Assembly (NCBI GenBank): GCA_017431005.1
Contig: JAFRLY010000035.1
Span: 1-60,123, forward strand
DNA from: Clostridia bacterium
Lineage (GTDB): Bacteria; Bacillota; Clostridia; Christensenellales; Aristaeellaceae
Direction: 5' to 3'
DNA: 60,123 nucleotides
Position 1 is the stretch's first letter. Every line of letters starts with the position of its first letter. Of this stretch, positions 1-60,123 are shown in pieces. The translations under genes were made by a program, and so were the position numbers. The notes below the pieces were generated by a model that was not told the DNA's origin, searched no databases, and saw only the letters and a list, made by a program, of their open reading frames with translations.

Positions 1-45
1 CGCCCTGCGGTTTCCACGATCAGAAGTTACTTATATGCGGCACAC
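1..45 (-). mobile_element. 5' end of a class C-like group II intron, cut by the window edge
   Basis: Read on the minus strand, position 45 begins GTGTGCCG, the 5' start typical of class C group II introns. It follows TTTA directly behind a terminator hairpin at 53-73, which is where class C introns insert. The intron start at 59986 has the same TTTA/GTGTGCC junction. Only 45 bases are visible and after the first eight they differ from the right-hand copy, so this would be a different intron. No reverse transcriptase can be seen. Confidence 0.5.
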
Positions 46-73
46 TAAACAAGAGGGCTGTGTTTCACCCCTC
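46..73 (-). terminator. Intrinsic terminator used as intron target
   Basis: On the minus strand an eight-base stem (one mismatch) at 66-73 and 53-60 encloses a five-base loop and is followed by TTGTTTA. The intron start lies at the end of this T-rich tail. Confidence 0.6.
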
Positions 74-96
74 GTGCTATGCGCCTGTATATTCAG

Positions 97-126
97 TTAA
101 CCGACGATAGCCTCCCTGTTAATCAT
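97..126 (-). CDS. Possible nine-residue leader peptide or gene remnant
   Basis: On the minus strand a near-perfect AAGGAGGT ribosome site stands eight bases before an ATG at 126. The frame reads MINREAIVG and stops at 97. A strong promoter (160-188) lies upstream and a terminator (46-73) downstream. This complete expression unit has almost no coding content, so it may be a leader peptide, or the remains of a gene lost by deletion or intron insertion. No family can be assigned. Confidence 0.3.
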   Translation of the reverse strand: MINREAIVG

Positions 127-159
127 TGGTTTAACCTCCTTCCGTAGATTTCATTTGTT

Positions 160-188
160 ATTATACTTGAAAGCGTCCCAAAAATCAA
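160..188 (-). promoter_or_regulatory. Consensus-like promoter, minus strand
   Basis: The minus strand carries TTGATT at 188-183, a 17-base spacer and TATAAT at 165-160. It drives leftward transcription towards the mini-ORF at 97-126 and the terminator beside the left intron. Confidence 0.7.
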
Positions 189-196
189 TGTTCGAT

Positions 197-214
197 AAGG
201 GAGTTTCCTCCCTT
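197..214. repeat. Short inverted repeat beside divergent promoters
   Basis: AAGGGAG and CTCCCTT form a perfect seven-base inverted repeat with a four-base centre. It lies between the leftward promoter (160-188) and the rightward promoter (271-299), so it could be a shared operator. No regulator gene adjoins it. Confidence 0.4.
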
Positions 215-270
215 TGGACAACTCTTACTGACAGTAGAAAAAATAAAATCCAATTGATATGACTGGTCTG

Positions 271-299
271 TTCACTTTTCAGTTTTCACGCAGTATAAT
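271..299 (+). promoter_or_regulatory. Promoter of the HNH endonuclease gene
   Basis: TTCACT (271-276) and TATAAT (294-299) are separated by 17 bases, about 30 bases before the strong ribosome site at 316-322. Confidence 0.6.
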
Positions 300-329
300 C
301 ATTTGCGGAAACACAAAGGAGGCAGGCGC

Positions 330-368
330 ATGAAGATGATAATGATGATATTGTCATTCGCCGCCTAG
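330..368 (+). other. Start codon with strong ribosome site, out of frame with the HNH gene
   Basis: AAAGGAGG (315-322) precedes ATG at 330 by seven bases, but that frame stops after 12 codons at 366-368. The frame used by the HNH gene (from 383) is open back to 299 and reads EDDNDDIVIRRLDRKEI across the same bases. One extra base after the ATG would join the two into one protein. So this is either a one-base deletion (or sequencing error) at the true start, or a leader peptide. Confidence 0.5.
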
Positions 369-382
369 ATAGAAAAGAAATA

Positions 383-1093
383 ATGTTTACAACCTTTCGC
401 GAGGACTACTGGGATGAATTAACGTCTCAAACATGGCGTTTGGAGAAAGGCTATCCTACCTGTTCAAAACTTGGATTACTGCATCGGTATATAATGAGCA
501 AGTGGTATGGTAGCGAGATCCTTGAAGATTTAACTGCCAAAGGATACGTGGTGGATCATCTTGACAACGAGCATAACAATTGTCGGGTCTCAAATCTGGA
601 ATTCTTAAAGAAGGATTTCAACACTGCAAAAGGACAGTGGCTTGATAAACAAGTCGAAGAACAACAATTCCATTTTGCCTTGAGCATATTCAAGGACTTT
701 TCTACTGGATGTTTTCAGATAACTATCGGAATGAATGACCCAGTATGCCGTTTCTTAGAGGATGGTACTGAGCAGCTAATCAGCAGTGTTAAATTCCTAT
801 ACCAAGAAGACTATCCAGTAGTCATCTTGGATGCTGAAATGATGCTCCAGAACCTGGAGAAAAACACTTTCAATCCCCACAAATATCATGCATGCGCGAT
901 TCGAGTCTATGACTGCCCACGTTTTGAGTTAACAGAAGAGGAACGTAATGGCTCAATTGTCATTCGAGGTGGACAACCATTTATAATTCTTGGCAACGGA
1001 CATAACTGGATTACAAGAGTTGCACCCGATAAAAACTGGATTCCACCAGAAAACGGACGTGTTCAATTTCAAATTTACCAGGTGAAGGTATAA
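383..1093 (+). CDS. HNH endonuclease-like protein, start region disrupted
   Basis: The protein has 236 residues from the first in-frame ATG. Residues around 50-80 carry an HNH-type pattern: HRY early, then VDHLDNEHNN, then N/NLEFL, as in homing-type or phage HNH nucleases that cut DNA with one metal ion. The C-terminal two thirds match no family I recognise. The gene is visibly AT-richer than its neighbours, which suggests transfer. ATG 383 has only a weak purine stretch upstream, while the strong ribosome site belongs to the out-of-frame ATG at 330. The intact protein was therefore probably about 17 residues longer and may now be poorly expressed. It stands alone next to the left intron; a role in defence or as a selfish nuclease is possible but unproven. 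Confidence 0.6.
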   Translation: MFTTFREDYWDELTSQTWRLEKGYPTCSKLGLLHRYIMSKWYGSEILEDLTAKGYVVDHLDNEHNNCRVSNLEFLKKDFNTAKGQWLDKQVEEQQFHFALSIFKDFSTGCFQITIGMNDPVCRFLEDGTEQLISSVKFLYQEDYPVVILDAEMMLQNLEKNTFNPHKYHACAIRVYDCPRFELTEEERNGSIVIRGGQPFIILGNGHNWITRVAPDKNWIPPENGRVQFQIYQVKV

Positions 1094-1396
1094 TACACGA
1101 TATCATCTGAAACCCCTTTAACGATTGCACCTGATAACGATATAACCGTTAAAAGGTGAACACCCCTCATAGCCGATACATAGGCAACACGGAATTCTCC
1201 GGTCAACATCCGCTGCTTTGGCTATCAAAAAATCGGGCAACTGCTGCAAAGCGCCTGATTTCAAGGGGTTTGAGCCGGTGTTCACAATAATGTGTTTGTA
1301 TCCATTTGCCTCGTGAGATTTCTGTTTTGCACGAACCCGATAACCCTCACCGCAAGGCTGGAGTTTACAGAAAAACCGGAATCCGGAATCCGACGC
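1094..1396. other. Non-coding stretch with an inverted repeat
   Basis: No convincing gene lies between the HNH gene and the helicase promoter. CCTTTAACG at 1115-1123 faces CGTTAAAAGG at 1147-1156, an inverted repeat with one extra base that may end the HNH transcript, although no T-run follows. Open frames here (for example 1118-1435 minus) show no ribosome site and no recognisable protein. Confidence 0.4.
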
Positions 1397-1425
1397 TTGA
1401 CAAAAGCGCGTTGTTCCGATATGAT
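1397..1425 (+). promoter_or_regulatory. Strong promoter of the helD-like gene
   Basis: TTGACA (1397-1402), a 17-base spacer and TATGAT (1420-1425) form a near-consensus sigma-A promoter. Transcription would start near 1432 and run straight into the hairpin at 1461-1489. Confidence 0.8.
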
Positions 1426-1460
1426 GCACACCCACACGCTTGCAGGACGAGGATCCGTAA

Positions 1461-1500
1461 GCCTCTGCGAAGAAAAAAACGGCAGAGGCTCTTTATCATT
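1461..1500 (+). terminator. Leader terminator (candidate attenuator) before helD-like gene
   Basis: GCCTCTGC (1461-1468) and GCAGAGGC (1482-1489) form a perfect eight-base stem followed by TCTTTATCATTTT. It lies between the only clear promoter and the helicase start at 1521, so most transcripts should end here unless the hairpin is prevented. That is the layout of transcription attenuation. No competing anti-terminator could be settled by eye. Confidence 0.65.
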
Positions 1501-1520
1501 TTGCCGGGAAAGGACGAAAA

Positions 1521-3740
1521 ATGGAATCAGTCAGGCTGCCGGACCATCCGGCCGCAGAGGAAGAGTATCTCCGGCTCCAGACCGCCTGCGATGCCATCGA
1601 CCGGGAAATCCGTCAGGTGGAGGAACTGACCGGCGCGAAAGCCGGCGAGCACATGGACGTGCAGATGAAGGAGGACCCTGACCAGCAGGAAGAGGTGACC
1701 CTCCAGATCTTTAAAGCGCAGCTGGACCGGCTGCGCCAGCTGGAAATGGCCGCGGGCCAGGCCTATTTCGCGCGGCTGGATTTCATTCCGGCCGGGAAAG
1801 ACCCTGAGACGTGGTACCTGGGACGCTGGGGCGTGCTCGATCCCGAAACGCTGAATCCCGTCGTGGTGGACTGGCGGACCCCAGTGGCGAATCTCTATTA
1901 TTCCGGCCAGATCGGAAAGATGGATTATGAAGCGCCGGACGGCCGCGTGGAGGGCGAGCTGACCCTGAAACGGATGCTCACCGTGCGCGGAAGGCAGCTT
2001 TCCGGCCTGTTCGACAGCGGGATCGTTTCGCAGGAGACCTACCTGCAGGGCGTGCTCGGCAGTATAACCACGGACCGGCTGCGGGAAATCGTCACCACGA
2101 TCCAGGCGGAGCAGAACATCGTGATCCGCACTCCACTCGGCGCGAACCTGCTGGTCCAGGGGGCGGCGGGAAGCGGGAAGACGACGATCGCCCTGCACCG
2201 GATCGCTTACCTGCTCTACGCTTTCCGGAAATCGCTGCGGCCGGAGAATATGATGATCCTGGCACCGAACCCGCTTTTCCTTTCCTACATCTCCCAGGTG
2301 CTTCCGGACCTGGGGGTGGAGCGGGTCATCCAGACCACCTTCGAAGGCTGGTGCCGCGAAGGCATGGGCCGGCATATGCCGAAGGTCCTGCGGGAGAGCC
2401 GCCTGGAGAGGAACCTGTCCCTTCCGGAGGAAGAGCGGCGGCGGACGGGAGCGTCGCTGCGTCTGAAGGGCTCACTCGCGGCGATGAAAAAATTGGAGGT
2501 TTACCTGGACCGCCTGCAGGAGGCGATGCTGCCGTCCGGCGGCTTCAAAATGGCGGGCATCGTCCTGATGGACCGGGCGGAACTGGAGAAAACATTCCTG
2601 ACCGATCTCCGGTATTCTCCCTTGGAGCCGCGCATCGGCGAACTGAAGAAGATCATCCGGAAACGGGTGCAGTCGGCGGTCGCCCTGCTGAAGGAGCGGT
2701 ACGCAGAAAGTACGGAGGAGATCACGAACCGGATCCGGGCCACCCTGCGTGACAGCGAGGCGCGGCAAAAGAAGATCCGGGAGGTATATGAGCTTCGTGA
2801 CCGGCGGTACGGGGAGATCGACGCGCGGGCGGAGGCGTACCTGAAAGGGTACCGGGACAAGTTCCGCCTGCCGGATCTCATGGAGGTGTACCGGGATTTC
2901 CTGCGGGAATGCCTTCCGGAGGCGGACCCGCCGCCGGAAGGATCCGTCGTGCGGCAGGAGGATCTGCCGATGCTGGCGATGGTCTGCAAGGCGCTTCACG
3001 GCCTGAAAACCCGCCCGATGAAGCATATTGTGGTTGACGAGTGCCAGGATTTCTCCCCATTCCAGGTGGAACTGCTGAAGCAGGCGAACCCCGCGGCCAC
3101 CTTTACCCTCGTCGGGGATCTTTACCAGGGCGTCCGTGCGGACGAGGGGATCCGGAACTGGGAGGAATGGACCGGGCCGGTCTTCGGGGACCGGGCGGAG
3201 CTGAAGCAGCTGACGGTCAGCTACCGGAACACGGTCGAGATCATGCACCTCGCGCAGGCGGTGGCCACCCGGTATCCGATCGAAGGAATCTGTGGGACGC
3301 GGCCGGTTCTGCGCCACGGAGAGGAGCCGCGGATCATCCGTACCGACGGCGGGAAGGACCGCCTGGACCGGGTCCGGGAGCAGGTCCGGGCCTGGCGGGC
3401 GGAAGGCTTTTACAGCATCGCCCTGATCGAGAAAACGGAGGACCGGGCGAAGGCGCTCTTCCGACAGCTCGGCGCGGAGCTGGACGCGCACCTGCTTTCG
3501 GAGTCGGATGCCGAGTACCGGGGCGGTGTCCTGATCATGCCGGCCTCGATCTGCAAGGGCATGGAATTCGACTGCGTCGGAATCTGCGATGCCTCGGTCG
3601 CGAACTTTCCGGAGGACGAGTTCCTTTGCCGCGTCCTGTACGTGATGATGACCCGCCCCCTGCACCGTCTGTGCGTCTGGTACGAGGGGGAGGTTTCCCC
3701 GATGCTGGCGGGGGAGAAGTCTACTTTATTGGATGCCTGA
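1521..3740 (+). CDS. helD: HelD-like UvrD-family helicase (RNA polymerase recycling type)
   Basis: This 739-residue protein is close in length to Bacillus HelD. A charged, helical N-terminal part (about 10-85) resembles the HelD coiled coil that enters RNA polymerase. The Walker A motif GAAGSGKT lies near residue 214, Walker B VVDECQD near 505, then VGDLYQGVR, SYRNTVEI and the late RVLYVMMTR motif, all typical of superfamily 1A. HelD proteins bind stalled RNA polymerase and release it from nucleic acid using ATP; some lineages use them against rifamycins. The ATG at 1521 follows an AAGGAC stretch. The leader terminator upstream suggests conditional expression. The last 20 bases overlap the end of the opposite gene at 3721. 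DNA helicase IV-type activity is the alternative name for the same family. Confidence 0.8.
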   Translation: MESVRLPDHPAAEEEYLRLQTACDAIDREIRQVEELTGAKAGEHMDVQMKEDPDQQEEVTLQIFKAQLDRLRQLEMAAGQAYFARLDFIPAGKDPETWYLGRWGVLDPETLNPVVVDWRTPVANLYYSGQIGKMDYEAPDGRVEGELTLKRMLTVRGRQLSGLFDSGIVSQETYLQGVLGSITTDRLREIVTTIQAEQNIVIRTPLGANLLVQGAAGSGKTTIALHRIAYLLYAFRKSLRPENMMILAPNPLFLSYISQVLPDLGVERVIQTTFEGWCREGMGRHMPKVLRESRLERNLSLPEEERRRTGASLRLKGSLAAMKKLEVYLDRLQEAMLPSGGFKMAGIVLMDRAELEKTFLTDLRYSPLEPRIGELKKIIRKRVQSAVALLKERYAESTEEITNRIRATLRDSEARQKKIREVYELRDRRYGEIDARAEAYLKGYRDKFRLPDLMEVYRDFLRECLPEADPPPEGSVVRQEDLPMLAMVCKALHGLKTRPMKHIVVDECQDFSPFQVELLKQANPAATFTLVGDLYQGVRADEGIRNWEEWTGPVFGDRAELKQLTVSYRNTVEIMHLAQAVATRYPIEGICGTRPVLRHGEEPRIIRTDGGKDRLDRVREQVRAWRAEGFYSIALIEKTEDRAKALFRQLGAELDAHLLSESDAEYRGGVLIMPASICKGMEFDCVGICDASVANFPEDEFLCRVLYVMMTRPLHRLCVWYEGEVSPMLAGEKSTLLDA

Positions 3741-4347
3741 TGACGGTTTTCAGCTTTTCCGGGGCGGCTTTCCTTGCGTCACTCAGATATATTTCATGAT
3801 GCAAACGCTGATCCGTGATATCCAGATCATAGCCCTGTGCTTCTATGTAGTCATGCATTATCTGAACAGTAGCCGGCTCATCATCGTAGGAGCCCTCATG
3901 CATGCATTGAACGCATAATCCCTCATTATAGTTCAGGAACTCCGCTTTCTGGAGATCCAGTTTCTTTTTCTTTGCTGCCTCTTCAACAGCCCAGTCAAAA
4001 TCGTCCTTCGTAACAAAATCCGGCAGGCGGATCACAGAGATCCAGTTGAAGTCCTCCTTGTGAGCATAGTCGACTCCCGATATGCCGTCCTGCCACCAGA
4101 ATCCTTCCAGGGGCGGCACCACATAGTCGAAATACCCCTTGATCTGATGATTTCCTTTTTTACTCATTTTGATCGTAAAGGCAATGCCGTACAGAAGACT
4201 GATTGCCTGCTTATATTCACCGTCTTCCTGATTCGGATCGCCATGACCGCGAACGGCAATATAGTTCATGGGCGGCACCGTCAGTATGGAAGGCTTGTTC
4301 TTCGGCATGTAGAATTCCTTGTATTCCTTTTTGAAATCAAAAGCCAT
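3721..4347 (-). CDS. GyrI-like small-molecule-binding protein
   Basis: The 208-residue protein has the GyrI-like fold signature: an early PPMNYIAVRGHGDPN strand, GFWWQDG in the middle and conserved strands near the end. These stand-alone domains are related to the effector-binding halves of AraC and MerR regulators and bind small hydrophobic or cationic compounds; some hydrolyse cyclopropanes. It has no DNA-binding domain, signal peptide or membrane segment, so it is probably a cytoplasmic binding or hydrolytic protein. It ends with TAG and overlaps the helicase tail-to-tail by 20 bases. The ligand is unknown. Confidence 0.75.
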   Translation of the reverse strand: MAFDFKKEYKEFYMPKNKPSILTVPPMNYIAVRGHGDPNQEDGEYKQAISLLYGIAFTIKMSKKGNHQIKGYFDYVVPPLEGFWWQDGISGVDYAHKEDFNWISVIRLPDFVTKDDFDWAVEEAAKKKKLDLQKAEFLNYNEGLCVQCMHEGSYDDEPATVQIMHDYIEAQGYDLDITDQRLHHEIYLSDARKAAPEKLKTVIRHPIK

Positions 4348-4442
4348 TGCTCTGTCCTCCGGATTCTTTATTTCTTATCTGACGGCTTCGTCAGGAAGGC
4401 ACAGGCCTGGGCAAAAGACAGAGTCTCTCTGCGCCGGTATAT

Positions 4443-4982
4443 TTATAATCTGTATTCCATCTGGACGTCAAACGGCTCCGCTGCTGCCAGTTCCTCATTG
4501 ATTTCTTCTGCGAAACTGCATCCGAGTGCCCGGTATGCCGCCTGTGACTCTTTTGAGGAATGAGCCGAAATGTACAGTCTGTCCGCGCCCAGCCGCCGTG
4601 CCTCTTCACAGACCATGGAAAACAGCCTCCTGCCGATGCCCTGACGCCGGTATTCCTCTGATATCTGAAGACAAACTAGCTGCACATATCTTGCCGCAGC
4701 TCCGAATATACGGTGGGAGACGGTTGCAAAGCCAATGATCCGCCCGCCGTCGAACGCGCCGAAGCCGGTCTGGTCAAGGTTTATATGATGCGCCACATCT
4801 TCTGCAATTTCCCGGCACTGCGCCTGCGACCAGTTTTCCTCATAGACATTCGGCATAAGCTTCCAATTGTTGTCTGTCTTTCTCCAGCACTCTGTAACAG
4901 TCTGGCGGCGGACAAAATCATCCAGTGAATGACCTGTGAAATTGTTATTGTCCAATCTCCTGTATTGATATTTTATTTCCAT
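4443..4982 (-). CDS. GNAT-family N-acetyltransferase
   Basis: From ATG 4982 the product has 179 residues. The acetyl-CoA-binding motif is EEYRRQGIGRRLF near residues 110-122, followed by a conserved SSKESQAAYRALGC segment typical of GNAT enzymes. The ATG has a GGAG site seven bases upstream; the longer frame opens only with TTG and is less likely. GNAT enzymes move acetyl groups from acetyl-CoA to amines; the substrate cannot be read from sequence. It lies just downstream of a broken acetyltransferase/kinase remnant, in a minus-strand run of small enzymes. Confidence 0.75.
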   Translation of the reverse strand: MEIKYQYRRLDNNNFTGHSLDDFVRRQTVTECWRKTDNNWKLMPNVYEENWSQAQCREIAEDVAHHINLDQTGFGAFDGGRIIGFATVSHRIFGAAARYVQLVCLQISEEYRRQGIGRRLFSMVCEEARRLGADRLYISAHSSKESQAAYRALGCSFAEEINEELAAAEPFDVQMEYRL

Positions 4983-5056
4983 ACTGCTTCTCCGTGAATG
5001 CAAATCCTTCTGTCAGAACCATATTTCCGATATAGTCGAGGATCATCTCAAACATT

Positions 5057-5649
5057 TTACAGGATGCCCAGGATCCTTTCAGCCAGCGCTTCCGGTCCTG
5101 TCTCTCCACTGTCAAGGCAAAGGTCATATCCCGTCTGCGGATACAGGTATTGGAGAGATGCCTCCGCGGAGCCGGTGCAGCGGTCGCCCCGCTCAGCCTC
5201 CCGTATGCGCAGAACCCCGATGGGGCATTCCCTGGATCATATTCCGCGTAAACCCTGTGCGCATCTTCCTGGAATGCCTGCGCAATCACCGCGGAAAGAG
5301 CTTCGGTGGTGTGGCCTTTTCGCTGATAACGCTTGTTGATGATAAAGCCGACTTCCTTCGCCGCAAAACTCCTGTTTCCGCAACAGATATTACCGATCAC
5401 CTTTCCGGTTCCCGTCAGCTCAATCGCATAGAATTCCTCCGATCCGAGGCGGTATTTCAGGTGTTTTCTGCCGTTTTCAAACGTTATCCCCGGATAGCCT
5501 TCAAACTCATCATCCTTAAGCCGGAACAGGAACTCAAACAAATCATCATAATCAGATTCCCTGAATGGCCGAAGCAGGAGCAGTTCGGTTCGAATAGTTC
5601 TTATTATCCTTGTTTTTTCGTCGCAATGCAATCGCACATGACGTCCCAT
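5057..5649 (-). pseudogene. Chimeric remnant: GNAT N-terminus joined to a chloramphenicol-phosphotransferase-like C-terminus
   Basis: The minus-strand frame from 5649 reads a RimJ-type acetyltransferase: RTELLLLRPFRESDYDDL, then NKRYQRKGHTTEALSAVI and VYAEYDPGN. It then loses all similarity near 5236. From there a different frame, open from 5236 to the stop at 5057, reads RECPIGVLRIREAERGDR and YDLCLDSGETGPEALAERI. That is the usual end of chloramphenicol-phosphotransferase-like small kinases. A deletion has apparently fused the front of one gene to the back of another, leaving neither whole. The front part also lacks a good start: its ATG overlaps the upstream gene by 46 bases and has no ribosome site. 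Confidence 0.7.
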
Positions 5650-6086
5650 TTGTCATCCTTGTTCAGCACAAAGTTCTGCCAGTGAAAGCTCTCGTCTGTT
5701 ATGTCAGAAAATACCCATTTCATACGCTTTTCCGATTGTTCCGTAATGATTATTTGTTTTCCCTCTTTTTCGGCAGTCAACCGGGTGTACTCTCCGACGC
5801 AGGTATAGTATACCTGCCAGTTTTTTTGACCCGGGCAGTACATCCTGATGGTCGTTCCATATTCCGCGTCGGGCATATTCAACCGGATTCTTTCTTCTCT
5901 TGATGGCACAATAAAAAGATCCTGTATTCCGAATCCATTCAGCACCCTTGAGAATATCCACTCTCCTTTGCAGATAAATTCTTTCTCTGTGCCGATATCC
6001 TGCCGCCAGATCATGTCCCAATCACCAATCAATGTTCCGAACCAATCCATCTCTTCCGGTATATTCTCGTTCCTGTTTTCTGACAC
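5604..6086 (-). CDS. DUF1579-like protein with disrupted start
   Basis: The 160 residues begin at GTG 6086 and show the pattern of DUF1579-like, lipocalin-fold proteins: MDWFGTLIGDWDMIW, then KGEWIFSRVLNGFGIQDLF, and a tail of alternating strands. Function is unknown in the family. GTG 6086 has no ribosome site. A good AAGGAG site instead precedes an ATG at 6112 that is out of frame and stops after 28 codons. A one-base insertion or deletion between 6086 and 6110 would explain this, so the gene may be newly broken. The stop at 5604 is followed directly by the acetyltransferase remnant. Confidence 0.6.
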   Translation of the reverse strand: MSENRNENIPEEMDWFGTLIGDWDMIWRQDIGTEKEFICKGEWIFSRVLNGFGIQDLFIVPSREERIRLNMPDAEYGTTIRMYCPGQKNWQVYYTCVGEYTRLTAEKEGKQIIITEQSEKRMKWVFSDITDESFHWQNFVLNKDDKWDVMCDCIATKKQG

Positions 6087-6189
6087 GAGCGCATCGTAAA
6101 TTCAGTTTTCATTTTTCTTTTCTCCTTCAGAATTCATTTGTGATCTATCACAAGCACTGTCATCCGATACAAAGAATATAAACCGACGT

Positions 6190-6675
6190 TCAGTACTTTG
6201 CCAGCGTCTTGACTTCACAGCCCTTATCCATGTAGTAGGCAAGCATTTCCGGCATCTTCTTTAAGTCATAGCTGGTTATACAATCAGAGATGACATGGAC
6301 GGTATATCCGGCCTTCGTCATGTTGAAACAGGTGGATTTCACACAGGCAGTGGCATCAGCGCCGGTAATGTAAAACTCCCTGATATCCTTTGACCGGATG
6401 AATTCTGAAAATGCCTCGCTGGTCAGCGCATTAGCCTTTGTTTTGACGAAGATATGATCAGAGACAATTCTCAGTTTCGGCACGAGTTCCGCCCCTTTTG
6501 TGCCGGGCCTGAAGGTGCGCGTACCGGCGGACAGGTTATTGTGTTTTATATAGATGACTGTCATGTCCTGCTTCACTGCCCAATCAACAGCGGCATTGAT
6601 GTTTTCAATAATATCCCTGTAGTGCTTTGTAATATCGTTCTGAATATCAATCACGACAAGCGCTTTTCTGTTCAT
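6190..6675 (-). CDS. Isochorismatase-family cysteine hydrolase
   Basis: The 161-residue protein has the complete catalytic triad of the family: Asp10 (VVIDIQND), Lys78 (FVKTK) and Cys111 (GADATACV, with the expected cis-peptide region). Such enzymes hydrolyse amide or ether bonds in compounds such as nicotinamide, carbamoylsarcosine or isochorismate; which one applies here is not clear. No signal peptide is present. Its promoter (6755-6784) sits within a 42-base palindrome, so it is probably repressed and induced. No regulator gene lies beside it. Confidence 0.8.
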   Translation of the reverse strand: MNRKALVVIDIQNDITKHYRDIIENINAAVDWAVKQDMTVIYIKHNNLSAGTRTFRPGTKGAELVPKLRIVSDHIFVKTKANALTSEAFSEFIRSKDIREFYITGADATACVKSTCFNMTKAGYTVHVISDCITSYDLKKMPEMLAYYMDKGCEVKTLAKY

Positions 6676-6736
6676 TTATTATCTGACCTCCGTTTTTTGT
6701 CGTGTCTCCTGACATGCGAACCTCAGCTTTAACCAA

Positions 6737-6778
6737 AGTGACACTTCGTTCACTATCATAAGTGAACGAAGGGTCACT
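6737..6778. promoter_or_regulatory. 42-base palindromic operator
   Basis: Two 18-base arms (6737-6754 and 6761-6778) are inverted copies with one mismatch and a six-base centre. Each arm holds AGTGAACG-type half-sites. The centre is the -10 box of the minus-strand promoter and one arm fills its spacer, so a bound repressor would block RNA polymerase. Confidence 0.75.
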
Positions 6779-6784
6779 TGTCAA
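6755..6784 (-). promoter_or_regulatory. Promoter of the cysteine hydrolase gene
   Basis: The minus strand has TTGACA (6784-6779), an 18-base spacer and TATGAT (6760-6755), overlapped by the palindromic operator. Confidence 0.75.
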
Positions 6785-7114
6785 TCTGTTCATGGATCTT
6801 ACTTAATCTATTTTGTCCGGCTATTTGATACAATGTAACGATGAAACCGGGAGCCCCATTAACGATTGTGAATCGGGTTTAAAATGAGGTTATGACAGGA
6901 TGATCATTTTTATACAAGAGCGTACCCAGTAGGTTTTGCATCTGATCAATAGAAATGCTTGGTGCGGGTTGTCAGCGGTCTGGCAGTCTGCACCGGGCGG
7001 TTATTGTATTCTTGCAGGCAGTTAGACTTCGATATGGAGATACCCCAAGCAAATGTCCGATGTCATCTATCCATAGCATGACTCATACTAAGCCTTCTTT
7101 TTATTCTGGCCGGA
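6785..7114. other. Gene-free stretch
   Basis: About 330 bases between the hydrolase promoter and the end of the dehydrogenase operon hold no gene or clear terminator. A short minus-strand frame reading LQEYNNRPVQTA near 6980-7020 faintly recalls the end of an IS3-type transposase but is too short to call. Confidence 0.4.
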
Positions 7115-8638
7115 TCACACGTCCAATTCACTGATCTGTTTAGGATACTCACGCATTTCATCCGAACTGTGCAAGGGTTTCCATACCTGAGCAAAGAATG
7201 GGTCGACCTTTGCCCGTGCTCCGTAATTCCAGCTCTTTCGCTCGCACTCTGGGCACCAGTGTCCGCCTTCCAGAACCAGCCTGGGACTGGCGTCAAAAGT
7301 GTGGCCAAAAGCGCAGCGGAAATTCAGCTTTGATTTCCAGTCGCCCTGGGCCATGGAATCGGACAGGCATGCGCCACCCCGGAATTCTGCTGCACCCTTC
7401 ACATCGGCAAGCGTCAATTCACTTTCAGGCTTGCTCTCATCATAACCATGATCAATGGGCACCACAGTGTCCCAATCGGTAAAGCGCTGCATCTGACTGA
7501 CCTTTTTTGGCAGCGCTTCCCAGGCCTTTTTGCTGCCCCAGTAGGCGTCGATGTGATCTTCCACATTGTCTTTGATGAAGCGCATGGTGCCATGCTTGCT
7601 CATCAGCAACTTCCTGAAGGTGCTCTTGATGATGCTGCCCATCAGCTTTTGTCCGCCTGGCAGTTTACAGATCGCCCGGGCCATGCCCTTGACCGATTTC
7701 ACTTCATTCAGATAAGCGTCATAAAAATACTGCATACTGTCCGAGCGGAAGTGCAGGTAGTTTTCCAGCTTGTCTGAATCCAGATAATACTGGCCGTGAA
7801 AGTTGCGTATGGCATAGGCCTTAGGGTCAATCACGGGATCGAGGGAGGTAAAGCCCATTTCCCCGTACATTTTCTGATACATAGTATAGGTATCCACCCG
7901 GCAGCTTTTCCCGCCGCCGATATTGTAAATGTGGCCCCAGAAGTCCTCCGCCAATGTCCCGTCTGCCTCAAAGGCGCAAAGATTCCGCATGGCACGGCCG
8001 GAATCCCGGTCGGAGCAGTATTCCAGCACGTTATCCAGACAGTTGTGAAACTGGATCGCGTCCCGGATCTTTGCCATGGCCGGGCCGATGATGCCCGTCT
8101 GCCGCAGGCTGACCCAATATTTCAGACCGCTCTCGATCACATACCGTTCCGCTGCCACCTTGGAAACAGCGTAATAGTCAAACATGCTGGGCTTGATGGG
8201 ATCGCCGACCCGGCCCCAGTGGATGGGAGGCATCCGGTCACCTGTCTCGGCGACGGTGCCGATATATACGAGTCTGGTGATGTCGTTCCGGCCCTGCTGC
8301 CTGATGGCCTCGACGATGTTCCTTGTAGAGCCATAATTGTTTTTCATGGCCCTGTCCGGGTAATAATCGGCAGCGGGCGACACGAAAGCGGCGATATGCA
8401 GCACGATGTCTGCGTCTTCCGTACAGGCAGCCACGTCCTTCCTGCTGGTCAGATCGCCCCAGACGATGCGGAGTCCCGTCCGGTCTTTGTATGGATCAAA
8501 CAGTTTCCTGTTTTTTTCGGAATCCCTCAGGAGAAGCGTAACGTTATACTTTTTCCCTATGTCAGGCAGCATCTGCCGGAAGCTTTCGAAGCCCATGCCG
8601 CCGCCCGCGCCGGTCATGAATACCGTTTTCATGTTCAT
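7115..8638 (-). CDS. NAD-dependent epimerase/dehydratase fused to a zinc-ribbon-like C-terminus
   Basis: The first 330 or so of 507 residues are an extended short-chain dehydrogenase. TGAGGGMGF near residue 10 binds NAD(P), VWGDL and IAAFVSP follow, and YYAVSK holds the catalytic Tyr and Lys. The last 80 residues carry a CAFGHTF/HWCPEC pattern that could hold one zinc ion, an uncommon addition. The product could change a sugar nucleotide or free sugar. The gene overlaps the upstream broken epimerase by four bases and closes the long minus-strand operon of GH3, GPH, GH5 and GH78 genes. Confidence 0.7.
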   Translation of the reverse strand: MNMKTVFMTGAGGGMGFESFRQMLPDIGKKYNVTLLLRDSEKNRKLFDPYKDRTGLRIVWGDLTSRKDVAACTEDADIVLHIAAFVSPAADYYPDRAMKNNYGSTRNIVEAIRQQGRNDITRLVYIGTVAETGDRMPPIHWGRVGDPIKPSMFDYYAVSKVAAERYVIESGLKYWVSLRQTGIIGPAMAKIRDAIQFHNCLDNVLEYCSDRDSGRAMRNLCAFEADGTLAEDFWGHIYNIGGGKSCRVDTYTMYQKMYGEMGFTSLDPVIDPKAYAIRNFHGQYYLDSDKLENYLHFRSDSMQYFYDAYLNEVKSVKGMARAICKLPGGQKLMGSIIKSTFRKLLMSKHGTMRFIKDNVEDHIDAYWGSKKAWEALPKKVSQMQRFTDWDTVVPIDHGYDESKPESELTLADVKGAAEFRGGACLSDSMAQGDWKSKLNFRCAFGHTFDASPRLVLEGGHWCPECERKSWNYGARAKVDPFFAQVWKPLHSSDEMREYPKQISELDV

Positions 8639-9651
8639 TCTCCTTTCATAGCAATGATATTCCTGGCTTTACCGTCCAGAATATCCACGCATAGCCGGAT
8701 GGAATCGCCGATGGCTGCGTCAATATCGTCTTCGGTTACACCCAGCGGAATGCAGCCCTGACTCTTGTCAATGAACTGATCGGAGCATTGCAGATCGGTA
8801 AACTTCACCATATCCAGGCCGCCCTCGATGCCCATCTGCTGCTGTTCTTTTTTCAGCTTCCTTCCACCGATGGCGTACATCCAGTTGGGGATCGTCACGA
8901 TCTTTTTATTCGGGCAACCCAGATATTTGTGGCAGATCTTCAGCATTTCCTTCCAGGTCAGATTGTACCAGCCAATAGGATAGCACTTTCCGCCTTGATT
9001 CTTCTCCAGTGCTCCGGCAATGGCCTGGCCTACCTGCTTTACCGTTACCATGGCAGACCCACCCCTGGGCCACATGGTGAAGCTCTTCATGGAGCGGATG
9101 TTTTCCACCAGGAATACCCAAACCGGCTTGCGTCCCGGCTGCGTGCCGAAGATATAAGGCAGTTCCAGCACGGCCACGTCAAAATCCGGCCCGGCATACC
9201 CCAGTGCCATCTTTTCCTGGTCTATACGGCTGCGAATATAGGGATGGTATTCCGTCAGCCGCATCTGCGGCTATTCCTTGGCAAAATAAGAGAAGTAGGA
9301 GCCCAGGACCACGGTATGCTTCACACCGGATTCCTTTGCTATGTGCAGCAGACGGTTCAGAGAATCAATATTGTATTTCCTGAACAGATCATAGACAGGT
9401 GCCGGACCTTCTACGCGCTCATCCACACCGGCAGCGAACACAAAGCCTTCGCATCCGGCAAACATGTCCCGGACTTCACCGTCGGTCATTTCCAGATAAT
9501 TACCATAAGTGATTTCCATTTCAGGCGGCAGTACAGCTCCCTGCGGCAGCGGAGGCAAAGCGATAGCCTTCACCTGATGGCCCCGCGCGATCAGTTCCTT
9601 TGCACCTTCACTGCCCAGCAGACCCGTTCCGCCAATCATGCAAACTTTCAT
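8635..9651 (-). pseudogene. NAD-dependent epimerase interrupted by one amber codon
   Basis: The frame from ATG 9651 reads an SDR start (MIGGTGLLGSEGAKEL) and stops at TAG 9273-9271 after SYFAKE. The same frame continues with PQMRLTEYHPYIRSR and the rest of the enzyme (YIFGTQPG, GGKCYPIG) to 8635. Joined, the two parts give about 338 residues, the normal length for extended SDR epimerases. A single base change therefore split the gene. An internal ATG at 9264 could start the second part, but the catalytic and NAD-binding regions would then be separate. TAG is used as a normal stop elsewhere here, so recoding is unlikely. It follows GH78 by 14 bases. Confidence 0.8.
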
Positions 9652-9665
9652 TTACCTGCTCCCCC

Positions 9666-12197
9666 TTATTCTTCGATCTGATAGATTCCCGGCTGCATTT
9701 CCTGCGGGATACTGCCAGGGAACGTTACCGTTGCGGTACAGCCTGCCGGAACGGAAAAGCTGTAAATGGTTTTTTTGCCGGCTTTTTTCCAGCCGCTGGA
9801 AACAGTGCCGTAAATGCTTTCATACTGGAACGCGGCTTCTGTCAGATGCCCGCCGGGCCGGGGCGCGATCACAAAATGGTTTTCCCCGTCCACCCGGACG
9901 CCGCAGCAGGTGTCAAAAAGCCATTCGCACACCGCACCCTTGGAGTAATGGTTCAGGGAGCAGATGCCACTGTCAGACTTCGGCCCCTCCCAGCCCTCCC
10001 AGATGGTCTTTGCGCCGGCCTTGGGCATGGACAGCCAGCCGGGGATTTCCTCGTTCTCCAGCAGGCGGTAGGCGTATTCAATGTCCAGTTCAGCCAGCAC
10101 ATAGAGGATCAGCGGTGTGGAGAGGAATCCGGTACCCAGCCGCCAGCCGTAATTGTCCAGCGCCTGAATCAGGCGTTTTTTTGCAAAGGCCGTTTGTTCC
10201 TCGTTCAGCAGATCCATGTACAGGGGCCGCACCAGTTTGGCCTGGCGGTCGGTGTCCAGAGTGAAACGGGGTTTGGCGGCCATCTCCTGATAGGCCCGCT
10301 TTGCGCCTTCACTGTATTCCCGCAGCAGGGGGATCGGCTCCGTCTTGCCAAGCAGCTCGCAGATCTCCGCCATGACGCCCAGCACCCGGGCGGTGTAGGC
10401 GGTGGATTCCTCCGGGTGCGGCTCAGCAAAGTCTGTCCACACGAAGGCCCGGACATCATTCGGTTCAGCCCACTCGCCGTAGCTCTGTCCGGCATTGACG
10501 GCATATTTCCTGTTCTGCCGGGAGATACCCAGGGGTTTGGCATAAATGCCGCCCCACTTTCCGCAGCGGGAGATCATGAACCTGGCATAGCGAAGCATGT
10601 TCTCATAATTGTCCTCGAGGATTCTCCGGTCACCGTACTTCTGATAAAACCGCCAGGGCATCAGGATGCCCACGTCCGCCCAGCCCACGGAGCCGTTCAT
10701 GGGGGCCATGAACCAGTCCTCGTTGGCATAGGGAGCAATCTGGGGCAGCTTCCCGCTTTTCCATTGACGGTCGAACACATCCCGCAGGTGCTTCCGGGCA
10801 AAGGCCGCGTAGTCTGCCAGATAGCTGGCGGTGCCGAAGAACACCTGGCTGTCGCCGGTCCAGCCCATACGCTCCCGGGTGGGGCAGTCGGAGGGAATGT
10901 CCACGGAATTGGATTTCAGCGACCAGGTCGTCGCTTCCACAAACTGATTGATCAGCGGATTGGAGCAGCTGAATGCCGCGGTGAAGGGAAAACCCGAATA
11001 CAGAGCAATCTGCGTAAAATCATCAAGCTCAAAGGGGATGTCTGTTTCGATCAGGGCGTACTGGAAGCCGCCGTAGAAGAATTTTGGCTTATATTCATTG
11101 ATGCCTTCCCGGCAGGTGTAAGTGAATTCCTGCAGGGGCGAGGCCTTGCCCCTGGTGACGCACTGGATGTTCTTCTGGGTGAATTCCCCGGCGTCATCCA
11201 GCATTTCGCCCAGGCGAATGTGGATCTGCTGTCCCTGATGGGCGTTCAAGCGGAAGGCCAGATACCCGCACAGATTCTGCGGGAACTTCAGCACAGTCTT
11301 GCCAGAGGGGGTGGTGATTTTTTCAACCGGCTGAAAGCGTTCATGCTCTGTCACAAACACATTATCGGAGGCGGTCAGGTTTGCCGTGAAATCGCAGACC
11401 TTCGCCCTGTCGGCATACGAGGGAACCAGGTTCGCGTCCACGATCTCGCCGTCCTCGTTGTCGGCAAAGCGGATGGGGCCGTCGTTCGACCATTGCCAGC
11501 TGCCGTCGGTGACGACGGTCTGCACCGTTCCATCCTCCAGCGTCATTTCCATCTGGGCGATGAACCGCGTGACCGTGCCGTAGGTGCAGGTGCGGCCCTT
11601 GGCTCCGCTGGAGCCCCGGTACCAGCCATCCGCCAGCTCCACGGTCAGCGCGTTTTGACCGCTCCGCAGCAAATCAGTAACGTCATAGGTCTGGTACTGG
11701 ATGCGCTTGTGATAATCCGTGGAGCCGGGAGCCAGCACGAAGTCCCCCACCCGCCGTCTATTGAGTTGAGCTTCATATACGCCGCAGGCGGAAATGTAAA
11801 GCCGGGCCTTTTGCACAGGCTTCACATCAAAAATTTTGCAAAAGCAATCCACAGGATAGCGTGACTTTTTATTGGGCTTATAATCCCCGGTGATCCACTG
11901 GGCCGCCCAATCGTGAATGCCCATTTCAAAGCAGGCAGGCTCGCTCCACGCTCCGGGCATATCGTTTTCATCCCACAGGCGAACCCTCCATTCCACCTGC
12001 TCCCGGTCCGGGAGGCTCAGGGGATAATCCGCGTGCATCGAGGCGGACGCGACCTTGCCGCTGTCCCACTGTTCGCAGACGATCTGATACGCTGTCTGCC
12101 GGATGCCGCCTTCGCAGTTCCAGAAGAGGCGCGGATGCTGCAGATCAATGCCAAGGGGATTGACTAAATATTCCGTTCGCAGTCGTATTGCTTTCAT
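9666..12197 (-). CDS. GH78 alpha-L-rhamnosidase
   Basis: The 843-residue enzyme has the GH78 layout: N-terminal beta-sandwich domains (WRVRLWDENDMPGAWSEP, then ARLYISACGVYEAQLNRRRVGD) followed by an (alpha/alpha)6 barrel with the signature SDCPTRERMGWTGD, which carries the general acid Glu. It removes terminal L-rhamnose from pectin side chains or plant glycosides. There is no signal peptide, so the substrate must be imported first, probably by the GPH symporter of this operon. It lies four bases from the GH5 gene upstream. Confidence 0.88.
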   Translation of the reverse strand: MKAIRLRTEYLVNPLGIDLQHPRLFWNCEGGIRQTAYQIVCEQWDSGKVASASMHADYPLSLPDREQVEWRVRLWDENDMPGAWSEPACFEMGIHDWAAQWITGDYKPNKKSRYPVDCFCKIFDVKPVQKARLYISACGVYEAQLNRRRVGDFVLAPGSTDYHKRIQYQTYDVTDLLRSGQNALTVELADGWYRGSSGAKGRTCTYGTVTRFIAQMEMTLEDGTVQTVVTDGSWQWSNDGPIRFADNEDGEIVDANLVPSYADRAKVCDFTANLTASDNVFVTEHERFQPVEKITTPSGKTVLKFPQNLCGYLAFRLNAHQGQQIHIRLGEMLDDAGEFTQKNIQCVTRGKASPLQEFTYTCREGINEYKPKFFYGGFQYALIETDIPFELDDFTQIALYSGFPFTAAFSCSNPLINQFVEATTWSLKSNSVDIPSDCPTRERMGWTGDSQVFFGTASYLADYAAFARKHLRDVFDRQWKSGKLPQIAPYANEDWFMAPMNGSVGWADVGILMPWRFYQKYGDRRILEDNYENMLRYARFMISRCGKWGGIYAKPLGISRQNRKYAVNAGQSYGEWAEPNDVRAFVWTDFAEPHPEESTAYTARVLGVMAEICELLGKTEPIPLLREYSEGAKRAYQEMAAKPRFTLDTDRQAKLVRPLYMDLLNEEQTAFAKKRLIQALDNYGWRLGTGFLSTPLILYVLAELDIEYAYRLLENEEIPGWLSMPKAGAKTIWEGWEGPKSDSGICSLNHYSKGAVCEWLFDTCCGVRVDGENHFVIAPRPGGHLTEAAFQYESIYGTVSSGWKKAGKKTIYSFSVPAGCTATVTFPGSIPQEMQPGIYQIEE

Positions 12198-12201
12198 GGC
12201 T

Positions 12202-13590
12202 TTATCCTCTGATGGTCAGATTCGCTGCACCATCCGCTCCGGCAGTTACGCTGACCAGCCAGCTTTCCGGACTGTAGGCGCGCGCTTCCGTTTGAATGGG
12301 AAGATCACAGGCAATGTCTTCGGGCTTAAAGGGAAGAAAGACAAACGTCGTTCCACCCTTTTCAGCTTTATATTTCATCTCATAGGCTTTACCCGCTTCA
12401 TCGTAATGGTAGCTTTGCAGCGTGCCTGCGGTTTCCATGGGATAAGCCCGGCAGAGGGCGGAGAAATTGGCGTCGTTCTCCTGCCCGGGACGGTACTCGC
12501 AGTAAGCGGAGCCCCACAGATTTTCTTCCAGGATGTGATTCATGAACCGGATCAGATCGTTGGTGAACTCCCTGGACGGGAACGCGCCCCATTCGCCGAT
12601 GATCGTGGGCAGCCGCAGCCGGTCCTGCCCCTGGCGCTTGCCCATGAAGACACGGGCGACGTTCTCCTTGCTGTACGCGTCATAGCGGTCGGAATCCACC
12701 ACGGAATCATAGCCGTGCGGCGCGTAGATCTGGCCGATGCCCTCCAGCCGTTCCATTCCGGTGGGCACGTCGGTGCTGCAGTAGATGTTGCCGCCGGTGA
12801 CGATATTCAGCCCGCTGTGCTTCTGAATGGCCCGCTGCATCCGGCGGTAGAAATCCATCAGCGTGGTTCTGTCAAACTCCATGAGGCGCGACGCCACGAT
12901 GCCCATGAACTCAGCCGCCTGCTCCGGCGGGATCAGGTCGGGACGGCTCAGATCAAACTGCGGGTTCTTTTTCAGCATCTCCATGGTGCCGCTTCCAAAG
13001 GCCTCCCGGGCCAGGCTGCCCATGAAGGGCTCGTTCATGGGCTCCAGGCCGATCACGTTGGGGCAGTCCGCAAAGATGCGGGCAATTTCCTCCCACATGC
13101 GCTCATAATGATCCAGCAGACCAACGCCATCCTCCGCAGGCTTGTTTGCCCAGAAATTATCCGCTGCTTTGATCACCGCCTCACTCCGGAGGTAGGCGTC
13201 ATACCAGAGCACACAGTCGGTGGGATGCGGCAGCCCCTCGTCCAGGCAGGCCCAATCCGGAGCGCCGTCTCCGTATTTCTGGACAAACAGATCCTGATGC
13301 ATATCCAGGATGATATAGATGCCGTTTTCCTCAGCCAAATTTACGATGTGTTTGACCTTGTTCAGGTATTCGTAATCGATCTTTCCGGGCTGGGGCTCCA
13401 CGGCATCCCAGAAGATCCCATAGCGCAGCAGATTGAAGCCCATGCGGCGGAAATATGGGAAGGCCTTTTCGAGGTCAGGATAGATATGGCCCATTTCCCG
13501 TTCCCGGCACAATATGTTTTCGCCGTGCAGAATGACCTGCCGACCGCTTTCATTCACAAAGGTCATGTCTTTCAGAAACAGCTTTTCCAT
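12202..13590 (-). CDS. GH5-family glycoside hydrolase
   Basis: From ATG 13590 (AGAGGAGG site upstream) the product has 462 residues; the longer open frame would run into the upstream gene. Catalytic residues are visible: acid/base Glu187 in PMNEPF and nucleophile Glu333 in IGEWGAF. The overall form, with an early NLLRYGIFWDAVEP segment and a C-terminal beta domain, recalls the endoglycoceramidase-like branch of GH5. No signal peptide is present, so it acts on imported oligosaccharides, perhaps removing a disaccharide or beta-linked sugar. Its exact substrate is unknown. Confidence 0.8.
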   Translation of the reverse strand: MEKLFLKDMTFVNESGRQVILHGENILCREREMGHIYPDLEKAFPYFRRMGFNLLRYGIFWDAVEPQPGKIDYEYLNKVKHIVNLAEENGIYIILDMHQDLFVQKYGDGAPDWACLDEGLPHPTDCVLWYDAYLRSEAVIKAADNFWANKPAEDGVGLLDHYERMWEEIARIFADCPNVIGLEPMNEPFMGSLAREAFGSGTMEMLKKNPQFDLSRPDLIPPEQAAEFMGIVASRLMEFDRTTLMDFYRRMQRAIQKHSGLNIVTGGNIYCSTDVPTGMERLEGIGQIYAPHGYDSVVDSDRYDAYSKENVARVFMGKRQGQDRLRLPTIIGEWGAFPSREFTNDLIRFMNHILEENLWGSAYCEYRPGQENDANFSALCRAYPMETAGTLQSYHYDEAGKAYEMKYKAEKGGTTFVFLPFKPEDIACDLPIQTEARAYSPESWLVSVTAGADGAANLTIRG

Positions 13591-13606
13591 AATACTCTGC
13601 CTCCTC

Positions 13607-15127
13607 TTATTTCCTGAGCGCTTTCCGCGCCTTGATCTCTTCCTGCTCCCTGGCGATGTTCTTCTCCACATTGATGAACTTCAGAATCACGGCAAGGATT
13701 ATACCGGTGAATACCTCCAGCCCCACGAAGGCAAAGGAAATCACCCAGTTTACGTTTGCGCTCTGCTGCAGGGCTACGGTGAGCACGCCGTCCGCCGCAG
13801 GCTTCAGGCTTTCCAGCGCGACCTGTGCGGTCTGGCCGTTGGCCGCCAGCCAGGAGGATGCCTCCGCCACGCTGCCGGCTGTGATGGGCGCAACGTACCC
13901 GGCCGTAGCCAGCATCCAGTTGAACACGCCGGTCATGATGCCCACCATGGCCACGGCGATGATGTTATAGATGGACATGGCCGCGCCGTCTGCCCGGATG
14001 TGCTTGCTCCACTCCAGATGATCCAGGCAGTCCGCAAACAGGGCCATGAACACATAGGAGCTGGGCAGACCGCCGATGTTCTTGATAAACTGGCCGATCA
14101 GCACGATGATCAGGCTGGTGGGCGCCAGCCAGCAGATCAGGCTGCCCAGTGCGTAGAGCAGGAAGCCCACCATGGTCACGTTCCGCTTGCCGAATCTCTT
14201 TGCCAGGGGCCACACGGCGAAGATGCCGATGCCCATGGGTACGCCGCCGATGACGGAAACCAGCATCTGGGTGATGCCGTCGTTGTAGGTTCCAAGTACA
14301 TAATTGCAATAATAAACCAGGCCCAGATTTTTGAGCGTCACGCCGATGGTGGACACCAGGAAGTAGACGTACATCAGCACCATGTATTTGTCGGAGAAGA
14401 TGGTTTTCATCTGCTGGGCGAAGGTGAGCTTCCTGCTGTCGTCTTCCTGCGCGGCCTCCTCTGTCACCCGCTCCTTGGTGAAGAAGTACTCCAGCAAGGT
14501 CAGCGGAAGAGCGACGATGGCCAGGATGGACATGAGGGTGATCCACTTGGACTTGTCCACGCCGATCATGGGCATGATCACCATGGGGAACACCAGGGCC
14601 ACCAGGATGCCGCTCATCATGATGGTGGTGATCTGGTTGAACACGCTAAGGCCGCCCCGGGCGGTGCCGTCGCGGGTGGACAGGGGCACCATCAGGTTGT
14701 GGCTCATGTTGAAAATGGTGTAAGCGAAGGAGTAGAACAGGTTGTAGGAGATCATCACCCAGATTGCCTTCACCGTATCATTGGCTTCCGGCACGGTGAA
14801 GAGCAGGATGGCAGTGATCGTCACCAGCGGCGCGGAGAGCAGCAGCCAGGGCCGGGCCTTGCCCTCCTTCGTCCGCGTCCGGTCGATGATCTGGCCCATG
14901 ATGATGTTGGTGATCGCATCAATCACCTTGGATACGATCGGGAAGACCGTCAGGAAAATACCGCCCCACAGGGGGGTCAGCTTCAGTACGTCGGTGTAAT
15001 AGACGTTCAGGTAGGTGGCCAGCACCGCGTTGAGCAGCAGCGCGCCGGCGGGGCCCAGCAGGTAGCCCAGCCATTTTTCCTTTCGGGTGACGGTTTCGGA
15101 TTGGATCCGGCTGGCAGGCAGTTTCAT
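13607..15127 (-). CDS. GPH-family sugar:cation symporter
   Basis: The 506-residue protein has about 12 membrane segments and the glycoside-pentoside-hexuronide signature [25 protein letters not shown] near residues 68-92, followed by the SYNLFYSF region. GPH carriers bring glycosides into the cell with Na+ or H+. Its start overlaps the end of the GH3 gene by four bases, so the two are translationally coupled. It probably imports the glycosides that GH3, GH5 and GH78 split. Confidence 0.88.
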
Positions 15128-17262
15128 TTTGCGTTCTCCTCCTTTGGCAGCTTGGGGACTTTGATAGGCGACAGGAAGGCCTTTGCGCCTTTGATCAGGC
15201 GGCCGTTGGCCAGGTTTACGAAGCCTTCAGCGAAATTCCAGGGGAAGGATTTCCCGGCTGACATGGACATGGAGCGCAGAGAGTTGCTCTCCAGGATTCG
15301 CTTCAGGAACAGGGCGCCTTTGCGCTTGTTGTCCTTTTCCGGCCCGTCCGGCATCCTCTCCGCCTGTTTCATCTGCTTGCGGGCGACGGAGAGCACTGCG
15401 TTGAACAGGATGCGGCCCATGAAGGTCTGCCGGAGGTCAGAGAACCGGGATTCCGCCGTGATGGGATATTCCGGCGGGAGAGGAGGAACGGTATAGGTGT
15501 CAGGGTACGCCGTTTCTTCCTCCGGCTCCATGGTGATGGAGACCGTCCGGCTTTCTCCCGGCTGCAGGTAAACTTTCTGAAAGCCCCGCAGCTCGCCGTC
15601 CGCATACAGCTGCGCCACCTCGCCGCCGAAGCGGCTGCCGGTGTTGGTGATGGTCTGGGTATAGGTATCGCCGTCCCGCTGCCATTCACTGTGGCTGAAG
15701 GCGGTGTAGCTCAGCCCGTGGCCGAATGGGTAGCGTACAGGGATGCCGTGCTTCTGATAATATCGATACCCCGCTTCTGTCCCTTCGGCGTATACCTCCT
15801 GCAGGGTCTGACCGAAGGTTTCATGGCCTGGAACATCCTCGTACCGGAGGGGCCAGGTCTCCGCCAGCCTGCCGGAAGGATTCTTTTCTCCGAACAGCAG
15901 CTGTGCCGCGGCCTCGCCGCCGTTCTGCCCCGGAAGAGACATGTTCAGGATCGCGCTGACCCGGTCGTTGAACGGCAGCTCCACAACGCTCCCGCCGAAA
16001 AGTACGATCACCACCTTTTTGCCTGTGGCAGTCATCTCATCGATCAGCTTCAGCTGGGTTTCCGGCAGGCGCATGTTCTCCCGGTCGCAGCCCTCAGACT
16101 CATATTCGTCCGTCAGCCCGGCGAAGACGAGGATGGTATCGCATTCCGTCAGCGGAATGCTCCGGATGCCGCGCCGCTCAAAAGCATCCTTTACCGTTGT
16201 CACCCGGGTGGGATGGATCATGGAGCTCCCTGCGCCCTGATAGCGCATATTCTCATACAGCTCACCGGCGATATGCAGCTTTTCTTTCCCGGTCAGGGGC
16301 AGCGTCCCGTCGTTTTTCATCAGCACGGCGCAGTCCGCGGCGATCTCCGCTGCCAGGGCATGGTGGGCATCCCAGTCCACGGGCGTTTCATCCGCAGGCT
16401 GCACATACCGGTCAACCCAGCGCAGGATGTTCCGGCAGGCGGCGTCCAGATCCGTCATGGGCAGCGAGCCGTCCGCCGCTGCGTCCAGGATCCGGCGGCG
16501 GCAGACAGCGGTATCGCCGGGCATCTCCAGATCAAGGCCGGCCTTTACGCCCGCTATCCGGTCATGCACCGCGCCCCAGTCGGTCATTACCACGCCGTCA
16601 AAGCCCCATTCCCAGCGCAGGACATCCGTCAGCAGCCATTTGTTCTCCGAGCAGTATACGCCGTTGATCTGATTGTAGGCGCACATGAGCGTGGCGGGAT
16701 GCGCATGCTTCACGATGTATTCAAAGGGCTTCAGATACAGCCTGCGCATGGTGCGCTCCGATGAGACGGAGTTGCCCATGAAGCGGTAGTTCTCGCTGTT
16801 GTTCAGGGCAAAGTGTTTCACGGAAACGCCGACGCCCCGGCTTTGCACACCCTCCGTCATGGCAGCGCCCAGCACGCCGGCCAGCAGCGGATCCTCCGAG
16901 AAATACTCGAAGTTCCGGCCGCACAGGGGATTTCGCTTGATGTTTACACCGGGACCCAGCAGGGTGTGTACACCGTAATGGCGGCATTCCCTGCCGATGG
17001 CTTCGCCCATTTTCCGAAGATTTTCGGGGTTCCATCCGCAGGCTGTTGCCGCCGCGGTGGGAAAAGCAGTCGCGGGCTCGCTTTGGGATATGCCGTTGTC
17101 GCCGCTTCCGGTCTGCTTCCTCAGCCCGTGCGGGCCGTCGGACATGCAGAGCGAGGGGATGCCCAGCCGCGGAATCGGATTGGTGTACATGAAGTCGGTA
17201 CCCGACACCAGCGCAGCTTTTTCTTCAACTGTCAGCTGCTTCAGAATGCTCTCGATATCCAT
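15124..17262 (-). CDS. GH3 beta-glycosidase
   Basis: The 712-residue enzyme has the GH3 (alpha/beta)8 domain with KHFALNN and the nucleophile Asp228 in VMTDWGA, then the alpha/beta-sandwich and a fibronectin-like domain. The last 100 residues form a family-specific tail ([15 protein letters not shown]). No signal peptide is visible. It probably removes beta-linked glucose, xylose or a similar sugar from imported glycosides. It is the first gene of the minus-strand operon, behind a promoter at 17311-17338, and is divergent from the AraC regulator. Confidence 0.88.
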
Positions 17263-17310
17263 AGGATGCCTCCTTGCGGGATGCTGAGAGAAAAACAGAA
17301 TTGGATGATG

Positions 17311-17338
17311 AGTCTATTCTACAGCATGTTATTGTCAA
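17311..17338 (-). promoter_or_regulatory. Promoter of the GH3-GPH-GH5-GH78 operon
   Basis: TTGACA (17338-17333), a 16-base spacer and TAGACT (17316-17311) lie on the minus strand, 50 bases before the GH3 start. It is back-to-back with the araC-type promoter. Confidence 0.6.
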
Positions 17339-17343
17339 AAGTC

Positions 17344-17372
17344 TTGCATATTTGTGATAATAACAATATAAT
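17344..17372 (+). promoter_or_regulatory. Promoter of the AraC-type regulator
   Basis: TTGCAT (17344-17349), a 17-base spacer and TATAAT (17367-17372) precede the regulator start at 17406. Its -35 lies six bases from that of the divergent operon, so one bound regulator could act on both. Confidence 0.7.
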
Positions 17373-17405
17373 TGTATCGTTTTTCTGAGACAGGGAGTAT
17401 TTTAT

Positions 17406-18578
17406 ATGAGAGAGCTTGATTTGCCGTATTTATGCAGGACGATCGGGAACCTGTGCGGTTTTCCGGTGAGGCTTTATCAGGGTGAAACGCTGGTTCTGAC
17501 GATCGACCATTCAGGACTCCGGTATGATCCCATTCAGGCCTGTCAGCAGGATCTGTTTTCAATGCCGCAGCAGGCGGCCACCTACATCACACCCCGCTAT
17601 TACTTCTACGGGATCATCCGCAGCGGTGAAACCCGGGTTATCCTCGGACCTACAAGGCAGCTTCCGGCCACAGAGCAGCAGCTTCGCGAGCTGGCCTTTC
17701 TGAGTAATGTTCCCTCAGAGGACACGCCGTCGTTCGTTCAGGCTGTACGTTCCCTGACGCCTATGCCGCTTGAAAGCCTGCAGCAGATTCTCTGCACCAT
17801 GAATTATGTGATGAATGGTGATAAACTGGCTCTGGAGGATATCGCACTGAACGCGCCGGCTGAGAGGCAGGTTTTCCCGGGAGATGCAGTCACCGAAACG
17901 GATTCCGGCGGACGTGACGGGATCCACAATACGCTGGCTGTGGAGCAGACCCTGATGAATATGATCCGAAGAGGCGATACGGAAGGCCTGAAGGCCTGGA
18001 TTTCCGCCGCGCCGGCCGTTCATGCCGGGCCTATGGCAAGGGAACATCTCCGCCAGTATAAGAACACCTTCATCGTGACCGCAACGCTGGCGGCCCGTTC
18101 CGCCATCCGGGGCGGCATGGATGCGGAGGAGGCGCTGTCCGCCAGCGATCTGCTGATCCGCAACTGCGAAGCGCTGCAGGATGTACAGAGTATCCTGCGT
18201 CTGCAGATCGATCTGCTTCTGACCTACACCGAACAGGTGGCCCGTCTGCGGACAGGGGGCAAAACCACGCCCCTGGCTCTTCAGGTATCCGCCTGGGTGC
18301 AGAACCACCTGAGCGAACCCGTTGACACCGGGAAAATGGCGCGGGCATTCCATTTTTCACGCCCGCACCTTTCCCGAAAATTCCGCCTGGAAACCGGGAT
18401 GACGCTGACAGATTTTATTCTCAGGAAAAAAAGTGAGGAGGCCGGCCGTCTGCTCACATATACCGATAAGAGCTTAACATCCGTCAGTGAATATCTGGGT
18501 TTTTCCTCTCAGAGTCATTTTGCCAGGGTGTTTAAAAAATATATGGGAATGACCCCGGCTGAATACAGAAGGCAATGA
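17406..18578 (+). CDS. AraC-family transcriptional regulator of the glycoside operon
   Basis: The 390-residue protein ends in two helix-turn-helix motifs (about 288-388): MARAFHFSRPHLSRKFRLETG and LTSVSEYLGFSSQSHFARVFKK with the closing GMTPAEYR. The N-terminal part resembles the YSIRK/PocR-type sensor regions found in Clostridia and has no membrane segment, so it probably binds a cytoplasmic sugar. Divergent placement against GH3-GPH-GH5-GH78 makes activation of that operon the likely job. Confidence 0.85.
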   Translation: MRELDLPYLCRTIGNLCGFPVRLYQGETLVLTIDHSGLRYDPIQACQQDLFSMPQQAATYITPRYYFYGIIRSGETRVILGPTRQLPATEQQLRELAFLSNVPSEDTPSFVQAVRSLTPMPLESLQQILCTMNYVMNGDKLALEDIALNAPAERQVFPGDAVTETDSGGRDGIHNTLAVEQTLMNMIRRGDTEGLKAWISAAPAVHAGPMAREHLRQYKNTFIVTATLAARSAIRGGMDAEEALSASDLLIRNCEALQDVQSILRLQIDLLLTYTEQVARLRTGGKTTPLALQVSAWVQNHLSEPVDTGKMARAFHFSRPHLSRKFRLETGMTLTDFILRKKSEEAGRLLTYTDKSLTSVSEYLGFSSQSHFARVFKKYMGMTPAEYRRQ

Positions 18579-18627
18579 AAATTATACAGGAAGCAACCGG
18601 ATCATTGTGGTCCCCGGGATGACAAAA

Positions 18628-18653
18628 GCGCCGCCCGACGGCGGCGCGGAAAC
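18628..18653 (-). terminator. Terminator of the Pr6Pr gene
   Basis: GCGCCGCC and GGCGGCGC form an eight-base stem (18628-18635 and 18640-18647) with a CGAC loop. On the minus strand the stem is followed by TTTTGTC, which suits the gene ending at 18662. The regulator on the plus strand may use the same hairpin. Confidence 0.7.
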
Positions 18654-18661
18654 CCGGCGTT

Positions 18662-19351
18662 TTATACGGATTTGTTCTTATTTCTTCCGATCCTGTCCGC
18701 CAGGGCCAGATAGCACCAGGCGACGGCGATCAGGAAGAGCAGCAGGATCAGGATCCACCACACGCAGCCAAGAAACGGCAGCTCCTTTGAGAAACCGAAT
18801 GCTCCGGCGGGGCTTCCCCAGTTCAGGAAGAAGTAGGGATAGTTCTGCCCCCAGCCCCAGTCCCAGTTGCGGACGAATCCGATGCCGGCATAGATCACGT
18901 AAAGCAGCGGCGGGACGATCACCCAGACAATCCTCTTCCGGGGTATGCGGGCGCCCGGCGCGGTTACGAAGAAATCCGCGACGGCTGCCAGGGGAACAAT
19001 CAGATGGGTCAGCGTGTTCTGAAAGTTCCAGGCCGACGCTCCGAGCAGCGGCGCCAGCATGACGGCAAACACGACGCCGGTCAGCGTGATTGAAACCGTG
19101 CCGACCAGCTTCACCGTGTACCACGCGCTGTCGGCCGGTTTGCGCTGGAACAGGAAAACCAGCCCCGCCGCGCAGATCAGCGCGATGAGGATATTGGACT
19201 GAATGGTAAAATACATGAGCGCCCTGCTGCCGCCCATAAAGGAGCGCCTGCCTGCGCCGGCGCTCATCAGGGTGCCGATCACGGCGGACAGGATCACGAT
19301 AAGCTTCAGCGCGAGGCTTATCCGTTTTTTTGTTTGTGAAACAGTCTGCAT
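18662..19351 (-). CDS. Pr6Pr-family integral membrane protein
   Basis: ATG 19351 has a strong AAGGAGA site; the longer open frame lacks one. The 229-residue product has about six membrane helices. Conserved features are FTIQSNIL in the second helix region, FQNTLTHLIVPL and the aromatic NWDWGWGQNYPYFFLNW loop, all typical of Pr6Pr (FAR-17a/AIG1-like) membrane proteins. Function is unknown; eukaryotic relatives hydrolyse fatty-acid esters of hydroxy fatty acids. It stands alone with its own promoter and terminator. Confidence 0.75.
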   Translation of the reverse strand: MQTVSQTKKRISLALKLIVILSAVIGTLMSAGAGRRSFMGGSRALMYFTIQSNILIALICAAGLVFLFQRKPADSAWYTVKLVGTVSITLTGVVFAVMLAPLLGASAWNFQNTLTHLIVPLAAVADFFVTAPGARIPRKRIVWVIVPPLLYVIYAGIGFVRNWDWGWGQNYPYFFLNWGSPAGAFGFSKELPFLGCVWWILILLLFLIAVAWCYLALADRIGRNKNKSV

Positions 19352-19409
19352 TGCCGTCTCCTTTTTTTTTCGGATATCTGTAATTCCGGAGCATCCCTTG
19401 CCTAACGGA

Positions 19410-19438
19410 TATATAAACCGTGTAACCCTGCCTGTCAA
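19410..19438 (-). promoter_or_regulatory. Promoter of the Pr6Pr gene
   Basis: TTGACA (19438-19433), a 17-base spacer and TATATA (19415-19410) precede the start at 19351. Confidence 0.7.
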
Positions 19439-19539
19439 GTGCTGGTCCGCTTCCTGCACGGGAGAACGGAAGGACAGGGGCATCCGCCTGCTGCCTCTGT
19501 AAAAGATAGGATATGAGCGCCATATAATATTTCCCGGTA

Positions 19540-19618
19540 AAGAACAAGCCCGGAGGCAGTCCGGACACGGAGAACCGGAATGCCTGACCGGGCGTCAGAA
19601 AGGGAAGACCTTGTTCTT
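19540..19618. repeat. Long nested hairpin at the 3' end of the GH28 gene
   Basis: Four pairs of arms nest perfectly. AAGAACAAG pairs with CTTGTTCTT (19540-19548 with 19610-19618), CCCGG with CCGGG (19549-19553 with 19588-19592), AGGCA with TGCCT (19554-19558 with 19581-19585) and CCGG with CCGG (19561-19564 with 19575-19578). The outer arm overlaps the GH28 stop codon. It may be the terminator or a stabilising 3' end; GTTCTTTACC follows it on the minus strand. Confidence 0.6.
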
Positions 19619-20954
19619 ATTGATTCCACTGTACCTGGATATCCGCACAGTTTTCTGTTTCTGTGAGGGTGCCGTCCCAGGCCTCCTGCTCCCCGATGAA
19701 GCGCGCGCTGCTGTCCTTCAGGGTCAGTCCGCGCGCGCTTCTTGCGTACAGGGCAGGAATGCGGTGGGGATAGATGTGGCGGCCGGAGGGCTGCTCGTCA
19801 AACAGCCCGCCGGGCTGCGTCCCCTGATGCACAAAAGTGAGATGAATTTCACGGAGGGTCACCCCCTCGACGGGGCTGTTTTCCTCTCCGCCGATAAAGA
19901 TGCAGCTTTCGCACCGGAGGTCCGCGTCGGAGACGTGCACGTCCCGGATGATGCCGGGGAAGCCGCCCTCCTGCCCGCGCCGGGGCGTAGCGCTGATGAA
20001 TACGGGCTCACCCTTGCCCCACCAGCCCGGCGCGCCGGGAAGGTCATAGGCGTCCGCGTATCTGCGGACGGCGCCGGTCAGATGATGCACGCGGATATGC
20101 TCCACCGTGCCGCCGTCGCGCACCCAGATTCCTATGCCGCGCGAGCAGTCCTTCACCACGCAGTCCGACAGAATCACATTGCGGATGGCGCCGTGGGTTT
20201 CGGTGCCGATTTTCAGCGCGGAGTCTCTGGAATGCAGCACGCAGCCGCTGATGACCACGTTCTCGCAGGGGCCGTAGCGCTTCGCCATCGGCGCGGTGGA
20301 TTTGAGCACGACGGCGTCGTCCCCGGTATGCACGAGGCAGCCTGTGATGACCACATCCTGACAGCAGTCCGGATCGATGCCGTCGTTGTTGGCGCCGCGG
20401 TCATCGTTGAGAATCTGAATGTCGTGGATCCGCACATGCCGGCAGCCGGCCATATGCAGCGTCCAGAACGCGGCATCCTTCAGCGTCACGTCCCGGACGG
20501 TCAGATTGCGCACGTTCTCAAACAGGATCATCCGCGGCCGGAAGGCAGCCACCCGCTTGGGGCATTCATGAAAACCGCTGTCCACGCCGGGATCCTCGAA
20601 CACGAGTCCACCCTGGCCGTCAATGATGCCCTGGCCGGACAGGGTGACGTTTTCCGCATCCCGCGCGCCGAGGAAGAAGCCGCCGTTCCAGCCGTCCACC
20701 GCGCCTTCCGACGGATCGGCCGGGAAGGGCAGAATGTCCGCCTCATTCAGGCTCGAAATCAGGACGGCTCCGGTCTCCACCCGCAGCTCCACGTTGCTTT
20801 TCAGCAGCACGGATCCGCTGAAATAACGCCCTGCCGTCAGCAGCACAACGCCGCCTCCGGCTGCGTGCGCGGCGTCCACCGCCGCCTGAATGGCCGCGGC
20901 GCAGTTGGTTTGCCCGTCCGGCACCGCCCCGTAATCAAGTATATTATAAATCAT
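19617..20954 (-). CDS. GH28 polygalacturonase-type glycoside hydrolase
   Basis: From ATG 20954 (AGGAGG eight bases upstream) the product has 445 residues. It is a right-handed beta-helix protein: YNILDYGAVPDG at the start, then the GH28 catalytic Asp motifs NNDGID and TGDDAV, and later RGIGIWVRD. It lacks a signal peptide, so it probably acts as an exo-type enzyme on imported galacturonides, or on rhamnogalacturonide, xylogalacturonide or apiogalacturonide fragments. It is a single-gene unit with a long 3' hairpin. Confidence 0.85.
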   Translation of the reverse strand: MIYNILDYGAVPDGQTNCAAAIQAAVDAAHAAGGGVVLLTAGRYFSGSVLLKSNVELRVETGAVLISSLNEADILPFPADPSEGAVDGWNGGFFLGARDAENVTLSGQGIIDGQGGLVFEDPGVDSGFHECPKRVAAFRPRMILFENVRNLTVRDVTLKDAAFWTLHMAGCRHVRIHDIQILNDDRGANNDGIDPDCCQDVVITGCLVHTGDDAVVLKSTAPMAKRYGPCENVVISGCVLHSRDSALKIGTETHGAIRNVILSDCVVKDCSRGIGIWVRDGGTVEHIRVHHLTGAVRRYADAYDLPGAPGWWGKGEPVFISATPRRGQEGGFPGIIRDVHVSDADLRCESCIFIGGEENSPVEGVTLREIHLTFVHQGTQPGGLFDEQPSGRHIYPHRIPALYARSARGLTLKDSSARFIGEQEAWDGTLTETENCADIQVQWNQ

Positions 20955-21109
20955 ATGCCTTTCCTCCTTCATGGCCCTGCCGGGATGCTGTCCGGTTATC
21001 ATTTCGCCGTGACAGGCGGCTCATCCTTGTGAGACAGGGGGAAATTTACATGCAGAAAACGATATAGTGTCATACGACCGAAGGCTGAAAGCTGCCGGCA
21101 TGCGCGGGG

Positions 21110-21138
21110 TTGAAATCGGGGTGCCGGTGCGGTAAACT
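21110..21138 (+). promoter_or_regulatory. Promoter of the HAD hydrolase gene
   Basis: TTGAAA (21110-21115), a 17-base spacer and TAAACT (21133-21138) lie 30 bases before the start at 21168. An AAAGGAGG ribosome site follows. Confidence 0.5.
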
Positions 21139-21167
21139 GATATAAATCATCCAAAGGAGGATCCGCA

Positions 21168-21995
21168 ATGTTCCCTTCCCGTTTTCTGATCGGCGTCGAT
21201 TCCGACGGCACCGCTTTTGACAGCATGAATATCAAACACCTGGACGCCTTTATCCCGGCAGCGCTGGAAATCTGGCCCATGTCCGCGGAAACGGCGGCTC
21301 AGTTCACGGAAATCGAAAAGGTCGTCAACCTGTTTTCCTCCCTGCGGGGCATCAACCGCTTTCCCGGCCTGCTGGAGGCCTTTGAGCGGCTGGAAAAGGT
21401 CTGCCCGGACGAAAAAAACCTGCCGGATCTGACGGACCTGCGGGCCTATATCGCGGGGGAAACGAAGTATTCCCCGGCGACGCTGAAACGCTGGCTGGAG
21501 AGCCATCCCTCCGCTGAGCTGGAAAGGGTGCTGGCCTGGTCTGACCGGGCGGACGCGCTGTTCACCAAAGCCTGCGAAGGGCTGATGCCCTATCCGGGCG
21601 TGCGGGAAGCGCTGGCGGAGGCGCATCAGACGGCCGCCGTGGCCGTGATTTCCTCCGCGGCGAAGGCCGGGCTGGAGAACGACTGGGCCGCGGGCGGACT
21701 GACAGCCTGTGTGGACCTGCTGATGAGCCAGGAGGACGGCAGCAAGACGGCACAGCTGCTCAAGGCGAAGGCGCAGTGCGGCGAAGATGTCAGCGCGCTG
21801 ATGCTCGGCGATACCGACAGCGACGGGATTGCCGCCCACGAAGCCGGCGCGATGTTCTATCCGATCATGCCCGGGGACGAGGAAGCTTCCTGGCGGCGTT
21901 TCCTGCGGGACATCCTGCCCCTGTTCCTGGCGGGGAAATATGACGCCGCGGAAGAGGCAAAGTATTACGGACAGCTGAAGGCCATGCTGGAATAA
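21168..21995 (+). CDS. HAD-superfamily hydrolase
   Basis: The 275-residue protein shows the four HAD motifs: DSDGTAFDS near residue 11 with the nucleophile Asp, VISSAAK near 160, a Lys before AQCGEDV, and LGDTDSDG near 205 for magnesium. A large helical cap lies between motifs I and II. Such enzymes are usually phosphatases for sugar phosphates or related metabolites. It is transcribed alone and ends in two strong hairpins. Confidence 0.8.
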   Translation: MFPSRFLIGVDSDGTAFDSMNIKHLDAFIPAALEIWPMSAETAAQFTEIEKVVNLFSSLRGINRFPGLLEAFERLEKVCPDEKNLPDLTDLRAYIAGETKYSPATLKRWLESHPSAELERVLAWSDRADALFTKACEGLMPYPGVREALAEAHQTAAVAVISSAAKAGLENDWAAGGLTACVDLLMSQEDGSKTAQLLKAKAQCGEDVSALMLGDTDSDGIAAHEAGAMFYPIMPGDEEASWRRFLRDILPLFLAGKYDAAEEAKYYGQLKAMLE

Positions 21996-22013
21996 AACGG
22001 TATACAGACAGCG

Positions 22014-22038
22014 AAAGCCCCGCCGGAGGCGGGGCTTT
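22014..22038. terminator. Bidirectional terminator hairpin
   Basis: AAAGCCCCGCC and GGCGGGGCTTT form a perfect 11-base stem with a three-base loop, 19 bases after the HAD gene stop. Confidence 0.75.
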
Positions 22039-22047
22039 GCCGTTGAT

Positions 22048-22080
22048 CCGGCCGGGATGAAACCCGGCCGGTTTGTATTT
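22048..22080. terminator. Second terminator hairpin between convergent genes
   Basis: CCGGCCGGG and CCCGGCCGG form a nine-base stem with the loop ATGAAA; TTTGTATTT follows on the plus strand. With the hairpin at 22014 it separates the HAD gene from the convergent ABC operon. Confidence 0.7.
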
Positions 22081-22094
22081 CTGCGGATTTTGGC

Positions 22095-23618
22095 TTATTC
22101 ACCCAGGAAGGCCTTCAGCTGGCTGTTGGCCTCGTCGACGATCTTCTGCATGCCGGCGGCATCCAGCTTGGAGAGCAGCTCGGGCAGCGCGGTTTCGGGA
22201 TCCACGGCGCCGGTGAACAGGCTCAGCGCATAGGCTTCCTTCACGTTGGTCACGGCAGCAACTTCGGTTTCAACGGGCTTGATGTCGAAGGTGAAGCCGT
22301 AGACGGGCAGCTTCTTGGAGCCGGCATAGAACTCGGCAAACTTCTGCTGGAAGTCAGCACCCTGGCCCTTCTGGGGCGGCAGGAGGGTGACGTTGCCCAG
22401 ACCGTTGGTCCAGGGGGAATAGGTGCTGCGGGCATCGGCCACGAACTCGACCTCACCGGCGTCGTTCAGGTTGTAATGGATGCCTTCCACGCCGTAGTTC
22501 AGCAGGGTCATCACATAGGGATCGGTGTTCAGCAGGTTCAGGAACTTCATGGCTTCTTCCGGATGGGCGGAGTTGGCGGAGACGGCCATCATGGCGCCCT
22601 GGACGGAGGTGTTGTCAATGTAGGGGGCGTCGGTGGTCATCAGGTAAGCTACCTGAATGCCGCGGGCTTCGGAGGTGGTGAACTCGTAGCCGTACAGGGA
22701 AACCTCGGAGGAGATCAGGTAGTTGGCGGTGTTCTGGGCGTTGCGCCAGGTGTCGGTCGCGGTCTCGCCGATGGCGATCGCGGGATCAATGTAGCCGGCT
22801 TCATAGTAGGCGCGCATCTGCTTCGCGAACTTCTCGAACTCGGGGGTCGCGTACTTGTTCACGAAGGTGTTGCCGTAGGCGCCGGGGGTGGAAACGTCTT
22901 CCACGTTCATGTAATAGCTCAGCAGGCTGTTGGCGTCGCCGGTGACGATGGGGGTGCCGATGACGTTGCGCTCAGCCACGGCGCCTTCGAAGATGAAGGG
23001 ATAGAAGACGCTGCCGTCCTTCTCCTCGCCTTCCTTGACCTTGGCGAAGATGTCGCCCCAGCCATAGAAGCCCGCGTTCTTCACGTCTTCCAGGGTGTAG
23101 CCGTATTTTTCCAGCAGGGTGACGTTCACGTCCCAGGTGTTCATGGTGGCGAAATCCTTGAAGCCGGGCACCGCATAGATGCCCTTCTCGCCGTCGGGGC
23201 CTTCGGTCATGGCGCCTTCGAACAGCAGGTCAGGCAGGGCGGAACGCAGCTCCTGGCCGTAGGCGGCCAGCAGGTCGTCCTCCGGATCGTCCAGGCGGAC
23301 ATAGGCGCCCTTCTTGGCATAGGGAGCATACTCGTTCTTGGTCCAGGAGCAGGTGAACAGAATGTCATATTCATCGCTGCCGGTGGTCACGGCGTTGAAG
23401 GCCAGATCGTCGAAGTTGCCCCAGGTGCCCCAGGTGGGCTTCAGGGTGACGCCGATCTTTTCGGTCAGGTAGGGGTTCAGCAGCTCCAGGACGGCGGCAT
23501 CATCGGTGACGTTGTTGCCTTCCAGCAGCATGGTGATTTCCACGGGGCCTTCAGCAACCGCGGGAACCACGGCCAGCAGCATCATGGCGGCCAGCAGCAG
23601 AGCGAGCATCTTTTTCAT
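22095..23618 (-). CDS. Extracellular sugar-binding protein of an LplA-type ABC importer
   Basis: ATG 23618 has GGAGG eight bases upstream. The 507-residue product starts with a signal peptide (KKMLALLLAAMMLLAVVPAVA), probably cut before EG. There is no lipobox cysteine, so attachment to the membrane is not explained. Length and pattern (EITMLLEGNNVTDD, WDVNVTLLEKYGYTLEDVK) match family-1 binding proteins of the LplA/YtcQ kind that bind complex oligosaccharides. It is the last gene of the operon, after both permeases, with a stem-loop between. Confidence 0.85.
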   Translation of the reverse strand: MKKMLALLLAAMMLLAVVPAVAEGPVEITMLLEGNNVTDDAAVLELLNPYLTEKIGVTLKPTWGTWGNFDDLAFNAVTTGSDEYDILFTCSWTKNEYAPYAKKGAYVRLDDPEDDLLAAYGQELRSALPDLLFEGAMTEGPDGEKGIYAVPGFKDFATMNTWDVNVTLLEKYGYTLEDVKNAGFYGWGDIFAKVKEGEEKDGSVFYPFIFEGAVAERNVIGTPIVTGDANSLLSYYMNVEDVSTPGAYGNTFVNKYATPEFEKFAKQMRAYYEAGYIDPAIAIGETATDTWRNAQNTANYLISSEVSLYGYEFTTSEARGIQVAYLMTTDAPYIDNTSVQGAMMAVSANSAHPEEAMKFLNLLNTDPYVMTLLNYGVEGIHYNLNDAGEVEFVADARSTYSPWTNGLGNVTLLPPQKGQGADFQQKFAEFYAGSKKLPVYGFTFDIKPVETEVAAVTNVKEAYALSLFTGAVDPETALPELLSKLDAAGMQKIVDEANSQLKAFLGE

Positions 23619-23650
23619 GGGTGTTTCCTCCAAATCAATATTTTTTATTT

Positions 23651-23684
23651 GTAAGCAGCGGTTATCGACAGCCGCTGTTCTTAC
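23651..23684 (-). other. Stem-loop between permease and binding-protein genes
   Basis: CAGCGG pairs with CCGCTG (23656-23661 with 23672-23677) and GTAAG with CTTAC (23651-23655 with 23680-23684). It lacks a T-run. It may protect or separate the binding-protein message, which is usually made in excess. Confidence 0.5.
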
Positions 23685-23691
23685 CGGAATG

Positions 23692-24621
23692 TTATCCCTT
23701 CACGGAGCCGATGGTCAGTCCGGCCACGACATAGCGCTGGAAGAAGGGATAGGCGCAGGCGATGGGCAGCACGATGAACACCACCACGGCCATGCGCATG
23801 GTCTGGCTGGGCAGGGTGCGGATGGCTTCCGCGCCGGCAGCGCCGATCATGCTGGAGTTGCGGGCCAGGAATTCGGCGTTGCGCTGCATTTCCATCAGCA
23901 GGTACTGCAGGGGATACAGATCGCGGTTGGTGACGTACAGCAGGCACAGGAACCATTCGTTCCAGTAGCCCAGGGCCGTGAGCAGTGCCACGGTGGCGAT
24001 GCCGGGCTTGACGATGGGCAGGATGATCCGGCCCAGGGTGGAATACTCGCCGCTGCCGTCGATGGTGGCCGCCTCAATCAGGTCAAAGGGTACGGAGGTC
24101 TGGAAGAAGGTCCGCATAATGATGATATTGAACGGGCTTACCAGCATGGGAACGATCAGGGCTTCGTAGTTGTTGCTCATGCCCAGCAGATTCTTGCATA
24201 CGATGTAGGTGGGGATCAGGCCGCCGCCGAAGATCATCGTGAAGAAGCTGAGGAAGCTGAAGAAGCTGCGGAATTTGTAATCCTTCCGGTACAGGGGGTA
24301 GGCATAGAGCACGCACATGGTCACGCTGACCACGGTGCCGACAATGGTGATGAAGAAGGAGTTGAAATAGCTGCGCCACAGCGCGTCCCCCAGGGAAAGC
24401 ACCTGCCTGTACGCGTCCAGCGACCAGGCCGCGGGAAGGAAGGAGTAACCGATGGTGCGGATGCTGTCCTCCGCGGAGAAGGAAATGATGATGACGAAGA
24501 TGAACGGAATGATGCAGGCCAGCGCGAAAAGCCCGAGGATCACATGGAAGCAGACCTCAGCCCGCCGGCTGATCTGATTGAGCCGGAAGGAATGACCGGC
24601 GCGTCCGGTAAGAACTGTCAT
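23692..24621 (-). CDS. ABC sugar importer permease, LplC/YtcP type
   Basis: The 309-residue protein has six membrane helices and the EAA loop EAATIDGSGEYSTLGRIILP near residues 185-204 that contacts the ATPase. SFSAEDSIRTIGYSFLPAAWSLDAY near the first periplasmic loop is typical of the LplC/YtcP subfamily. It lies 13 bases downstream of its partner permease. No ATP-binding protein is encoded here. Confidence 0.88.
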   Translation of the reverse strand: MTVLTGRAGHSFRLNQISRRAEVCFHVILGLFALACIIPFIFVIIISFSAEDSIRTIGYSFLPAAWSLDAYRQVLSLGDALWRSYFNSFFITIVGTVVSVTMCVLYAYPLYRKDYKFRSFFSFLSFFTMIFGGGLIPTYIVCKNLLGMSNNYEALIVPMLVSPFNIIIMRTFFQTSVPFDLIEAATIDGSGEYSTLGRIILPIVKPGIATVALLTALGYWNEWFLCLLYVTNRDLYPLQYLLMEMQRNAEFLARNSSMIGAAGAEAIRTLPSQTMRMAVVVFIVLPIACAYPFFQRYVVAGLTIGSVKG

Positions 24622-24634
24622 TGGCTTTCCCTCC

Positions 24635-25585
24635 TCAGAACAGGCTGCTGTCGGCGTCCAGCTTCCGCACGATGCTGTTGGCCGTCAGGATACAGATGAA
24701 GCCGACCAGGTTCTGCAGGAAGCCCGCCGCCGTGCTCATACCCACATTGCCCGTGGAGGTGTAGGCGCGGTATACGTAGGTATCCACCACCTGGGTCACG
24801 GGATACAGCGGCGCGGAATTCATCGGCACCGACCAGAAGAGCCCGAAGTCCGCATTGAAGATCTTGCCGACGTTCATGATCAGCAGGATGACGATCATGG
24901 GCTTCAGGTGGGGCAGCGTCACGTGCACCATCTGCTGCCACTTGGTGGCCCCGTCCACGGCCGCGGCTTCGTACTGGCTGCGGTCGATGCCCGTGATCGC
25001 GGAAAGATACAGCACGGTGGAATACCCGGTGTTCTTCCAGATTGAGCAGATGGTCAGAATGTAGGGCCAGTATTTCGGGGTGTTGTACCAGTCGATCACT
25101 GTGCCGCCGGCAGCCTTCTGGGCCCGCACGATCATGCCGTTGGTGGGATCCAGGAAGGCGAAGAGAAAATATGCGACAACGACCCAGCTGAGGAAGTAGG
25201 GGAAGAACATCATCGTCTGATAGGTCTTGGCCAGGAACTTCCGGGTCAGCTCGCTCATCAGGATCGCGAAGGTGACGGAGATCAGCAGCCCCAGCACGAT
25301 CCACAGCGCGTTGTAGCCCAGGGTGTTGCGGATCATGGATATGCTTTCTTCCGTAAACAGGAAACTGAAGTTTTTGAACCCGACCCAGGGACTGTGCAGC
25401 AGGTTGACCGGGAAAGGCATCTTGCGGGTGGGCAGGCGGTAGTCCAGGAAGGACATCGTGATGCCGACCATGGGCAGATAGCGGATCAGCAGCAGCCACA
25501 CGGTCACGGGCAGCATCATCGTGGTGAGCCAGAAGGTCTTTTTGCTCTGGCCCCTGATTCCGGTTCCGGCCCCCGAACGCTTCAT
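24635..25585 (-). CDS. ABC sugar importer permease, LplB/YteP type
   Basis: The 316-residue protein has six membrane helices and the EAA loop YEAAAVDGATKWQQMVHVTLP. The opening FWLTTMMLPVTVWLLLIRYLPMVGI is typical of LplB/YteP permeases. It is the first gene of the importer operon, divergent from GH94. A TATAAT lies upstream on the minus strand at 25623-25618, but the -35 region is poor, so an activator may be needed. Confidence 0.88.
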   Translation of the reverse strand: MKRSGAGTGIRGQSKKTFWLTTMMLPVTVWLLLIRYLPMVGITMSFLDYRLPTRKMPFPVNLLHSPWVGFKNFSFLFTEESISMIRNTLGYNALWIVLGLLISVTFAILMSELTRKFLAKTYQTMMFFPYFLSWVVVAYFLFAFLDPTNGMIVRAQKAAGGTVIDWYNTPKYWPYILTICSIWKNTGYSTVLYLSAITGIDRSQYEAAAVDGATKWQQMVHVTLPHLKPMIVILLIMNVGKIFNADFGLFWSVPMNSAPLYPVTQVVDTYVYRAYTSTGNVGMSTAAGFLQNLVGFICILTANSIVRKLDADSSLF

Positions 25586-25749
25586 AACGGCAATCTCCCT
25601 TCCGAATTGGTAGCTTTATTATAGTTTTTGTACATAAAAATGCATCGTTTGCGGTTGTGCTTTCTTGTCTGTGCTTGTGGTGTTCGAAACGGACGAGTGG
25701 ACGGAATCTGCCAATTCCAGACAATAAATCACATGTTTTTGCCTTTCGC

Positions 25750-25778
25750 TTGAGCCTTTGTTCTGTTAGGCTTATAAT
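25750..25778 (+). promoter_or_regulatory. Promoter of the GH94-sensor operon
   Basis: TTGAGC (25750-25755), a 17-base spacer and TATAAT (25773-25778) lie 30 bases before the GH94 start, which has GGAGG eight bases upstream. Confidence 0.65.
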
Positions 25779-25807
25779 CAATCAGTAAGAAACCGGAGGA
25801 AAATATC

Positions 25808-28225
25808 ATGCGTTACGGCTTTTTTGACGATGCGGCGCGGGAATATGTCGTCGACCGGGTCGACGTGCCCGTTTCCTTTACCAATTATCTGGGAACTCAG
25901 CGCATGGGCGCGGTGCTGTCCCAGAACGCGGGCGGCTACTGCTGGCTGGACTCACCGCAGTATCACCGCATTACACGTTTCCGTCCCAATGGTGTGCCCA
26001 TGGACTGGCCGGGGCACTATGTCTATCTGCGGGACGAGGCCGACGGCGACTTCTGGTCCCTGAGCTGGCAGCCGGTGGGCAAACCCCTGGATCAGGCCCG
26101 CTACACCTGCCGGATGGGGCTGAGCTATGCGGTGTACGCCTGCGAGTACAAGGGGATTTCCGCCAGCCAGACGCTGTTTATTCCCCGGGAGGCGGATAAC
26201 CGCACGCCGGTGGAAATCTTTGACGTGCGCGTACGGAACGACAGCAGCCGGCCCCGTGAGCTGAGCGTGTACGGCTATGTGGAGTTTTCCTTTCATCATA
26301 TAGATATGGACAATCAGAACTTCCAGATGAGCCTGTATGCGGCGGGCTCCCATTACCGGGACGGCGCGGCGCTGTGCGAGCTGCATTACGAGCCGGACAG
26401 CTGGCAGTTCTTCGCGGGTAATTTCACGCCGGACAGCTTTGACGGCGTGCGGGAGCAGTTTATCGGCGCCTACCATACCGAGCGCGACCCCCAGGGGCTG
26501 AGAACGCCGGCGCTGCGCGGCAGCACGGAGCTGGGCGGCAATCCCTGCGGCGCTATTCAGAAGCGTATCACCCTGCAGCCCGGGGAGGAAAGGCGTCTGC
26601 TCTTCTACCTCGGAACCGGGGACGAAAAGGCCGCGGCGGAGGCGCGCCGGCGCTATGATGAGGCCGGGACGGACCGGGCCTTCGCGGGTCTGAAGGCTTT
26701 CTGGGACCGGAAGCTGGGCGCGCTGCAGATCCGCACGCCGCATGAAAACATGAACCGCTCCCTCAATATCTGGAATCTGTATCAGAGCGAAATCAACGTG
26801 CTGTTCTCCCGCTTCTCCTCTTTTATTGAGGTGGGAGGGCGTACCGGACTGGGCTACCGGGACACCGCGCAGGACGCCATGTGCATTCCCCACGCGGAGC
26901 CGGACATGTGCCTGACCCGCCTGCGCCAGCTGCTGAACGGGCAGGTAAGCGCGGGCTACGGCCTGCATCTGTTCGATCCCGCCTGGTTCCAGCCGGCGCG
27001 TACAGACGCGTTCAAATCGCCCACCGTGGTGCCCGTGCCCGACAAGCAGAGCATGATTCACGGCCTGAAGGACACCTGCGCCGACGACGCGCTGTGGCTG
27101 ATTCCTGCCGTGATCGAATATGTGCGGGAAACCGGGGAGACTGCGTTCCTGGAGGAGAAAATTCCCTTTGCAGATGAGGGGGAGGCCTCCGTCTGGGACC
27201 ATCTGAAGCGTTCGCTGGATTTCTCCTGCAGCCAGATCGGCAGCCACGGCATCACAAAGGGCCTGCGGGCGGACTGGAACGACTGCCTGAACCTGGGCGG
27301 CGGGGAGAGCGCCATGGTGGCGTTCCTGCTGGTCTGGGCCATGAATCATTTCCTGGACGCTGCGCGCTGGCTGGGAAAGCAGGAGGATGCGGAGAAGTAC
27401 AGCGCTCTGCGGGAAAAGATGATTGCCGCCTGCCAGGAAACCCTGTGGGACGGGCAGTGGTGGCGCCGCGGCTTCACCGCGGACGGCCGCGCGATCGGCA
27501 CGCAGGCTGCGGCAGAGGGCAAGGTGCACATGGAAAGCAACACCTGGGCCGTGATCAGCGGCGCGTCCACGCGGGAACAGAGCCTGCAGTGCATGGACGC
27601 CGTGGATGAATATCTGTATACGCCCTACGGTCTCATGCTCAATGCGCCATCCTTCGTCACGGTTGACGACGGCATCGGCTTCGTTTCCCGCGTATACCCC
27701 GGCGTAAAGGAAAACGGGGCCATCTTCAGCCATCCGAACCCCTGGGCCTGGGTGGCGGAGTGCCTGCTGGGCCGCGGCGGCCGGGCGATGAAGTTCTATG
27801 ACGCGCTGCTGCCGGAGAACCAGAACGATATCATGGAAATCCGCCAGGCGGAGCCCTATTCCTACTGCCAGTTCATCATGGGACGGGATCATACCGCGCA
27901 TGGCCGTGCCCGGCATCCCTTCATGACGGGCTCCTCCGGCTGGGCCTATTTCGCGGCGACCCGGTATATGCTGGGTATCCGGCCGGAGTTTGACCGCCTG
28001 ACGGTGGATCCCTGCATTCTGGCGGACTGGGACGGATTCACCGCCTGCCGCCGGTGGCGCGGCGCCGAGTACAGGATCACCGTGTCCAATCCGGAGCATG
28101 TGGAAAAGGGCGTGCGCGCCGTCGCGGTGGACGGCCGGGCAGCTGATCATATTCCGGTCTTCACGGAGGGTGTCCATGAGGTGCGCGTGCTGATGGGGCC
28201 GGTCGGACAGGAAATCCAAAAATAA
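25808..28225 (+). CDS. GH94 disaccharide phosphorylase (chitobiose/cellobiose phosphorylase type)
   Basis: The 805-residue enzyme has the GH94 form: N-terminal beta-sandwich (MRYGFFDDAAREYVVDR, YVYLRDEADGDFWSLSWQP) and a helical barrel with RADWNDCLN at 487-495 holding the catalytic Asp. GH94 enzymes split beta-linked disaccharides with phosphate, giving a sugar 1-phosphate and saving ATP. The opening resembles N,N'-diacetylchitobiose phosphorylase, but cellobiose-type or other substrates are possible. It is cytoplasmic. The divergent ABC importer probably supplies the substrate, and the kinase, binding protein and regulator downstream probably sense it. Confidence 0.85.
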   Translation: MRYGFFDDAAREYVVDRVDVPVSFTNYLGTQRMGAVLSQNAGGYCWLDSPQYHRITRFRPNGVPMDWPGHYVYLRDEADGDFWSLSWQPVGKPLDQARYTCRMGLSYAVYACEYKGISASQTLFIPREADNRTPVEIFDVRVRNDSSRPRELSVYGYVEFSFHHIDMDNQNFQMSLYAAGSHYRDGAALCELHYEPDSWQFFAGNFTPDSFDGVREQFIGAYHTERDPQGLRTPALRGSTELGGNPCGAIQKRITLQPGEERRLLFYLGTGDEKAAAEARRRYDEAGTDRAFAGLKAFWDRKLGALQIRTPHENMNRSLNIWNLYQSEINVLFSRFSSFIEVGGRTGLGYRDTAQDAMCIPHAEPDMCLTRLRQLLNGQVSAGYGLHLFDPAWFQPARTDAFKSPTVVPVPDKQSMIHGLKDTCADDALWLIPAVIEYVRETGETAFLEEKIPFADEGEASVWDHLKRSLDFSCSQIGSHGITKGLRADWNDCLNLGGGESAMVAFLLVWAMNHFLDAARWLGKQEDAEKYSALREKMIAACQETLWDGQWWRRGFTADGRAIGTQAAAEGKVHMESNTWAVISGASTREQSLQCMDAVDEYLYTPYGLMLNAPSFVTVDDGIGFVSRVYPGVKENGAIFSHPNPWAWVAECLLGRGGRAMKFYDALLPENQNDIMEIRQAEPYSYCQFIMGRDHTAHGRARHPFMTGSSGWAYFAATRYMLGIRPEFDRLTVDPCILADWDGFTACRRWRGAEYRITVSNPEHVEKGVRAVAVDGRAADHIPVFTEGVHEVRVLMGPVGQEIQK

Positions 28226-28245
28226 GAAGAGAGGGGGATCGGCGA

Positions 28246-29979
28246 ATGGATAAGAAGCCTGAGTCCGGGCATGGCATCCGGACCGCCCTGGCGTCGCTGC
28301 GCGTTCAGATCATGGTGCTGCTGGTGCTGTGCTGGCTGATTCCCGCGCTGGTGCTGAGCGTCTTTATTCAGACGTCGCTGATTCCTGCCCTGCGCAGCAA
28401 GACCGCTTCCGCTCTGGACGCCGACGCGGAGCATGCCTGGACCCAGGCCTGCCAGAACATTGACGGCGTGATCGCCCAGGCGCGGGACGCCATTTATGAC
28501 GGAGAGCTGACGAGCGTATACGACAGCTGGCGGGCGGGCAGCATCGGGGACGCCGAGTATCTGCGGCTATCCAGGAGCTATGTGGACCGGAAATACAGCC
28601 GGAACAGCCTGCTGACCTTCGCGGCCTATTTCCCGGTGGAAGCCCCCGGCATGTATATGTATACGCGCTCCGGCTACCATGAAGCCGTGGCCTTTCTCAA
28701 CCGCCTGCAGCAGCAGGCGCTGCGGCTGGGGGAGACGCTGGATACGCGCAGCCGCTTTCTGGAGGCGGAGGGACAGCTGTATCTGATCCGGAACCTGATG
28801 AACCTGCGCATGGAGCGTTACGGCATGCTGGTGCTGGGCCTGCAGAGGGAAGCCCTGCTTGCGCCGCTGCTGGAGCTGGCGGAGAGCTGGCACGGACAGG
28901 TCAGCATCCAGCTGGACGATTCCGGGGATACCGGCGTTGACTGGGCGGACATTCCCTCCGGCATGACAGCGGAGGGACAGGAGATCCGCTTCTGCCGCCG
29001 GGTGTCCGGAGACGAATATACCCTGCGCCTGCTGCTGACCATGAACAAACGGGAGCAGTACCGGGAAAACTACACGTTCCAGTATCTGGCCCTGACGCTG
29101 TATCTGCTGCTGATCCCCGTGCTGGTGCTGCTGGCCTTCTATGTGAGAAGGCGCATCATCATGCCGGTCACGCTGCTTACGAACGCCTCCCGGCGGATTG
29201 AGCGGGGCGAGCTGGGCGTGACCGTGCCGATGCGCGGGGACGACGAGCTGGGCGAGCTCGGCGTGACCTTCTCGAACATGTCCCGCCGGATTGAGCAGCT
29301 GATCGACAAAACCTACAAGGAGGAGCTGGAGCTGAAGAACGCTCAGATCCAGGCGCTGCAGAGCCGCATCAATCCGCATTTCATCAACAACGCCCTGGAG
29401 GCGATCAACTGGCAGGCGCGGATTGAGAAATCGGAGAGCATTCCCGCCATGGTGGATGCCCTGAGCGTCCTGCTGGGGGCCAGCATGGCCCGTCAGAACC
29501 GGCGGATGGTCACCCTGCGGGAGGAAATGAAGGTGGCCGACGCCTATATCTATTTCATTCAGCAGCGTTTCGGCTCCGATCTGACGGTCACGCACCTGAC
29601 GGAGGATGAGGGCGCGCTGGACTGCATGGTGCCGCTGCTGACGGTGCAGCCTGTGCTGGAAAACGCCGTGGAGCATGGCATTGCTCCGGCGGGCCGGGGA
29701 GAGATTATTCTTGCCTGCCGCCGGGCAGGCGGCTGTGTGCGCCTGGAGGTCATCAACACCGGCAGGGGCATCGGCCCTGAGGACCGCCGGAAGATTGACG
29801 CCGCGCTGCTGGGTGAAACCGGGGAGGGCTCCCATCTGGGCCTGGCGAACATCGCCAGCCGCCTGCGGCTGATCTACGGCGGGCGGGCGTCCATGGAGGT
29901 TTTCAGCGATGATGAGGGGCGCACCGTGGTGCGCGTGGACATCCCCCAGGACGGGGATTACGGGGAGGAAACGGCATGA
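28246..29979 (+). CDS. YesM-type sensor histidine kinase
   Basis: The 577-residue protein has a membrane helix near residues 20-45, an external sensor part, a second helix near 285-305, a HAMP linker (ITLLTNASRRIERGE-like) and a LytS-type kinase domain. The phospho-acceptor is His378 in NPHFINN, and the N-box is VQPVLENAVEHGI. Such kinases with AraC-type partners usually sense carbohydrates. Its stop overlaps the next start by four bases (ATGA), coupling it to a binding protein. Confidence 0.88.
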   Translation: MDKKPESGHGIRTALASLRVQIMVLLVLCWLIPALVLSVFIQTSLIPALRSKTASALDADAEHAWTQACQNIDGVIAQARDAIYDGELTSVYDSWRAGSIGDAEYLRLSRSYVDRKYSRNSLLTFAAYFPVEAPGMYMYTRSGYHEAVAFLNRLQQQALRLGETLDTRSRFLEAEGQLYLIRNLMNLRMERYGMLVLGLQREALLAPLLELAESWHGQVSIQLDDSGDTGVDWADIPSGMTAEGQEIRFCRRVSGDEYTLRLLLTMNKREQYRENYTFQYLALTLYLLLIPVLVLLAFYVRRRIIMPVTLLTNASRRIERGELGVTVPMRGDDELGELGVTFSNMSRRIEQLIDKTYKEELELKNAQIQALQSRINPHFINNALEAINWQARIEKSESIPAMVDALSVLLGASMARQNRRMVTLREEMKVADAYIYFIQQRFGSDLTVTHLTEDEGALDCMVPLLTVQPVLENAVEHGIAPAGRGEIILACRRAGGCVRLEVINTGRGIGPEDRRKIDAALLGETGEGSHLGLANIASRLRLIYGGRASMEVFSDDEGRTVVRVDIPQDGDYGEETA

Positions 29980-31175
29980 AGGCATACCGGGGACTGGCAC
30001 TGACGCTGGCGCTGCTGCTTCTGTGCGGAGCGGCGTGCGGCGAGGGCTTTACACTGCGCACGGTCAGCTCCTTCGCGGGGGCGGACACCGCCGCGGAGGC
30101 CTATGTGGATATCCTGAAGGCCTATGAGGCGGAAACCGGCAATGTGGTGCTGGACGCCTCCGCCGTCAGCGATGAGGCGTGGAAAACCAGCGTGCTGAAC
30201 GACTTTGCCGCGGGCAACGAGCCGGATATCCTCTTCTTTTTCGGAGCGGGGGCAGACTCCGCGCCGATCCTGTACAAGGTGATGCCCATCGCGGAAATCA
30301 ACGAGGCCTATCCGGAGCTGGGACTGCCGGAAAACGACGCCCTGCGGGAGGCGGACGGGAAGGTCTACGCCGTGCCGGTCCGCTCCTACTGGGAAGGCCT
30401 GTATGTGAACACCGACCTGTTTGAGGCAAACGGCGTGCCGCTCCCCACGGACTGGGACAGCTTCTGCTTCGCGGTGCAGGCCTTCCGGGAAAAGGGAATC
30501 GTGCCTGTCGCGATTTCCCTTTCGGATATCCCGCACTATCTGGCGGAGTTTGCCCTGCTGGCCTGCGCCACGGCGGAGGAACAGCAGGCCCGGCCCCGCA
30601 CCCTGGAGGAGGTTCCGGCTTCCTGGTTCGACGCGATGGCCCTGATCCGGGAAATGTATGAGCTGGGCGCCTTCGCGGACAATGCCGCGGCGACCTTTGA
30701 GAGCGCCTCTACCGAGCTGTTCCGGACAAAGGGAGCCGCCATGCAGATTGACGGCAGCTGGCTGGCGCCGTCCCTGCCTTCGGCCAGCATGGAAACGACG
30801 CAGGTGCTGCCCGTGCCGCTGCGGAACGGGAACGGCCTGTCCGGCTGCGTGATCGGCGGAATTTCCATGGGCTTTTATCTGACCCGCCGCGCCTGGGAAA
30901 GCCCCCGGAGGGACGCGGCCGTATCCCTGCTTTCCGCCCTGACCCGGGAGGAAAGCCTGCGCCGGCTGGGCTATCCCGGCCTGGGCGGAGCCCTGCGGGA
31001 CTCCGCGGATGAGATGCTGCGGGACCGGACCCTGCTGAGCCCGCTGCAGGACGCGATGAACAAGAACGCCCGCGAGGTATGGCTGCTGGAATGCATCCCT
31101 GCCGTCGCGGCCGGCACGATGACGCCGGAAGCATGCTGGGAGCGGGTCATGGCCCTGCATCCCTTCGGAGAGTGA
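29976..31175 (+). CDS. Extracellular solute-binding protein between kinase and response regulator
   Basis: The 399-residue protein starts with a signal peptide that is probably cut after residue 22 (before EG) and has family-1 binding-protein features (AYEAETGNVVLDASAVSDE, FAAGNEPDILFFFGAGADS, GAAMQIDGSWLAP). It shares its start with the kinase stop and lies 10 bases before the response regulator, with no permease between. Such placement suggests it presents the sugar to the kinase rather than serving transport. Serving the divergent importer as a second binding protein is the alternative. Confidence 0.8.
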   Translation: MKAYRGLALTLALLLLCGAACGEGFTLRTVSSFAGADTAAEAYVDILKAYEAETGNVVLDASAVSDEAWKTSVLNDFAAGNEPDILFFFGAGADSAPILYKVMPIAEINEAYPELGLPENDALREADGKVYAVPVRSYWEGLYVNTDLFEANGVPLPTDWDSFCFAVQAFREKGIVPVAISLSDIPHYLAEFALLACATAEEQQARPRTLEEVPASWFDAMALIREMYELGAFADNAAATFESASTELFRTKGAAMQIDGSWLAPSLPSASMETTQVLPVPLRNGNGLSGCVIGGISMGFYLTRRAWESPRRDAAVSLLSALTREESLRRLGYPGLGGALRDSADEMLRDRTLLSPLQDAMNKNAREVWLLECIPAVAAGTMTPEACWERVMALHPFGE

Positions 31176-31185
31176 GGGAATCGGT

Positions 31186-31926
31186 ATGTACCGTGTGGTT
31201 CTGGTGGATGATGAGCGGCTGATCGTCAGGGGCCTTAGCAGCGTGGTTCCCTGGGAGGAGCTGGGCTGCGAGGTGGCGGGAACAGCCTATGACGGCGACA
31301 CCGGCCTTGAGCTGATCCGGCAGATCCGGCCGGACATTGTGCTGACGGATATCCGGATGCCCAATATGGACGGGCTGACCATGCTGGCGGCGCTGCACAG
31401 CGAGTTTCCGCGCATGCAGATGAGCGTGCTGACCGCTTACAGGGATTTTGACTACGCCCGCCAGGCGATCAACCTCGGCGTGTGCCGCTATCTGCTCAAG
31501 CCCAGCAAAATGGATGAGCTGCTGGAGGCCGTCCGGCAGATGGTCAGCCGCCTGCAGGCCGCCGACAGCGCCGAGGGCGGCAGCGAAACGGACAGCGCGG
31601 CCGGAAACTATATCGTGCAGGCCGCCCTGCAGTATATGCGGGAGCACTGCGCGGAGCAGCACCTGTCCCTGAATGACGTGGCGGATCATGTGTATGTAAG
31701 CCAGTGGCATCTGTCCAAGCTGCTGAACCGGGAGACCGGTCAGAGCTTCTTCGATCTGCTGGGCGGCATGCGAATCGAGCAGGCGAAGCTGCTGCTGACG
31801 GATCCGTCCCTGCGGATTCACGAGGTATCCGAAGCCTCCGGCTACGCGGACGTGGCCCATTTTTCCAAAAGCTTCAAGAAAATCGTGGGCTGTACACCGG
31901 GTGAATACCGGAACAGCGGCCGGTAA
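31186..31926 (+). CDS. YesN-type response regulator with AraC DNA-binding domain
   Basis: The receiver domain (1-120) has the acidic pair Asp8-Asp9, phosphorylated Asp55 in LTDIRMP and Lys in LLKPSK. The C-terminal 100 residues hold the AraC double helix-turn-helix (VADHVYVSQWHLSKLLNRETG, then VSEASGYADVAHFSKSFKK, CTPGEYR). It is the partner of the kinase two genes upstream and probably activates the ABC importer and GH94. Confidence 0.9.
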   Translation: MYRVVLVDDERLIVRGLSSVVPWEELGCEVAGTAYDGDTGLELIRQIRPDIVLTDIRMPNMDGLTMLAALHSEFPRMQMSVLTAYRDFDYARQAINLGVCRYLLKPSKMDELLEAVRQMVSRLQAADSAEGGSETDSAAGNYIVQAALQYMREHCAEQHLSLNDVADHVYVSQWHLSKLLNRETGQSFFDLLGGMRIEQAKLLLTDPSLRIHEVSEASGYADVAHFSKSFKKIVGCTPGEYRNSGR

Positions 31927-32021
31927 TCCTCTTGTGCTTTTTCCTGAAAAGTGCTACCTTTTGAATGCGCCGGAAGGCAGCGGCCGCTGCGGGCCGGCAG
32001 CACTTTGGGACGGAGAGAACC

Positions 32022-32732
32022 ATGTACAGACTTGAGTTGCATTGTCATACGCGGGAGGTCAGCGCCTGCTCGGACTGCCCCGCGGAGCGGGAGATTGAGA
32101 TATACCGGCAGGCGGGCTACTGCGGGCTCGTTTCCACTAACCATATCAACCGGGGCACCTATGAAAAGCTGCCGGACGACTGGTCCTGGGAGAGGAAGGC
32201 GGAGCATTTCCTGTCGGGCTTTGAGGCGCTGAAGAGGGCAGCCGGGGAGGACTTTGATGTCCTGCTGGGCTGTGAGATCAACCTGTCGCCGGTAAAGCCG
32301 CTTCCTCCGGAGCTGCAGGCGGAGGGCTGGGCCGGATATGTGCCCAACGATTACCTGATTTACGGCGTGACGGCGGACTGGATCATGAACACCGGGGACA
32401 TGCGGTATATGACGCTGGAGGAGCTGAGCCGCTCCGCCCGGGAGGCCGGCTTCCTGATCGTTCACGCGCATCCTTTCCGGGTCGGAACGGTTATGCAGAA
32501 CCCGGATCTGGTGGACGGCTATGAGGTATATAACGGCAACTCCTGGCATGATTCCCACAACGATCTGGCGGATGCCTGGGCGGACCTGAAGGGAAAGATC
32601 AAAACCAGCGGCACGGATCTGCACAAGGCCAACGATTATCCCCGCGGCGGCATCATAACGGAAACCCGCATCCGGGACAACGCGGCCCTGCTGGAGACGC
32701 TGAGGAGCGGAAACTATACACTGATCCGGTAA
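32022..32732 (+). CDS. PHP-domain metal-dependent phosphoesterase
   Basis: ATG 32022 has GGAGAG upstream; the longer frame lacks a site. The 236-residue protein shows the PHP metal motifs: HCHTREVSAC at the start, NHIN, a conserved CEINL near 85, HAHPFR near 145 and GTDLH near 200. PHP proteins bind two or three metal ions and hydrolyse phosphoesters such as histidinol phosphate, nucleotides or nucleic acid ends. A terminator follows. The substrate is unknown. Confidence 0.75.
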   Translation: MYRLELHCHTREVSACSDCPAEREIEIYRQAGYCGLVSTNHINRGTYEKLPDDWSWERKAEHFLSGFEALKRAAGEDFDVLLGCEINLSPVKPLPPELQAEGWAGYVPNDYLIYGVTADWIMNTGDMRYMTLEELSRSAREAGFLIVHAHPFRVGTVMQNPDLVDGYEVYNGNSWHDSHNDLADAWADLKGKIKTSGTDLHKANDYPRGGIITETRIRDNAALLETLRSGNYTLIR

Positions 32733-32754
32733 AACAAAAAATGAAATACAAAGA

Positions 32755-32795
32755 CAGCTCCGGTTCCGGAACAGGGAAACCGGAGCTGCTTTTGT
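32755..32795 (+). terminator. Terminator of the PHP gene
   Basis: CAGCTCCGGTT (32755-32765) and AACCGGAGCTG (32778-32788) form an 11-base stem followed by CTTTTGT. Confidence 0.8.
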
Positions 32796-32811
32796 ATGAC
32801 AGCGTTTCCCA

Positions 32812-32840
32812 TTGCCAGGGAGCGGCGAAACGGGTAAAAT
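32812..32840 (+). promoter_or_regulatory. Promoter of the phosphorylase-Nudix genes
   Basis: TTGCCA (32812-32817), a 17-base spacer and TAAAAT (32835-32840) lie 50 bases before the start at 32891. Confidence 0.6.
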
Positions 32841-32890
32841 ACAGACAGGACAGAACGGAAAACGGAAACAGGAAACAGGGGGCAGAGACA

Positions 32891-33655
32891 ATGCTGCAGC
32901 GACACACATGGCCGATCCTGGAGTTTGACGACAACCCGACCGCGAAGCTGAACCCCGTTCATTTTGCCGGGGACGGCTTTGACACGGATAAAATGGTGAT
33001 CACCTTCTTCCCGGAGGTGATCGATAAGCTGCTGCATTCCGGCCGGATTGAGCAGGCCTGCGTGATCCCCGGGGAGAACCCGGTGAAGATTTTCCGCTTC
33101 TCCGACCGGAAGGACGTCCTCCTGACGCTCGGTCAGGTGGGATGCCCCGCCTGCGGCGGCAACCTGGATCTGTTCAACGCCATGGGCATCACAAAGGTCA
33201 TGTTCTGCGGCGGTGGCGGCGTGCTGGACAGGAACATTGAAGTGGGCCGGGTGCTGGTCGTGGACGGCGCGATACGGGACGAGGGCTTCTCCTATCACTA
33301 TATTCCCGCTTCCCGGGTGATATATACGGATCCGGCCGTGACTGACAGGATTGTTTCCTGCCTGAAGGACAGGGAGGTATCGTATCTGCGGGGCCTCGTC
33401 TGGACGACGGACGCGATTTTCAGGGAAACGGCGGACCGGATCGCGCTGCGCCGGGAGGAAGGCGCAAAGATTGTCGAGATGGAGCAGGCCGGGTGCATCG
33501 CGATCGCGCAGTTCCGTCACTTCGCCTATGGCGCACTGATTTACGGCGGGGACGACCTGACAGGGGAAGACTGGGACGGCAGAAGCTGGCGCAGCCGCGA
33601 GGGCGTCCGGTACGATCTGGTTCAGCTGTGCGCGGATCTGGTCAGGGAAATCTGA
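32891..33655 (+). CDS. Nucleoside phosphorylase-family protein
   Basis: From ATG 32891 the product has 254 residues; the upstream in-frame ATG lies before the terminator and promoter and is unlikely. Features of the phosphorylase/hydrolase fold are visible: CVIPGENPVKI early, MFCGGGGVLDRNIEVGRVLVVDGAIRDEG with the conserved glycines, and KIVEMEQAGCIAIAQF with the Glu-Met-Glu that holds ribose. It probably splits uridine or a related nucleoside with phosphate. The Nudix gene follows after 15 bases. Confidence 0.75.
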   Translation: MLQRHTWPILEFDDNPTAKLNPVHFAGDGFDTDKMVITFFPEVIDKLLHSGRIEQACVIPGENPVKIFRFSDRKDVLLTLGQVGCPACGGNLDLFNAMGITKVMFCGGGGVLDRNIEVGRVLVVDGAIRDEGFSYHYIPASRVIYTDPAVTDRIVSCLKDREVSYLRGLVWTTDAIFRETADRIALRREEGAKIVEMEQAGCIAIAQFRHFAYGALIYGGDDLTGEDWDGRSWRSREGVRYDLVQLCADLVREI

Positions 33656-33670
33656 CAGGGGAGGACGCGG

Positions 33671-34180
33671 ATGGACAAATGGCTTGAGAGCAGGAATCTG
33701 CCGCATCACCTGATCTCCGTGTGCGGCCTGGTGCGCAGGGACGGGCTTTTTCTGCTGATTAAAAATCCCAAAAGAGGCTGGGAACTGCCCGGCGGAATCG
33801 TTGAGCGGGGAGAAACCGTCACTGAAGCGCTCAGGCGCGAGATCTGTGAGGAATCCGGGATCCTGGGCGAGCCTGAGCGCCTGACAGGGGTCTACCAGAA
33901 TCTGACGGAGAAGGACGGTTACGGACCGCTGGAGGGAATGAAGATTCCGCCACTTGTCAATTTTACGTTTGTCTGCAGATATGCCGGCGGCGAGCCGAAG
34001 GCGTCAGAGGAAGCGGAGGATGTACGCTGGGTGACGCCGGAGGAAGCGGCGGAGCTGGTCACCCATCCGCTGTTTGTGAAGCGGCTTGCGGATATTCTGT
34101 CGTTTGACGGCTCTGTCGTTTTCTCATCCTACACGTACGACAACCGGACCACGGAATTCAGAACGGAAGAGAGAATATAG
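33671..34180 (+). CDS. Nudix hydrolase
   Basis: The 169-residue protein has a complete Nudix box at residues 41-64 (GGIVERGETV, then REICEESGI), which binds the metal and splits nucleoside diphosphates linked to another group. The strands before it (LFLLIKNPKRGWELP) fit the family. It follows the nucleoside phosphorylase closely, suggesting nucleotide clean-up. It ends with TAG. Confidence 0.85.
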   Translation: MDKWLESRNLPHHLISVCGLVRRDGLFLLIKNPKRGWELPGGIVERGETVTEALRREICEESGILGEPERLTGVYQNLTEKDGYGPLEGMKIPPLVNFTFVCRYAGGEPKASEEAEDVRWVTPEEAAELVTHPLFVKRLADILSFDGSVVFSSYTYDNRTTEFRTEERI

Positions 34181-34282
34181 GAGGACCGGCTCGGGCGGCA
34201 TCCCGGAAAAAGAGTGCAGAAAAAGTCGGGAAGTTGTCCGCTGCTTCGGATATACTGATTTCACGGCAGGGGAGGTGCGGGG

Positions 34283-35113
34283 ATGCAGGGCTGGATAGAA
34301 GGCTTTCAGGAGTCCGTTGATTTCATGGAGAAAAACCTGACGGAAGAGCTGGACATTGAGGAAATCGCGGGAAAGGCGGCGCTGTCGCCGTTCTATTACC
34401 AGCGCATTTTCGGCGCTCTGTGCGGCATGACCGTCGGCGAATACATCCGCGCGCGCAGGATGACGCTGGCGGCTCAGGAGCTGGCAGGCACGGACGCGAA
34501 GGTGATTGATGCCGCGCTCAGGTACGGCTACGATTCTCCGGACAGCTTTGCAAAGGCGTTCCAGCGCTTTCACGGGATATCCCCGTCCCAGGCGCGGGAG
34601 CCCGGCGCGTCGCTCCGTTCCCTGGCTCCGCTGCATATCAGAATCACACTGGAGGGTGGAAGCATGCTGGATTACCGTATTGTGGAAAAGGCTCCTTTTA
34701 CGATTGTTGGAGTCAGGAGACCGTTCAACTCTGATACAAGCTATCAGGAAATCCCGAAGTTCTGGGACGAATGGCTGGCGCAGGGGAAAGACCGGCCGGT
34801 CATGGGAACGTTCGGCGTATGCATTGACATGAACGGGAAGGATTTCGACTACTGGATCGCGGATCTTTATTTCCCATGGGAGGAGATTCCGGAAGGCTGT
34901 GAAACCGGGGTAATTCCCGGAAGCCTCTGGGCCCAGTTCCCCTGCACGATCAAAACGCTGCAGGATACCAACACGAAGATCTGGTCGGAATGGCTGCCTT
35001 CCCTGAAGGGATACACGCTGGCCGGCGAGTATGACATCGAGGTCTATCTGCCGCCGGAGGAGGGTTCCGGGGAGATGGCGGTGTATATCTGGGTTCCCTT
35101 GAAAAAAGTGTAA
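34283..35113 (+). CDS. AraC-family regulator with GyrI-like effector domain
   Basis: The 276-residue protein starts with an AraC double helix-turn-helix (IEEIAGKAALSPFYYQRIF, then AALRYGYDSPDSFAKAFQRFHG, SPSQAR) and continues with a GyrI-like effector domain from about residue 130. This domain order is as in Rob/SoxS-like and BmrR-type multidrug sensors. GGGAGG lies seven bases before the ATG. The neighbours do not show its target. Confidence 0.85.
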   Translation: MQGWIEGFQESVDFMEKNLTEELDIEEIAGKAALSPFYYQRIFGALCGMTVGEYIRARRMTLAAQELAGTDAKVIDAALRYGYDSPDSFAKAFQRFHGISPSQAREPGASLRSLAPLHIRITLEGGSMLDYRIVEKAPFTIVGVRRPFNSDTSYQEIPKFWDEWLAQGKDRPVMGTFGVCIDMNGKDFDYWIADLYFPWEEIPEGCETGVIPGSLWAQFPCTIKTLQDTNTKIWSEWLPSLKGYTLAGEYDIEVYLPPEEGSGEMAVYIWVPLKKV

Positions 35114-35169
35114 TCATTTTTCTAAGATATGCGTCTTAGGAAAACAGATCAGTTCCCTGAAATCCAAAA

Positions 35170-35203
35170 AACAGCGCTTCGCGTATCGCGGAGCGCTGTT
35201 TTT
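35170..35203. terminator. Bidirectional terminator
   Basis: A 14-base stem with one G-T pair (35170-35183 and 35187-35200) carries a three-base loop and is flanked by A and T runs. It serves the convergent AraC-GyrI and LacI genes. Confidence 0.8.
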
Positions 35204-35222
35204 GATGATGTGCTGCTGACTG

Positions 35223-36245
35223 TTAAACGGAAGCTCTTTCAATAATGGAGCAGGGAATGATTTCCCGGGCCGGATGAACTCGCTGATTGTTGATCATATC
35301 AATGATGTGGAGCGCGGCCTGGACGCCGATCTGCGTGGTAGGCAGACCTATGGTCGTAAGGGGCGGCTGGAGATATGCGGCGATTTCCCTGTTGTCAAAG
35401 CCGGCCACGGCGATGTCCTCCGGAATCCGGCAGCCGTAGGACGTAAGCACCGCCATGCACCCGGCAGCCATCAGATCGTTCATGGCAAAGATGGCGGTCG
35501 GTCGCACGGGCAGTTTCAGCAGCTCCCGAGTCTGTGCTATGCCGGATTCATATTCCCAGTCGCCGTAGCGGATATATTCCTGCGGAAGGGATAAGCCAGC
35601 CTGCTGCATGGCCATCTGAATCCCCAGCAGGCGCTGCGCCGTAGGATAGGAATGAGGATGCCCGGCGATAACAGCAATGCGTTCATGCCCCTTGCTGATC
35701 AGAAAACGGATCATGTCGGCAGCGGAATCCCGGTTGGAATAGGTTACGTAGGTGTCCTTCTCCGTGCCGTGGGAATAGGCGAATACCAGAGGCGTTTCCA
35801 TTTCATCAAACAGATAATCCAGATGCCGGTCATGCATTGCCACGTAGATTATACCGTCCACATTGGCTGACTGCAGCAGAGACAGACCGTCGTTGATACG
35901 CTGACGGTAGGCGCCGATCTGCTCATACTGATTGTACAGCTTTTCCAGCAAATGCAGATCGTGCAGAATGGTCTTATAGCCGCTTCTGGACAGCGTTTCG
36001 CTGATGCCGCTGACAATGGAGGCTACGGGCAGGCCGCGGATGTCCTCCACCAGTACGCCGATCGTGTGCGTCTGCCCCATGCGCAGAGACTTTGCAAGCG
36101 TGTTTGGTTTGTAGTTTACCTGCGAAACAGCCTGCAGCACACGTTCGGTTGTTTCAGCAGAGATTTTCTTTGAACCGTTTATCACGTGGGAAACCGTGGC
36201 TGTGGATACTCCCGCCAGAATGGCCACTTCGCGCATGGTCGCCAT
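35223..36245 (-). CDS. LacI-family repressor of the arabinoside locus
   Basis: From ATG 36245 the product has 340 residues and begins directly with the LacI helix-turn-helix (REVAILAGVSTATVSHVINGSKKIS), followed by the hinge and a periplasmic-binding-like sugar domain. The track start further upstream adds 24 unrelated residues. Three GGTTAA-type sites lie between it and the divergent importer: a half-site at 36270-36281 and full sites at 36325-36340 and 36407-36422. It probably represses both itself and the importer-GH127 operon until an arabinoside appears. Confidence 0.88.
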   Translation of the reverse strand: MATMREVAILAGVSTATVSHVINGSKKISAETTERVLQAVSQVNYKPNTLAKSLRMGQTHTIGVLVEDIRGLPVASIVSGISETLSRSGYKTILHDLHLLEKLYNQYEQIGAYRQRINDGLSLLQSANVDGIIYVAMHDRHLDYLFDEMETPLVFAYSHGTEKDTYVTYSNRDSAADMIRFLISKGHERIAVIAGHPHSYPTAQRLLGIQMAMQQAGLSLPQEYIRYGDWEYESGIAQTRELLKLPVRPTAIFAMNDLMAAGCMAVLTSYGCRIPEDIAVAGFDNREIAAYLQPPLTTIGLPTTQIGVQAALHIIDMINNQRVHPAREIIPCSIIERASV

Positions 36246-36324
36246 AATGAATACACCGTCTTTCTGATTGGTTAAACGATTGAAGATATTATATCCGGAG
36301 GAAGCGGTTTTCGTCAAGCCGGCC

Positions 36325-36340
36325 GGTTAACAAATTAACC
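36325..36340. promoter_or_regulatory. LacI-type operator
   Basis: GGTTAACAAATTAACC is a perfect six-base inverted repeat with a four-base centre, 24 bases upstream of the importer -35 box. Confidence 0.75.
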
Positions 36341-36363
36341 ATAAAGATTCTTAAATATATCGC

Positions 36364-36392
36364 TTGACATTTCTTCGTTTTGATGTTATGGT
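36364..36392 (+). promoter_or_regulatory. Promoter of the arabinoside importer operon
   Basis: TTGACA (36364-36369), a 17-base spacer and TATGGT (36387-36392) lie between the two operators. Confidence 0.75.
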
Positions 36393-36406
36393 TTCATCAC
36401 CAGATA

Positions 36407-36422
36407 GGTTAATCGAATAACC
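36407..36422. promoter_or_regulatory. Second LacI-type operator
   Basis: GGTTAATCGAATAACC is an imperfect palindrome of the same type. It lies just past the expected transcription start, where a bound repressor blocks transcription. With the site at 36325 it could support looping. Confidence 0.75.
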
Positions 36423-36459
36423 AAATCAATATGCAATCAGAAAAAGGAGGAAAAACAAC

Positions 36460-37779
36460 ATGAAGAAACTGTTGGCAATTGTACTGTGCCTGGCGATGCT
36501 GCTGCCGGTGCTGGCAATGGCGGAAGGCGACGGCCGGGTACATATCACCTATTCCTTCTGGGGCAACCAGACGGAAGCTGACAGCGTGCAGCAGGCCCTG
36601 GATGCCTACAATGAGATGCAGGACAAGGTATTTGTGGAGCCTATGCAGATTCCCAACGAGCAGTATACCGAAACGCTGGTCAATTACGCGATTGCCGATC
36701 AGCTGCCTGACTGCGGCATGGTGAACGAAAACTCCGTGCTGTATTTTGCCCGCAACGGTGTAATGGCGGATGTGTCTGACATGTATGCCGGCGAGGAACT
36801 GCAGCCCATGGAGTGCATTACCTTCAAGGACGGAGATACACCTGTCGGTTATTCCAGCAGCAATGAGATCCTGATCCTCTACTACAACAAGGATATGTTT
36901 GATGCTGCGAACGAGCCCTATCCTTCCGCGGATACCCCGTATACCTGGGATGAGTTTGTGGAAGTGGCAAAGCGCCTGACTTTCGACGAAGCCGGAAAGC
37001 ATCCCGGTGAAGACGGATTCAACCCCGAAAAGATCGTGCAGTACGGCGCGTTTGTCAACAACTGGACCTGGCAGATGGAAGTATGGGCCCTGTCCAACGG
37101 CGGCGCCTGGTTCTCTGAGGACGGCAAGGAGTGCCTGATCAACAGCCCCGAAGCAATCGAATCCATCCAGAAGGTGGCTGACCTGGCGCTGGTTGAGCAT
37201 GTGGCTCCTCTGAACGTCATTCCCGAGGATAATGGTGTCGGCGTTGGTATCGGCAGCAAGACAGTGGCCATGACCACGGACGGAACCTGGCGCCTGGGCA
37301 CGGATTTCCCGAACCTGGGAATCAACTACGGCATTGCGCCTCTGCCCATGATGAAGGAGGAAGTGACCATCTGCACCTCCGGCCTCACCGGTGTTTTCAA
37401 GGGCAAGCATCAGCAGGAGGCTTATGACTTTGTCAAGTGGTACACCCGGGAGGAGAGCAACTGGGATGCGCTGGTGCTGACCGGTATCTGGCTACCCAAG
37501 AGCGAATACTTCTACAAGACTGAAGAAGGTATCAATGAGTGGCTGGGCAATGAAAAATATCCCTACAACAAAGACATGGAAACCGGCAGAAAGGTCCTGG
37601 TGGACTACACCATGAACTATGCCAAACCGACCTGCTGGTACTTCACCCCCAATACGCAGGTGACCACCAACGAAATCCTTTTCACCGCACTGCAGAGCGT
37701 GTGGAGCGGTGAGCGCACGGCTGAGGAGGTCATCAACGAGATTTATCCTGAACTGTGCGAAGCGATCGTTGTGGAGTAA
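36460..37779 (+). CDS. Extracellular sugar-binding protein (UgpB/MalE type)
   Basis: The 439-residue protein has a signal peptide (MKKLLAIVLCLAMLLPVLAMA, cut before EG) and family-1 binding-protein features (VHITYSFWGNQTEADSVQQAL, LNVIPEDNGVGVGIG, TDGTWRLG). It has no lipobox Cys at the cleavage site. AAAGGAGG lies 10 bases before the ATG. It is the first gene of an operon with two permeases and GH127, so an arabinose-containing oligosaccharide is the likely ligand. Confidence 0.88.
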   Translation: MKKLLAIVLCLAMLLPVLAMAEGDGRVHITYSFWGNQTEADSVQQALDAYNEMQDKVFVEPMQIPNEQYTETLVNYAIADQLPDCGMVNENSVLYFARNGVMADVSDMYAGEELQPMECITFKDGDTPVGYSSSNEILILYYNKDMFDAANEPYPSADTPYTWDEFVEVAKRLTFDEAGKHPGEDGFNPEKIVQYGAFVNNWTWQMEVWALSNGGAWFSEDGKECLINSPEAIESIQKVADLALVEHVAPLNVIPEDNGVGVGIGSKTVAMTTDGTWRLGTDFPNLGINYGIAPLPMMKEEVTICTSGLTGVFKGKHQQEAYDFVKWYTREESNWDALVLTGIWLPKSEYFYKTEEGINEWLGNEKYPYNKDMETGRKVLVDYTMNYAKPTCWYFTPNTQVTTNEILFTALQSVWSGERTAEEVINEIYPELCEAIVVE

Positions 37780-37797
37780 GCTGAGCTTGTATTACAG

Positions 37798-37823
37798 TGG
37801 GGGAACGCGGGAGCGTTCCCCCA
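37798..37823 (+). other. Strong stem-loop after the binding-protein gene
   Basis: TGGGGGAACGC and GCGTTCCCCCA form a perfect 11-base stem with the loop GGGA, followed by ATCTTC rather than a T-run. It probably protects the binding-protein message or partly stops transcription before the permeases. Confidence 0.7.
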
Positions 37824-37854
37824 TCTTCAAATTGGACGACGGAGGGATGACGCG

Positions 37855-38772
37855 ATGACGGCAATACCCAAAAGAAAAAGGATCAGGTATAACCGGGCGG
37901 AAACACGGGCTGCCTGGCTTTGTCTGCTGCCGTCGGTGATCGGCCTCACCTGTATCACCTATCTGCCCATGATCGCTTCCTTTGCCCTGAGCCTGTTCAG
38001 CTGGAACGGTCTGGGAGATATGAAATTCGTCGGTCTGGACAATTATGTGCGCCTGTTTACCCGGGATACGAAATTTTACGGCTCCCTGCTGACCACGCTG
38101 GAGTATGCCGGCATTTCGGTGATCGGGAGCATCGTCTATTCCATGATCATTGCCATGCTGCTGAACCGGAAGGTACCGGCCAGGGGCTTTTTCCGCGCTG
38201 TGTTTTATCTGCCCTATGTGCTGCCTGCCCTGGCTGTGTACCTGGGCTGGAAGTGGCTTTATGATTACAATCACGGGCTGTTCAACTACCTGATCAAGCT
38301 GAACGGCGGCACCTCAGTCAAGTTCCTGGATTCCAGCGGTATGGTCACGCCCTCCCTCGCAATGATCGCCGTCTGGCTCAGCGGAAATCTGATCGTGATA
38401 TTCCTGGCGGGGCTGCAGAACGTTCCGCGCACCTATCATGAGGCTGCCGAGATAGACGGAGCCAACGCCTGGCAGCGGTTCTGGAACATCACGATTCCCT
38501 GTATGACCCCGATCATTTTCTATAACCTGCTCATGAGTCTTGTCAGCAATCTGCAGGTGATTACCCCGGCCCTGTCACTGACCCAGGGAGGTCCCGGGAC
38601 CGGCAGCTATTTCATGTGCTTCATGCTTTACACGCAGGCTTTCAAATCTCACAAGTACGGTTACGGGAGCGCGATTGCGGTGATCCTGTTTGTTCTGATT
38701 GCTATCTTTACCGGCATCCTTTTTGCCACCAGCAAAGGCTGGATCTTCTATGAAGGAGATGATAAGGAATGA
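37855..38772 (+). CDS. ABC sugar importer permease (MalF/UgpA type)
   Basis: The 305-residue protein has six membrane helices, the start AAWLCLLPSVIGLTCITYLPM-like typical of UgpA permeases, and the EAA loop HEAAEIDGANAWQRFWNITIP near residues 198-218. Its stop overlaps the next start by four bases. The ATPase is not encoded nearby. Confidence 0.88.
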   Translation: MTAIPKRKRIRYNRAETRAAWLCLLPSVIGLTCITYLPMIASFALSLFSWNGLGDMKFVGLDNYVRLFTRDTKFYGSLLTTLEYAGISVIGSIVYSMIIAMLLNRKVPARGFFRAVFYLPYVLPALAVYLGWKWLYDYNHGLFNYLIKLNGGTSVKFLDSSGMVTPSLAMIAVWLSGNLIVIFLAGLQNVPRTYHEAAEIDGANAWQRFWNITIPCMTPIIFYNLLMSLVSNLQVITPALSLTQGGPGTGSYFMCFMLYTQAFKSHKYGYGSAIAVILFVLIAIFTGILFATSKGWIFYEGDDKE

Positions 38773-39653
38773 GCACGCAGGTGATGAAAAAACCGGTTCG
38801 CGGAAGCCGTATCGTCTCCAGATCGCGGCGGAAGAAAACGGCGGATATTCTGTGCTTTGCGCTGCTTATTCTGCTGGCGCTGATTGTGATGTTTCCCATT
38901 TACTGGATTTTCCGGTCCTCCCTGATGTCCAACGGGGAATTGTATGCCTATCCCCCGGCCTTTGTGCCTCCGGCCTGGCGGTTTGAAAACTATCCGGAAA
39001 CGCTGAAATCCTTTGAATATCTGAAGTTTCTGGGCAACACCATGACCATTTTGCTGCCTGCCGTGTTCGGGGCAGTCATCACCGCGACCATGGGTGGGTA
39101 TGCTTTTGCCCGGCTGCGTTTCAGGGGGAAAAAATTCCTGTTTACCCTGTGCGTGGGGTCCATGCTGCTGCCCGGCATGGTGACGCTGATCCCGCTGTTT
39201 ATCGCCTGGTCAAAGCTGGGCCTCGTCAACACCTACTGGCCGCTGATCCTGCCGCATTTCTGCGGGGGCGGCGCGTTTAACATTTTTCTGATTCGCCAGT
39301 TTGTGAAAACCGTGCCGCGGGAGCTGGACGAGGCGGCGACCATCGACGGCTGCGGCTTCTTCCGTATCCTTGTCTTTATTATTGTTCCGGCGATCAAGGC
39401 AGCGATGATTGTGGTCGGGCTGCTGAAATTCATTGAGCTGTGGAATGACCTTCTGCAGCAGGTGACCTACATCACCCGCAGGGAACGATATACCCTGGCG
39501 CTTGGCCTGAATATTTTCCGGGGCTCCTTCAACGACGACTGGTCCAGTATCATGTGCGCCACTTGCCTGTCCTTTATTCCGGGTATTGTGTTCTATCTGA
39601 TCGGGCAAAAATACTTTGTGGAAGGCATCGTCATGACCGGGATGAAAAACTGA
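38769..39653 (+). CDS. ABC sugar importer permease (MalG/UgpE type)
   Basis: The 294-residue protein has six membrane helices and the EAA loop DEAATIDGCGFFRILVFIIVP near residues 190-210. FPIYWIFRSSLMSNGELY is typical for the first external loop of UgpE-type permeases. It is coupled to the preceding permease by an ATGA overlap and lies 18 bases before GH127. Confidence 0.88.
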   Translation: MSTQVMKKPVRGSRIVSRSRRKKTADILCFALLILLALIVMFPIYWIFRSSLMSNGELYAYPPAFVPPAWRFENYPETLKSFEYLKFLGNTMTILLPAVFGAVITATMGGYAFARLRFRGKKFLFTLCVGSMLLPGMVTLIPLFIAWSKLGLVNTYWPLILPHFCGGGAFNIFLIRQFVKTVPRELDEAATIDGCGFFRILVFIIVPAIKAAMIVVGLLKFIELWNDLLQQVTYITRRERYTLALGLNIFRGSFNDDWSSIMCATCLSFIPGIVFYLIGQKYFVEGIVMTGMKN

Positions 39654-39671
39654 GGAGGGGAGGATTGCGTT

Positions 39672-41576
39672 ATGCCTGCCCGGGAGATTCCCTTAACCCG
39701 CGTTAAAATAACAGACACGTTCTGGTCACCCCGTCAGAAGCTGATGACGGATGTCACCATTCCATATATGGAAAAAATTTTACGGGATGAAGTGTCGGAG
39801 GCCAGGAAATCCCATGCGATCCGTAACTTCCGTATGGCCGCGGGTGAGGAATTCGGGAACTTTTATGGAATGGTTTTTCAGGACAGCGATGCGGCCAAAT
39901 GGCTGGAGGCGGCGGCTTATTCCCTGTATCTGAAGAAGAATGAAGCGCTGTCCGGACGTGTGGATGAGCTTGTGTCGCTCATCGGGCGCTGCCAGCAGCG
40001 GGACGGCTATCTGAATACCTATTTCACGGTGAAGGAACCTGAGAATCACTGGAAAAATCTGCTGGAGTGCCATGAGCTTTACTGCGCCGGCCATTTGATG
40101 GAGGCGGCTGCCGCGCTGCATGAGGCAGCCGGCAAGGATGAGCTGTTGCAGATCTGTATCCGTCTGGCGGATCATATCTGTGACAGGTTCGAAAAGGAAG
40201 ACGGTATTCCGGGACATCAGGAGATAGAGATCGGTCTGCTCCGCCTGTTCCGCGCGACAGGAAATGCGCGCTACCGGGATATGGCGCTGCGCTTTCTGAA
40301 CCTGCGGGGGCAGGACCCTGAATGGTTCATCCGGCACACGCCGGCGCATCCGGGAATCCATTACGGCGGGTATGACATCAGACCGGAGGATACAATCTAC
40401 AATCAGTCAGATGTTCCGGTGCGGGAACAGACGGCGGCGCGCGGACACGCGGTCCGGCAGCTGTACATGCTGGCCGCTATGGCTGACGCTGCTGCGGAAA
40501 CAGGAGATCAGGCCATGCTGGATGCCTGCCGGCGCCTGTTTGACAATATCATGCAGAAACAGATGTTTGTCACCGGTGCTGTAGGCGCGTCGGCATATCA
40601 TGAAGCGTTTACGGTGGACTATGATCTGCCGCCGGACCGCTGCTACGGGGAGACCTGCGCTTCGGTCGCGATGGTGTTCTTCGCGCACAATCTGATCAAA
40701 AACCATCCTGACGGACGCTTTGCCGATCTGATGGAGCTGGAGCTTTACAATGCTGCCCTGGCCGGCATGCAGCTGGACGGGAAACGGTTTTTCTATGTAA
40801 ATCCCCTGGAGGTGGATACATCCGTGTCCGGCAAGGTCCCGGGATACGAACATGTACTGCCGCAGCGTCCGCCCTGGCATGACTGTGCCTGCTGCCCGCC
40901 CAATCTGGCCCGGCTGATCGCGTCGCTGGGCGGATATCTGTGGAGCGAGGATGAGAATACTGTTTACAGTCATCTGCTGATTGGAAGCGAAGTCTTAACG
41001 AAATTCGGACGCATCCGGACGGAAAGCGGGTATCCATGGAAGGGAAACGTCAGATACCTGATAGCAGACGGCGGTCATTTCACGCTGGCCGTTCATATTC
41101 CAGGCTATGTGACAGAATACACTGTCAGGATAAATGACCAAGTGGAAACGGTTCCTTTCCGGGACGGTTATGTGTTTGTCAGAAGAACCTGGCAGGGAGG
41201 GGATACGGTTACTCTGCTTTTTGACATGCCGGTACGAAGACTTCATGCGGATGTCCGGGTCCGGAGCTGCGCCGGCAGAACCGCGCTGGCCCGTGGCCCC
41301 TTCATTTACTGCTTTGAGGAGGAGGATCAGCCGGAACAGCTGTTTTCAGTATCCCTGCCTTCTGACGCCCGGATAGATACCGTGCCTTCACTGCCGGGTC
41401 TGCCGCAGGAAACGGTCTGCCTGTCAATGGAGGGACATGCGGATGTGTCACCGGACAGGCAATACAGTTCTGATCCGCCCGGGAGGATTTCATGCAGGTT
41501 GAAAGCTGTTCCGTATTTTGCCTGGGGAAACCGTTCGCCAGGGAATATGCTTGTCTGGATTCGGGAACACCCATGA
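39672..41576 (+). CDS. GH127 beta-L-arabinofuranosidase
   Basis: The 634-residue enzyme shows the zinc and catalytic cysteine set of GH127: Glu327 and Cys329 in YGETCAS and Cys407-Cys408 in CCPPN, spaced as in bifidobacterial HypBA1. The (alpha/alpha)6 barrel and C-terminal beta domains fit the family length. It removes L-arabinofuranose joined by beta bonds, as in plant extensin hydroxyproline arabinosides or pectin side chains including rhamnogalacturonan II. No signal peptide is present, so its substrate comes through the importer encoded upstream. A terminator follows. Confidence 0.9.
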   Translation: MPAREIPLTRVKITDTFWSPRQKLMTDVTIPYMEKILRDEVSEARKSHAIRNFRMAAGEEFGNFYGMVFQDSDAAKWLEAAAYSLYLKKNEALSGRVDELVSLIGRCQQRDGYLNTYFTVKEPENHWKNLLECHELYCAGHLMEAAAALHEAAGKDELLQICIRLADHICDRFEKEDGIPGHQEIEIGLLRLFRATGNARYRDMALRFLNLRGQDPEWFIRHTPAHPGIHYGGYDIRPEDTIYNQSDVPVREQTAARGHAVRQLYMLAAMADAAAETGDQAMLDACRRLFDNIMQKQMFVTGAVGASAYHEAFTVDYDLPPDRCYGETCASVAMVFFAHNLIKNHPDGRFADLMELELYNAALAGMQLDGKRFFYVNPLEVDTSVSGKVPGYEHVLPQRPPWHDCACCPPNLARLIASLGGYLWSEDENTVYSHLLIGSEVLTKFGRIRTESGYPWKGNVRYLIADGGHFTLAVHIPGYVTEYTVRINDQVETVPFRDGYVFVRRTWQGGDTVTLLFDMPVRRLHADVRVRSCAGRTALARGPFIYCFEEEDQPEQLFSVSLPSDARIDTVPSLPGLPQETVCLSMEGHADVSPDRQYSSDPPGRISCRLKAVPYFAWGNRSPGNMLVWIREHP

Positions 41577-41603
41577 ACCGGAATTATCTGCGTAAGGCAA
41601 ACT

Positions 41604-41632
41604 GCCGGCTGAAGGGTTCAGCCGGCTTTTGA
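41604..41632 (+). terminator. Terminator of the arabinoside operon
   Basis: GCCGGCTGAA and TTCAGCCGGC form a perfect 10-base stem with a GGG loop, followed by TTTTGATT. Confidence 0.85.
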
Positions 41633-41815
41633 TTCATGGACAGGCGGCTGATGCAGACAAATATTATGCTGTCAATTTGTCCGGGACCTGCTGTATAATA
41701 CAGCTGCATCCGCACAGCGGATCCGCAGGCCGGACGGGAGCGCATTGCCTGACTGCTCAGAGCTCCGCCTGCCGGGGGCAGAACGCCGGGAAAACGGGAA
41801 GGGAAAGAAAGCTGT

Positions 41816-43261
41816 ATGAAAAAGACCTATGTGACCACGATGCCGAATCACATCGGCGCGTTCCTGAAGGCCAGCGAATGCTTTGCCGAACTGGGAATGA
41901 ATATCACGCGGGTCAGCTATAACAAGGCCATTGATTCGCATATGCTGTTCATTGACGCGGAAGGGACGGAAGAGCAGATCAGGCAGGCGGATCTTCAGCT
42001 TACGAAGATCGGGTATCTTCAGAACGGAGAACCGGAAAAAGCAATCGTTCTGCTTGAGTTTACGCTGAGAGACCGTCCGGGAGCCGTGACAGAGGTGCTC
42101 CGGCTGATTCAGCAATACCGGCTGAACATTTCCTATATCAGCTCCCAGGAAAACGGAACGGAGTACCAGGCCTTCAAGATGGGACTGTTTGTGGAGGACG
42201 AAGGGAAGCTGCAGGATTTTATCTCCCGGGCGGGGGCGGTCTGCCCTGTCCGCGTGATCGATTATAATCACAGCGAAAAATTCTATGACAACAGCATCTT
42301 TTACCGCTCCTTTGTCTCCGGCCTGATGCAGGAGATGAACCTCCCGGAGGCTGCTCGTGAGGGGCTGCTGGTGAACTCCAACCTGATCATGCAGATGCTG
42401 GATGAAAGAGGGCTTTCCCCCTACAAGACCTTTGAGAGCATCAGCCGATTCGCGGAGCTCCTTGCTGTTTCAAGAGGCGGCGCGTTCGTGCCAAGGGTCA
42501 CCCGGCACCGCATAACCGATTCCACGGAAATCATCCTGATTGAGCCGCCCTGCGGAAGCAATACCGCCATTATTCAGAGCCAGGGCCGGACGCTCTTTGT
42601 CGACTGCGGCTACGCGCTGTACCGGGATGAAATGCTTGCGCTGATCCGGAAGCTCCTGCCGGGCTGGGACGAAATGAAAAAACAGATTCTGATTACGCAC
42701 GCGGATGTGGATCACTGCGGGCTGCTTTCCCTTTTTGACGAAATCCTTGCCAGCGAAAAATCCAGGGAGTGTCTGGCGCTGGAGGCGGACGGAAAAGACG
42801 GGTTCCGGGAGCAGAATCCGGTGCATAAGCCCTACGTCAGCATCTGCAAGACACTGACCGGCTATTCTCCGGTGGAAAAGGATAAGGTAACGGGCCTGTG
42901 GGGAAACACCGCGCCTCAGGACGAACCGCTCGCGCAGATCGGGTTTTTCCGCTTCGGAGATCTGCGGTTCGAAGTCTATCAGGGTCAGGGCGGACACCTG
43001 CAGGGGGAAATCGTCCTGATTGATTATGAGCATCATCTTGCTTTCACGGGCGATATCTTTGTCAATACACACGGAATGACCCCGGAGCAGAAGACCTACA
43101 ATCAGTATGCGCCGGTGCTCATGACCTCCGTGGATACAGATCCCGTGCTGTGCGCGCTGGAACGGCAGGCGTTTATGCAGAGGCTGGGAACCGGCACGTG
43201 GCAGATTTTCGGAGCGCACGGAATGAAGAAGGATTATCGCGTGCAGGAAGAAAAACAGTGA
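41816..43261 (+). CDS. Two ACT domains fused to a metallo-beta-lactamase-fold domain
   Basis: Residues 1-72 (YVTTMPNHIGAFLKASECFAELGMNITRVS) and 76-150 (EFTLRDRPGAVTEVLRLIQQYRLNISYIS) are typical ACT domains, which bind amino acids. After a helical linker, residues 238-475 form a metallo-beta-lactamase fold with HADVDH (His295, Asp297, Asp299, His300), GQGGHLQGE, FTGD and a final GAHG. The second metal His of HxHxDH is replaced by Asp. An amino-acid-controlled hydrolase is the simple reading. No close named family is known to me. ATG 41816 follows GGGAAAGAAAGC; the gene is alone. Confidence 0.7.
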   Translation: MKKTYVTTMPNHIGAFLKASECFAELGMNITRVSYNKAIDSHMLFIDAEGTEEQIRQADLQLTKIGYLQNGEPEKAIVLLEFTLRDRPGAVTEVLRLIQQYRLNISYISSQENGTEYQAFKMGLFVEDEGKLQDFISRAGAVCPVRVIDYNHSEKFYDNSIFYRSFVSGLMQEMNLPEAAREGLLVNSNLIMQMLDERGLSPYKTFESISRFAELLAVSRGGAFVPRVTRHRITDSTEIILIEPPCGSNTAIIQSQGRTLFVDCGYALYRDEMLALIRKLLPGWDEMKKQILITHADVDHCGLLSLFDEILASEKSRECLALEADGKDGFREQNPVHKPYVSICKTLTGYSPVEKDKVTGLWGNTAPQDEPLAQIGFFRFGDLRFEVYQGQGGHLQGEIVLIDYEHHLAFTGDIFVNTHGMTPEQKTYNQYAPVLMTSVDTDPVLCALERQAFMQRLGTGTWQIFGAHGMKKDYRVQEEKQ

Positions 43262-43375
43262 CTGAATCAGGGACAGGATATAATCCCCGGCAGAAAATGA
43301 CCCGGCCTGACGTGTGCGCCGGGGCCGGGCAGAGACTGTCCGTATTTTGTAAATATCAGCTTGAGGAGTGAGAAG

Positions 43376-43696
43376 ATGATTACTGTGAATCTGTACTATA
43401 CGGGTACCGGCGGGAATGCCCGGGCTTTCGCTGAGGAGATGGAATCCTCCGGCATCGCGGACAGCATCCGGAAGGAACCCGGGAATCTGCGCTATCAGTA
43501 TTTTCAGCCGCTGAACGATCCGGAAACGGTCCTGCTGATCGACAGCTGGAAGGATCAGGCCGCGATCGACGCGCACCACGCCTCGCCGATGATGGCGCAG
43601 CTGGCGGCGCTTCGGGAAAAGTATGATCTGCATATGACCGCGGAACGGTTTGTGAGTGAGAATATGGGGACGGACGGGAAATATCTCCGGAGGTAA
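43376..43696 (+). CDS. ABM-fold protein (putative quinol monooxygenase)
   Basis: ATG 43376 has GAGGAG upstream; the longer frame opens only with TTG. The 106-residue protein has the dimeric alpha/beta ferredoxin-like form of antibiotic-biosynthesis-monooxygenase-type proteins: RYQYFQPLNDPETVLLIDSWKDQAAIDAHHAS is the usual middle part, with the His of the active-site region. Such proteins act on quinols or are of unknown function. Confidence 0.75.
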   Translation: MITVNLYYTGTGGNARAFAEEMESSGIADSIRKEPGNLRYQYFQPLNDPETVLLIDSWKDQAAIDAHHASPMMAQLAALREKYDLHMTAERFVSENMGTDGKYLRR

Positions 43697-43707
43697 TCAG
43701 GGGATCC

Positions 43708-44379
43708 TTACCTGAGGCTTTTCAGATATTCCTTGTGCGCGTCGGTGACCCGGTAGCTTTCCAGCGCTTTCTGAATGGTCTTTCTGTGTGTCCAGTCATC
43801 CAGCCGGCGGTTCACAAAGTAGGGGACGGTCTCCTCATACCGCTTGGCGAGGGCCGTGGCGAAATACCAGGCGATCATCATTTTCAGGTAATAGTCTTCG
43901 CCCTTTCTGGAGGCCACAAGCTCCGGATATTCCTCCCGGAAATCCTCCCCCAGAAACTCGTTCATCAGCATGCGGATCCCGAAGCGGGCGGTATATACGG
44001 AATCCGAGGCGATCCATTTCCGGATATGGGGCAGGAGCCTCTGATGATTCCTTGTGAACACCTTCGGGGTCGACTGATCCGATACCGGCCAGCAGTCCAC
44101 ATAGGGCAGGAACGCGTCCACGGCCTGCACACAGGCGTCGAAATCACGGATCATGGAAATCACAAAGAAATGGATCAGGTTTTCCTCGTAATACCGGTGC
44201 GGCAGATCGTTCAGGAACGCTTCCCGGTCCGGGCTTCCGAAGACTTCCTTCGCAATCTTCCTCATCTCAGGTGTCCTGACACCCAGGATGGTTTCCGGCG
44301 GGATATTCGGAACCAGCTTCACCTGAAACTCCCGGTATGTATCATCCTTGACTTTGATAAGCCTGTCATACAGTGTCAT
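43708..44379 (-). CDS. DNA alkylation repair protein (AlkD-type HEAT repeats)
   Basis: The 223-residue protein is all-helical with HEAT-like repeats and matches AlkD-type proteins: ILGVRTPEMRKIAKEVFG early, YVDCWPVSDQ near residue 96 with the Asp next to the Trp used in glycosylase action, and HPHIRKWI, MMIAWYFATAL later. AlkD removes bulky alkylated bases without flipping them out. A possible TTGACA-TAATAT promoter with a long 19-base spacer lies at 44476-44446. It converges with the ABM gene. Confidence 0.8.
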   Translation of the reverse strand: MTLYDRLIKVKDDTYREFQVKLVPNIPPETILGVRTPEMRKIAKEVFGSPDREAFLNDLPHRYYEENLIHFFVISMIRDFDACVQAVDAFLPYVDCWPVSDQSTPKVFTRNHQRLLPHIRKWIASDSVYTARFGIRMLMNEFLGEDFREEYPELVASRKGEDYYLKMMIAWYFATALAKRYEETVPYFVNRRLDDWTHRKTIQKALESYRVTDAHKEYLKSLR

Positions 44380-44492
44380 ATTCAGCCTCCGTTTTCCCGC
44401 TCACTGAGGGTATCATGGCAGCATTCTGATCTGATTAACTCAGATATATTAGCATGCAGGGTATCTTTTCTGTCAATGGAATTGGGAAAGGA

Positions 44493-45239
44493 TTATGAAT
44501 TTTCAGGAGCCTTCCTGGCCAGCCAGCCCCGGAAAATACCCCCTTCGAAAACGGAAATGATGATGAAGAAGATATCGGCGAACAGGATGAAAACGAACGA
44601 GGGAACCAGGATGCGCGTATATTTCTTTCCGCTGCAGGTGCCCTTTCTCAGGAAAAAGCTCATACGGCACAGATAAAACAGCACGCCCAGATTGAAGAAC
44701 AGCAGGAGCGCCGCGTTTTCTCCGAAATTGATCCAGGCGCTTTCCGGGAAGAAGTTCCCGGTATTTGCCGCGCTGAGCACGATATTCAGCAGCAGCAGGG
44801 CGAACTGTACAACAAAGAGAATTCGCGTCACGTTCAGCATAACGCCGCCGCCGATTCCGACGCCGCCGCCCCAGGAAAGCCCGGCCCGGGCGCAGAAGTT
44901 CTCAAAAATCTGCATCAGCGGCTCGTTCTGTTTTCCTTCTATGAAGCCGTTGTTCGAGATGACGTATATGCTCAGGTGAAGATCGCTTTCCCTGCAGAAG
45001 GCCTCCATCCTTTCCATAAACCTCAGCACGTGCGACGGAACGCCGTCCACATAGAGCGGAACGCCGAACACTACCGCCTGTGCTCCCTGCAGCTGCTCCA
45101 GGATCCGGTCGCCGTCAGCCGGGGTGCGCAGCTTTTCGGTGACTTTCTGCCCGCCGGCGAATAAACGCTCCAGAAAAAGGAAGTAGGAAGAGGCGCAGAA
45201 CTTCTTTTTCGGGCTGCAGTTAATGAAGATTGTTTTCAC
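44493..45239 (-). CDS. Flavodoxin-fold NAD(P)H oxidoreductase with membrane C-terminus
   Basis: Residues 1-130 resemble FMN-dependent oxidoreductases (MKTIFINCSPKKKFCASSYF, AVVFGVPLYVDGVPSHVLRFMER, ENFCARAGL). From about residue 130 the protein continues with three or four membrane helices (FVVQFALLLLNIVLS, AALLLFFNLGVLFYLC, ILVPSFVFILFADIFFII). That would fix the flavin domain to the membrane, which is uncommon. Its start overlaps the end of the next upstream flavoprotein by four bases; both follow a TetR gene. Confidence 0.65.
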   Translation of the reverse strand: MKTIFINCSPKKKFCASSYFLFLERLFAGGQKVTEKLRTPADGDRILEQLQGAQAVVFGVPLYVDGVPSHVLRFMERMEAFCRESDLHLSIYVISNNGFIEGKQNEPLMQIFENFCARAGLSWGGGVGIGGGVMLNVTRILFVVQFALLLLNIVLSAANTGNFFPESAWINFGENAALLLFFNLGVLFYLCRMSFFLRKGTCSGKKYTRILVPSFVFILFADIFFIIISVFEGGIFRGWLARKAPENS

Positions 45240-45724
45240 AGCAATCCCTCCAGTTCTTCAACGCTCTGAGCAAATGCCACTTCAGAACGCTCAAATCCGT
45301 CATTGATTGCGTTGCGCTCCGCCAGATAACGGAAGGTGGCTTTTTCAGCCTCGGTTATTTCGCCATAAACAATAACCTTCCACAGACTGTGCTTTCCGTA
45401 CCTGAGCGTATGATGCATCTGCCGTCCGCGGTAGGTGCTGAACGGCGTGGAGGTTCCGATGGAACGGTCCAGCACGTTTTTGATATCAGCGCTGTATCCG
45501 CCGTACAGGTTTTTCGTGATGATCACCAGCTCATCCGCCTGCCCGATGATCCTGCAGATCTGCTGCAGCTTATCCTTCATGGCGCATTCCGCGGGATGTC
45601 GGGTCCAGCAGCCGAAGCAGCCCTGGCAGGGAGCGTATTTCCCGTCAGCGGCTATCGCACGATCGCATCCGGATTCAATGACCGCGTCATGGGAATGATC
45701 CAGATCATACAGAATGACTTTCAT
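45236..45724 (-). CDS. NAD(P)H-dependent flavin oxidoreductase with Cys-rich motif
   Basis: ATG 45724 has AGGAGG six bases upstream; the longer frame lacks a site. The 162-residue protein has a flavodoxin-like fold with CQGCFGCWTRHPAEC near residue 35, as in iron-sulfur flavoprotein-related oxidoreductases, then ADELVIITKNLYGGYSADIKNVLDR. It probably reduces quinones, nitro compounds or metals using FMN. It overlaps the TetR gene upstream by 20 bases and the membrane flavoprotein downstream by four. Confidence 0.75.
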   Translation of the reverse strand: MKVILYDLDHSHDAVIESGCDRAIAADGKYAPCQGCFGCWTRHPAECAMKDKLQQICRIIGQADELVIITKNLYGGYSADIKNVLDRSIGTSTPFSTYRGRQMHHTLRYGKHSLWKVIVYGEITEAEKATFRYLAERNAINDGFERSEVAFAQSVEELEGLL

Positions 45725-46292
45725 TGTCTTCCTCCTGTTCCGCTGCGAGCACGGCGCCATTCCATGCGCGTTCAAGATGCTCCGCAATCAGTTTCTCATC
45801 AAATTCCAGATGGTTGTTGGTGATCAGGCTGGCGTATCCGTGGGCAAACAGGGCAACGGTCAGAAATACATCCCGGGTTTTTTTCATGCTGAGCTCCGCG
45901 CCCTCCTGCATGGCTGCAAGCACCGGGATCAGCTCCTCGGAATTCACCATTTCCAGCAGGCTGTTTTCCCCGGCGTATCCGGACTGAAACAGGAAGCGGA
46001 AAAGCTGCGGCTCCTCCACGGCGAAGCGGATATAGTTCATACCGATTCCCAGAATCGGATCCTGGCCGGGCGGGGTGTTCATCATGTACTGTGTGTGCAG
46101 CTGATCAGCCTGCCTGTAGGCAGCCTTTTTCAGGCTGTCGATTGTTGAAAAATGATACATCACCGGCTGTGTGGAACAGTGCAGCTGCCCGGAAACCGTC
46201 CGGGCGTTGATGCTCTCAAACCCGCTCCTGCGGGCCACTTCAACGGCTGCGCTGATGATCATGTCCTTTGTGATCCTTGCTTTTGGCGGCAT
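45705..46292 (-). CDS. TetR-family regulator of the flavoprotein operon
   Basis: The 195-residue protein begins with the TetR helix-turn-helix (TKDMIISAAVEVARRSGFESINARTVSGQLHCSTQPVMYHF region) and a variable helical ligand domain. A palindrome TATAACTTACGTTATA at 46311-46326 lies just before its start and after its promoter, so the operon is probably self-repressed. It heads the operon of two flavoproteins. Confidence 0.85.
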   Translation of the reverse strand: MPPKARITKDMIISAAVEVARRSGFESINARTVSGQLHCSTQPVMYHFSTIDSLKKAAYRQADQLHTQYMMNTPPGQDPILGIGMNYIRFAVEEPQLFRFLFQSGYAGENSLLEMVNSEELIPVLAAMQEGAELSMKKTRDVFLTVALFAHGYASLITNNHLEFDEKLIAEHLERAWNGAVLAAEQEEDNESHSV

Positions 46293-46310
46293 GCATGGAA
46301 CTCCTTTTAT

Positions 46311-46326
46311 TATAACTTACGTTATA
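46311..46326. promoter_or_regulatory. TetR-type operator
   Basis: TATAAC and GTTATA form a perfect inverted repeat with a four-base centre, between the -10 box and the ribosome site of the TetR gene. Confidence 0.7.
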
Positions 46327-46337
46327 CAACGAAAATT

Positions 46338-46366
46338 ATAATACATATTGATCTGCGCTATGTCAA
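46338..46366 (-). promoter_or_regulatory. Promoter of the TetR operon
   Basis: TTGACA (46366-46361), a 17-base spacer and TATTAT (46343-46338) lie on the minus strand. Confidence 0.7.
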
Positions 46367-46387
46367 TAGTGAATCATGCAGCAAAAC

Positions 46388-46421
46388 TGCAAAAAACTCC
46401 CGCAGGGCTGCTGCCCCGCAG
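46388..46421 (-). terminator. Terminator of the dehydratase pair
   Basis: Fourteen-base arms with two weak pairs (46388-46401 and 46406-46419, approximate) are followed by TTTTTTGC on the minus strand, downstream of the small subunit gene. Confidence 0.7.
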
Positions 46422-46506
46422 GAGTTTGTCTGTCCCGGCGCTTATGGCGGGATCCGCATGCTCTGCCCGATACAGACGGGGATATCCGGATTTCCCGTCA
46501 GCGGTT

Positions 46507-47010
46507 TTATTCTTTTCCAAACCGCTTCCGCATCAGGGGCTTGATTCCGCCGGCCTCCAGAATGAGCATGGCCTGTTCACCCAATTGCTCACAGGGATAA
46601 CTTTCACCTGTTTCCTGCACGCTGACTGTGCCGGCGTCCAGATCAAGCGTAAGCGTCTGCCCGGCGTTCACATGCCGGCTGATTCCTTTACAGATAACCG
46701 GCAGCAGGCCGAGATTTATCGCGTTGCGGAAAAAGATACGGGCAAAGGAATCCGCCAGTACCGCTCTGGCTCCCATGGCCAGCAAAGCGATCGGTGCGTG
46801 CTCCCGGCTTGACCCGCAGCCGAAATTACGGCCCGCAACGACAATCCCGCCCTCCGGAAAGGTTGACGCAATCTCCCTGCTGACACCTTCAAGGCAATGG
46901 CTTCCTATCTCTTTCGGGTCTGTCAAAGCCAGATAACAGCCCGGATAAATCTGATCGGTATCAATATTGTCGCCCACAACAATCACTTTGCCTGTAAGCT
47001 TCTTTTCCAT
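46507..47010 (-). CDS. Aconitase-family dehydratase, small (LeuD-like) subunit
   Basis: The 167-residue protein is a swivelling-domain subunit: DNIDTDQIYPGCYL, then AGRNFGCGSSREHAPIAL with the substrate-binding Ser-Ser-Arg, and DSFARIFFRNAINLGLLPV. With the large subunit it adds or removes water from a hydroxy acid. 3-isopropylmalate, 2-methylmalate or 2,3-dimethylmalate are possible substrates. It lies 16 bases after the large subunit gene. Confidence 0.85.
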   Translation of the reverse strand: MEKKLTGKVIVVGDNIDTDQIYPGCYLALTDPKEIGSHCLEGVSREIASTFPEGGIVVAGRNFGCGSSREHAPIALLAMGARAVLADSFARIFFRNAINLGLLPVICKGISRHVNAGQTLTLDLDAGTVSVQETGESYPCEQLGEQAMLILEAGGIKPLMRKRFGKE

Positions 47011-47026
47011 CGTTTTACCCTCCTTT

Positions 47027-48292
47027 TCACAGATACGGTCTGGGATCGGTAATCCTGCCGTTCAGCAGGCTGGCGGCCACGGTGGCGGGAGAGGCCAGAT
47101 AAAGGCTGGCTTCTTTGGATCCCATCCGGCCGGGGAAATTGCGGTTTGTACTGGTGATACAGATTTCACCGGGTGCCAGAATACCTTCGTGGACGCCCAG
47201 ACAGGCTGCGCAGCCCGGGGCGGCAATTGTGGCTCCGGCGGCCATCAGGTCCTGGATATATCCTTTTCTGATGCATTCGCTCAGTACTTCGCCGGAAGCC
47301 GGAACGATAATCAGCCGGGTATACGGCGCGATATGCTTTCCTTTCAGGATGCCGGCGGCAACGGCGATATCCTCTTCCCGGCCGCCGGTACAGGAACCGA
47401 TATAGCCCTGGTCCAGCTTAACGTCCTGCCCGGCAATCACTTCAGAAAGCGGATGGACGTTTTCCACGCTGTGCGGACAGGCCAGTTCCGGCTCCAGCCC
47501 GGAAACATCGAACACATAAGATTCTGCATATTCATATCCCGGATCGGTATACTGCACTTCATAGGGGCGGACCGCACGGGCCTTCACATAATCCAGCACA
47601 TCCTGATTGGGCTGCATATAGGCAGTTTTTGCGCCCATTTCCACGGCCATGTTACAGATGACCATACGGCCTGCCACATTCAGGTTTTCCACATAACTGC
47701 CGGTAAAGTCGATTGCCTTATAAACGGCTCCGTCCGCGCGGATCTTTCCCAGTACGGCAAGGATCACATCCTTGGGATAAACACCTTTCGGGGCCTCTCC
47801 CTCCAGCCGGATTTCTATAATCTCCGGCACTCTGAACCAGAGTTCGCCGGTCATCAGGATCGTGGCCATATCCGTTGCTCCGCAGCCTGTGCCCATGGCG
47901 CCGAAAGCTCCGTGCGTTGTGGTATGGGAGTCCGTTGCGACAACAATCATGCCGGGATAGATCACACCGGCTTCCGGCATCACCTGATGGCAGACGCCGC
48001 AATTTGTGTCGAAATGAAAACGGAGATTGTTCTTTTTCGCAAACTCCCGCATTTCCCTGTGATTTGAAGCGCTTTTCACATCAGGGCAGGGAGCATAGTG
48101 ATCAAACACAAACGCACAGCGTTCCCGGTCCCAGACTTTTTCCCCGCCCATTTCATAGAAGGAATAGACGGTCTGCAGATAAAGATCGTTAATCTCCGCA
48201 AAATCAATCTTCGCGGTAACGATCTCTCCTGTTCTGACACTTTCTTTTCCGCTGTTCCGGGCCAGGATCTTTTCAATGGCGTGCATTTTCAT
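47027..48292 (-). CDS. Aconitase-family dehydratase, large (LeuC-like) subunit
   Basis: The 421-residue protein carries the three cluster cysteines Cys301 (GSCTGG), Cys361 and Cys364 (GCAAC) and conserved DSHTTTHGAFGAMGTG and NMAVEMGAKT segments. It would hold a [4Fe-4S] cluster. No leuA or leuB lies nearby and a divergent GntR/FCD regulator controls it. A catabolic use (such as dimethylmalate dehydratase, DmdA/B) is therefore as likely as leucine synthesis. GTATACGAT-type operators lie before its start. Confidence 0.85.
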   Translation of the reverse strand: MKMHAIEKILARNSGKESVRTGEIVTAKIDFAEINDLYLQTVYSFYEMGGEKVWDRERCAFVFDHYAPCPDVKSASNHREMREFAKKNNLRFHFDTNCGVCHQVMPEAGVIYPGMIVVATDSHTTTHGAFGAMGTGCGATDMATILMTGELWFRVPEIIEIRLEGEAPKGVYPKDVILAVLGKIRADGAVYKAIDFTGSYVENLNVAGRMVICNMAVEMGAKTAYMQPNQDVLDYVKARAVRPYEVQYTDPGYEYAESYVFDVSGLEPELACPHSVENVHPLSEVIAGQDVKLDQGYIGSCTGGREEDIAVAAGILKGKHIAPYTRLIIVPASGEVLSECIRKGYIQDLMAAGATIAAPGCAACLGVHEGILAPGEICITSTNRNFPGRMGSKEASLYLASPATVAASLLNGRITDPRPYL

Positions 48293-48319
48293 CCCTCCTG
48301 CTGATTAACTTATTTGCAT

Positions 48320-48338
48320 ATCGTATATCGTATACAAT
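48320..48338. promoter_or_regulatory. GntR operator, dehydratase side
   Basis: Overlapping ATCGTATA copies end in ATCGTATACAAT (48327-48338), one base different from the palindrome at 48471-48482. They lie downstream of the dehydratase -10 box. Confidence 0.7.
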
Positions 48339-48351
48339 TTCAACCGGACAA

Positions 48352-48381
48352 AGCATATCATATTGTGCACTGCCATGTCAA
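48352..48381 (-). promoter_or_regulatory. Promoter of the dehydratase operon
   Basis: TTGACA (48381-48376), an 18-base spacer and TATGCT (48357-48352) lie on the minus strand. Confidence 0.6.
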
Positions 48382-48429
48382 CAGATTTCCGGAATAATGT
48401 TAAATCTAATGGCTTTAGCAATTTTCACC

Positions 48430-48458
48430 TTGCGGAAAAGGAAGAATAACAGTATAAT
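48430..48458 (+). promoter_or_regulatory. Promoter of the GntR regulator
   Basis: TTGCGG (48430-48435), a 17-base spacer and TATAAT (48453-48458) lie before the operator at 48471. Confidence 0.65.
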
Positions 48459-48470
48459 TATATAAAAAAT

Positions 48471-48482
48471 ATCGTATACGAT
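48471..48482. promoter_or_regulatory. GntR operator, regulator side
   Basis: ATCGTATACGAT is a perfect 12-base palindrome between the gntR promoter and its ribosome site, of the kind bound by FCD-type GntR proteins. Confidence 0.75.
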
Positions 48483-48496
48483 TATCAGGAGGAACG

Positions 48497-49138
48497 ATGA
48501 ACCATTTAGCGATGATGCCTGCCCGGGTACGGATCGCTTCTGAATTAAGAAAGGCAATTTACACCGGTGAATATAAAAGCGGGGACGAGCTGAGCCTTAC
48601 GGAAGTGGCAAATCAGCTGGGAATCAGCCGTACGCCGGTCCGTGAAGCCTTTCAGGAGCTGGAGGGAGAAGGGCTGATCACACTCCGCATGAACAGGGGA
48701 GCCGTTGTTAATCAGATCGACCGGAAATTTGTTCAGGACATTTTTGAAATGCGGAAACTGCTGGAGGCGGAGGCCGCCGCCCGCGCCGCGAAGAATGGCA
48801 TGGAGACGGAGCGGCTGCTGGAACGGCTGTATGATCTCCGGGATCACATAGAGGATGTGAGCAGGGAAAAATATGAAACGCTGAACCAGGATATTCACAC
48901 CGCGATCTGGAAGACGGCGGACAACCATCAGCTGCAGAAGTATCTTCTGGAAATGTGGAACGGCCCCAGCGCGGCCGGCACTCCGGAGAATGTGCTGGAA
49001 CATTACCGGAATTCAACATTTGAGCATATCTCAATCCTGCAGTTCATCCGTGACGGAATGCCGGCAGCAGCGCAGCAGGCAATGGAACTTCATATTACGC
49101 GGAGCATGAAAAACATGCTCAGCCTGTTTCCGGAATAA
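48497..49138 (+). CDS. GntR-family regulator with FCD domain
   Basis: The 213-residue protein has a winged helix-turn-helix (LTEVANQLGISRTPVREAFQELEGEGLI) and an FCD helical domain that usually binds an organic acid with a metal. The twin palindromes on both sides of the intergenic region suggest it represses itself and the divergent dehydratase genes, with the dehydratase substrate or a related acid as inducer. Confidence 0.88.
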   Translation: MNHLAMMPARVRIASELRKAIYTGEYKSGDELSLTEVANQLGISRTPVREAFQELEGEGLITLRMNRGAVVNQIDRKFVQDIFEMRKLLEAEAAARAAKNGMETERLLERLYDLRDHIEDVSREKYETLNQDIHTAIWKTADNHQLQKYLLEMWNGPSAAGTPENVLEHYRNSTFEHISILQFIRDGMPAAAQQAMELHITRSMKNMLSLFPE

Positions 49139-49210
49139 ATAACAGGGACAGCGTCGCACTGGAACATCTGCGGAAAGCCGGAATCCTGTGACTGAAGGAG
49201 GATAATGAAT

Positions 49211-50215
49211 ATGGCGTTTGAAAAAAGCACACTGGGCAGTCTTCTGAGCGATCCGCGGATCCGGCCGGTCGCTGCGGACGCGATCCGGAGGAGGGATCTG
49301 AGCCGGGAGGATGCGTGGGACAAAACCCTGGAGGAGATCCGGAAGGAGCATTTCTTTACCAGCGACATCGGAAAAGGGATGGAGCGCCTGTATGCCGCGG
49401 CCGATACGGGGGACTGGTATTATCCGCTGTACAGCGAGGAAGAGTGCCTGGAGGATGAGGCGCGCAGGGGCGTCAGCCTGGTCTGGCTCCCGGCGGAAGG
49501 AAAGGAGGCGGATGAACGGCCGTTCATTCTGCTGGTGCCGGGCGGCGGCTTTGTGAACGTGTGGAATCTTACGGAGGGCTGGCCCATCGCCGAAAGGTTC
49601 AACAGGGACGGGTATCATGTGTTTGTGCTGACCTATCAGGTGAGCGGGGAGGAGAAGCTGCTGGAGAAGAACATGGAGGACTTTGCCAGGGCACTGCGGC
49701 TGATCCGGGAGAAGGAAGCTCATTTCCGCCTGCATGCGGACCGGTACATTACCTGCGGCTTCTCGGCCGGAGGCTATCTGGTCTGCCTCTGGAACACCCG
49801 GATGGGGTATGCCGCTCATCAGCTGCCCAAACCGCAGGCCGTTTTCCCGGTCTATCCCTTTGTCAGCCCGAAGCTCAGCCTGGCGGGGGAAAATCCGGAG
49901 GAGGAAACCGAAGAGGACCGGAAGGGGGATATCCGGCTGTACGGCTGCCCCGTCCGGGAGGCCGTGAAAACCTGCTATGAAATTCCGGAGCACGCGGAGG
50001 GCTTCCCGCCCTGCGCCCTGTTCCTGGCCGCCGGGGACGAGCTGGTGGATCCGAGGCACTCAACCCTGCTGGCCGGGGCGCTGGAGGCGCTTCATATCCC
50101 CTGCAGGCTGGAGATCGGTCCGGAGGGCGGACACGGCTTCGCGGACGGATCCGGCATGTGCATGGAAGGCTGGACGGAGCGGGCTGCTGCGTGGTACGAA
50201 AGCCTGAAGAACTGA
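49211..50215 (+). CDS. Alpha/beta hydrolase (BD-FAE/esterase-lipase type)
   Basis: ATG 49211 lies nine bases after AGGAGG; the ATG two codons before is too close. The 334-residue protein has the oxyanion motif VPGGGF, nucleophile Ser185 in CGFSAGG, an Asp in GDELVDP and His in GGHGF. It lacks a signal peptide. It probably removes acyl groups from sugars or small esters, which would suit a fibre degrader. Confidence 0.8.
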   Translation: MAFEKSTLGSLLSDPRIRPVAADAIRRRDLSREDAWDKTLEEIRKEHFFTSDIGKGMERLYAAADTGDWYYPLYSEEECLEDEARRGVSLVWLPAEGKEADERPFILLVPGGGFVNVWNLTEGWPIAERFNRDGYHVFVLTYQVSGEEKLLEKNMEDFARALRLIREKEAHFRLHADRYITCGFSAGGYLVCLWNTRMGYAAHQLPKPQAVFPVYPFVSPKLSLAGENPEEETEEDRKGDIRLYGCPVREAVKTCYEIPEHAEGFPPCALFLAAGDELVDPRHSTLLAGALEALHIPCRLEIGPEGGHGFADGSGMCMEGWTERAAAWYESLKN

Positions 50216-50462
50216 CAGGATTCCGTAATGTAAAATACTGAAAAGTGCGAACGGAGCCGGATCATACCATGGAGCCGTAACGGACAGCATGAACTGTTCA
50301 CTCGGGAGAACGGACGGACTACCATGCCTGATGATAAGCTTCTATGGGTGAAATAGCGTGCCCTATTTTTCTGACCTGACTATGTAATTTTTCAGCAGCC
50401 GGACGGATAATCAGTACATGCCGGATGACCGGTATATATTGATTTATGGGAGGATTCGGACA

Positions 50463-50936
50463 ATGCTTCGGCTGCTTGGTATTCTGACAATTGTGAATCT
50501 GCTGTTCGGCGGACATCATCGCCGCCGCGCTCTTCGCAGAGGCATTCTGCTTGGGGCAATCCTGGGCTTCTTTGCCAACCGTGATTCCGGCACGGACCGC
50601 GCGGCCGAAGAATTCCGGGAAAGAACGGGACGGGCCCGGGAAACGATCCGTCAGACGGTGAAGGAAGTTAAGCAGGAAATCAGGAACGCGAAAAGGGAAA
50701 TCCGGGAGGCCCGGAACGCTGACCGGAAAGCGCCTGAGGCAGCGCGGGAAGCGCGGCAGGACGATACGGTGATCGCTGTAAGGGAAACGTCCGCGGAGGC
50801 GGCGGCCAATGAAGACCTCGTGCAGGAGCTGGAACGGAACGCGCGGACGGCCGCGATGATGAGCGACGTTCCGGTGATTCATTTCCCGGAGGACGATCCG
50901 AAGTATAACAGCAGCAAAAAATACGGGTATGCCTGA
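50463..50936 (+). CDS. Small membrane-anchored coiled-coil protein, unknown
   Basis: ATG 50463 has GGGAGG upstream; the longer frame lacks a site. The 157-residue product has a membrane helix at the start (LLGILTIVNLLF), an Arg/His-rich turn (GGHHRRRALRR), a second short hydrophobic helix (GILLGAILGFF), then a long charged helix with repeated REIREARNADRKAPEAAREARQ-like stretches that may form a coiled coil. I do not recognise it. It precedes the DUF4003 gene by 45 bases. Confidence 0.55.
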   Translation: MLRLLGILTIVNLLFGGHHRRRALRRGILLGAILGFFANRDSGTDRAAEEFRERTGRARETIRQTVKEVKQEIRNAKREIREARNADRKAPEAAREARQDDTVIAVRETSAEAAANEDLVQELERNARTAAMMSDVPVIHFPEDDPKYNSSKKYGYA

Positions 50937-50981
50937 AACGGCGCGCCCGGTGAGCAGGGATAACGAACGGAGGAAAAGACC

Positions 50982-51938
50982 ATGAAGGATACGCTGCAGG
51001 CAAGGTGCACCCGGTTTGTTGAAGCCAGGGATATCATTAAGGACACATTCAGATGGGAGAGCTCCTATCTGCCCCCGGTGTGCGCCAACCTCTTCTGCGC
51101 GAAGGATATGCTGCCGGAGGAGGAAAAGCTGCGGGCCTGCCGGGAACTGATCAACCGGAATACGGGGATCTTCTCCTCGTTCCGCGGGAATATCCGGATC
51201 CCGCTGGCATGCATGCTGTCCATGGAGGCGGATCCGGAGGAGAAATTTCAGCAGGCGCAGGAGCTGTATCAGGCGCTGAAGCAGCATTTTTACGGCTCAG
51301 ATTATCTGGCCCTGGCGGCATTCCTGCTGACGGATTATGACTGCACGGATGAACGCCTGAGCAGAGGCAGAAGGCTCTACAAAATGATGAAGGAGGAGCA
51401 CCCCTTCCTGACCTCCTCCGAGGACAGCATCTTCGCGGTGCTGATGGCCTGGTCCACGCAGAGCGACGAGACCCTGATTCAGGATATGGAAGCCTGCTAC
51501 CGCATCCTGAAGGAACGCTTCCATGACAGCGACTGCGTGCAGACCATGACGCACATCCTGGCGATGGAAGAGGGAGACGCCACGGCCAAGTGTGAAAGGG
51601 TGTTCACGCTGTACGACGCGATTGAAAGAAACGGCGGGAAATACGGAAAGCATTATGAACTGGCCACCCTGGCCGCGCTGGCGATGCTGAAGACGGATCC
51701 GGAGGAGCTGGCGCGCGGCATGATGGAGGCAGACAGCTTCCTGGCGGAGCAGAAGGGCTACGGCTTCTGGGGCGTGGGTAAGAAACAGCGCCTGATGCAC
51801 GCGGCGATGATCGTGTCGGATGAATATGTTCCGCACGACACCGTGGATCAGGCCGCGCTGACAGGTACGATTTCGCTGATCATCGCGCAGCAGATTGCCA
51901 TGTGCGCGGCTGTGGCGGCCTCCGCTGCGTCCCATTAA
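50982..51938 (+). CDS. DUF4003-family protein
   Basis: The 318-residue, all-helical protein matches DUF4003 by its start (VEARDIIKDTFRWESSYLPPVCANLFC) and the conserved MSYTE-free helical body with LTSSEDSIFAVLMA and YGFWGVGKKQRLMHAAMIV. No catalytic motif or signal peptide is visible; the last 25 residues are hydrophobic and could form a membrane tail. Function is unknown. A relic of an FtsX permease follows. Confidence 0.75.
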   Translation: MKDTLQARCTRFVEARDIIKDTFRWESSYLPPVCANLFCAKDMLPEEEKLRACRELINRNTGIFSSFRGNIRIPLACMLSMEADPEEKFQQAQELYQALKQHFYGSDYLALAAFLLTDYDCTDERLSRGRRLYKMMKEEHPFLTSSEDSIFAVLMAWSTQSDETLIQDMEACYRILKERFHDSDCVQTMTHILAMEEGDATAKCERVFTLYDAIERNGGKYGKHYELATLAALAMLKTDPEELARGMMEADSFLAEQKGYGFWGVGKKQRLMHAAMIVSDEYVPHDTVDQAALTGTISLIIAQQIAMCAAVAASAASH

Positions 51939-52002
51939 GGAAGGCAGCCTCTGTCCGGAAAAACCGGAACAGGGAACAACTGATTACCTGAAGATAAGTA
52001 TC

Positions 52003-52326
52003 ATGAGCTACACGGAAAGGTATCGGGAAATGGCAACGCTGAAGGTGGTCGGATTCAAGGATTCCCGGATCGGGCGCCTGCTGATCAGCCAGAATATGTG
52101 GATGACAGTCATCGGGATCCTGATCGGCATCCCCGCCGGCGCGGGCGTGCTGCAGTATCTGCTGACGGCCCTTGCGTCGGAATATGAGCTGAAACTGGTT
52201 CTGGGGCCGGCCACCTGGCTTGTCAGCATACTGCTGACCTTCGGAGTATCCCTGGCGGTGGGGCTGATGATTTCCCGGAAAAACCGGTCGATTGATATGG
52301 TGGAAGCCCTGAAAACGGAGGAATAA
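52003..52326 (+). pseudogene. C-terminal remnant of an FtsX-like ABC permease
   Basis: The frame reads MSYTERYREMATLKVVGFKDSRIGRLLISQNMWMTVIGILIG and ends with a membrane helix and RSIDMVEALKTEE. This is the end of large MacB/FtsX-type permeases, which are normally 400 to 1000 residues. All upstream domains are missing. The similarity begins near 51985, just after the DUF4003 gene, which points to a deletion. A free 107-residue protein from ATG 52003 is possible, but its ribosome site is poor. Confidence 0.75.
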
Positions 52327-52460
52327 ATAGAATTAAAAAATATACCGCACAGAAGAAAAAAACACTGCCACCCCGGGAAAACGGACGTATAAACAGATGT
52401 CCGGCGGGAAAAACCGACCGGAACAGAATACAAAACCGGATGTATAAGGAGGATATGAAA

Positions 52461-52694
52461 ATGAATTTCAAGGGTGTGGGAACTGTCTTCTGTGTGATCG
52501 CTGCGATTCTGGCCGGTGTCCGCTATATTGCCGCGGCTCTCTTCGCGAGCGGATCGGCCACCATCAGCTCGGAAGTCTTCGCGGTCGCGCTGGCCTCTGT
52601 CGGTACGACTCCGCTGATTGCCGCCATCGCGGCGCTGGCGATCGGCGTGTGCTTCCTGGCGCTGGGATTTGCCAAAGACGGGAAAAAGGCGTAA
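52461..52694 (+). CDS. Small two-helix membrane protein, unknown
   Basis: AAGGAGG lies eight bases before ATG 52461. The 77-residue product has two membrane helices (VFCVIAAILAGVRYIAAALFA and PLIAAIAALAIGVCFLALGFA) and a Lys-rich end. Its well-formed ribosome site suggests it is made. Nothing further can be said of its function. Confidence 0.6.
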   Translation: MNFKGVGTVFCVIAAILAGVRYIAAALFASGSATISSEVFAVALASVGTTPLIAAIAALAIGVCFLALGFAKDGKKA

Positions 52695-52724
52695 AGTACT
52701 TTACGGACGCAGCCGGCGCTTTTC

Positions 52725-52753
52725 AGCCCGGGCCGTTTGATGCGGTCCGGGCT
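52725..52753 (+). terminator. Probable terminator
   Basis: AGCCCGGGCC and GGTCCGGGCT form a 10-base stem with one G-T pair after the small membrane protein gene. A T-run is missing, so it may be weak. Confidence 0.45.
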
Positions 52754-52860
52754 TCCATGTACTCCGCCCGGAATCCTTTCACGGCGGATACGAAATGTAC
52801 AGCCGGACTGAACTGACGATACGCATTCTGAATCAGTGACGAACTCCCGGGAGGAAGAAA

Positions 52861-53907
52861 ATGAAATTCATCATTTTTGCAATTCTGCTGCTGACCGCGA
52901 TGGCGTTTTCCGCCGCATATGCCGAAGAAACGGAACCGCGGATGAAGGAAATCCCTGTAACAGACATCGGCGCGGTCCGGATCGGCCAGACGGAGGACAG
53001 GGCGGCGGCTACGGGGTGTACGGCGATCATCTGCGCGGACGGCATGCGGGCGGGGCTCGACGTGCGCGGCGGGGGACCTGCTTCCCGTGAAAGTCAGCTG
53101 CTCAATCCTCTGATGGCTGCCCAGACGGTTCATGCGATTGTGCTGGCGGGAGGGAGCGCGTACGGTCTGGAAGCTTCCAACGGCGTCATGGCATATCTGG
53201 AGGAGCATGGAATCGGCTATGATACAGGCTTTGCGCTGGTTCCTCTGGTAGCACAGGCGGATATCTACGACCTTTCCGTGGGCCGTCCGGACGTAAGGCC
53301 GGACGCGGCGATGGGCTATGAGGCCGCAAGACTGGCCATGGAAGCTCCGAACTATCAGGACGGGAATTACGGCGTCGGATGCGGCGCGTCGGTCGGCAAG
53401 ATCGCCGGCATGGCTACAGCCATGAAAACAGGCGTCGGCAGCTATGCCGTTCAGATCGGCGAACTGAAAATCGGCGCGGTTGTCGCGGTCAACGCGCTGG
53501 GGGATATTTTTGACTGGAAAACAGGCACGCAGGTCGCCGGACTGCTGAATGAGGACGGAACGTCCCTCCGCAGCACCATGGATTATTACAAAACCGCTGT
53601 GCGGGGCGCGGATAATGCGTTTCCGGGCAACACAACGCTTGCCGTTGTGATTACAAACGCGTCATTTGACAAGGCGCAGCTCTGCAAAATAGCGGGCATG
53701 GCGCATGACGGTTATGCCCGTTCGATCAATCCGGTGCATACATCAGCGGACGGAGACAGCATTTATGCGGTCTCGGTCGGCGATATCCAGGCTGACCGGG
53801 ATCAGGTCGGCGCGCTGTCCGCGGAGGTGGTCAGCGAGGCGATTCTGCGGGCAGTCCGGAGCGCCGAGAGCGCCTATGGCCTGCCGTCAGCCGGCGACCT
53901 GCCTTAA
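52861..53907 (+). CDS. Secreted P1-family (DmpA/BapA-type) aminopeptidase
   Basis: The 348-residue protein begins with a signal peptide (KFIIFAILLLTAMAFSAAYA) and then shows the DmpA-type fold: DIGAVRIGQTEDRAAATGCT, LAGGSAYGLEASNGVMAYLEE, GVGCGASVGKIAG. The self-cleavage site is FPGNTTLAVV, where Thr258 would become the new N-terminal nucleophile. The family removes N-terminal D- or L-residues and beta-peptides. Export is unusual for the family. GGGAGG lies six bases before the ATG. Confidence 0.85.
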   Translation: MKFIIFAILLLTAMAFSAAYAEETEPRMKEIPVTDIGAVRIGQTEDRAAATGCTAIICADGMRAGLDVRGGGPASRESQLLNPLMAAQTVHAIVLAGGSAYGLEASNGVMAYLEEHGIGYDTGFALVPLVAQADIYDLSVGRPDVRPDAAMGYEAARLAMEAPNYQDGNYGVGCGASVGKIAGMATAMKTGVGSYAVQIGELKIGAVVAVNALGDIFDWKTGTQVAGLLNEDGTSLRSTMDYYKTAVRGADNAFPGNTTLAVVITNASFDKAQLCKIAGMAHDGYARSINPVHTSADGDSIYAVSVGDIQADRDQVGALSAEVVSEAILRAVRSAESAYGLPSAGDLP

Positions 53908-53953
53908 GCGCCCGGCCGGAATTCCGCGCCGGAGCCGTGACGGTCTGCCGGGA

Positions 53954-53989
53954 ATCCGTCTGATCCGGAGCATACGGGATCAGACGGAT
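53954..53989. terminator. Bidirectional hairpin between convergent genes
   Basis: ATCCGTCTGATCC (53954-53966) and GGATCAGACGGAT (53977-53989) form a perfect 13-base stem. It overlaps the last codons of the LacI gene. Confidence 0.65.
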
Positions 53990-54993
53990 TCTCTGCGGAT
54001 CAGAGCGGTCATGACGGCAATCTTGACCGGCGTTTTAACCTCACCGGTTTCGGAGGAAAGCAGCTCCAGCAGGCGGCGGAAGGCAAGCTTGCCCATTGCC
54101 TGCTTGGGAACGTTGATCGTGGTGAGGGGAGGATCCAGCAGCTCGCAGAGGCTGGAGTTGTCAAAGCCGATGACGGCGATATCCTCCGGGATCCGGTAGC
54201 CGGCTTCCTTGAAGGCTTTGACAGCACCGGCCGCAATCAGATCGTTGTCTGCGAAATAGCAGGAAGCCAGGGGCTCCCCCTGCTGCAGGACGGCCCGCAT
54301 GTCCTGGTAAGCGCCTTCGATCATAGGCGCCAGGTGATGGACAATGCAGCCGGAAGAGGAATAGCCGTTTTCCCGGACAGCTTTGTAAAACCCGTCCTGC
54401 CGCTCGTCGAAATTGGCGATGCTGTAGGCTGAATGCAGATATCCGGGACAGGCCTTGCGCTGATGGATCAGATAGCTGGTGGCCAGATAGGCGCCCTGAA
54501 TGTTGTTGATGAGCACGAAATTCATGTCCACGTTATCGGAATAGGTATCCAGGACCACCACAGGGAGGGGAAAGGCTTCGAAGGGCTTCAGATCCGGCTG
54601 GCGCATTTCGGTTCCGAGCAGGATGATGCCTTCGGCGCCGCTGTCCTGCAGCGCCTTCAGCTCCTGCTGGACCTGACTGCCGTCGATGATGTACCGGATA
54701 TCCAGGGTGTACCCGCGCTCAGTGCAGCTGCGGGTGATCCCTTCGGTCAGTTCGGAAAAGAACGGGGTGTCGCTGACGACTGCCCCGTGTTTTTTATAGA
54801 TCACGAAGGCAATCTTTCCGCGGTCTGAGACCTTCCGTCTGACCTTCCGGAAATCATACCCGTTTTCCCTGGCAGCCCGAAGCACCTCTTCCCGTGTGAT
54901 TTCGCTGACACCGGGTTTGTTGTTCAGCGCCAGGGAGACGGCGGCAGCGGACATCCCCAGTCTGGCGGCAAGCTCTTTCGCTGTAATACTCAT
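53980..54993 (-). CDS. LacI-family regulator of the pentose-type operon
   Basis: ATG 54993 has AGAGGTGA upstream; the longer frame does not. The 337-residue protein starts with the LacI helix-turn-helix (AKELAARLGMSAAAVSLALNN) and a sugar-binding-like domain. It is divergent from the isomerase-transketolase-kinase operon with 285 AT-rich bases between, so it probably controls that operon. Confidence 0.87.
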   Translation of the reverse strand: MSITAKELAARLGMSAAAVSLALNNKPGVSEITREEVLRAARENGYDFRKVRRKVSDRGKIAFVIYKKHGAVVSDTPFFSELTEGITRSCTERGYTLDIRYIIDGSQVQQELKALQDSGAEGIILLGTEMRQPDLKPFEAFPLPVVVLDTYSDNVDMNFVLINNIQGAYLATSYLIHQRKACPGYLHSAYSIANFDERQDGFYKAVRENGYSSSGCIVHHLAPMIEGAYQDMRAVLQQGEPLASCYFADNDLIAAGAVKAFKEAGYRIPEDIAVIGFDNSSLCELLDPPLTTINVPKQAMGKLAFRRLLELLSSETGEVKTPVKIAVMTALIRRESV

Positions 54994-55157
54994 ACGCGGA
55001 TCACCTCTGCGGGCATGATAGCAGGTCTCCCTGAAGCCGTCAATCAATTTACTGAATATTCTGAAGAATACAGGATGCCGTGCGAAAAAAGCGCTGTCCG
55101 GGGCATGAAATACGCGCTGATTTCATGAATTAATATAATTAAGCTGCATTATAACTT
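54994..55157. other. AT-rich divergent regulatory region
   Basis: No gene is present. TTTACTGAAT occurs near 55047-55056 and again inverted near 55172-55181, flanking the region where both promoters should be. I could not fix a clear -35/-10 pair. Confidence 0.4.
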
Positions 55158-55173
55158 AATTATTGAAATAATT
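55158..55173. promoter_or_regulatory. Operator-like palindrome
   Basis: AATTATTGAAATAATT is a perfect seven-base inverted repeat with a two-base centre, upstream of the isomerase operon. It overlaps an inverted copy of the TTTACTGAAT repeat and may be the LacI binding site. Confidence 0.5.
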
Positions 55174-55278
55174 CAGTAAATATTAATTGACTGATGAATA
55201 TCCGCAATCTTACAATAAAACCAGATCAGCAGCGCCCCTCCTGCGGGCGCAATTTAAAAAGAACGGGAGTGTGTATCT

Positions 55279-56703
55279 ATGCGGGCACATATCAGACTGG
55301 GTTTCGCTCCTACCCGCCGGGCTATCTTCAGCGCTCCGGCCGCCGTGGAATACAGAAAGCTCACAGCCGCCAGGCTGCGGGAGCTGGGAATTGACTTTGT
55401 GGATATTGACGACATCAACGACGAGGGCCTGCTCTATGACGACGAGGGCATGTATGCTATCGCGGAAAAGTTCAGAAGGGAAAAGGTGGACGGCCTGTTC
55501 CTGCCCCACGCCAACTTCGGCACCGAATACGAATGCGCCAGGCTGGCGAAGGAGCTGAATGTGCCGGTGCTGCTCTGGGGACCGAGGGACGAGCGGCCGG
55601 ACGAAAACGGCATGCGCCTGCGGGACAGCCAGTGCGGACTGTTCGCCACGGGCAAGGTGCTCCGCCGTTTCCGGATTCCCTTTACCTATATGAACAACTG
55701 CAACCTGGAGGATCCGGAGTTTGAGCGGGGCATCCGGGATTTTCTGGCGGTGTGCAACGTAGTGAAGGTTTTCCGGCATACCCGGATCCTGCAGATCGGG
55801 CCCCGGCCCTTCGATTTCTGGAGCACGATGTGCAACGAGGGCGAGCTGCTGGAGAAGTTCAACATCCAGCTGGCGCCCATCCCGCTGCCGGAGCTCTATG
55901 CCGAGATGCGGAAATGGCGGGAGGAAAAGACCGAGGTGGACAGGATCGTCGCCTACTGCCATGAGAACATGACCTGCAGCATTGAGGAGAATTATCTGCG
56001 CAATGTGGCGGAGCTGAAGGCGGCCATGAAATCCCTGGCGGAGAAGTACGGCTGCAACGCGATTGCCATCCAGTGCTGGAACGCCCTGCAGGATGAAATC
56101 CATATCATGCCCTGCGCCGCCAATGCCCTGCTGAACGAGGAGGGCATCCCGGTGGTCTGCGAGACGGATATCCACGGCGCAATCAGCCAGCTGATCGCCG
56201 AGGCGGCCAGCATGAACGAGCGGCGGGTCATGTTCAGCGACTGGACGGTCCGCCATCCGGACAATGACAACGGCGAGCTGCTGCAGCACTGCGGGCCCTG
56301 GCCCATCTCCGTGGCGAAGGAAAAGCCCACCATCTGCGTGCCGGTGGCCTTCCCCCAGAACGGCGCGGTATCCGCGGAGGCCAAGCACGGCCCCATGAGC
56401 CTGGTGCGCTTCGACGGGGATGAGGGGAACTACTCCATCCTGCTCGGCCATGCCCGGGGAATCGACGGTCCCTGGACGAGAGGCACTTACGTATGGGTGG
56501 AGGTCAGCAACCTGAAGCGCCTGGAAGCCAAAGTGGTGGAAGGCCCCTACATTCATCATGTCGCCGCCATTCACGGGGACGTGGTTCCGGTCGTGTATGA
56601 AGCCTGCAAGTATATCGGCGTGGCTCCGGATCTGTATGATCCCATCGAGGATAAGGTGAAGGCGTATCTCCACGGCGAAGATGTGGTTTTTGACGAGGTA
56701 TGA
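55279..56703 (+). CDS. L-fucose/L-arabinose isomerase-family protein
   Basis: The 474-residue protein resembles the fucose-isomerase-like family: an N-terminal alpha/beta part (RLGFAPTRRAIFSAPAAVEYRK, DGLFLPHANFGTEYE), the middle WSTMCNEGELLEKFNIQL and a C-terminal ECTDIHG-like CETDIHGAIS and PMSLVRF region. These enzymes change aldoses into ketoses using a metal ion. Lying before a split transketolase and FGGY kinase, it probably opens the breakdown of a pentose or deoxy sugar. Its stop overlaps the transketolase start by four bases. Confidence 0.75.
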   Translation: MRAHIRLGFAPTRRAIFSAPAAVEYRKLTAARLRELGIDFVDIDDINDEGLLYDDEGMYAIAEKFRREKVDGLFLPHANFGTEYECARLAKELNVPVLLWGPRDERPDENGMRLRDSQCGLFATGKVLRRFRIPFTYMNNCNLEDPEFERGIRDFLAVCNVVKVFRHTRILQIGPRPFDFWSTMCNEGELLEKFNIQLAPIPLPELYAEMRKWREEKTEVDRIVAYCHENMTCSIEENYLRNVAELKAAMKSLAEKYGCNAIAIQCWNALQDEIHIMPCAANALLNEEGIPVVCETDIHGAISQLIAEAASMNERRVMFSDWTVRHPDNDNGELLQHCGPWPISVAKEKPTICVPVAFPQNGAVSAEAKHGPMSLVRFDGDEGNYSILLGHARGIDGPWTRGTYVWVEVSNLKRLEAKVVEGPYIHHVAAIHGDVVPVVYEACKYIGVAPDLYDPIEDKVKAYLHGEDVVFDEV

Positions 56704-57536
56704 AGATGTACGCATTAAAAGCAAAAGCTTATGATCTCAGACAGGACGTGCTGGATATTATCGTGTCGGGCGGCGGCGGGCATATCGGCGGGGATATGAG
56801 CTGCATGGAAATCATGCTGACCCTGTACAGCCGCATGAATATCACTCCGGAGACGCAGAACGATCCGGACCGGGACCGCTTTGTGCTCAGCAAGGGTCAC
56901 TGCGTGGAAACGCTGTACGCCGTGCTGGCGGACCGCGGTTTCCTGGATATTGAGGAAGTCAAGGCGAAGTTCTCCAGATTCGGCAGCGAGTATATCGGCC
57001 ACCCCCACAACACCCTGCCGGGAATCGAGATGAACAGCGGCTCCCTGGGCCACGGGCTCAGCGTGTGCGTGGGTATGGCGCTTGCTGGACGCATGGACGG
57101 ACGGAAGTACCGGGTCTACACCCTGATGGGCGACGGGGAGCTGGCTGAAGGCTCCGTCTGGGAAGCCCTGATGGCAGCCGGCCATTACAGGCTGGACAAC
57201 CTGTGCGCCGTGGTGGACCGGAACCATCTGCAGATTTCCGGCAATACCGAGGACGTGATGGGCCATCACGACCTGCATGCCCGGTTCGCCGCCTTTGACT
57301 GGCATGTGATCGACGTGGCTGACGGAAACGATGCGGACCAGCTGAACGCCGCCTTTGACGAGGCGGAGAGGACGAAGGGCCGGCCCACGATCATTATTGC
57401 GGACACCGTGAAGGGCAAGGGGAGCGCGCTGATGGAGAACAAAGCTTCCTGGCACCATCATCTGCCGAATGCCGAAGAGTACGAAATCATCAGCAGGGAG
57501 CTGAAGGAACGGAAGGAGGCGCTGCTGCATGAATAA
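56700..57536 (+). CDS. Transketolase, N-terminal subunit
   Basis: The 278-residue protein holds the thiamine-diphosphate-binding half: LSKGHCVETLYAVLADRGF, NSGSLGHGLSVCVGMALAG and GDGELAEGSVWEALMAA followed by VVDRNHLQ (the GDG-N cofactor motif). It works only with the C-terminal subunit encoded next, whose start overlaps by eight bases. Split transketolases often serve special sugar pathways, such as apulose 4-phosphate transketolase, in addition to the normal pentose pathway. Confidence 0.9.
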   Translation: MKMYALKAKAYDLRQDVLDIIVSGGGGHIGGDMSCMEIMLTLYSRMNITPETQNDPDRDRFVLSKGHCVETLYAVLADRGFLDIEEVKAKFSRFGSEYIGHPHNTLPGIEMNSGSLGHGLSVCVGMALAGRMDGRKYRVYTLMGDGELAEGSVWEALMAAGHYRLDNLCAVVDRNHLQISGNTEDVMGHHDLHARFAAFDWHVIDVADGNDADQLNAAFDEAERTKGRPTIIIADTVKGKGSALMENKASWHHHLPNAEEYEIISRELKERKEALLHE

Positions 57537-58464
57537 GATTCCGAACCGCGCTGAAATGTGCGAAGTGCTGAAGGAAGCTGCGGCAAAGGACCGGGACGTG
57601 GTGGTCCTGTGCAGCGACAGCCGGGGCAGCGGCAGCATGACATCCTTCGCTGAACAATTCCCGGAGCAGTTTGTTGAGGTCGGGATTGCCGAACAGGATC
57701 TGGTCGGCATCGCGGCCGGTCTGGCCTCCTGCGGCAAGAAGGCCTTCGCGGTATCGCCGGCCTCCTTTATCTCCACCCGGAGCTATGAGCAGTGCAAGGT
57801 GGACTGCGCTTATTCAAACACGAATGTGAAGCTGATCGGCATCTCCGGCGGCATCAGCTACGGCGCCCTGGGCATGTCCCATCATTCTGCCCAGGATATC
57901 GCCGCCATGAGCGCCATACCCGGCATGCGGGTATACCTGCCCAGCGACCGGCACCAGACCCGGAAGCTGTTTGAAGCGCTGCTGCAGGACCGGCAGACTG
58001 CCTATATCCGGGTGGGCCGCAATCCTGTGGAGGATGTGTATGAGGAAGGGAATGTTCCCTTTGAGATGAACCGGGCCACCGTGCTGCGGGAGGGCGCCGA
58101 TGTGCTGCTGGTTGCCTGCGGGGAAATGGTGAAGCCTGTACAGGAAGCCGCGGAGCGGCTTTCCTGGGAGGGAATTTCCGCCGCGGTGCTGGATATGTAC
58201 TGCGTGAAGCCCCTGGACAGGGAAGGCCTGCTGAAGGCCGCGAAGGGCAAAAAGCTGGTGGTCACCGCGGAGGAACACGCACCGTTTGGGGGGCTGGGCT
58301 CCATGGTGGCCCAGGTGATCTCGGCGGAGGATCCGAAGCGGGTGATCAACCTCGCCCTGCCGGACGCGCCGGTGATTACCGGCACCTCGAAGGAAGTGTT
58401 TGCTTACTACGGCCTGACCGGCGAGGGGATCGCGGAAACCGTGCGGAAGGCACTGGAGGGCTGA
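57529..58464 (+). CDS. Transketolase, C-terminal subunit
   Basis: The 311-residue protein has the pyrimidine-binding domain (SRGSGSMTSFAEQFPEQFVEVGIAEQDLVG, with the catalytic Glu in GIAEQ) and the C-terminal domain (LLVACGEMVKPVQEAAERL, KKLVVTAEEHAPFGGLGS). With the preceding subunit it moves two-carbon units between sugars. It is coupled on both sides: overlap upstream, and the kinase starts three bases after its stop. Confidence 0.9.
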   Translation: MNKIPNRAEMCEVLKEAAAKDRDVVVLCSDSRGSGSMTSFAEQFPEQFVEVGIAEQDLVGIAAGLASCGKKAFAVSPASFISTRSYEQCKVDCAYSNTNVKLIGISGGISYGALGMSHHSAQDIAAMSAIPGMRVYLPSDRHQTRKLFEALLQDRQTAYIRVGRNPVEDVYEEGNVPFEMNRATVLREGADVLLVACGEMVKPVQEAAERLSWEGISAAVLDMYCVKPLDREGLLKAAKGKKLVVTAEEHAPFGGLGSMVAQVISAEDPKRVINLALPDAPVITGTSKEVFAYYGLTGEGIAETVRKALEG

Positions 58465-58467
58465 AGA

Positions 58468-59940
58468 ATGGCACAGTATGTTTTGTCCGTGGATCAGAGC
58501 ACCCAGGGAACGAAAGCCCTGCTGTTTGATTTTTACGGCAGGCTGCTGGCCCGCGCCGACCTGCCTCACCGCCAGATCGTCAATGAGGCGGGGTGGGTTT
58601 CCCATGATCCGGAGGAGATTTACGGCAATCTGCTGAAAACGGTGGAAATGGTGTGCGGAAAGGCTGACGCCGACCCGAACGCCATTGCCTGCATGGGCCT
58701 GAGCAATCAGCGGGAGACCTCTGCCGCCTGGGACCGTGATACCGGAAAGCCTGTATGCGACGCGATCGTATGGCAATGCGCCCGGGCAACGGAGATCTGC
58801 TCAGAAATCGAAAAAACGGGTATCGGTGAAGCTGTGGCGGCACGGACCGGGATCCCTGTCTCCCCCTATTTTCCGGCGGCGAAGCTGGCCTGGATCCTGC
58901 GGAACGTGCCCGAAGCCGCGGCGCTGCAGAAGGAACACCGGCTCTGCATGGGCACGATGGACGCCTGGCTGGTGTGGAAGCTGACAGGGGAGTACCGCAC
59001 GGACTATTCCAATGCCTCCCGGACACAGCTGTTCGATATCCATACCCTGCAGTGGGATCCTGAAATCTGCGGCGCTTTCGGCATTGATCCGGCGGATCTG
59101 CCCCGGGTGACCGATTCCGACGCGGTCTTCGGCCGGACTGATCTGGGAGGACTGCTGGATCATCCGATTCCGGTCTGCGGTGTGCTGGGCGACAGCCACG
59201 CGGCGCTGTTCGGCCAGGGCTGCCTGGAAAAGGGCATGGCCAAGGCCACCTACGGCACCGGATCCTCCGTCATGATGAACATCGGCGATGAGGCTGTTTC
59301 CTCCCGGAACGGCCTTGTGACCTCCCTGGCCTGGAAATACAGGGGCCGGGTGAACTATGTCATGGAAGGCAATCTCAACTACACCGGCGCGGTGATCACC
59401 TGGCTGAAGGACAGTCTGGGTCTCATCGCTTCCGCGGGGGAAACCGGCGAGCTGGCGATGGCCGCCAATCCTGCCGACACCACCTGTCTGGTTCCGGCCT
59501 TTACCGGGCTGGGCGCTCCCTACTGGGCCAACGACGCCAGGGCCCTGATCTGCGGCATGACACGGCTGACCGGCAAAGCGGAGCTGGCGCGGGCTGCCCT
59601 GGACTGCATCGCCTGCCAGATCCGGGACGTGGCGGCAGCCATGGAGAAGGATACCGGCAGCCGGCTGCCGGTGCTGCGGGTGGACGGAGGCCCCACCCGG
59701 AACGATTACCTGATGCAGTTCCAGGCTGACATGCTGGACACCCGGGTGTCCCGCCCGGACGCTGAAGAGCTTTCCGGCATCGGAGCGGCCTACATGGCGG
59801 GCCTTTCAGCGGGGTGCTATACCGACAGGGTGTTCAGAAACCTTCAGTACCGGAACTATGATCCGGCGATGGAACCCGCCCGGCGGGAAGAAAAGCTGGC
59901 AGCCTGGCGGCACGCGGTGAAGCTGGCCTGCGAGAAATGA
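58468..59940 (+). CDS. FGGY-family carbohydrate kinase
   Basis: The 490-residue kinase has both actin-like ATPase domains: LSVDQSTQGTKALLFD at the start, ATYGTGSSVMMN in the second phosphate loop, GLGAPYWANDARA and the adenosine motif VDGGPTRNDYLMQFQADML. It resembles glycerol kinase in outline, but its neighbours suggest a ketose (such as apulose, xylulose or a related sugar) as substrate. It is the last gene of the operon, followed by a terminator. Confidence 0.85.
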   Translation: MAQYVLSVDQSTQGTKALLFDFYGRLLARADLPHRQIVNEAGWVSHDPEEIYGNLLKTVEMVCGKADADPNAIACMGLSNQRETSAAWDRDTGKPVCDAIVWQCARATEICSEIEKTGIGEAVAARTGIPVSPYFPAAKLAWILRNVPEAAALQKEHRLCMGTMDAWLVWKLTGEYRTDYSNASRTQLFDIHTLQWDPEICGAFGIDPADLPRVTDSDAVFGRTDLGGLLDHPIPVCGVLGDSHAALFGQGCLEKGMAKATYGTGSSVMMNIGDEAVSSRNGLVTSLAWKYRGRVNYVMEGNLNYTGAVITWLKDSLGLIASAGETGELAMAANPADTTCLVPAFTGLGAPYWANDARALICGMTRLTGKAELARAALDCIACQIRDVAAAMEKDTGSRLPVLRVDGGPTRNDYLMQFQADMLDTRVSRPDAEELSGIGAAYMAGLSAGCYTDRVFRNLQYRNYDPAMEPARREEKLAAWRHAVKLACEK

Positions 59941-59956
59941 AGCGGTGCAAAAAACG

Positions 59957-59985
59957 GGCAGGAGTGCATCCTGCCTGTTTCTTTA
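59957..59985 (+). terminator. Operon terminator and intron target
   Basis: GGCAGGA (59957-59963) and TCCTGCC (59969-59975) form a seven-base stem with a five-base loop followed by TGTTTCTTTA. The group II intron starts right at the end of this tail. Confidence 0.85.
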
Positions 59986-60123
59986 GTGTGCCGGGCATGG
60001 CACAATTCTTGCGGGTGGAAGTCCCGCCACGGGTATTTACCGCCAAGTGTAGCGAACCGCAAGCTGCTGTCAGCAATGACAGGAGAGGAGGAAGCGGTGT
60101 AGCAAAGCCGAGGAGCCTACGAA
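59986..60123 (+). mobile_element. 5' end of a class C group II intron, cut by the window edge
   Basis: From GTGTGCCGGGCATGG the sequence follows the domain I pattern of class C introns such as the Oceanobacillus iheyensis intron. It has GGGTGGAAGTCCC near 60013, then GGAGGAAGCGG near 60089 and GCAAAGCCGAGGA with CCTACGAA at the end. It sits just behind a terminator, the usual class C target. The intron's coding part lies outside the window. Confidence 0.85.

Follow-up and report, generated by a model that had tools for sequence, protein, structure and literature searches.

A protein family joining two ACT domains to a metallo-beta-lactamase fold, with a tentative place in branched-chain acid and amino-acid metabolism

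A gene in the genome of a Clostridia bacterium from gut or rumen encodes two ACT domains, a helical linker and a metallo-beta-lactamase (MBL) fold in one chain, and this ACT-MBL layout is that of a real family and more than chance. The family is widespread and apparently undescribed. What is new here is that, in several separate parts of the tree, an HTH-cupin acyl-CoA ligase, a TIM-barrel/ligase fusion, a MaoC hydratase or a protein resembling LeuA is encoded next to the gene. From comparison of sequences and gene orders, we tentatively favor a reading in which the protein would be a metallohydrolase gated by an amino acid, with acyl-CoA thioesterase as its probable activity, working in branched-chain acid and amino-acid metabolism; we regard this as plausible and well short of secure.

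The window, by which we mean the whole stretch of 60,123 nucleotides that was analyzed, had been described in a first-pass annotation as encoding two ACT domains and an MBL domain in a single protein, with domain search and structure prediction proposed as checks. Both were carried out, and the description holds: an ATG-initiated frame of 481 amino acids is open at this place, the second ACT domain (PF01842) and Lactamase_B (PF00753) score above their cut-offs, and both ACT folds are predicted. The features are the following.

41604..41630, + strand: terminator-like inverted repeat with a T run, after the GH127 gene (by eye)
41670-41699, + strand: promoter-like TGTCAA-18-TATAAT (by eye)
41816..43261, + strand: ACT-ACT-linker-MBL gene, 481 aa plus stop (ORF and Pfam)
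41819..42025, + strand: ACT domain 1, residues 2-70 (conservation, predicted strands and helices, PF22629 below cut-off)
42041..42265, + strand: ACT domain 2, residues 76-150 (PF01842 above cut-off, conservation, structure alignment)
42266..42487, + strand: helical linker, residues 151-224 (conservation, structure prediction)
42488..43249, + strand: MBL fold, residues 225-478 (limits drawn by us, using the model and residues 221-477 of the alignment)
42698..42715, + strand: HADVDH, residues 295-300 (aligned to the BcII motif by profile)
42995..42997, + strand: H394, presumed metal ligand at BcII position 196 (profile alignment, conservation)
43052..43054, + strand: D413, presumed metal ligand at BcII position 221 (profile alignment, conservation)
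43217..43219, + strand: H468, presumed last ligand by chain order (conservation)

The layout is judged to be beyond chance because the frames stay open, both kinds of domain are found together and six residues of the metal site never vary among 112 homologues. Most relatives at 36-80% identity retain a full-length open frame, the exceptions being two with one internal stop and three matching part of the query only. ACT and Lactamase_B matches at E 0.01 were obtained in 19 of 19 members of alignment A1, and the window protein itself passes the curated cut-off of the Lactamase_B superfamily profile (PF00753, 32.0 bits against 22.7, residues 245-416 in the Pfam scan). Residues D158, F162 and Y163 of the linker are kept in 110 of 110 homologues.

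What might the ACT pair sense? Its second domain matches PF01842 with 31.6 bits (cut-off 27, residues 79-120); the first lies under all Pfam cut-offs (best PF22629, 24.5 bits against 27) and is predicted to have the same strand-helix pattern as the second. The structure 1u8s, which we take to be a protein with two ACT domains, aligns over residues 1-153, but with an rmsd of 9.8. In the first domain G14 and N29 are invariant in all 109 homologues with letters there, and position 11 is D in 55, N in 53 and H in one; in the second, D86 is found in 108, G89 in 110 and N104 in 107 of 110. These last three align with N, G and N of IlvN, presumably residues of its ligand loop. IlvN and IlvH, small subunits of acetolactate synthase, have the ACT fold in common with the window protein at 9-21% identity in structure alignments; their ACT domains bind valine, and the title of PDB entry 5ypp contains 'IlvN.Val'. 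IlvN is also the best ACT-side PDB match of the whole-protein profile (8.4e-5), and PF22629, a model of acetolactate synthase small subunit, was matched in 11 of the 19 members of A1. When the ACT region alone is the query, Rel comes nearer (1.8e-5) and phenylalanine hydroxylase as near as IlvN, and the structure matches of this region are closely bunched with little separation among them. The ACT side leans to branched-chain sensors by PF22629 and IlvN, with Rel nearer for the ACT region alone.

The metal site is altered in a consistent manner. The first-pass annotation had pointed out that the second His is missing from HADVDH, and this position is indeed a conserved Asp, D297, in 112 of 112 non-redundant homologues. 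The protein thus fails the Lactamase_B motif, having HxDxDH and not HxHxDH, and differs from that family further by the two ACT-type domains and linker in front. H295, D299, H300, H394 and D413 are likewise invariant in 112 of 112, and H468 in all 105 homologues whose match extends that far, so that the loss of metal ligands in homologues, which the first-pass annotation had named as a refutation, was found in none. In the profile the first six ligands align with positions that we number, by our own assignment, 116, 118, 120, 121, 196 and 221 of BcII of Bacillus cereus (R121H/C221D variant, 1.9e-5), the nearest MBL in the PDB by profile and alike in fold and ligand order; the class B beta-lactamase core model NF012229 gives 12.5 bits against a cut-off of 100. 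Such invariance of ligands speaks for catalysis.

It had also been suggested that the missing His might mean iron/oxygen chemistry rather than zinc hydrolysis. This part does not follow from the Asp alone, and the motif is silent on the matter, because ComEC, a Mn2+ hydrolase, has Asp and flavodiiron proteins have Glu there; the earlier interpretation as a whole is supported in part. In the portions of the sources consulted, the flavodiiron protein of C. difficile has His83, Glu85, Asp87, His88, His149, Asp168 and His229 (PMC6033852), and the C-terminal domain of ComEC, a Mn2+ phosphodiesterase/nuclease, has Asp for a motif II His and Asn as motif III (PMC8579336). A structure search with the MBL domain gave TTHA1429 (18.7), BcII (17.5), flavodiiron protein (17.4) and PqsE (17.3), matches that in the predicted model favor neither iron/oxygen nor hydrolytic chemistry. 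The metal may be Mn, Zn or Fe.

Two alternatives are to be weighed on this site. The protein could be a diiron oxygen or redox sensor or reductase, like flavodiiron proteins and ODP (PF19583), that guards or switches an oxygen-sensitive ferredoxin pathway, with the ACT domains adding amino-acid control, in line with the iron/oxygen suggestion. Like ACT-MBL, these MBL-fold proteins have an acidic residue where the second His would be, but they carry Glu, and flavodiiron proteins a C-terminal flavodoxin, whereas ACT-MBL carries Asp, lacks HxExDH and shows neither flavodoxin nor any other redox domain among its Pfam matches. As its score for ODP is 16.5 bits under a cut-off of 27.2, TTHA1429 and BcII score equally well in structure, and the profile finds BcII as its best MBL match, we hold a diiron protein to be improbable. 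A Mn2+-dependent phosphodiesterase or phosphohydrolase, with a nucleotide, CoA or a signal as its substrate, would be suggested by the Asp that ACT-MBL shares with the Mn2+-binding ComEC domain, in the part of that source available (PMC8579336), and by weak matches to models of Avs1a, RNase Z and RNase J. We consider it quite unlikely: ComEC, as far as the same part tells, has the motif III Asn (PMC8579336), and it has a DNA channel, while ACT-MBL has the invariant H394, which we infer to lie at motif III, and no channel domain in the Pfam scan; all defense models stay below 16 bits; and the recurrent neighbors of ACT-MBL genes concern acyl-CoA and amino acids. No ComEC chain is among the best 50 structure rows of the MBL domain, which is neutral for either view. 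An anti-phage role, for which the only matches were under 16 bits, was rejected.

The counts of linkage start from 112 non-redundant loci, kept from 166 with a focal match after removing those at least 90% identical to a kept one, the partial matches L152-L154 having been removed ahead of counting; alignment A5 omits L052, L113, L116 and L111 of A4. The survey of neighbors proposed in the first-pass annotation bore fruit in part, ligases and their companions recurring at 12 of 101 loci and no partner being universal. A first clustering used a rough ORF caller, by which the focal gene itself was overlooked in eight loci; the most frequent neighbor family, counted over the whole flanks, reached no more than 13 of 81 loci. 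A neighbor conserved in all homologues is ruled out, as neighbors vary greatly. No shared RNA leader was seen by eye in the upstream stretches of 81 loci. Among 88 upstream same-strand ORFs the AMP-binding ligase is the commonest family (eight), followed by MaoC, nitroreductase and metallophosphoesterase (three each); it is not among the 25 families listed for 79 downstream ORFs. In targeted searches the ligases near the gene fell into two families, HTH-cupin-AMP ligases and TIM-barrel+AMP ligases.

A locus was called linked if a ligase, TIM-barrel, LeuA-like or MaoC gene lies within 2.5 kb on the same strand, and testable if at least 1.5 kb upstream was available, of which 11 of the 112 fell short. 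Twelve of the 101 testable loci are linked (L158, L159, L087, L101, L102, L092, L096, L155, L156, L157, L109 and L160; L087 is the same cluster as L163, and L157 and L109 count through MaoC alone), and 89 are unlinked, the window's locus among them. Up to 2.5 kb from the gene, 458 kb of sequence hold 14 ligase genes, and the 579 kb farther out hold three, and those three belong to the same clusters as the near ones. The linked label changes eight times on the tree, at least six by starred branches, against a mean of 11.6 on shuffling; L101, L155, L109 and their kin lie in one clade, in which linkage may have been gained once. The clearest orders are those of L158, with LeuA-like, TIM-barrel+AMP-ligase, HTH-cupin-AMP-ligase, ACT-MBL and HTH-cupin-AMP-ligase, and of L160, 41% identical to the window protein, with Lrp/AsnC regulator, aminotransferase, AMP ligase, TIM barrel and ACT-MBL consecutively. 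Outside the 12 of 101, L186 from the family of Treponema bryantii (38%) shows, some 0.6 kb downstream of ACT-MBL and on its strand, an ORF of HTH type and an MbcS-like ligase. L048, with ligases on both sides on the opposite strand, was scored unlinked, and genus g203, with an HTH/ligase pair about 10 kb away on the opposite strand, was excluded from linkage. In two loci of genus g4 (L138, L139) an ACT-less version that keeps HxDxDHSG comes immediately after the gene of a PLP aminotransferase / MocR-like protein, in the same orientation. In five loci of one deep clade (L140-L143, L027) an FAD-dependent protein (PF21688) lies downstream, and in three of these five a metallophosphoesterase upstream.

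The ligases give the neighborhood its possible meaning. Two HTH-cupin ligases were scanned, and their best NCBIfam model is NF047394, MbcS, with 443 and 436 bits below a cut-off of 850; MbcS of Staphylococcus aureus activates 2-methylbutyrate and isobutyrate, according to the part of the source consulted (PMC10026030). The HTH-cupin domains are fused to the MbcS-type ligase (L101:5668-7965, L155, L158, L174, L175), in two copies in some clusters, and in the same clusters a TIM barrel is fused to a different acyl-CoA ligase; one search of the literature found no description of them.

Clusters in genomes without ACT-MBL are informative on this point. L175 has the first three genes of L158 and a second HTH-cupin ligase, these four being 38, 55, 65 and 61% identical in order, and downstream of the ligases come VorB, the 2-ketoisovalerate:ferredoxin oxidoreductase (527 bits, cut-off 399), and a branched-chain aminotransferase (442 bits, cut-off 307); the best model of the oxidoreductase beta subunit there gives 117 bits, under its cut-off of 262, and the ferredoxin, gamma subunit and ATPase were named by eye. 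In L174, too, homologous ligases precede a branched-chain aminotransferase and genes of a 2-oxoacid:ferredoxin oxidoreductase, its VorB being 70% identical to that of L175 and its genes otherwise, pairwise comparisons apart, being named by eye. The LeuA-like, TIM-ligase, amidohydrolase (47% to L174) and HTH-ligase genes of L101 are common to this module. Since L158 keeps the order of L175 with ACT-MBL between the HTH ligases, ACT-MBL is placed in branched-chain acid and amino-acid metabolism. The stretch of L158 reaches the contig end and lacks the oxidoreductase, so that its link to VorB is by homologous gene order. VOR genes 5.5-7.4 kb from an ACT-MBL gene, on the other strand, were met at one locus only (L086) in the neighbor-distance search.

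Co-occurrence across genomes was compared in 40 carriers (of some 70) and 40 non-carriers chosen for completeness, samples that are not independent of ancestry. An MbcS-type ligase (E up to 1e-100) is present in 39 of 40 carriers and 22 of 40 non-carriers, with a Fisher value of 8e-6 that overstates the difference because the two groups were not matched by clade. At E up to 1e-60 it is present in 14 of 14 carrier genomes reached via loci, of which G816 looks the same as G191. In the T. bryantii family it is found in eight of nine carriers and 47 of 71 non-carriers (Fisher 0.26). Within the two sets of 40, full-length HTH-cupin ligases of at least 59% identity occur in 16 genomes of each. On the Methanosphaera plasmid described below there is no such ligase, the search covering the plasmid only and leaving the chromosome outside. 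VorB was matched in 38 of 40 carriers and 26 of 40 non-carriers (Fisher 0.0015), a weak co-occurrence, since the majority of these matches, with 49-59% identity, could represent different 2-oxoacid oxidoreductases; with 65% identity or more required, it is in 10 and 8 of 40. The window's genome, 85% complete, has no VorB match at 1e-50.

It might be asked whether branched-chain acids matter at all. The protein could be an ACT-regulated MBL protein unrelated to them, the ligase neighborhoods being local to a few clades, either as a mobile single-gene cassette serving amino-acid metabolism in general, with another ligand and another substrate, or as a regulator with a purely structural metal site. 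The 89 unlinked loci of 101 with highly varied neighbors agree with this, as do the ACT-less pair beside a PLP aminotransferase-type protein and the deep clade with PF21688 instead. Yet linkage recurs far apart on the tree, with L186 adding a case from the T. bryantii family, the MbcS-type ligase is in 39 of 40 carriers, and ligands invariant in 112 of 112 speak for catalysis. We rate this alternative as unlikely, though a serious contender.

If the reading as an amino-acid-gated metallohydrolase is right, how might the protein work? It would be a stand-alone allosteric metallohydrolase in which the ACT pair and linker control the MBL site. Branched short-chain acids would be the substrates that the ligases of the module activate, and its amino acid product, valine, leucine or isoleucine, would be bound by the ACT pair. 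Such binding may shift the linker so that the MBL site is opened or closed, opening being the direction supposed below, and the MBL domain might hydrolyze isobutyryl-, 2-methylbutyryl- or isovaleryl-CoA of the pathway. As an outcome, when the amino acid is plentiful, branched acids would not be drawn in and CoA would not be tied up. In this specific form, that of a branched-chain-amino-acid-gated metallo-thioesterase draining the branched acyl-CoA pool as a feedback valve once the ACT domains are filled, the proposal is doubtful.

Bacteria of the rumen need branched short-chain acids as growth factors, and in the gut these acids are formed as end products when amino acids are fermented. Such a valve, if true, would control isoacid assimilation into amino acids in the rumen, or the reverse fermentation, and would be a single-gene cassette spread over MAGs of Bacillota, Spirochaetota and Lentisphaerota and a methanogen plasmid. 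More generally, a hydrolase gated by amino acids and encoded next to the ligases would offer a control point between making branched-chain amino acids and excreting acids, and would bring amino-acid allostery into the MBL superfamily, of which the literature search found no case. The claim that no described system has this exact layout also stands: none of the curated models scanned spans ACT-ACT-MBL, and no description turned up in the literature searched (titles and the starts of abstracts, subscription papers being mostly outside). As far as seen, each fold is familiar by itself, and it is their combination that is apparently new. The nearest in principle are the AAPatA ACT-GNAT acetyltransferases of actinobacteria, where ACT is likewise fused to an enzyme for amino-acid control; in the part of the source available they differ by the acetyltransferase in place of MBL and by the phylum (PMC6434083).

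In the window, the gene looks monocistronic because of the terminator-like repeat and promoter-like element upstream. Before that repeat, which sets it off, lies an ordinary sugar-use cluster at 35223-41576 (LacI-type regulator, sugar ABC transporter genes named by eye, GH127 beta-L-arabinofuranosidase), and downstream, at 43376-44379, are genes for an ABM-domain protein (+) and for DNA alkylation repair (-). In the window every Rfam family stays below its gathering score. A LeuC/LeuD-type pair of the homoaconitase / isopropylmalate isomerase families, with subfamily cut-offs passed, stands 3.2 kb downstream at 46507-48292 (-), with a GntR/FCD regulator near it at 48497-49138; no other locus was found to have such a pair close to the gene.

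Of 200 genomes from the family to which the window belongs, 42 have relatives (those in G101 and G121 without ACT domains); relatives are also present in 21 of 297 of the order and in five of 299 of the phylum, the window's own genome being counted in each. Four of five genomes of one genus carry the gene, as do nine of 80 T. bryantii family genomes, T. bryantii included. A scan of genome contigs gave at least 528 relatives among at least 592 pattern matches; the best 80 of these relatives are mostly from rumen and gut Clostridia MAGs, plus Treponema/Spirochaetales and Lentisphaeria/Victivallales, with T. bryantii XBD1002 as the sole named strain. No match was found among 50,697 phage records, and none of 95 pattern matches on viral contigs encodes a relative. 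In a quick-method tree of 110 of the 112 homologues, Bacillota are intermixed with Spirochaetota and Lentisphaerota, which suggests transfer, with binning errors possible for single MAG contigs. Plasmid pNP174 of Methanosphaera sp. ISO3-F5 carries a copy at 113387-114808 (37% identity), annotated only as 'MBL fold metallo-hydrolase' and flanked by an aldo/keto reductase and a histone gene. On one contig (C309 of G045, locus L012) the gene stands twice in tandem, the copies being 58% and 66% identical to that of the window.
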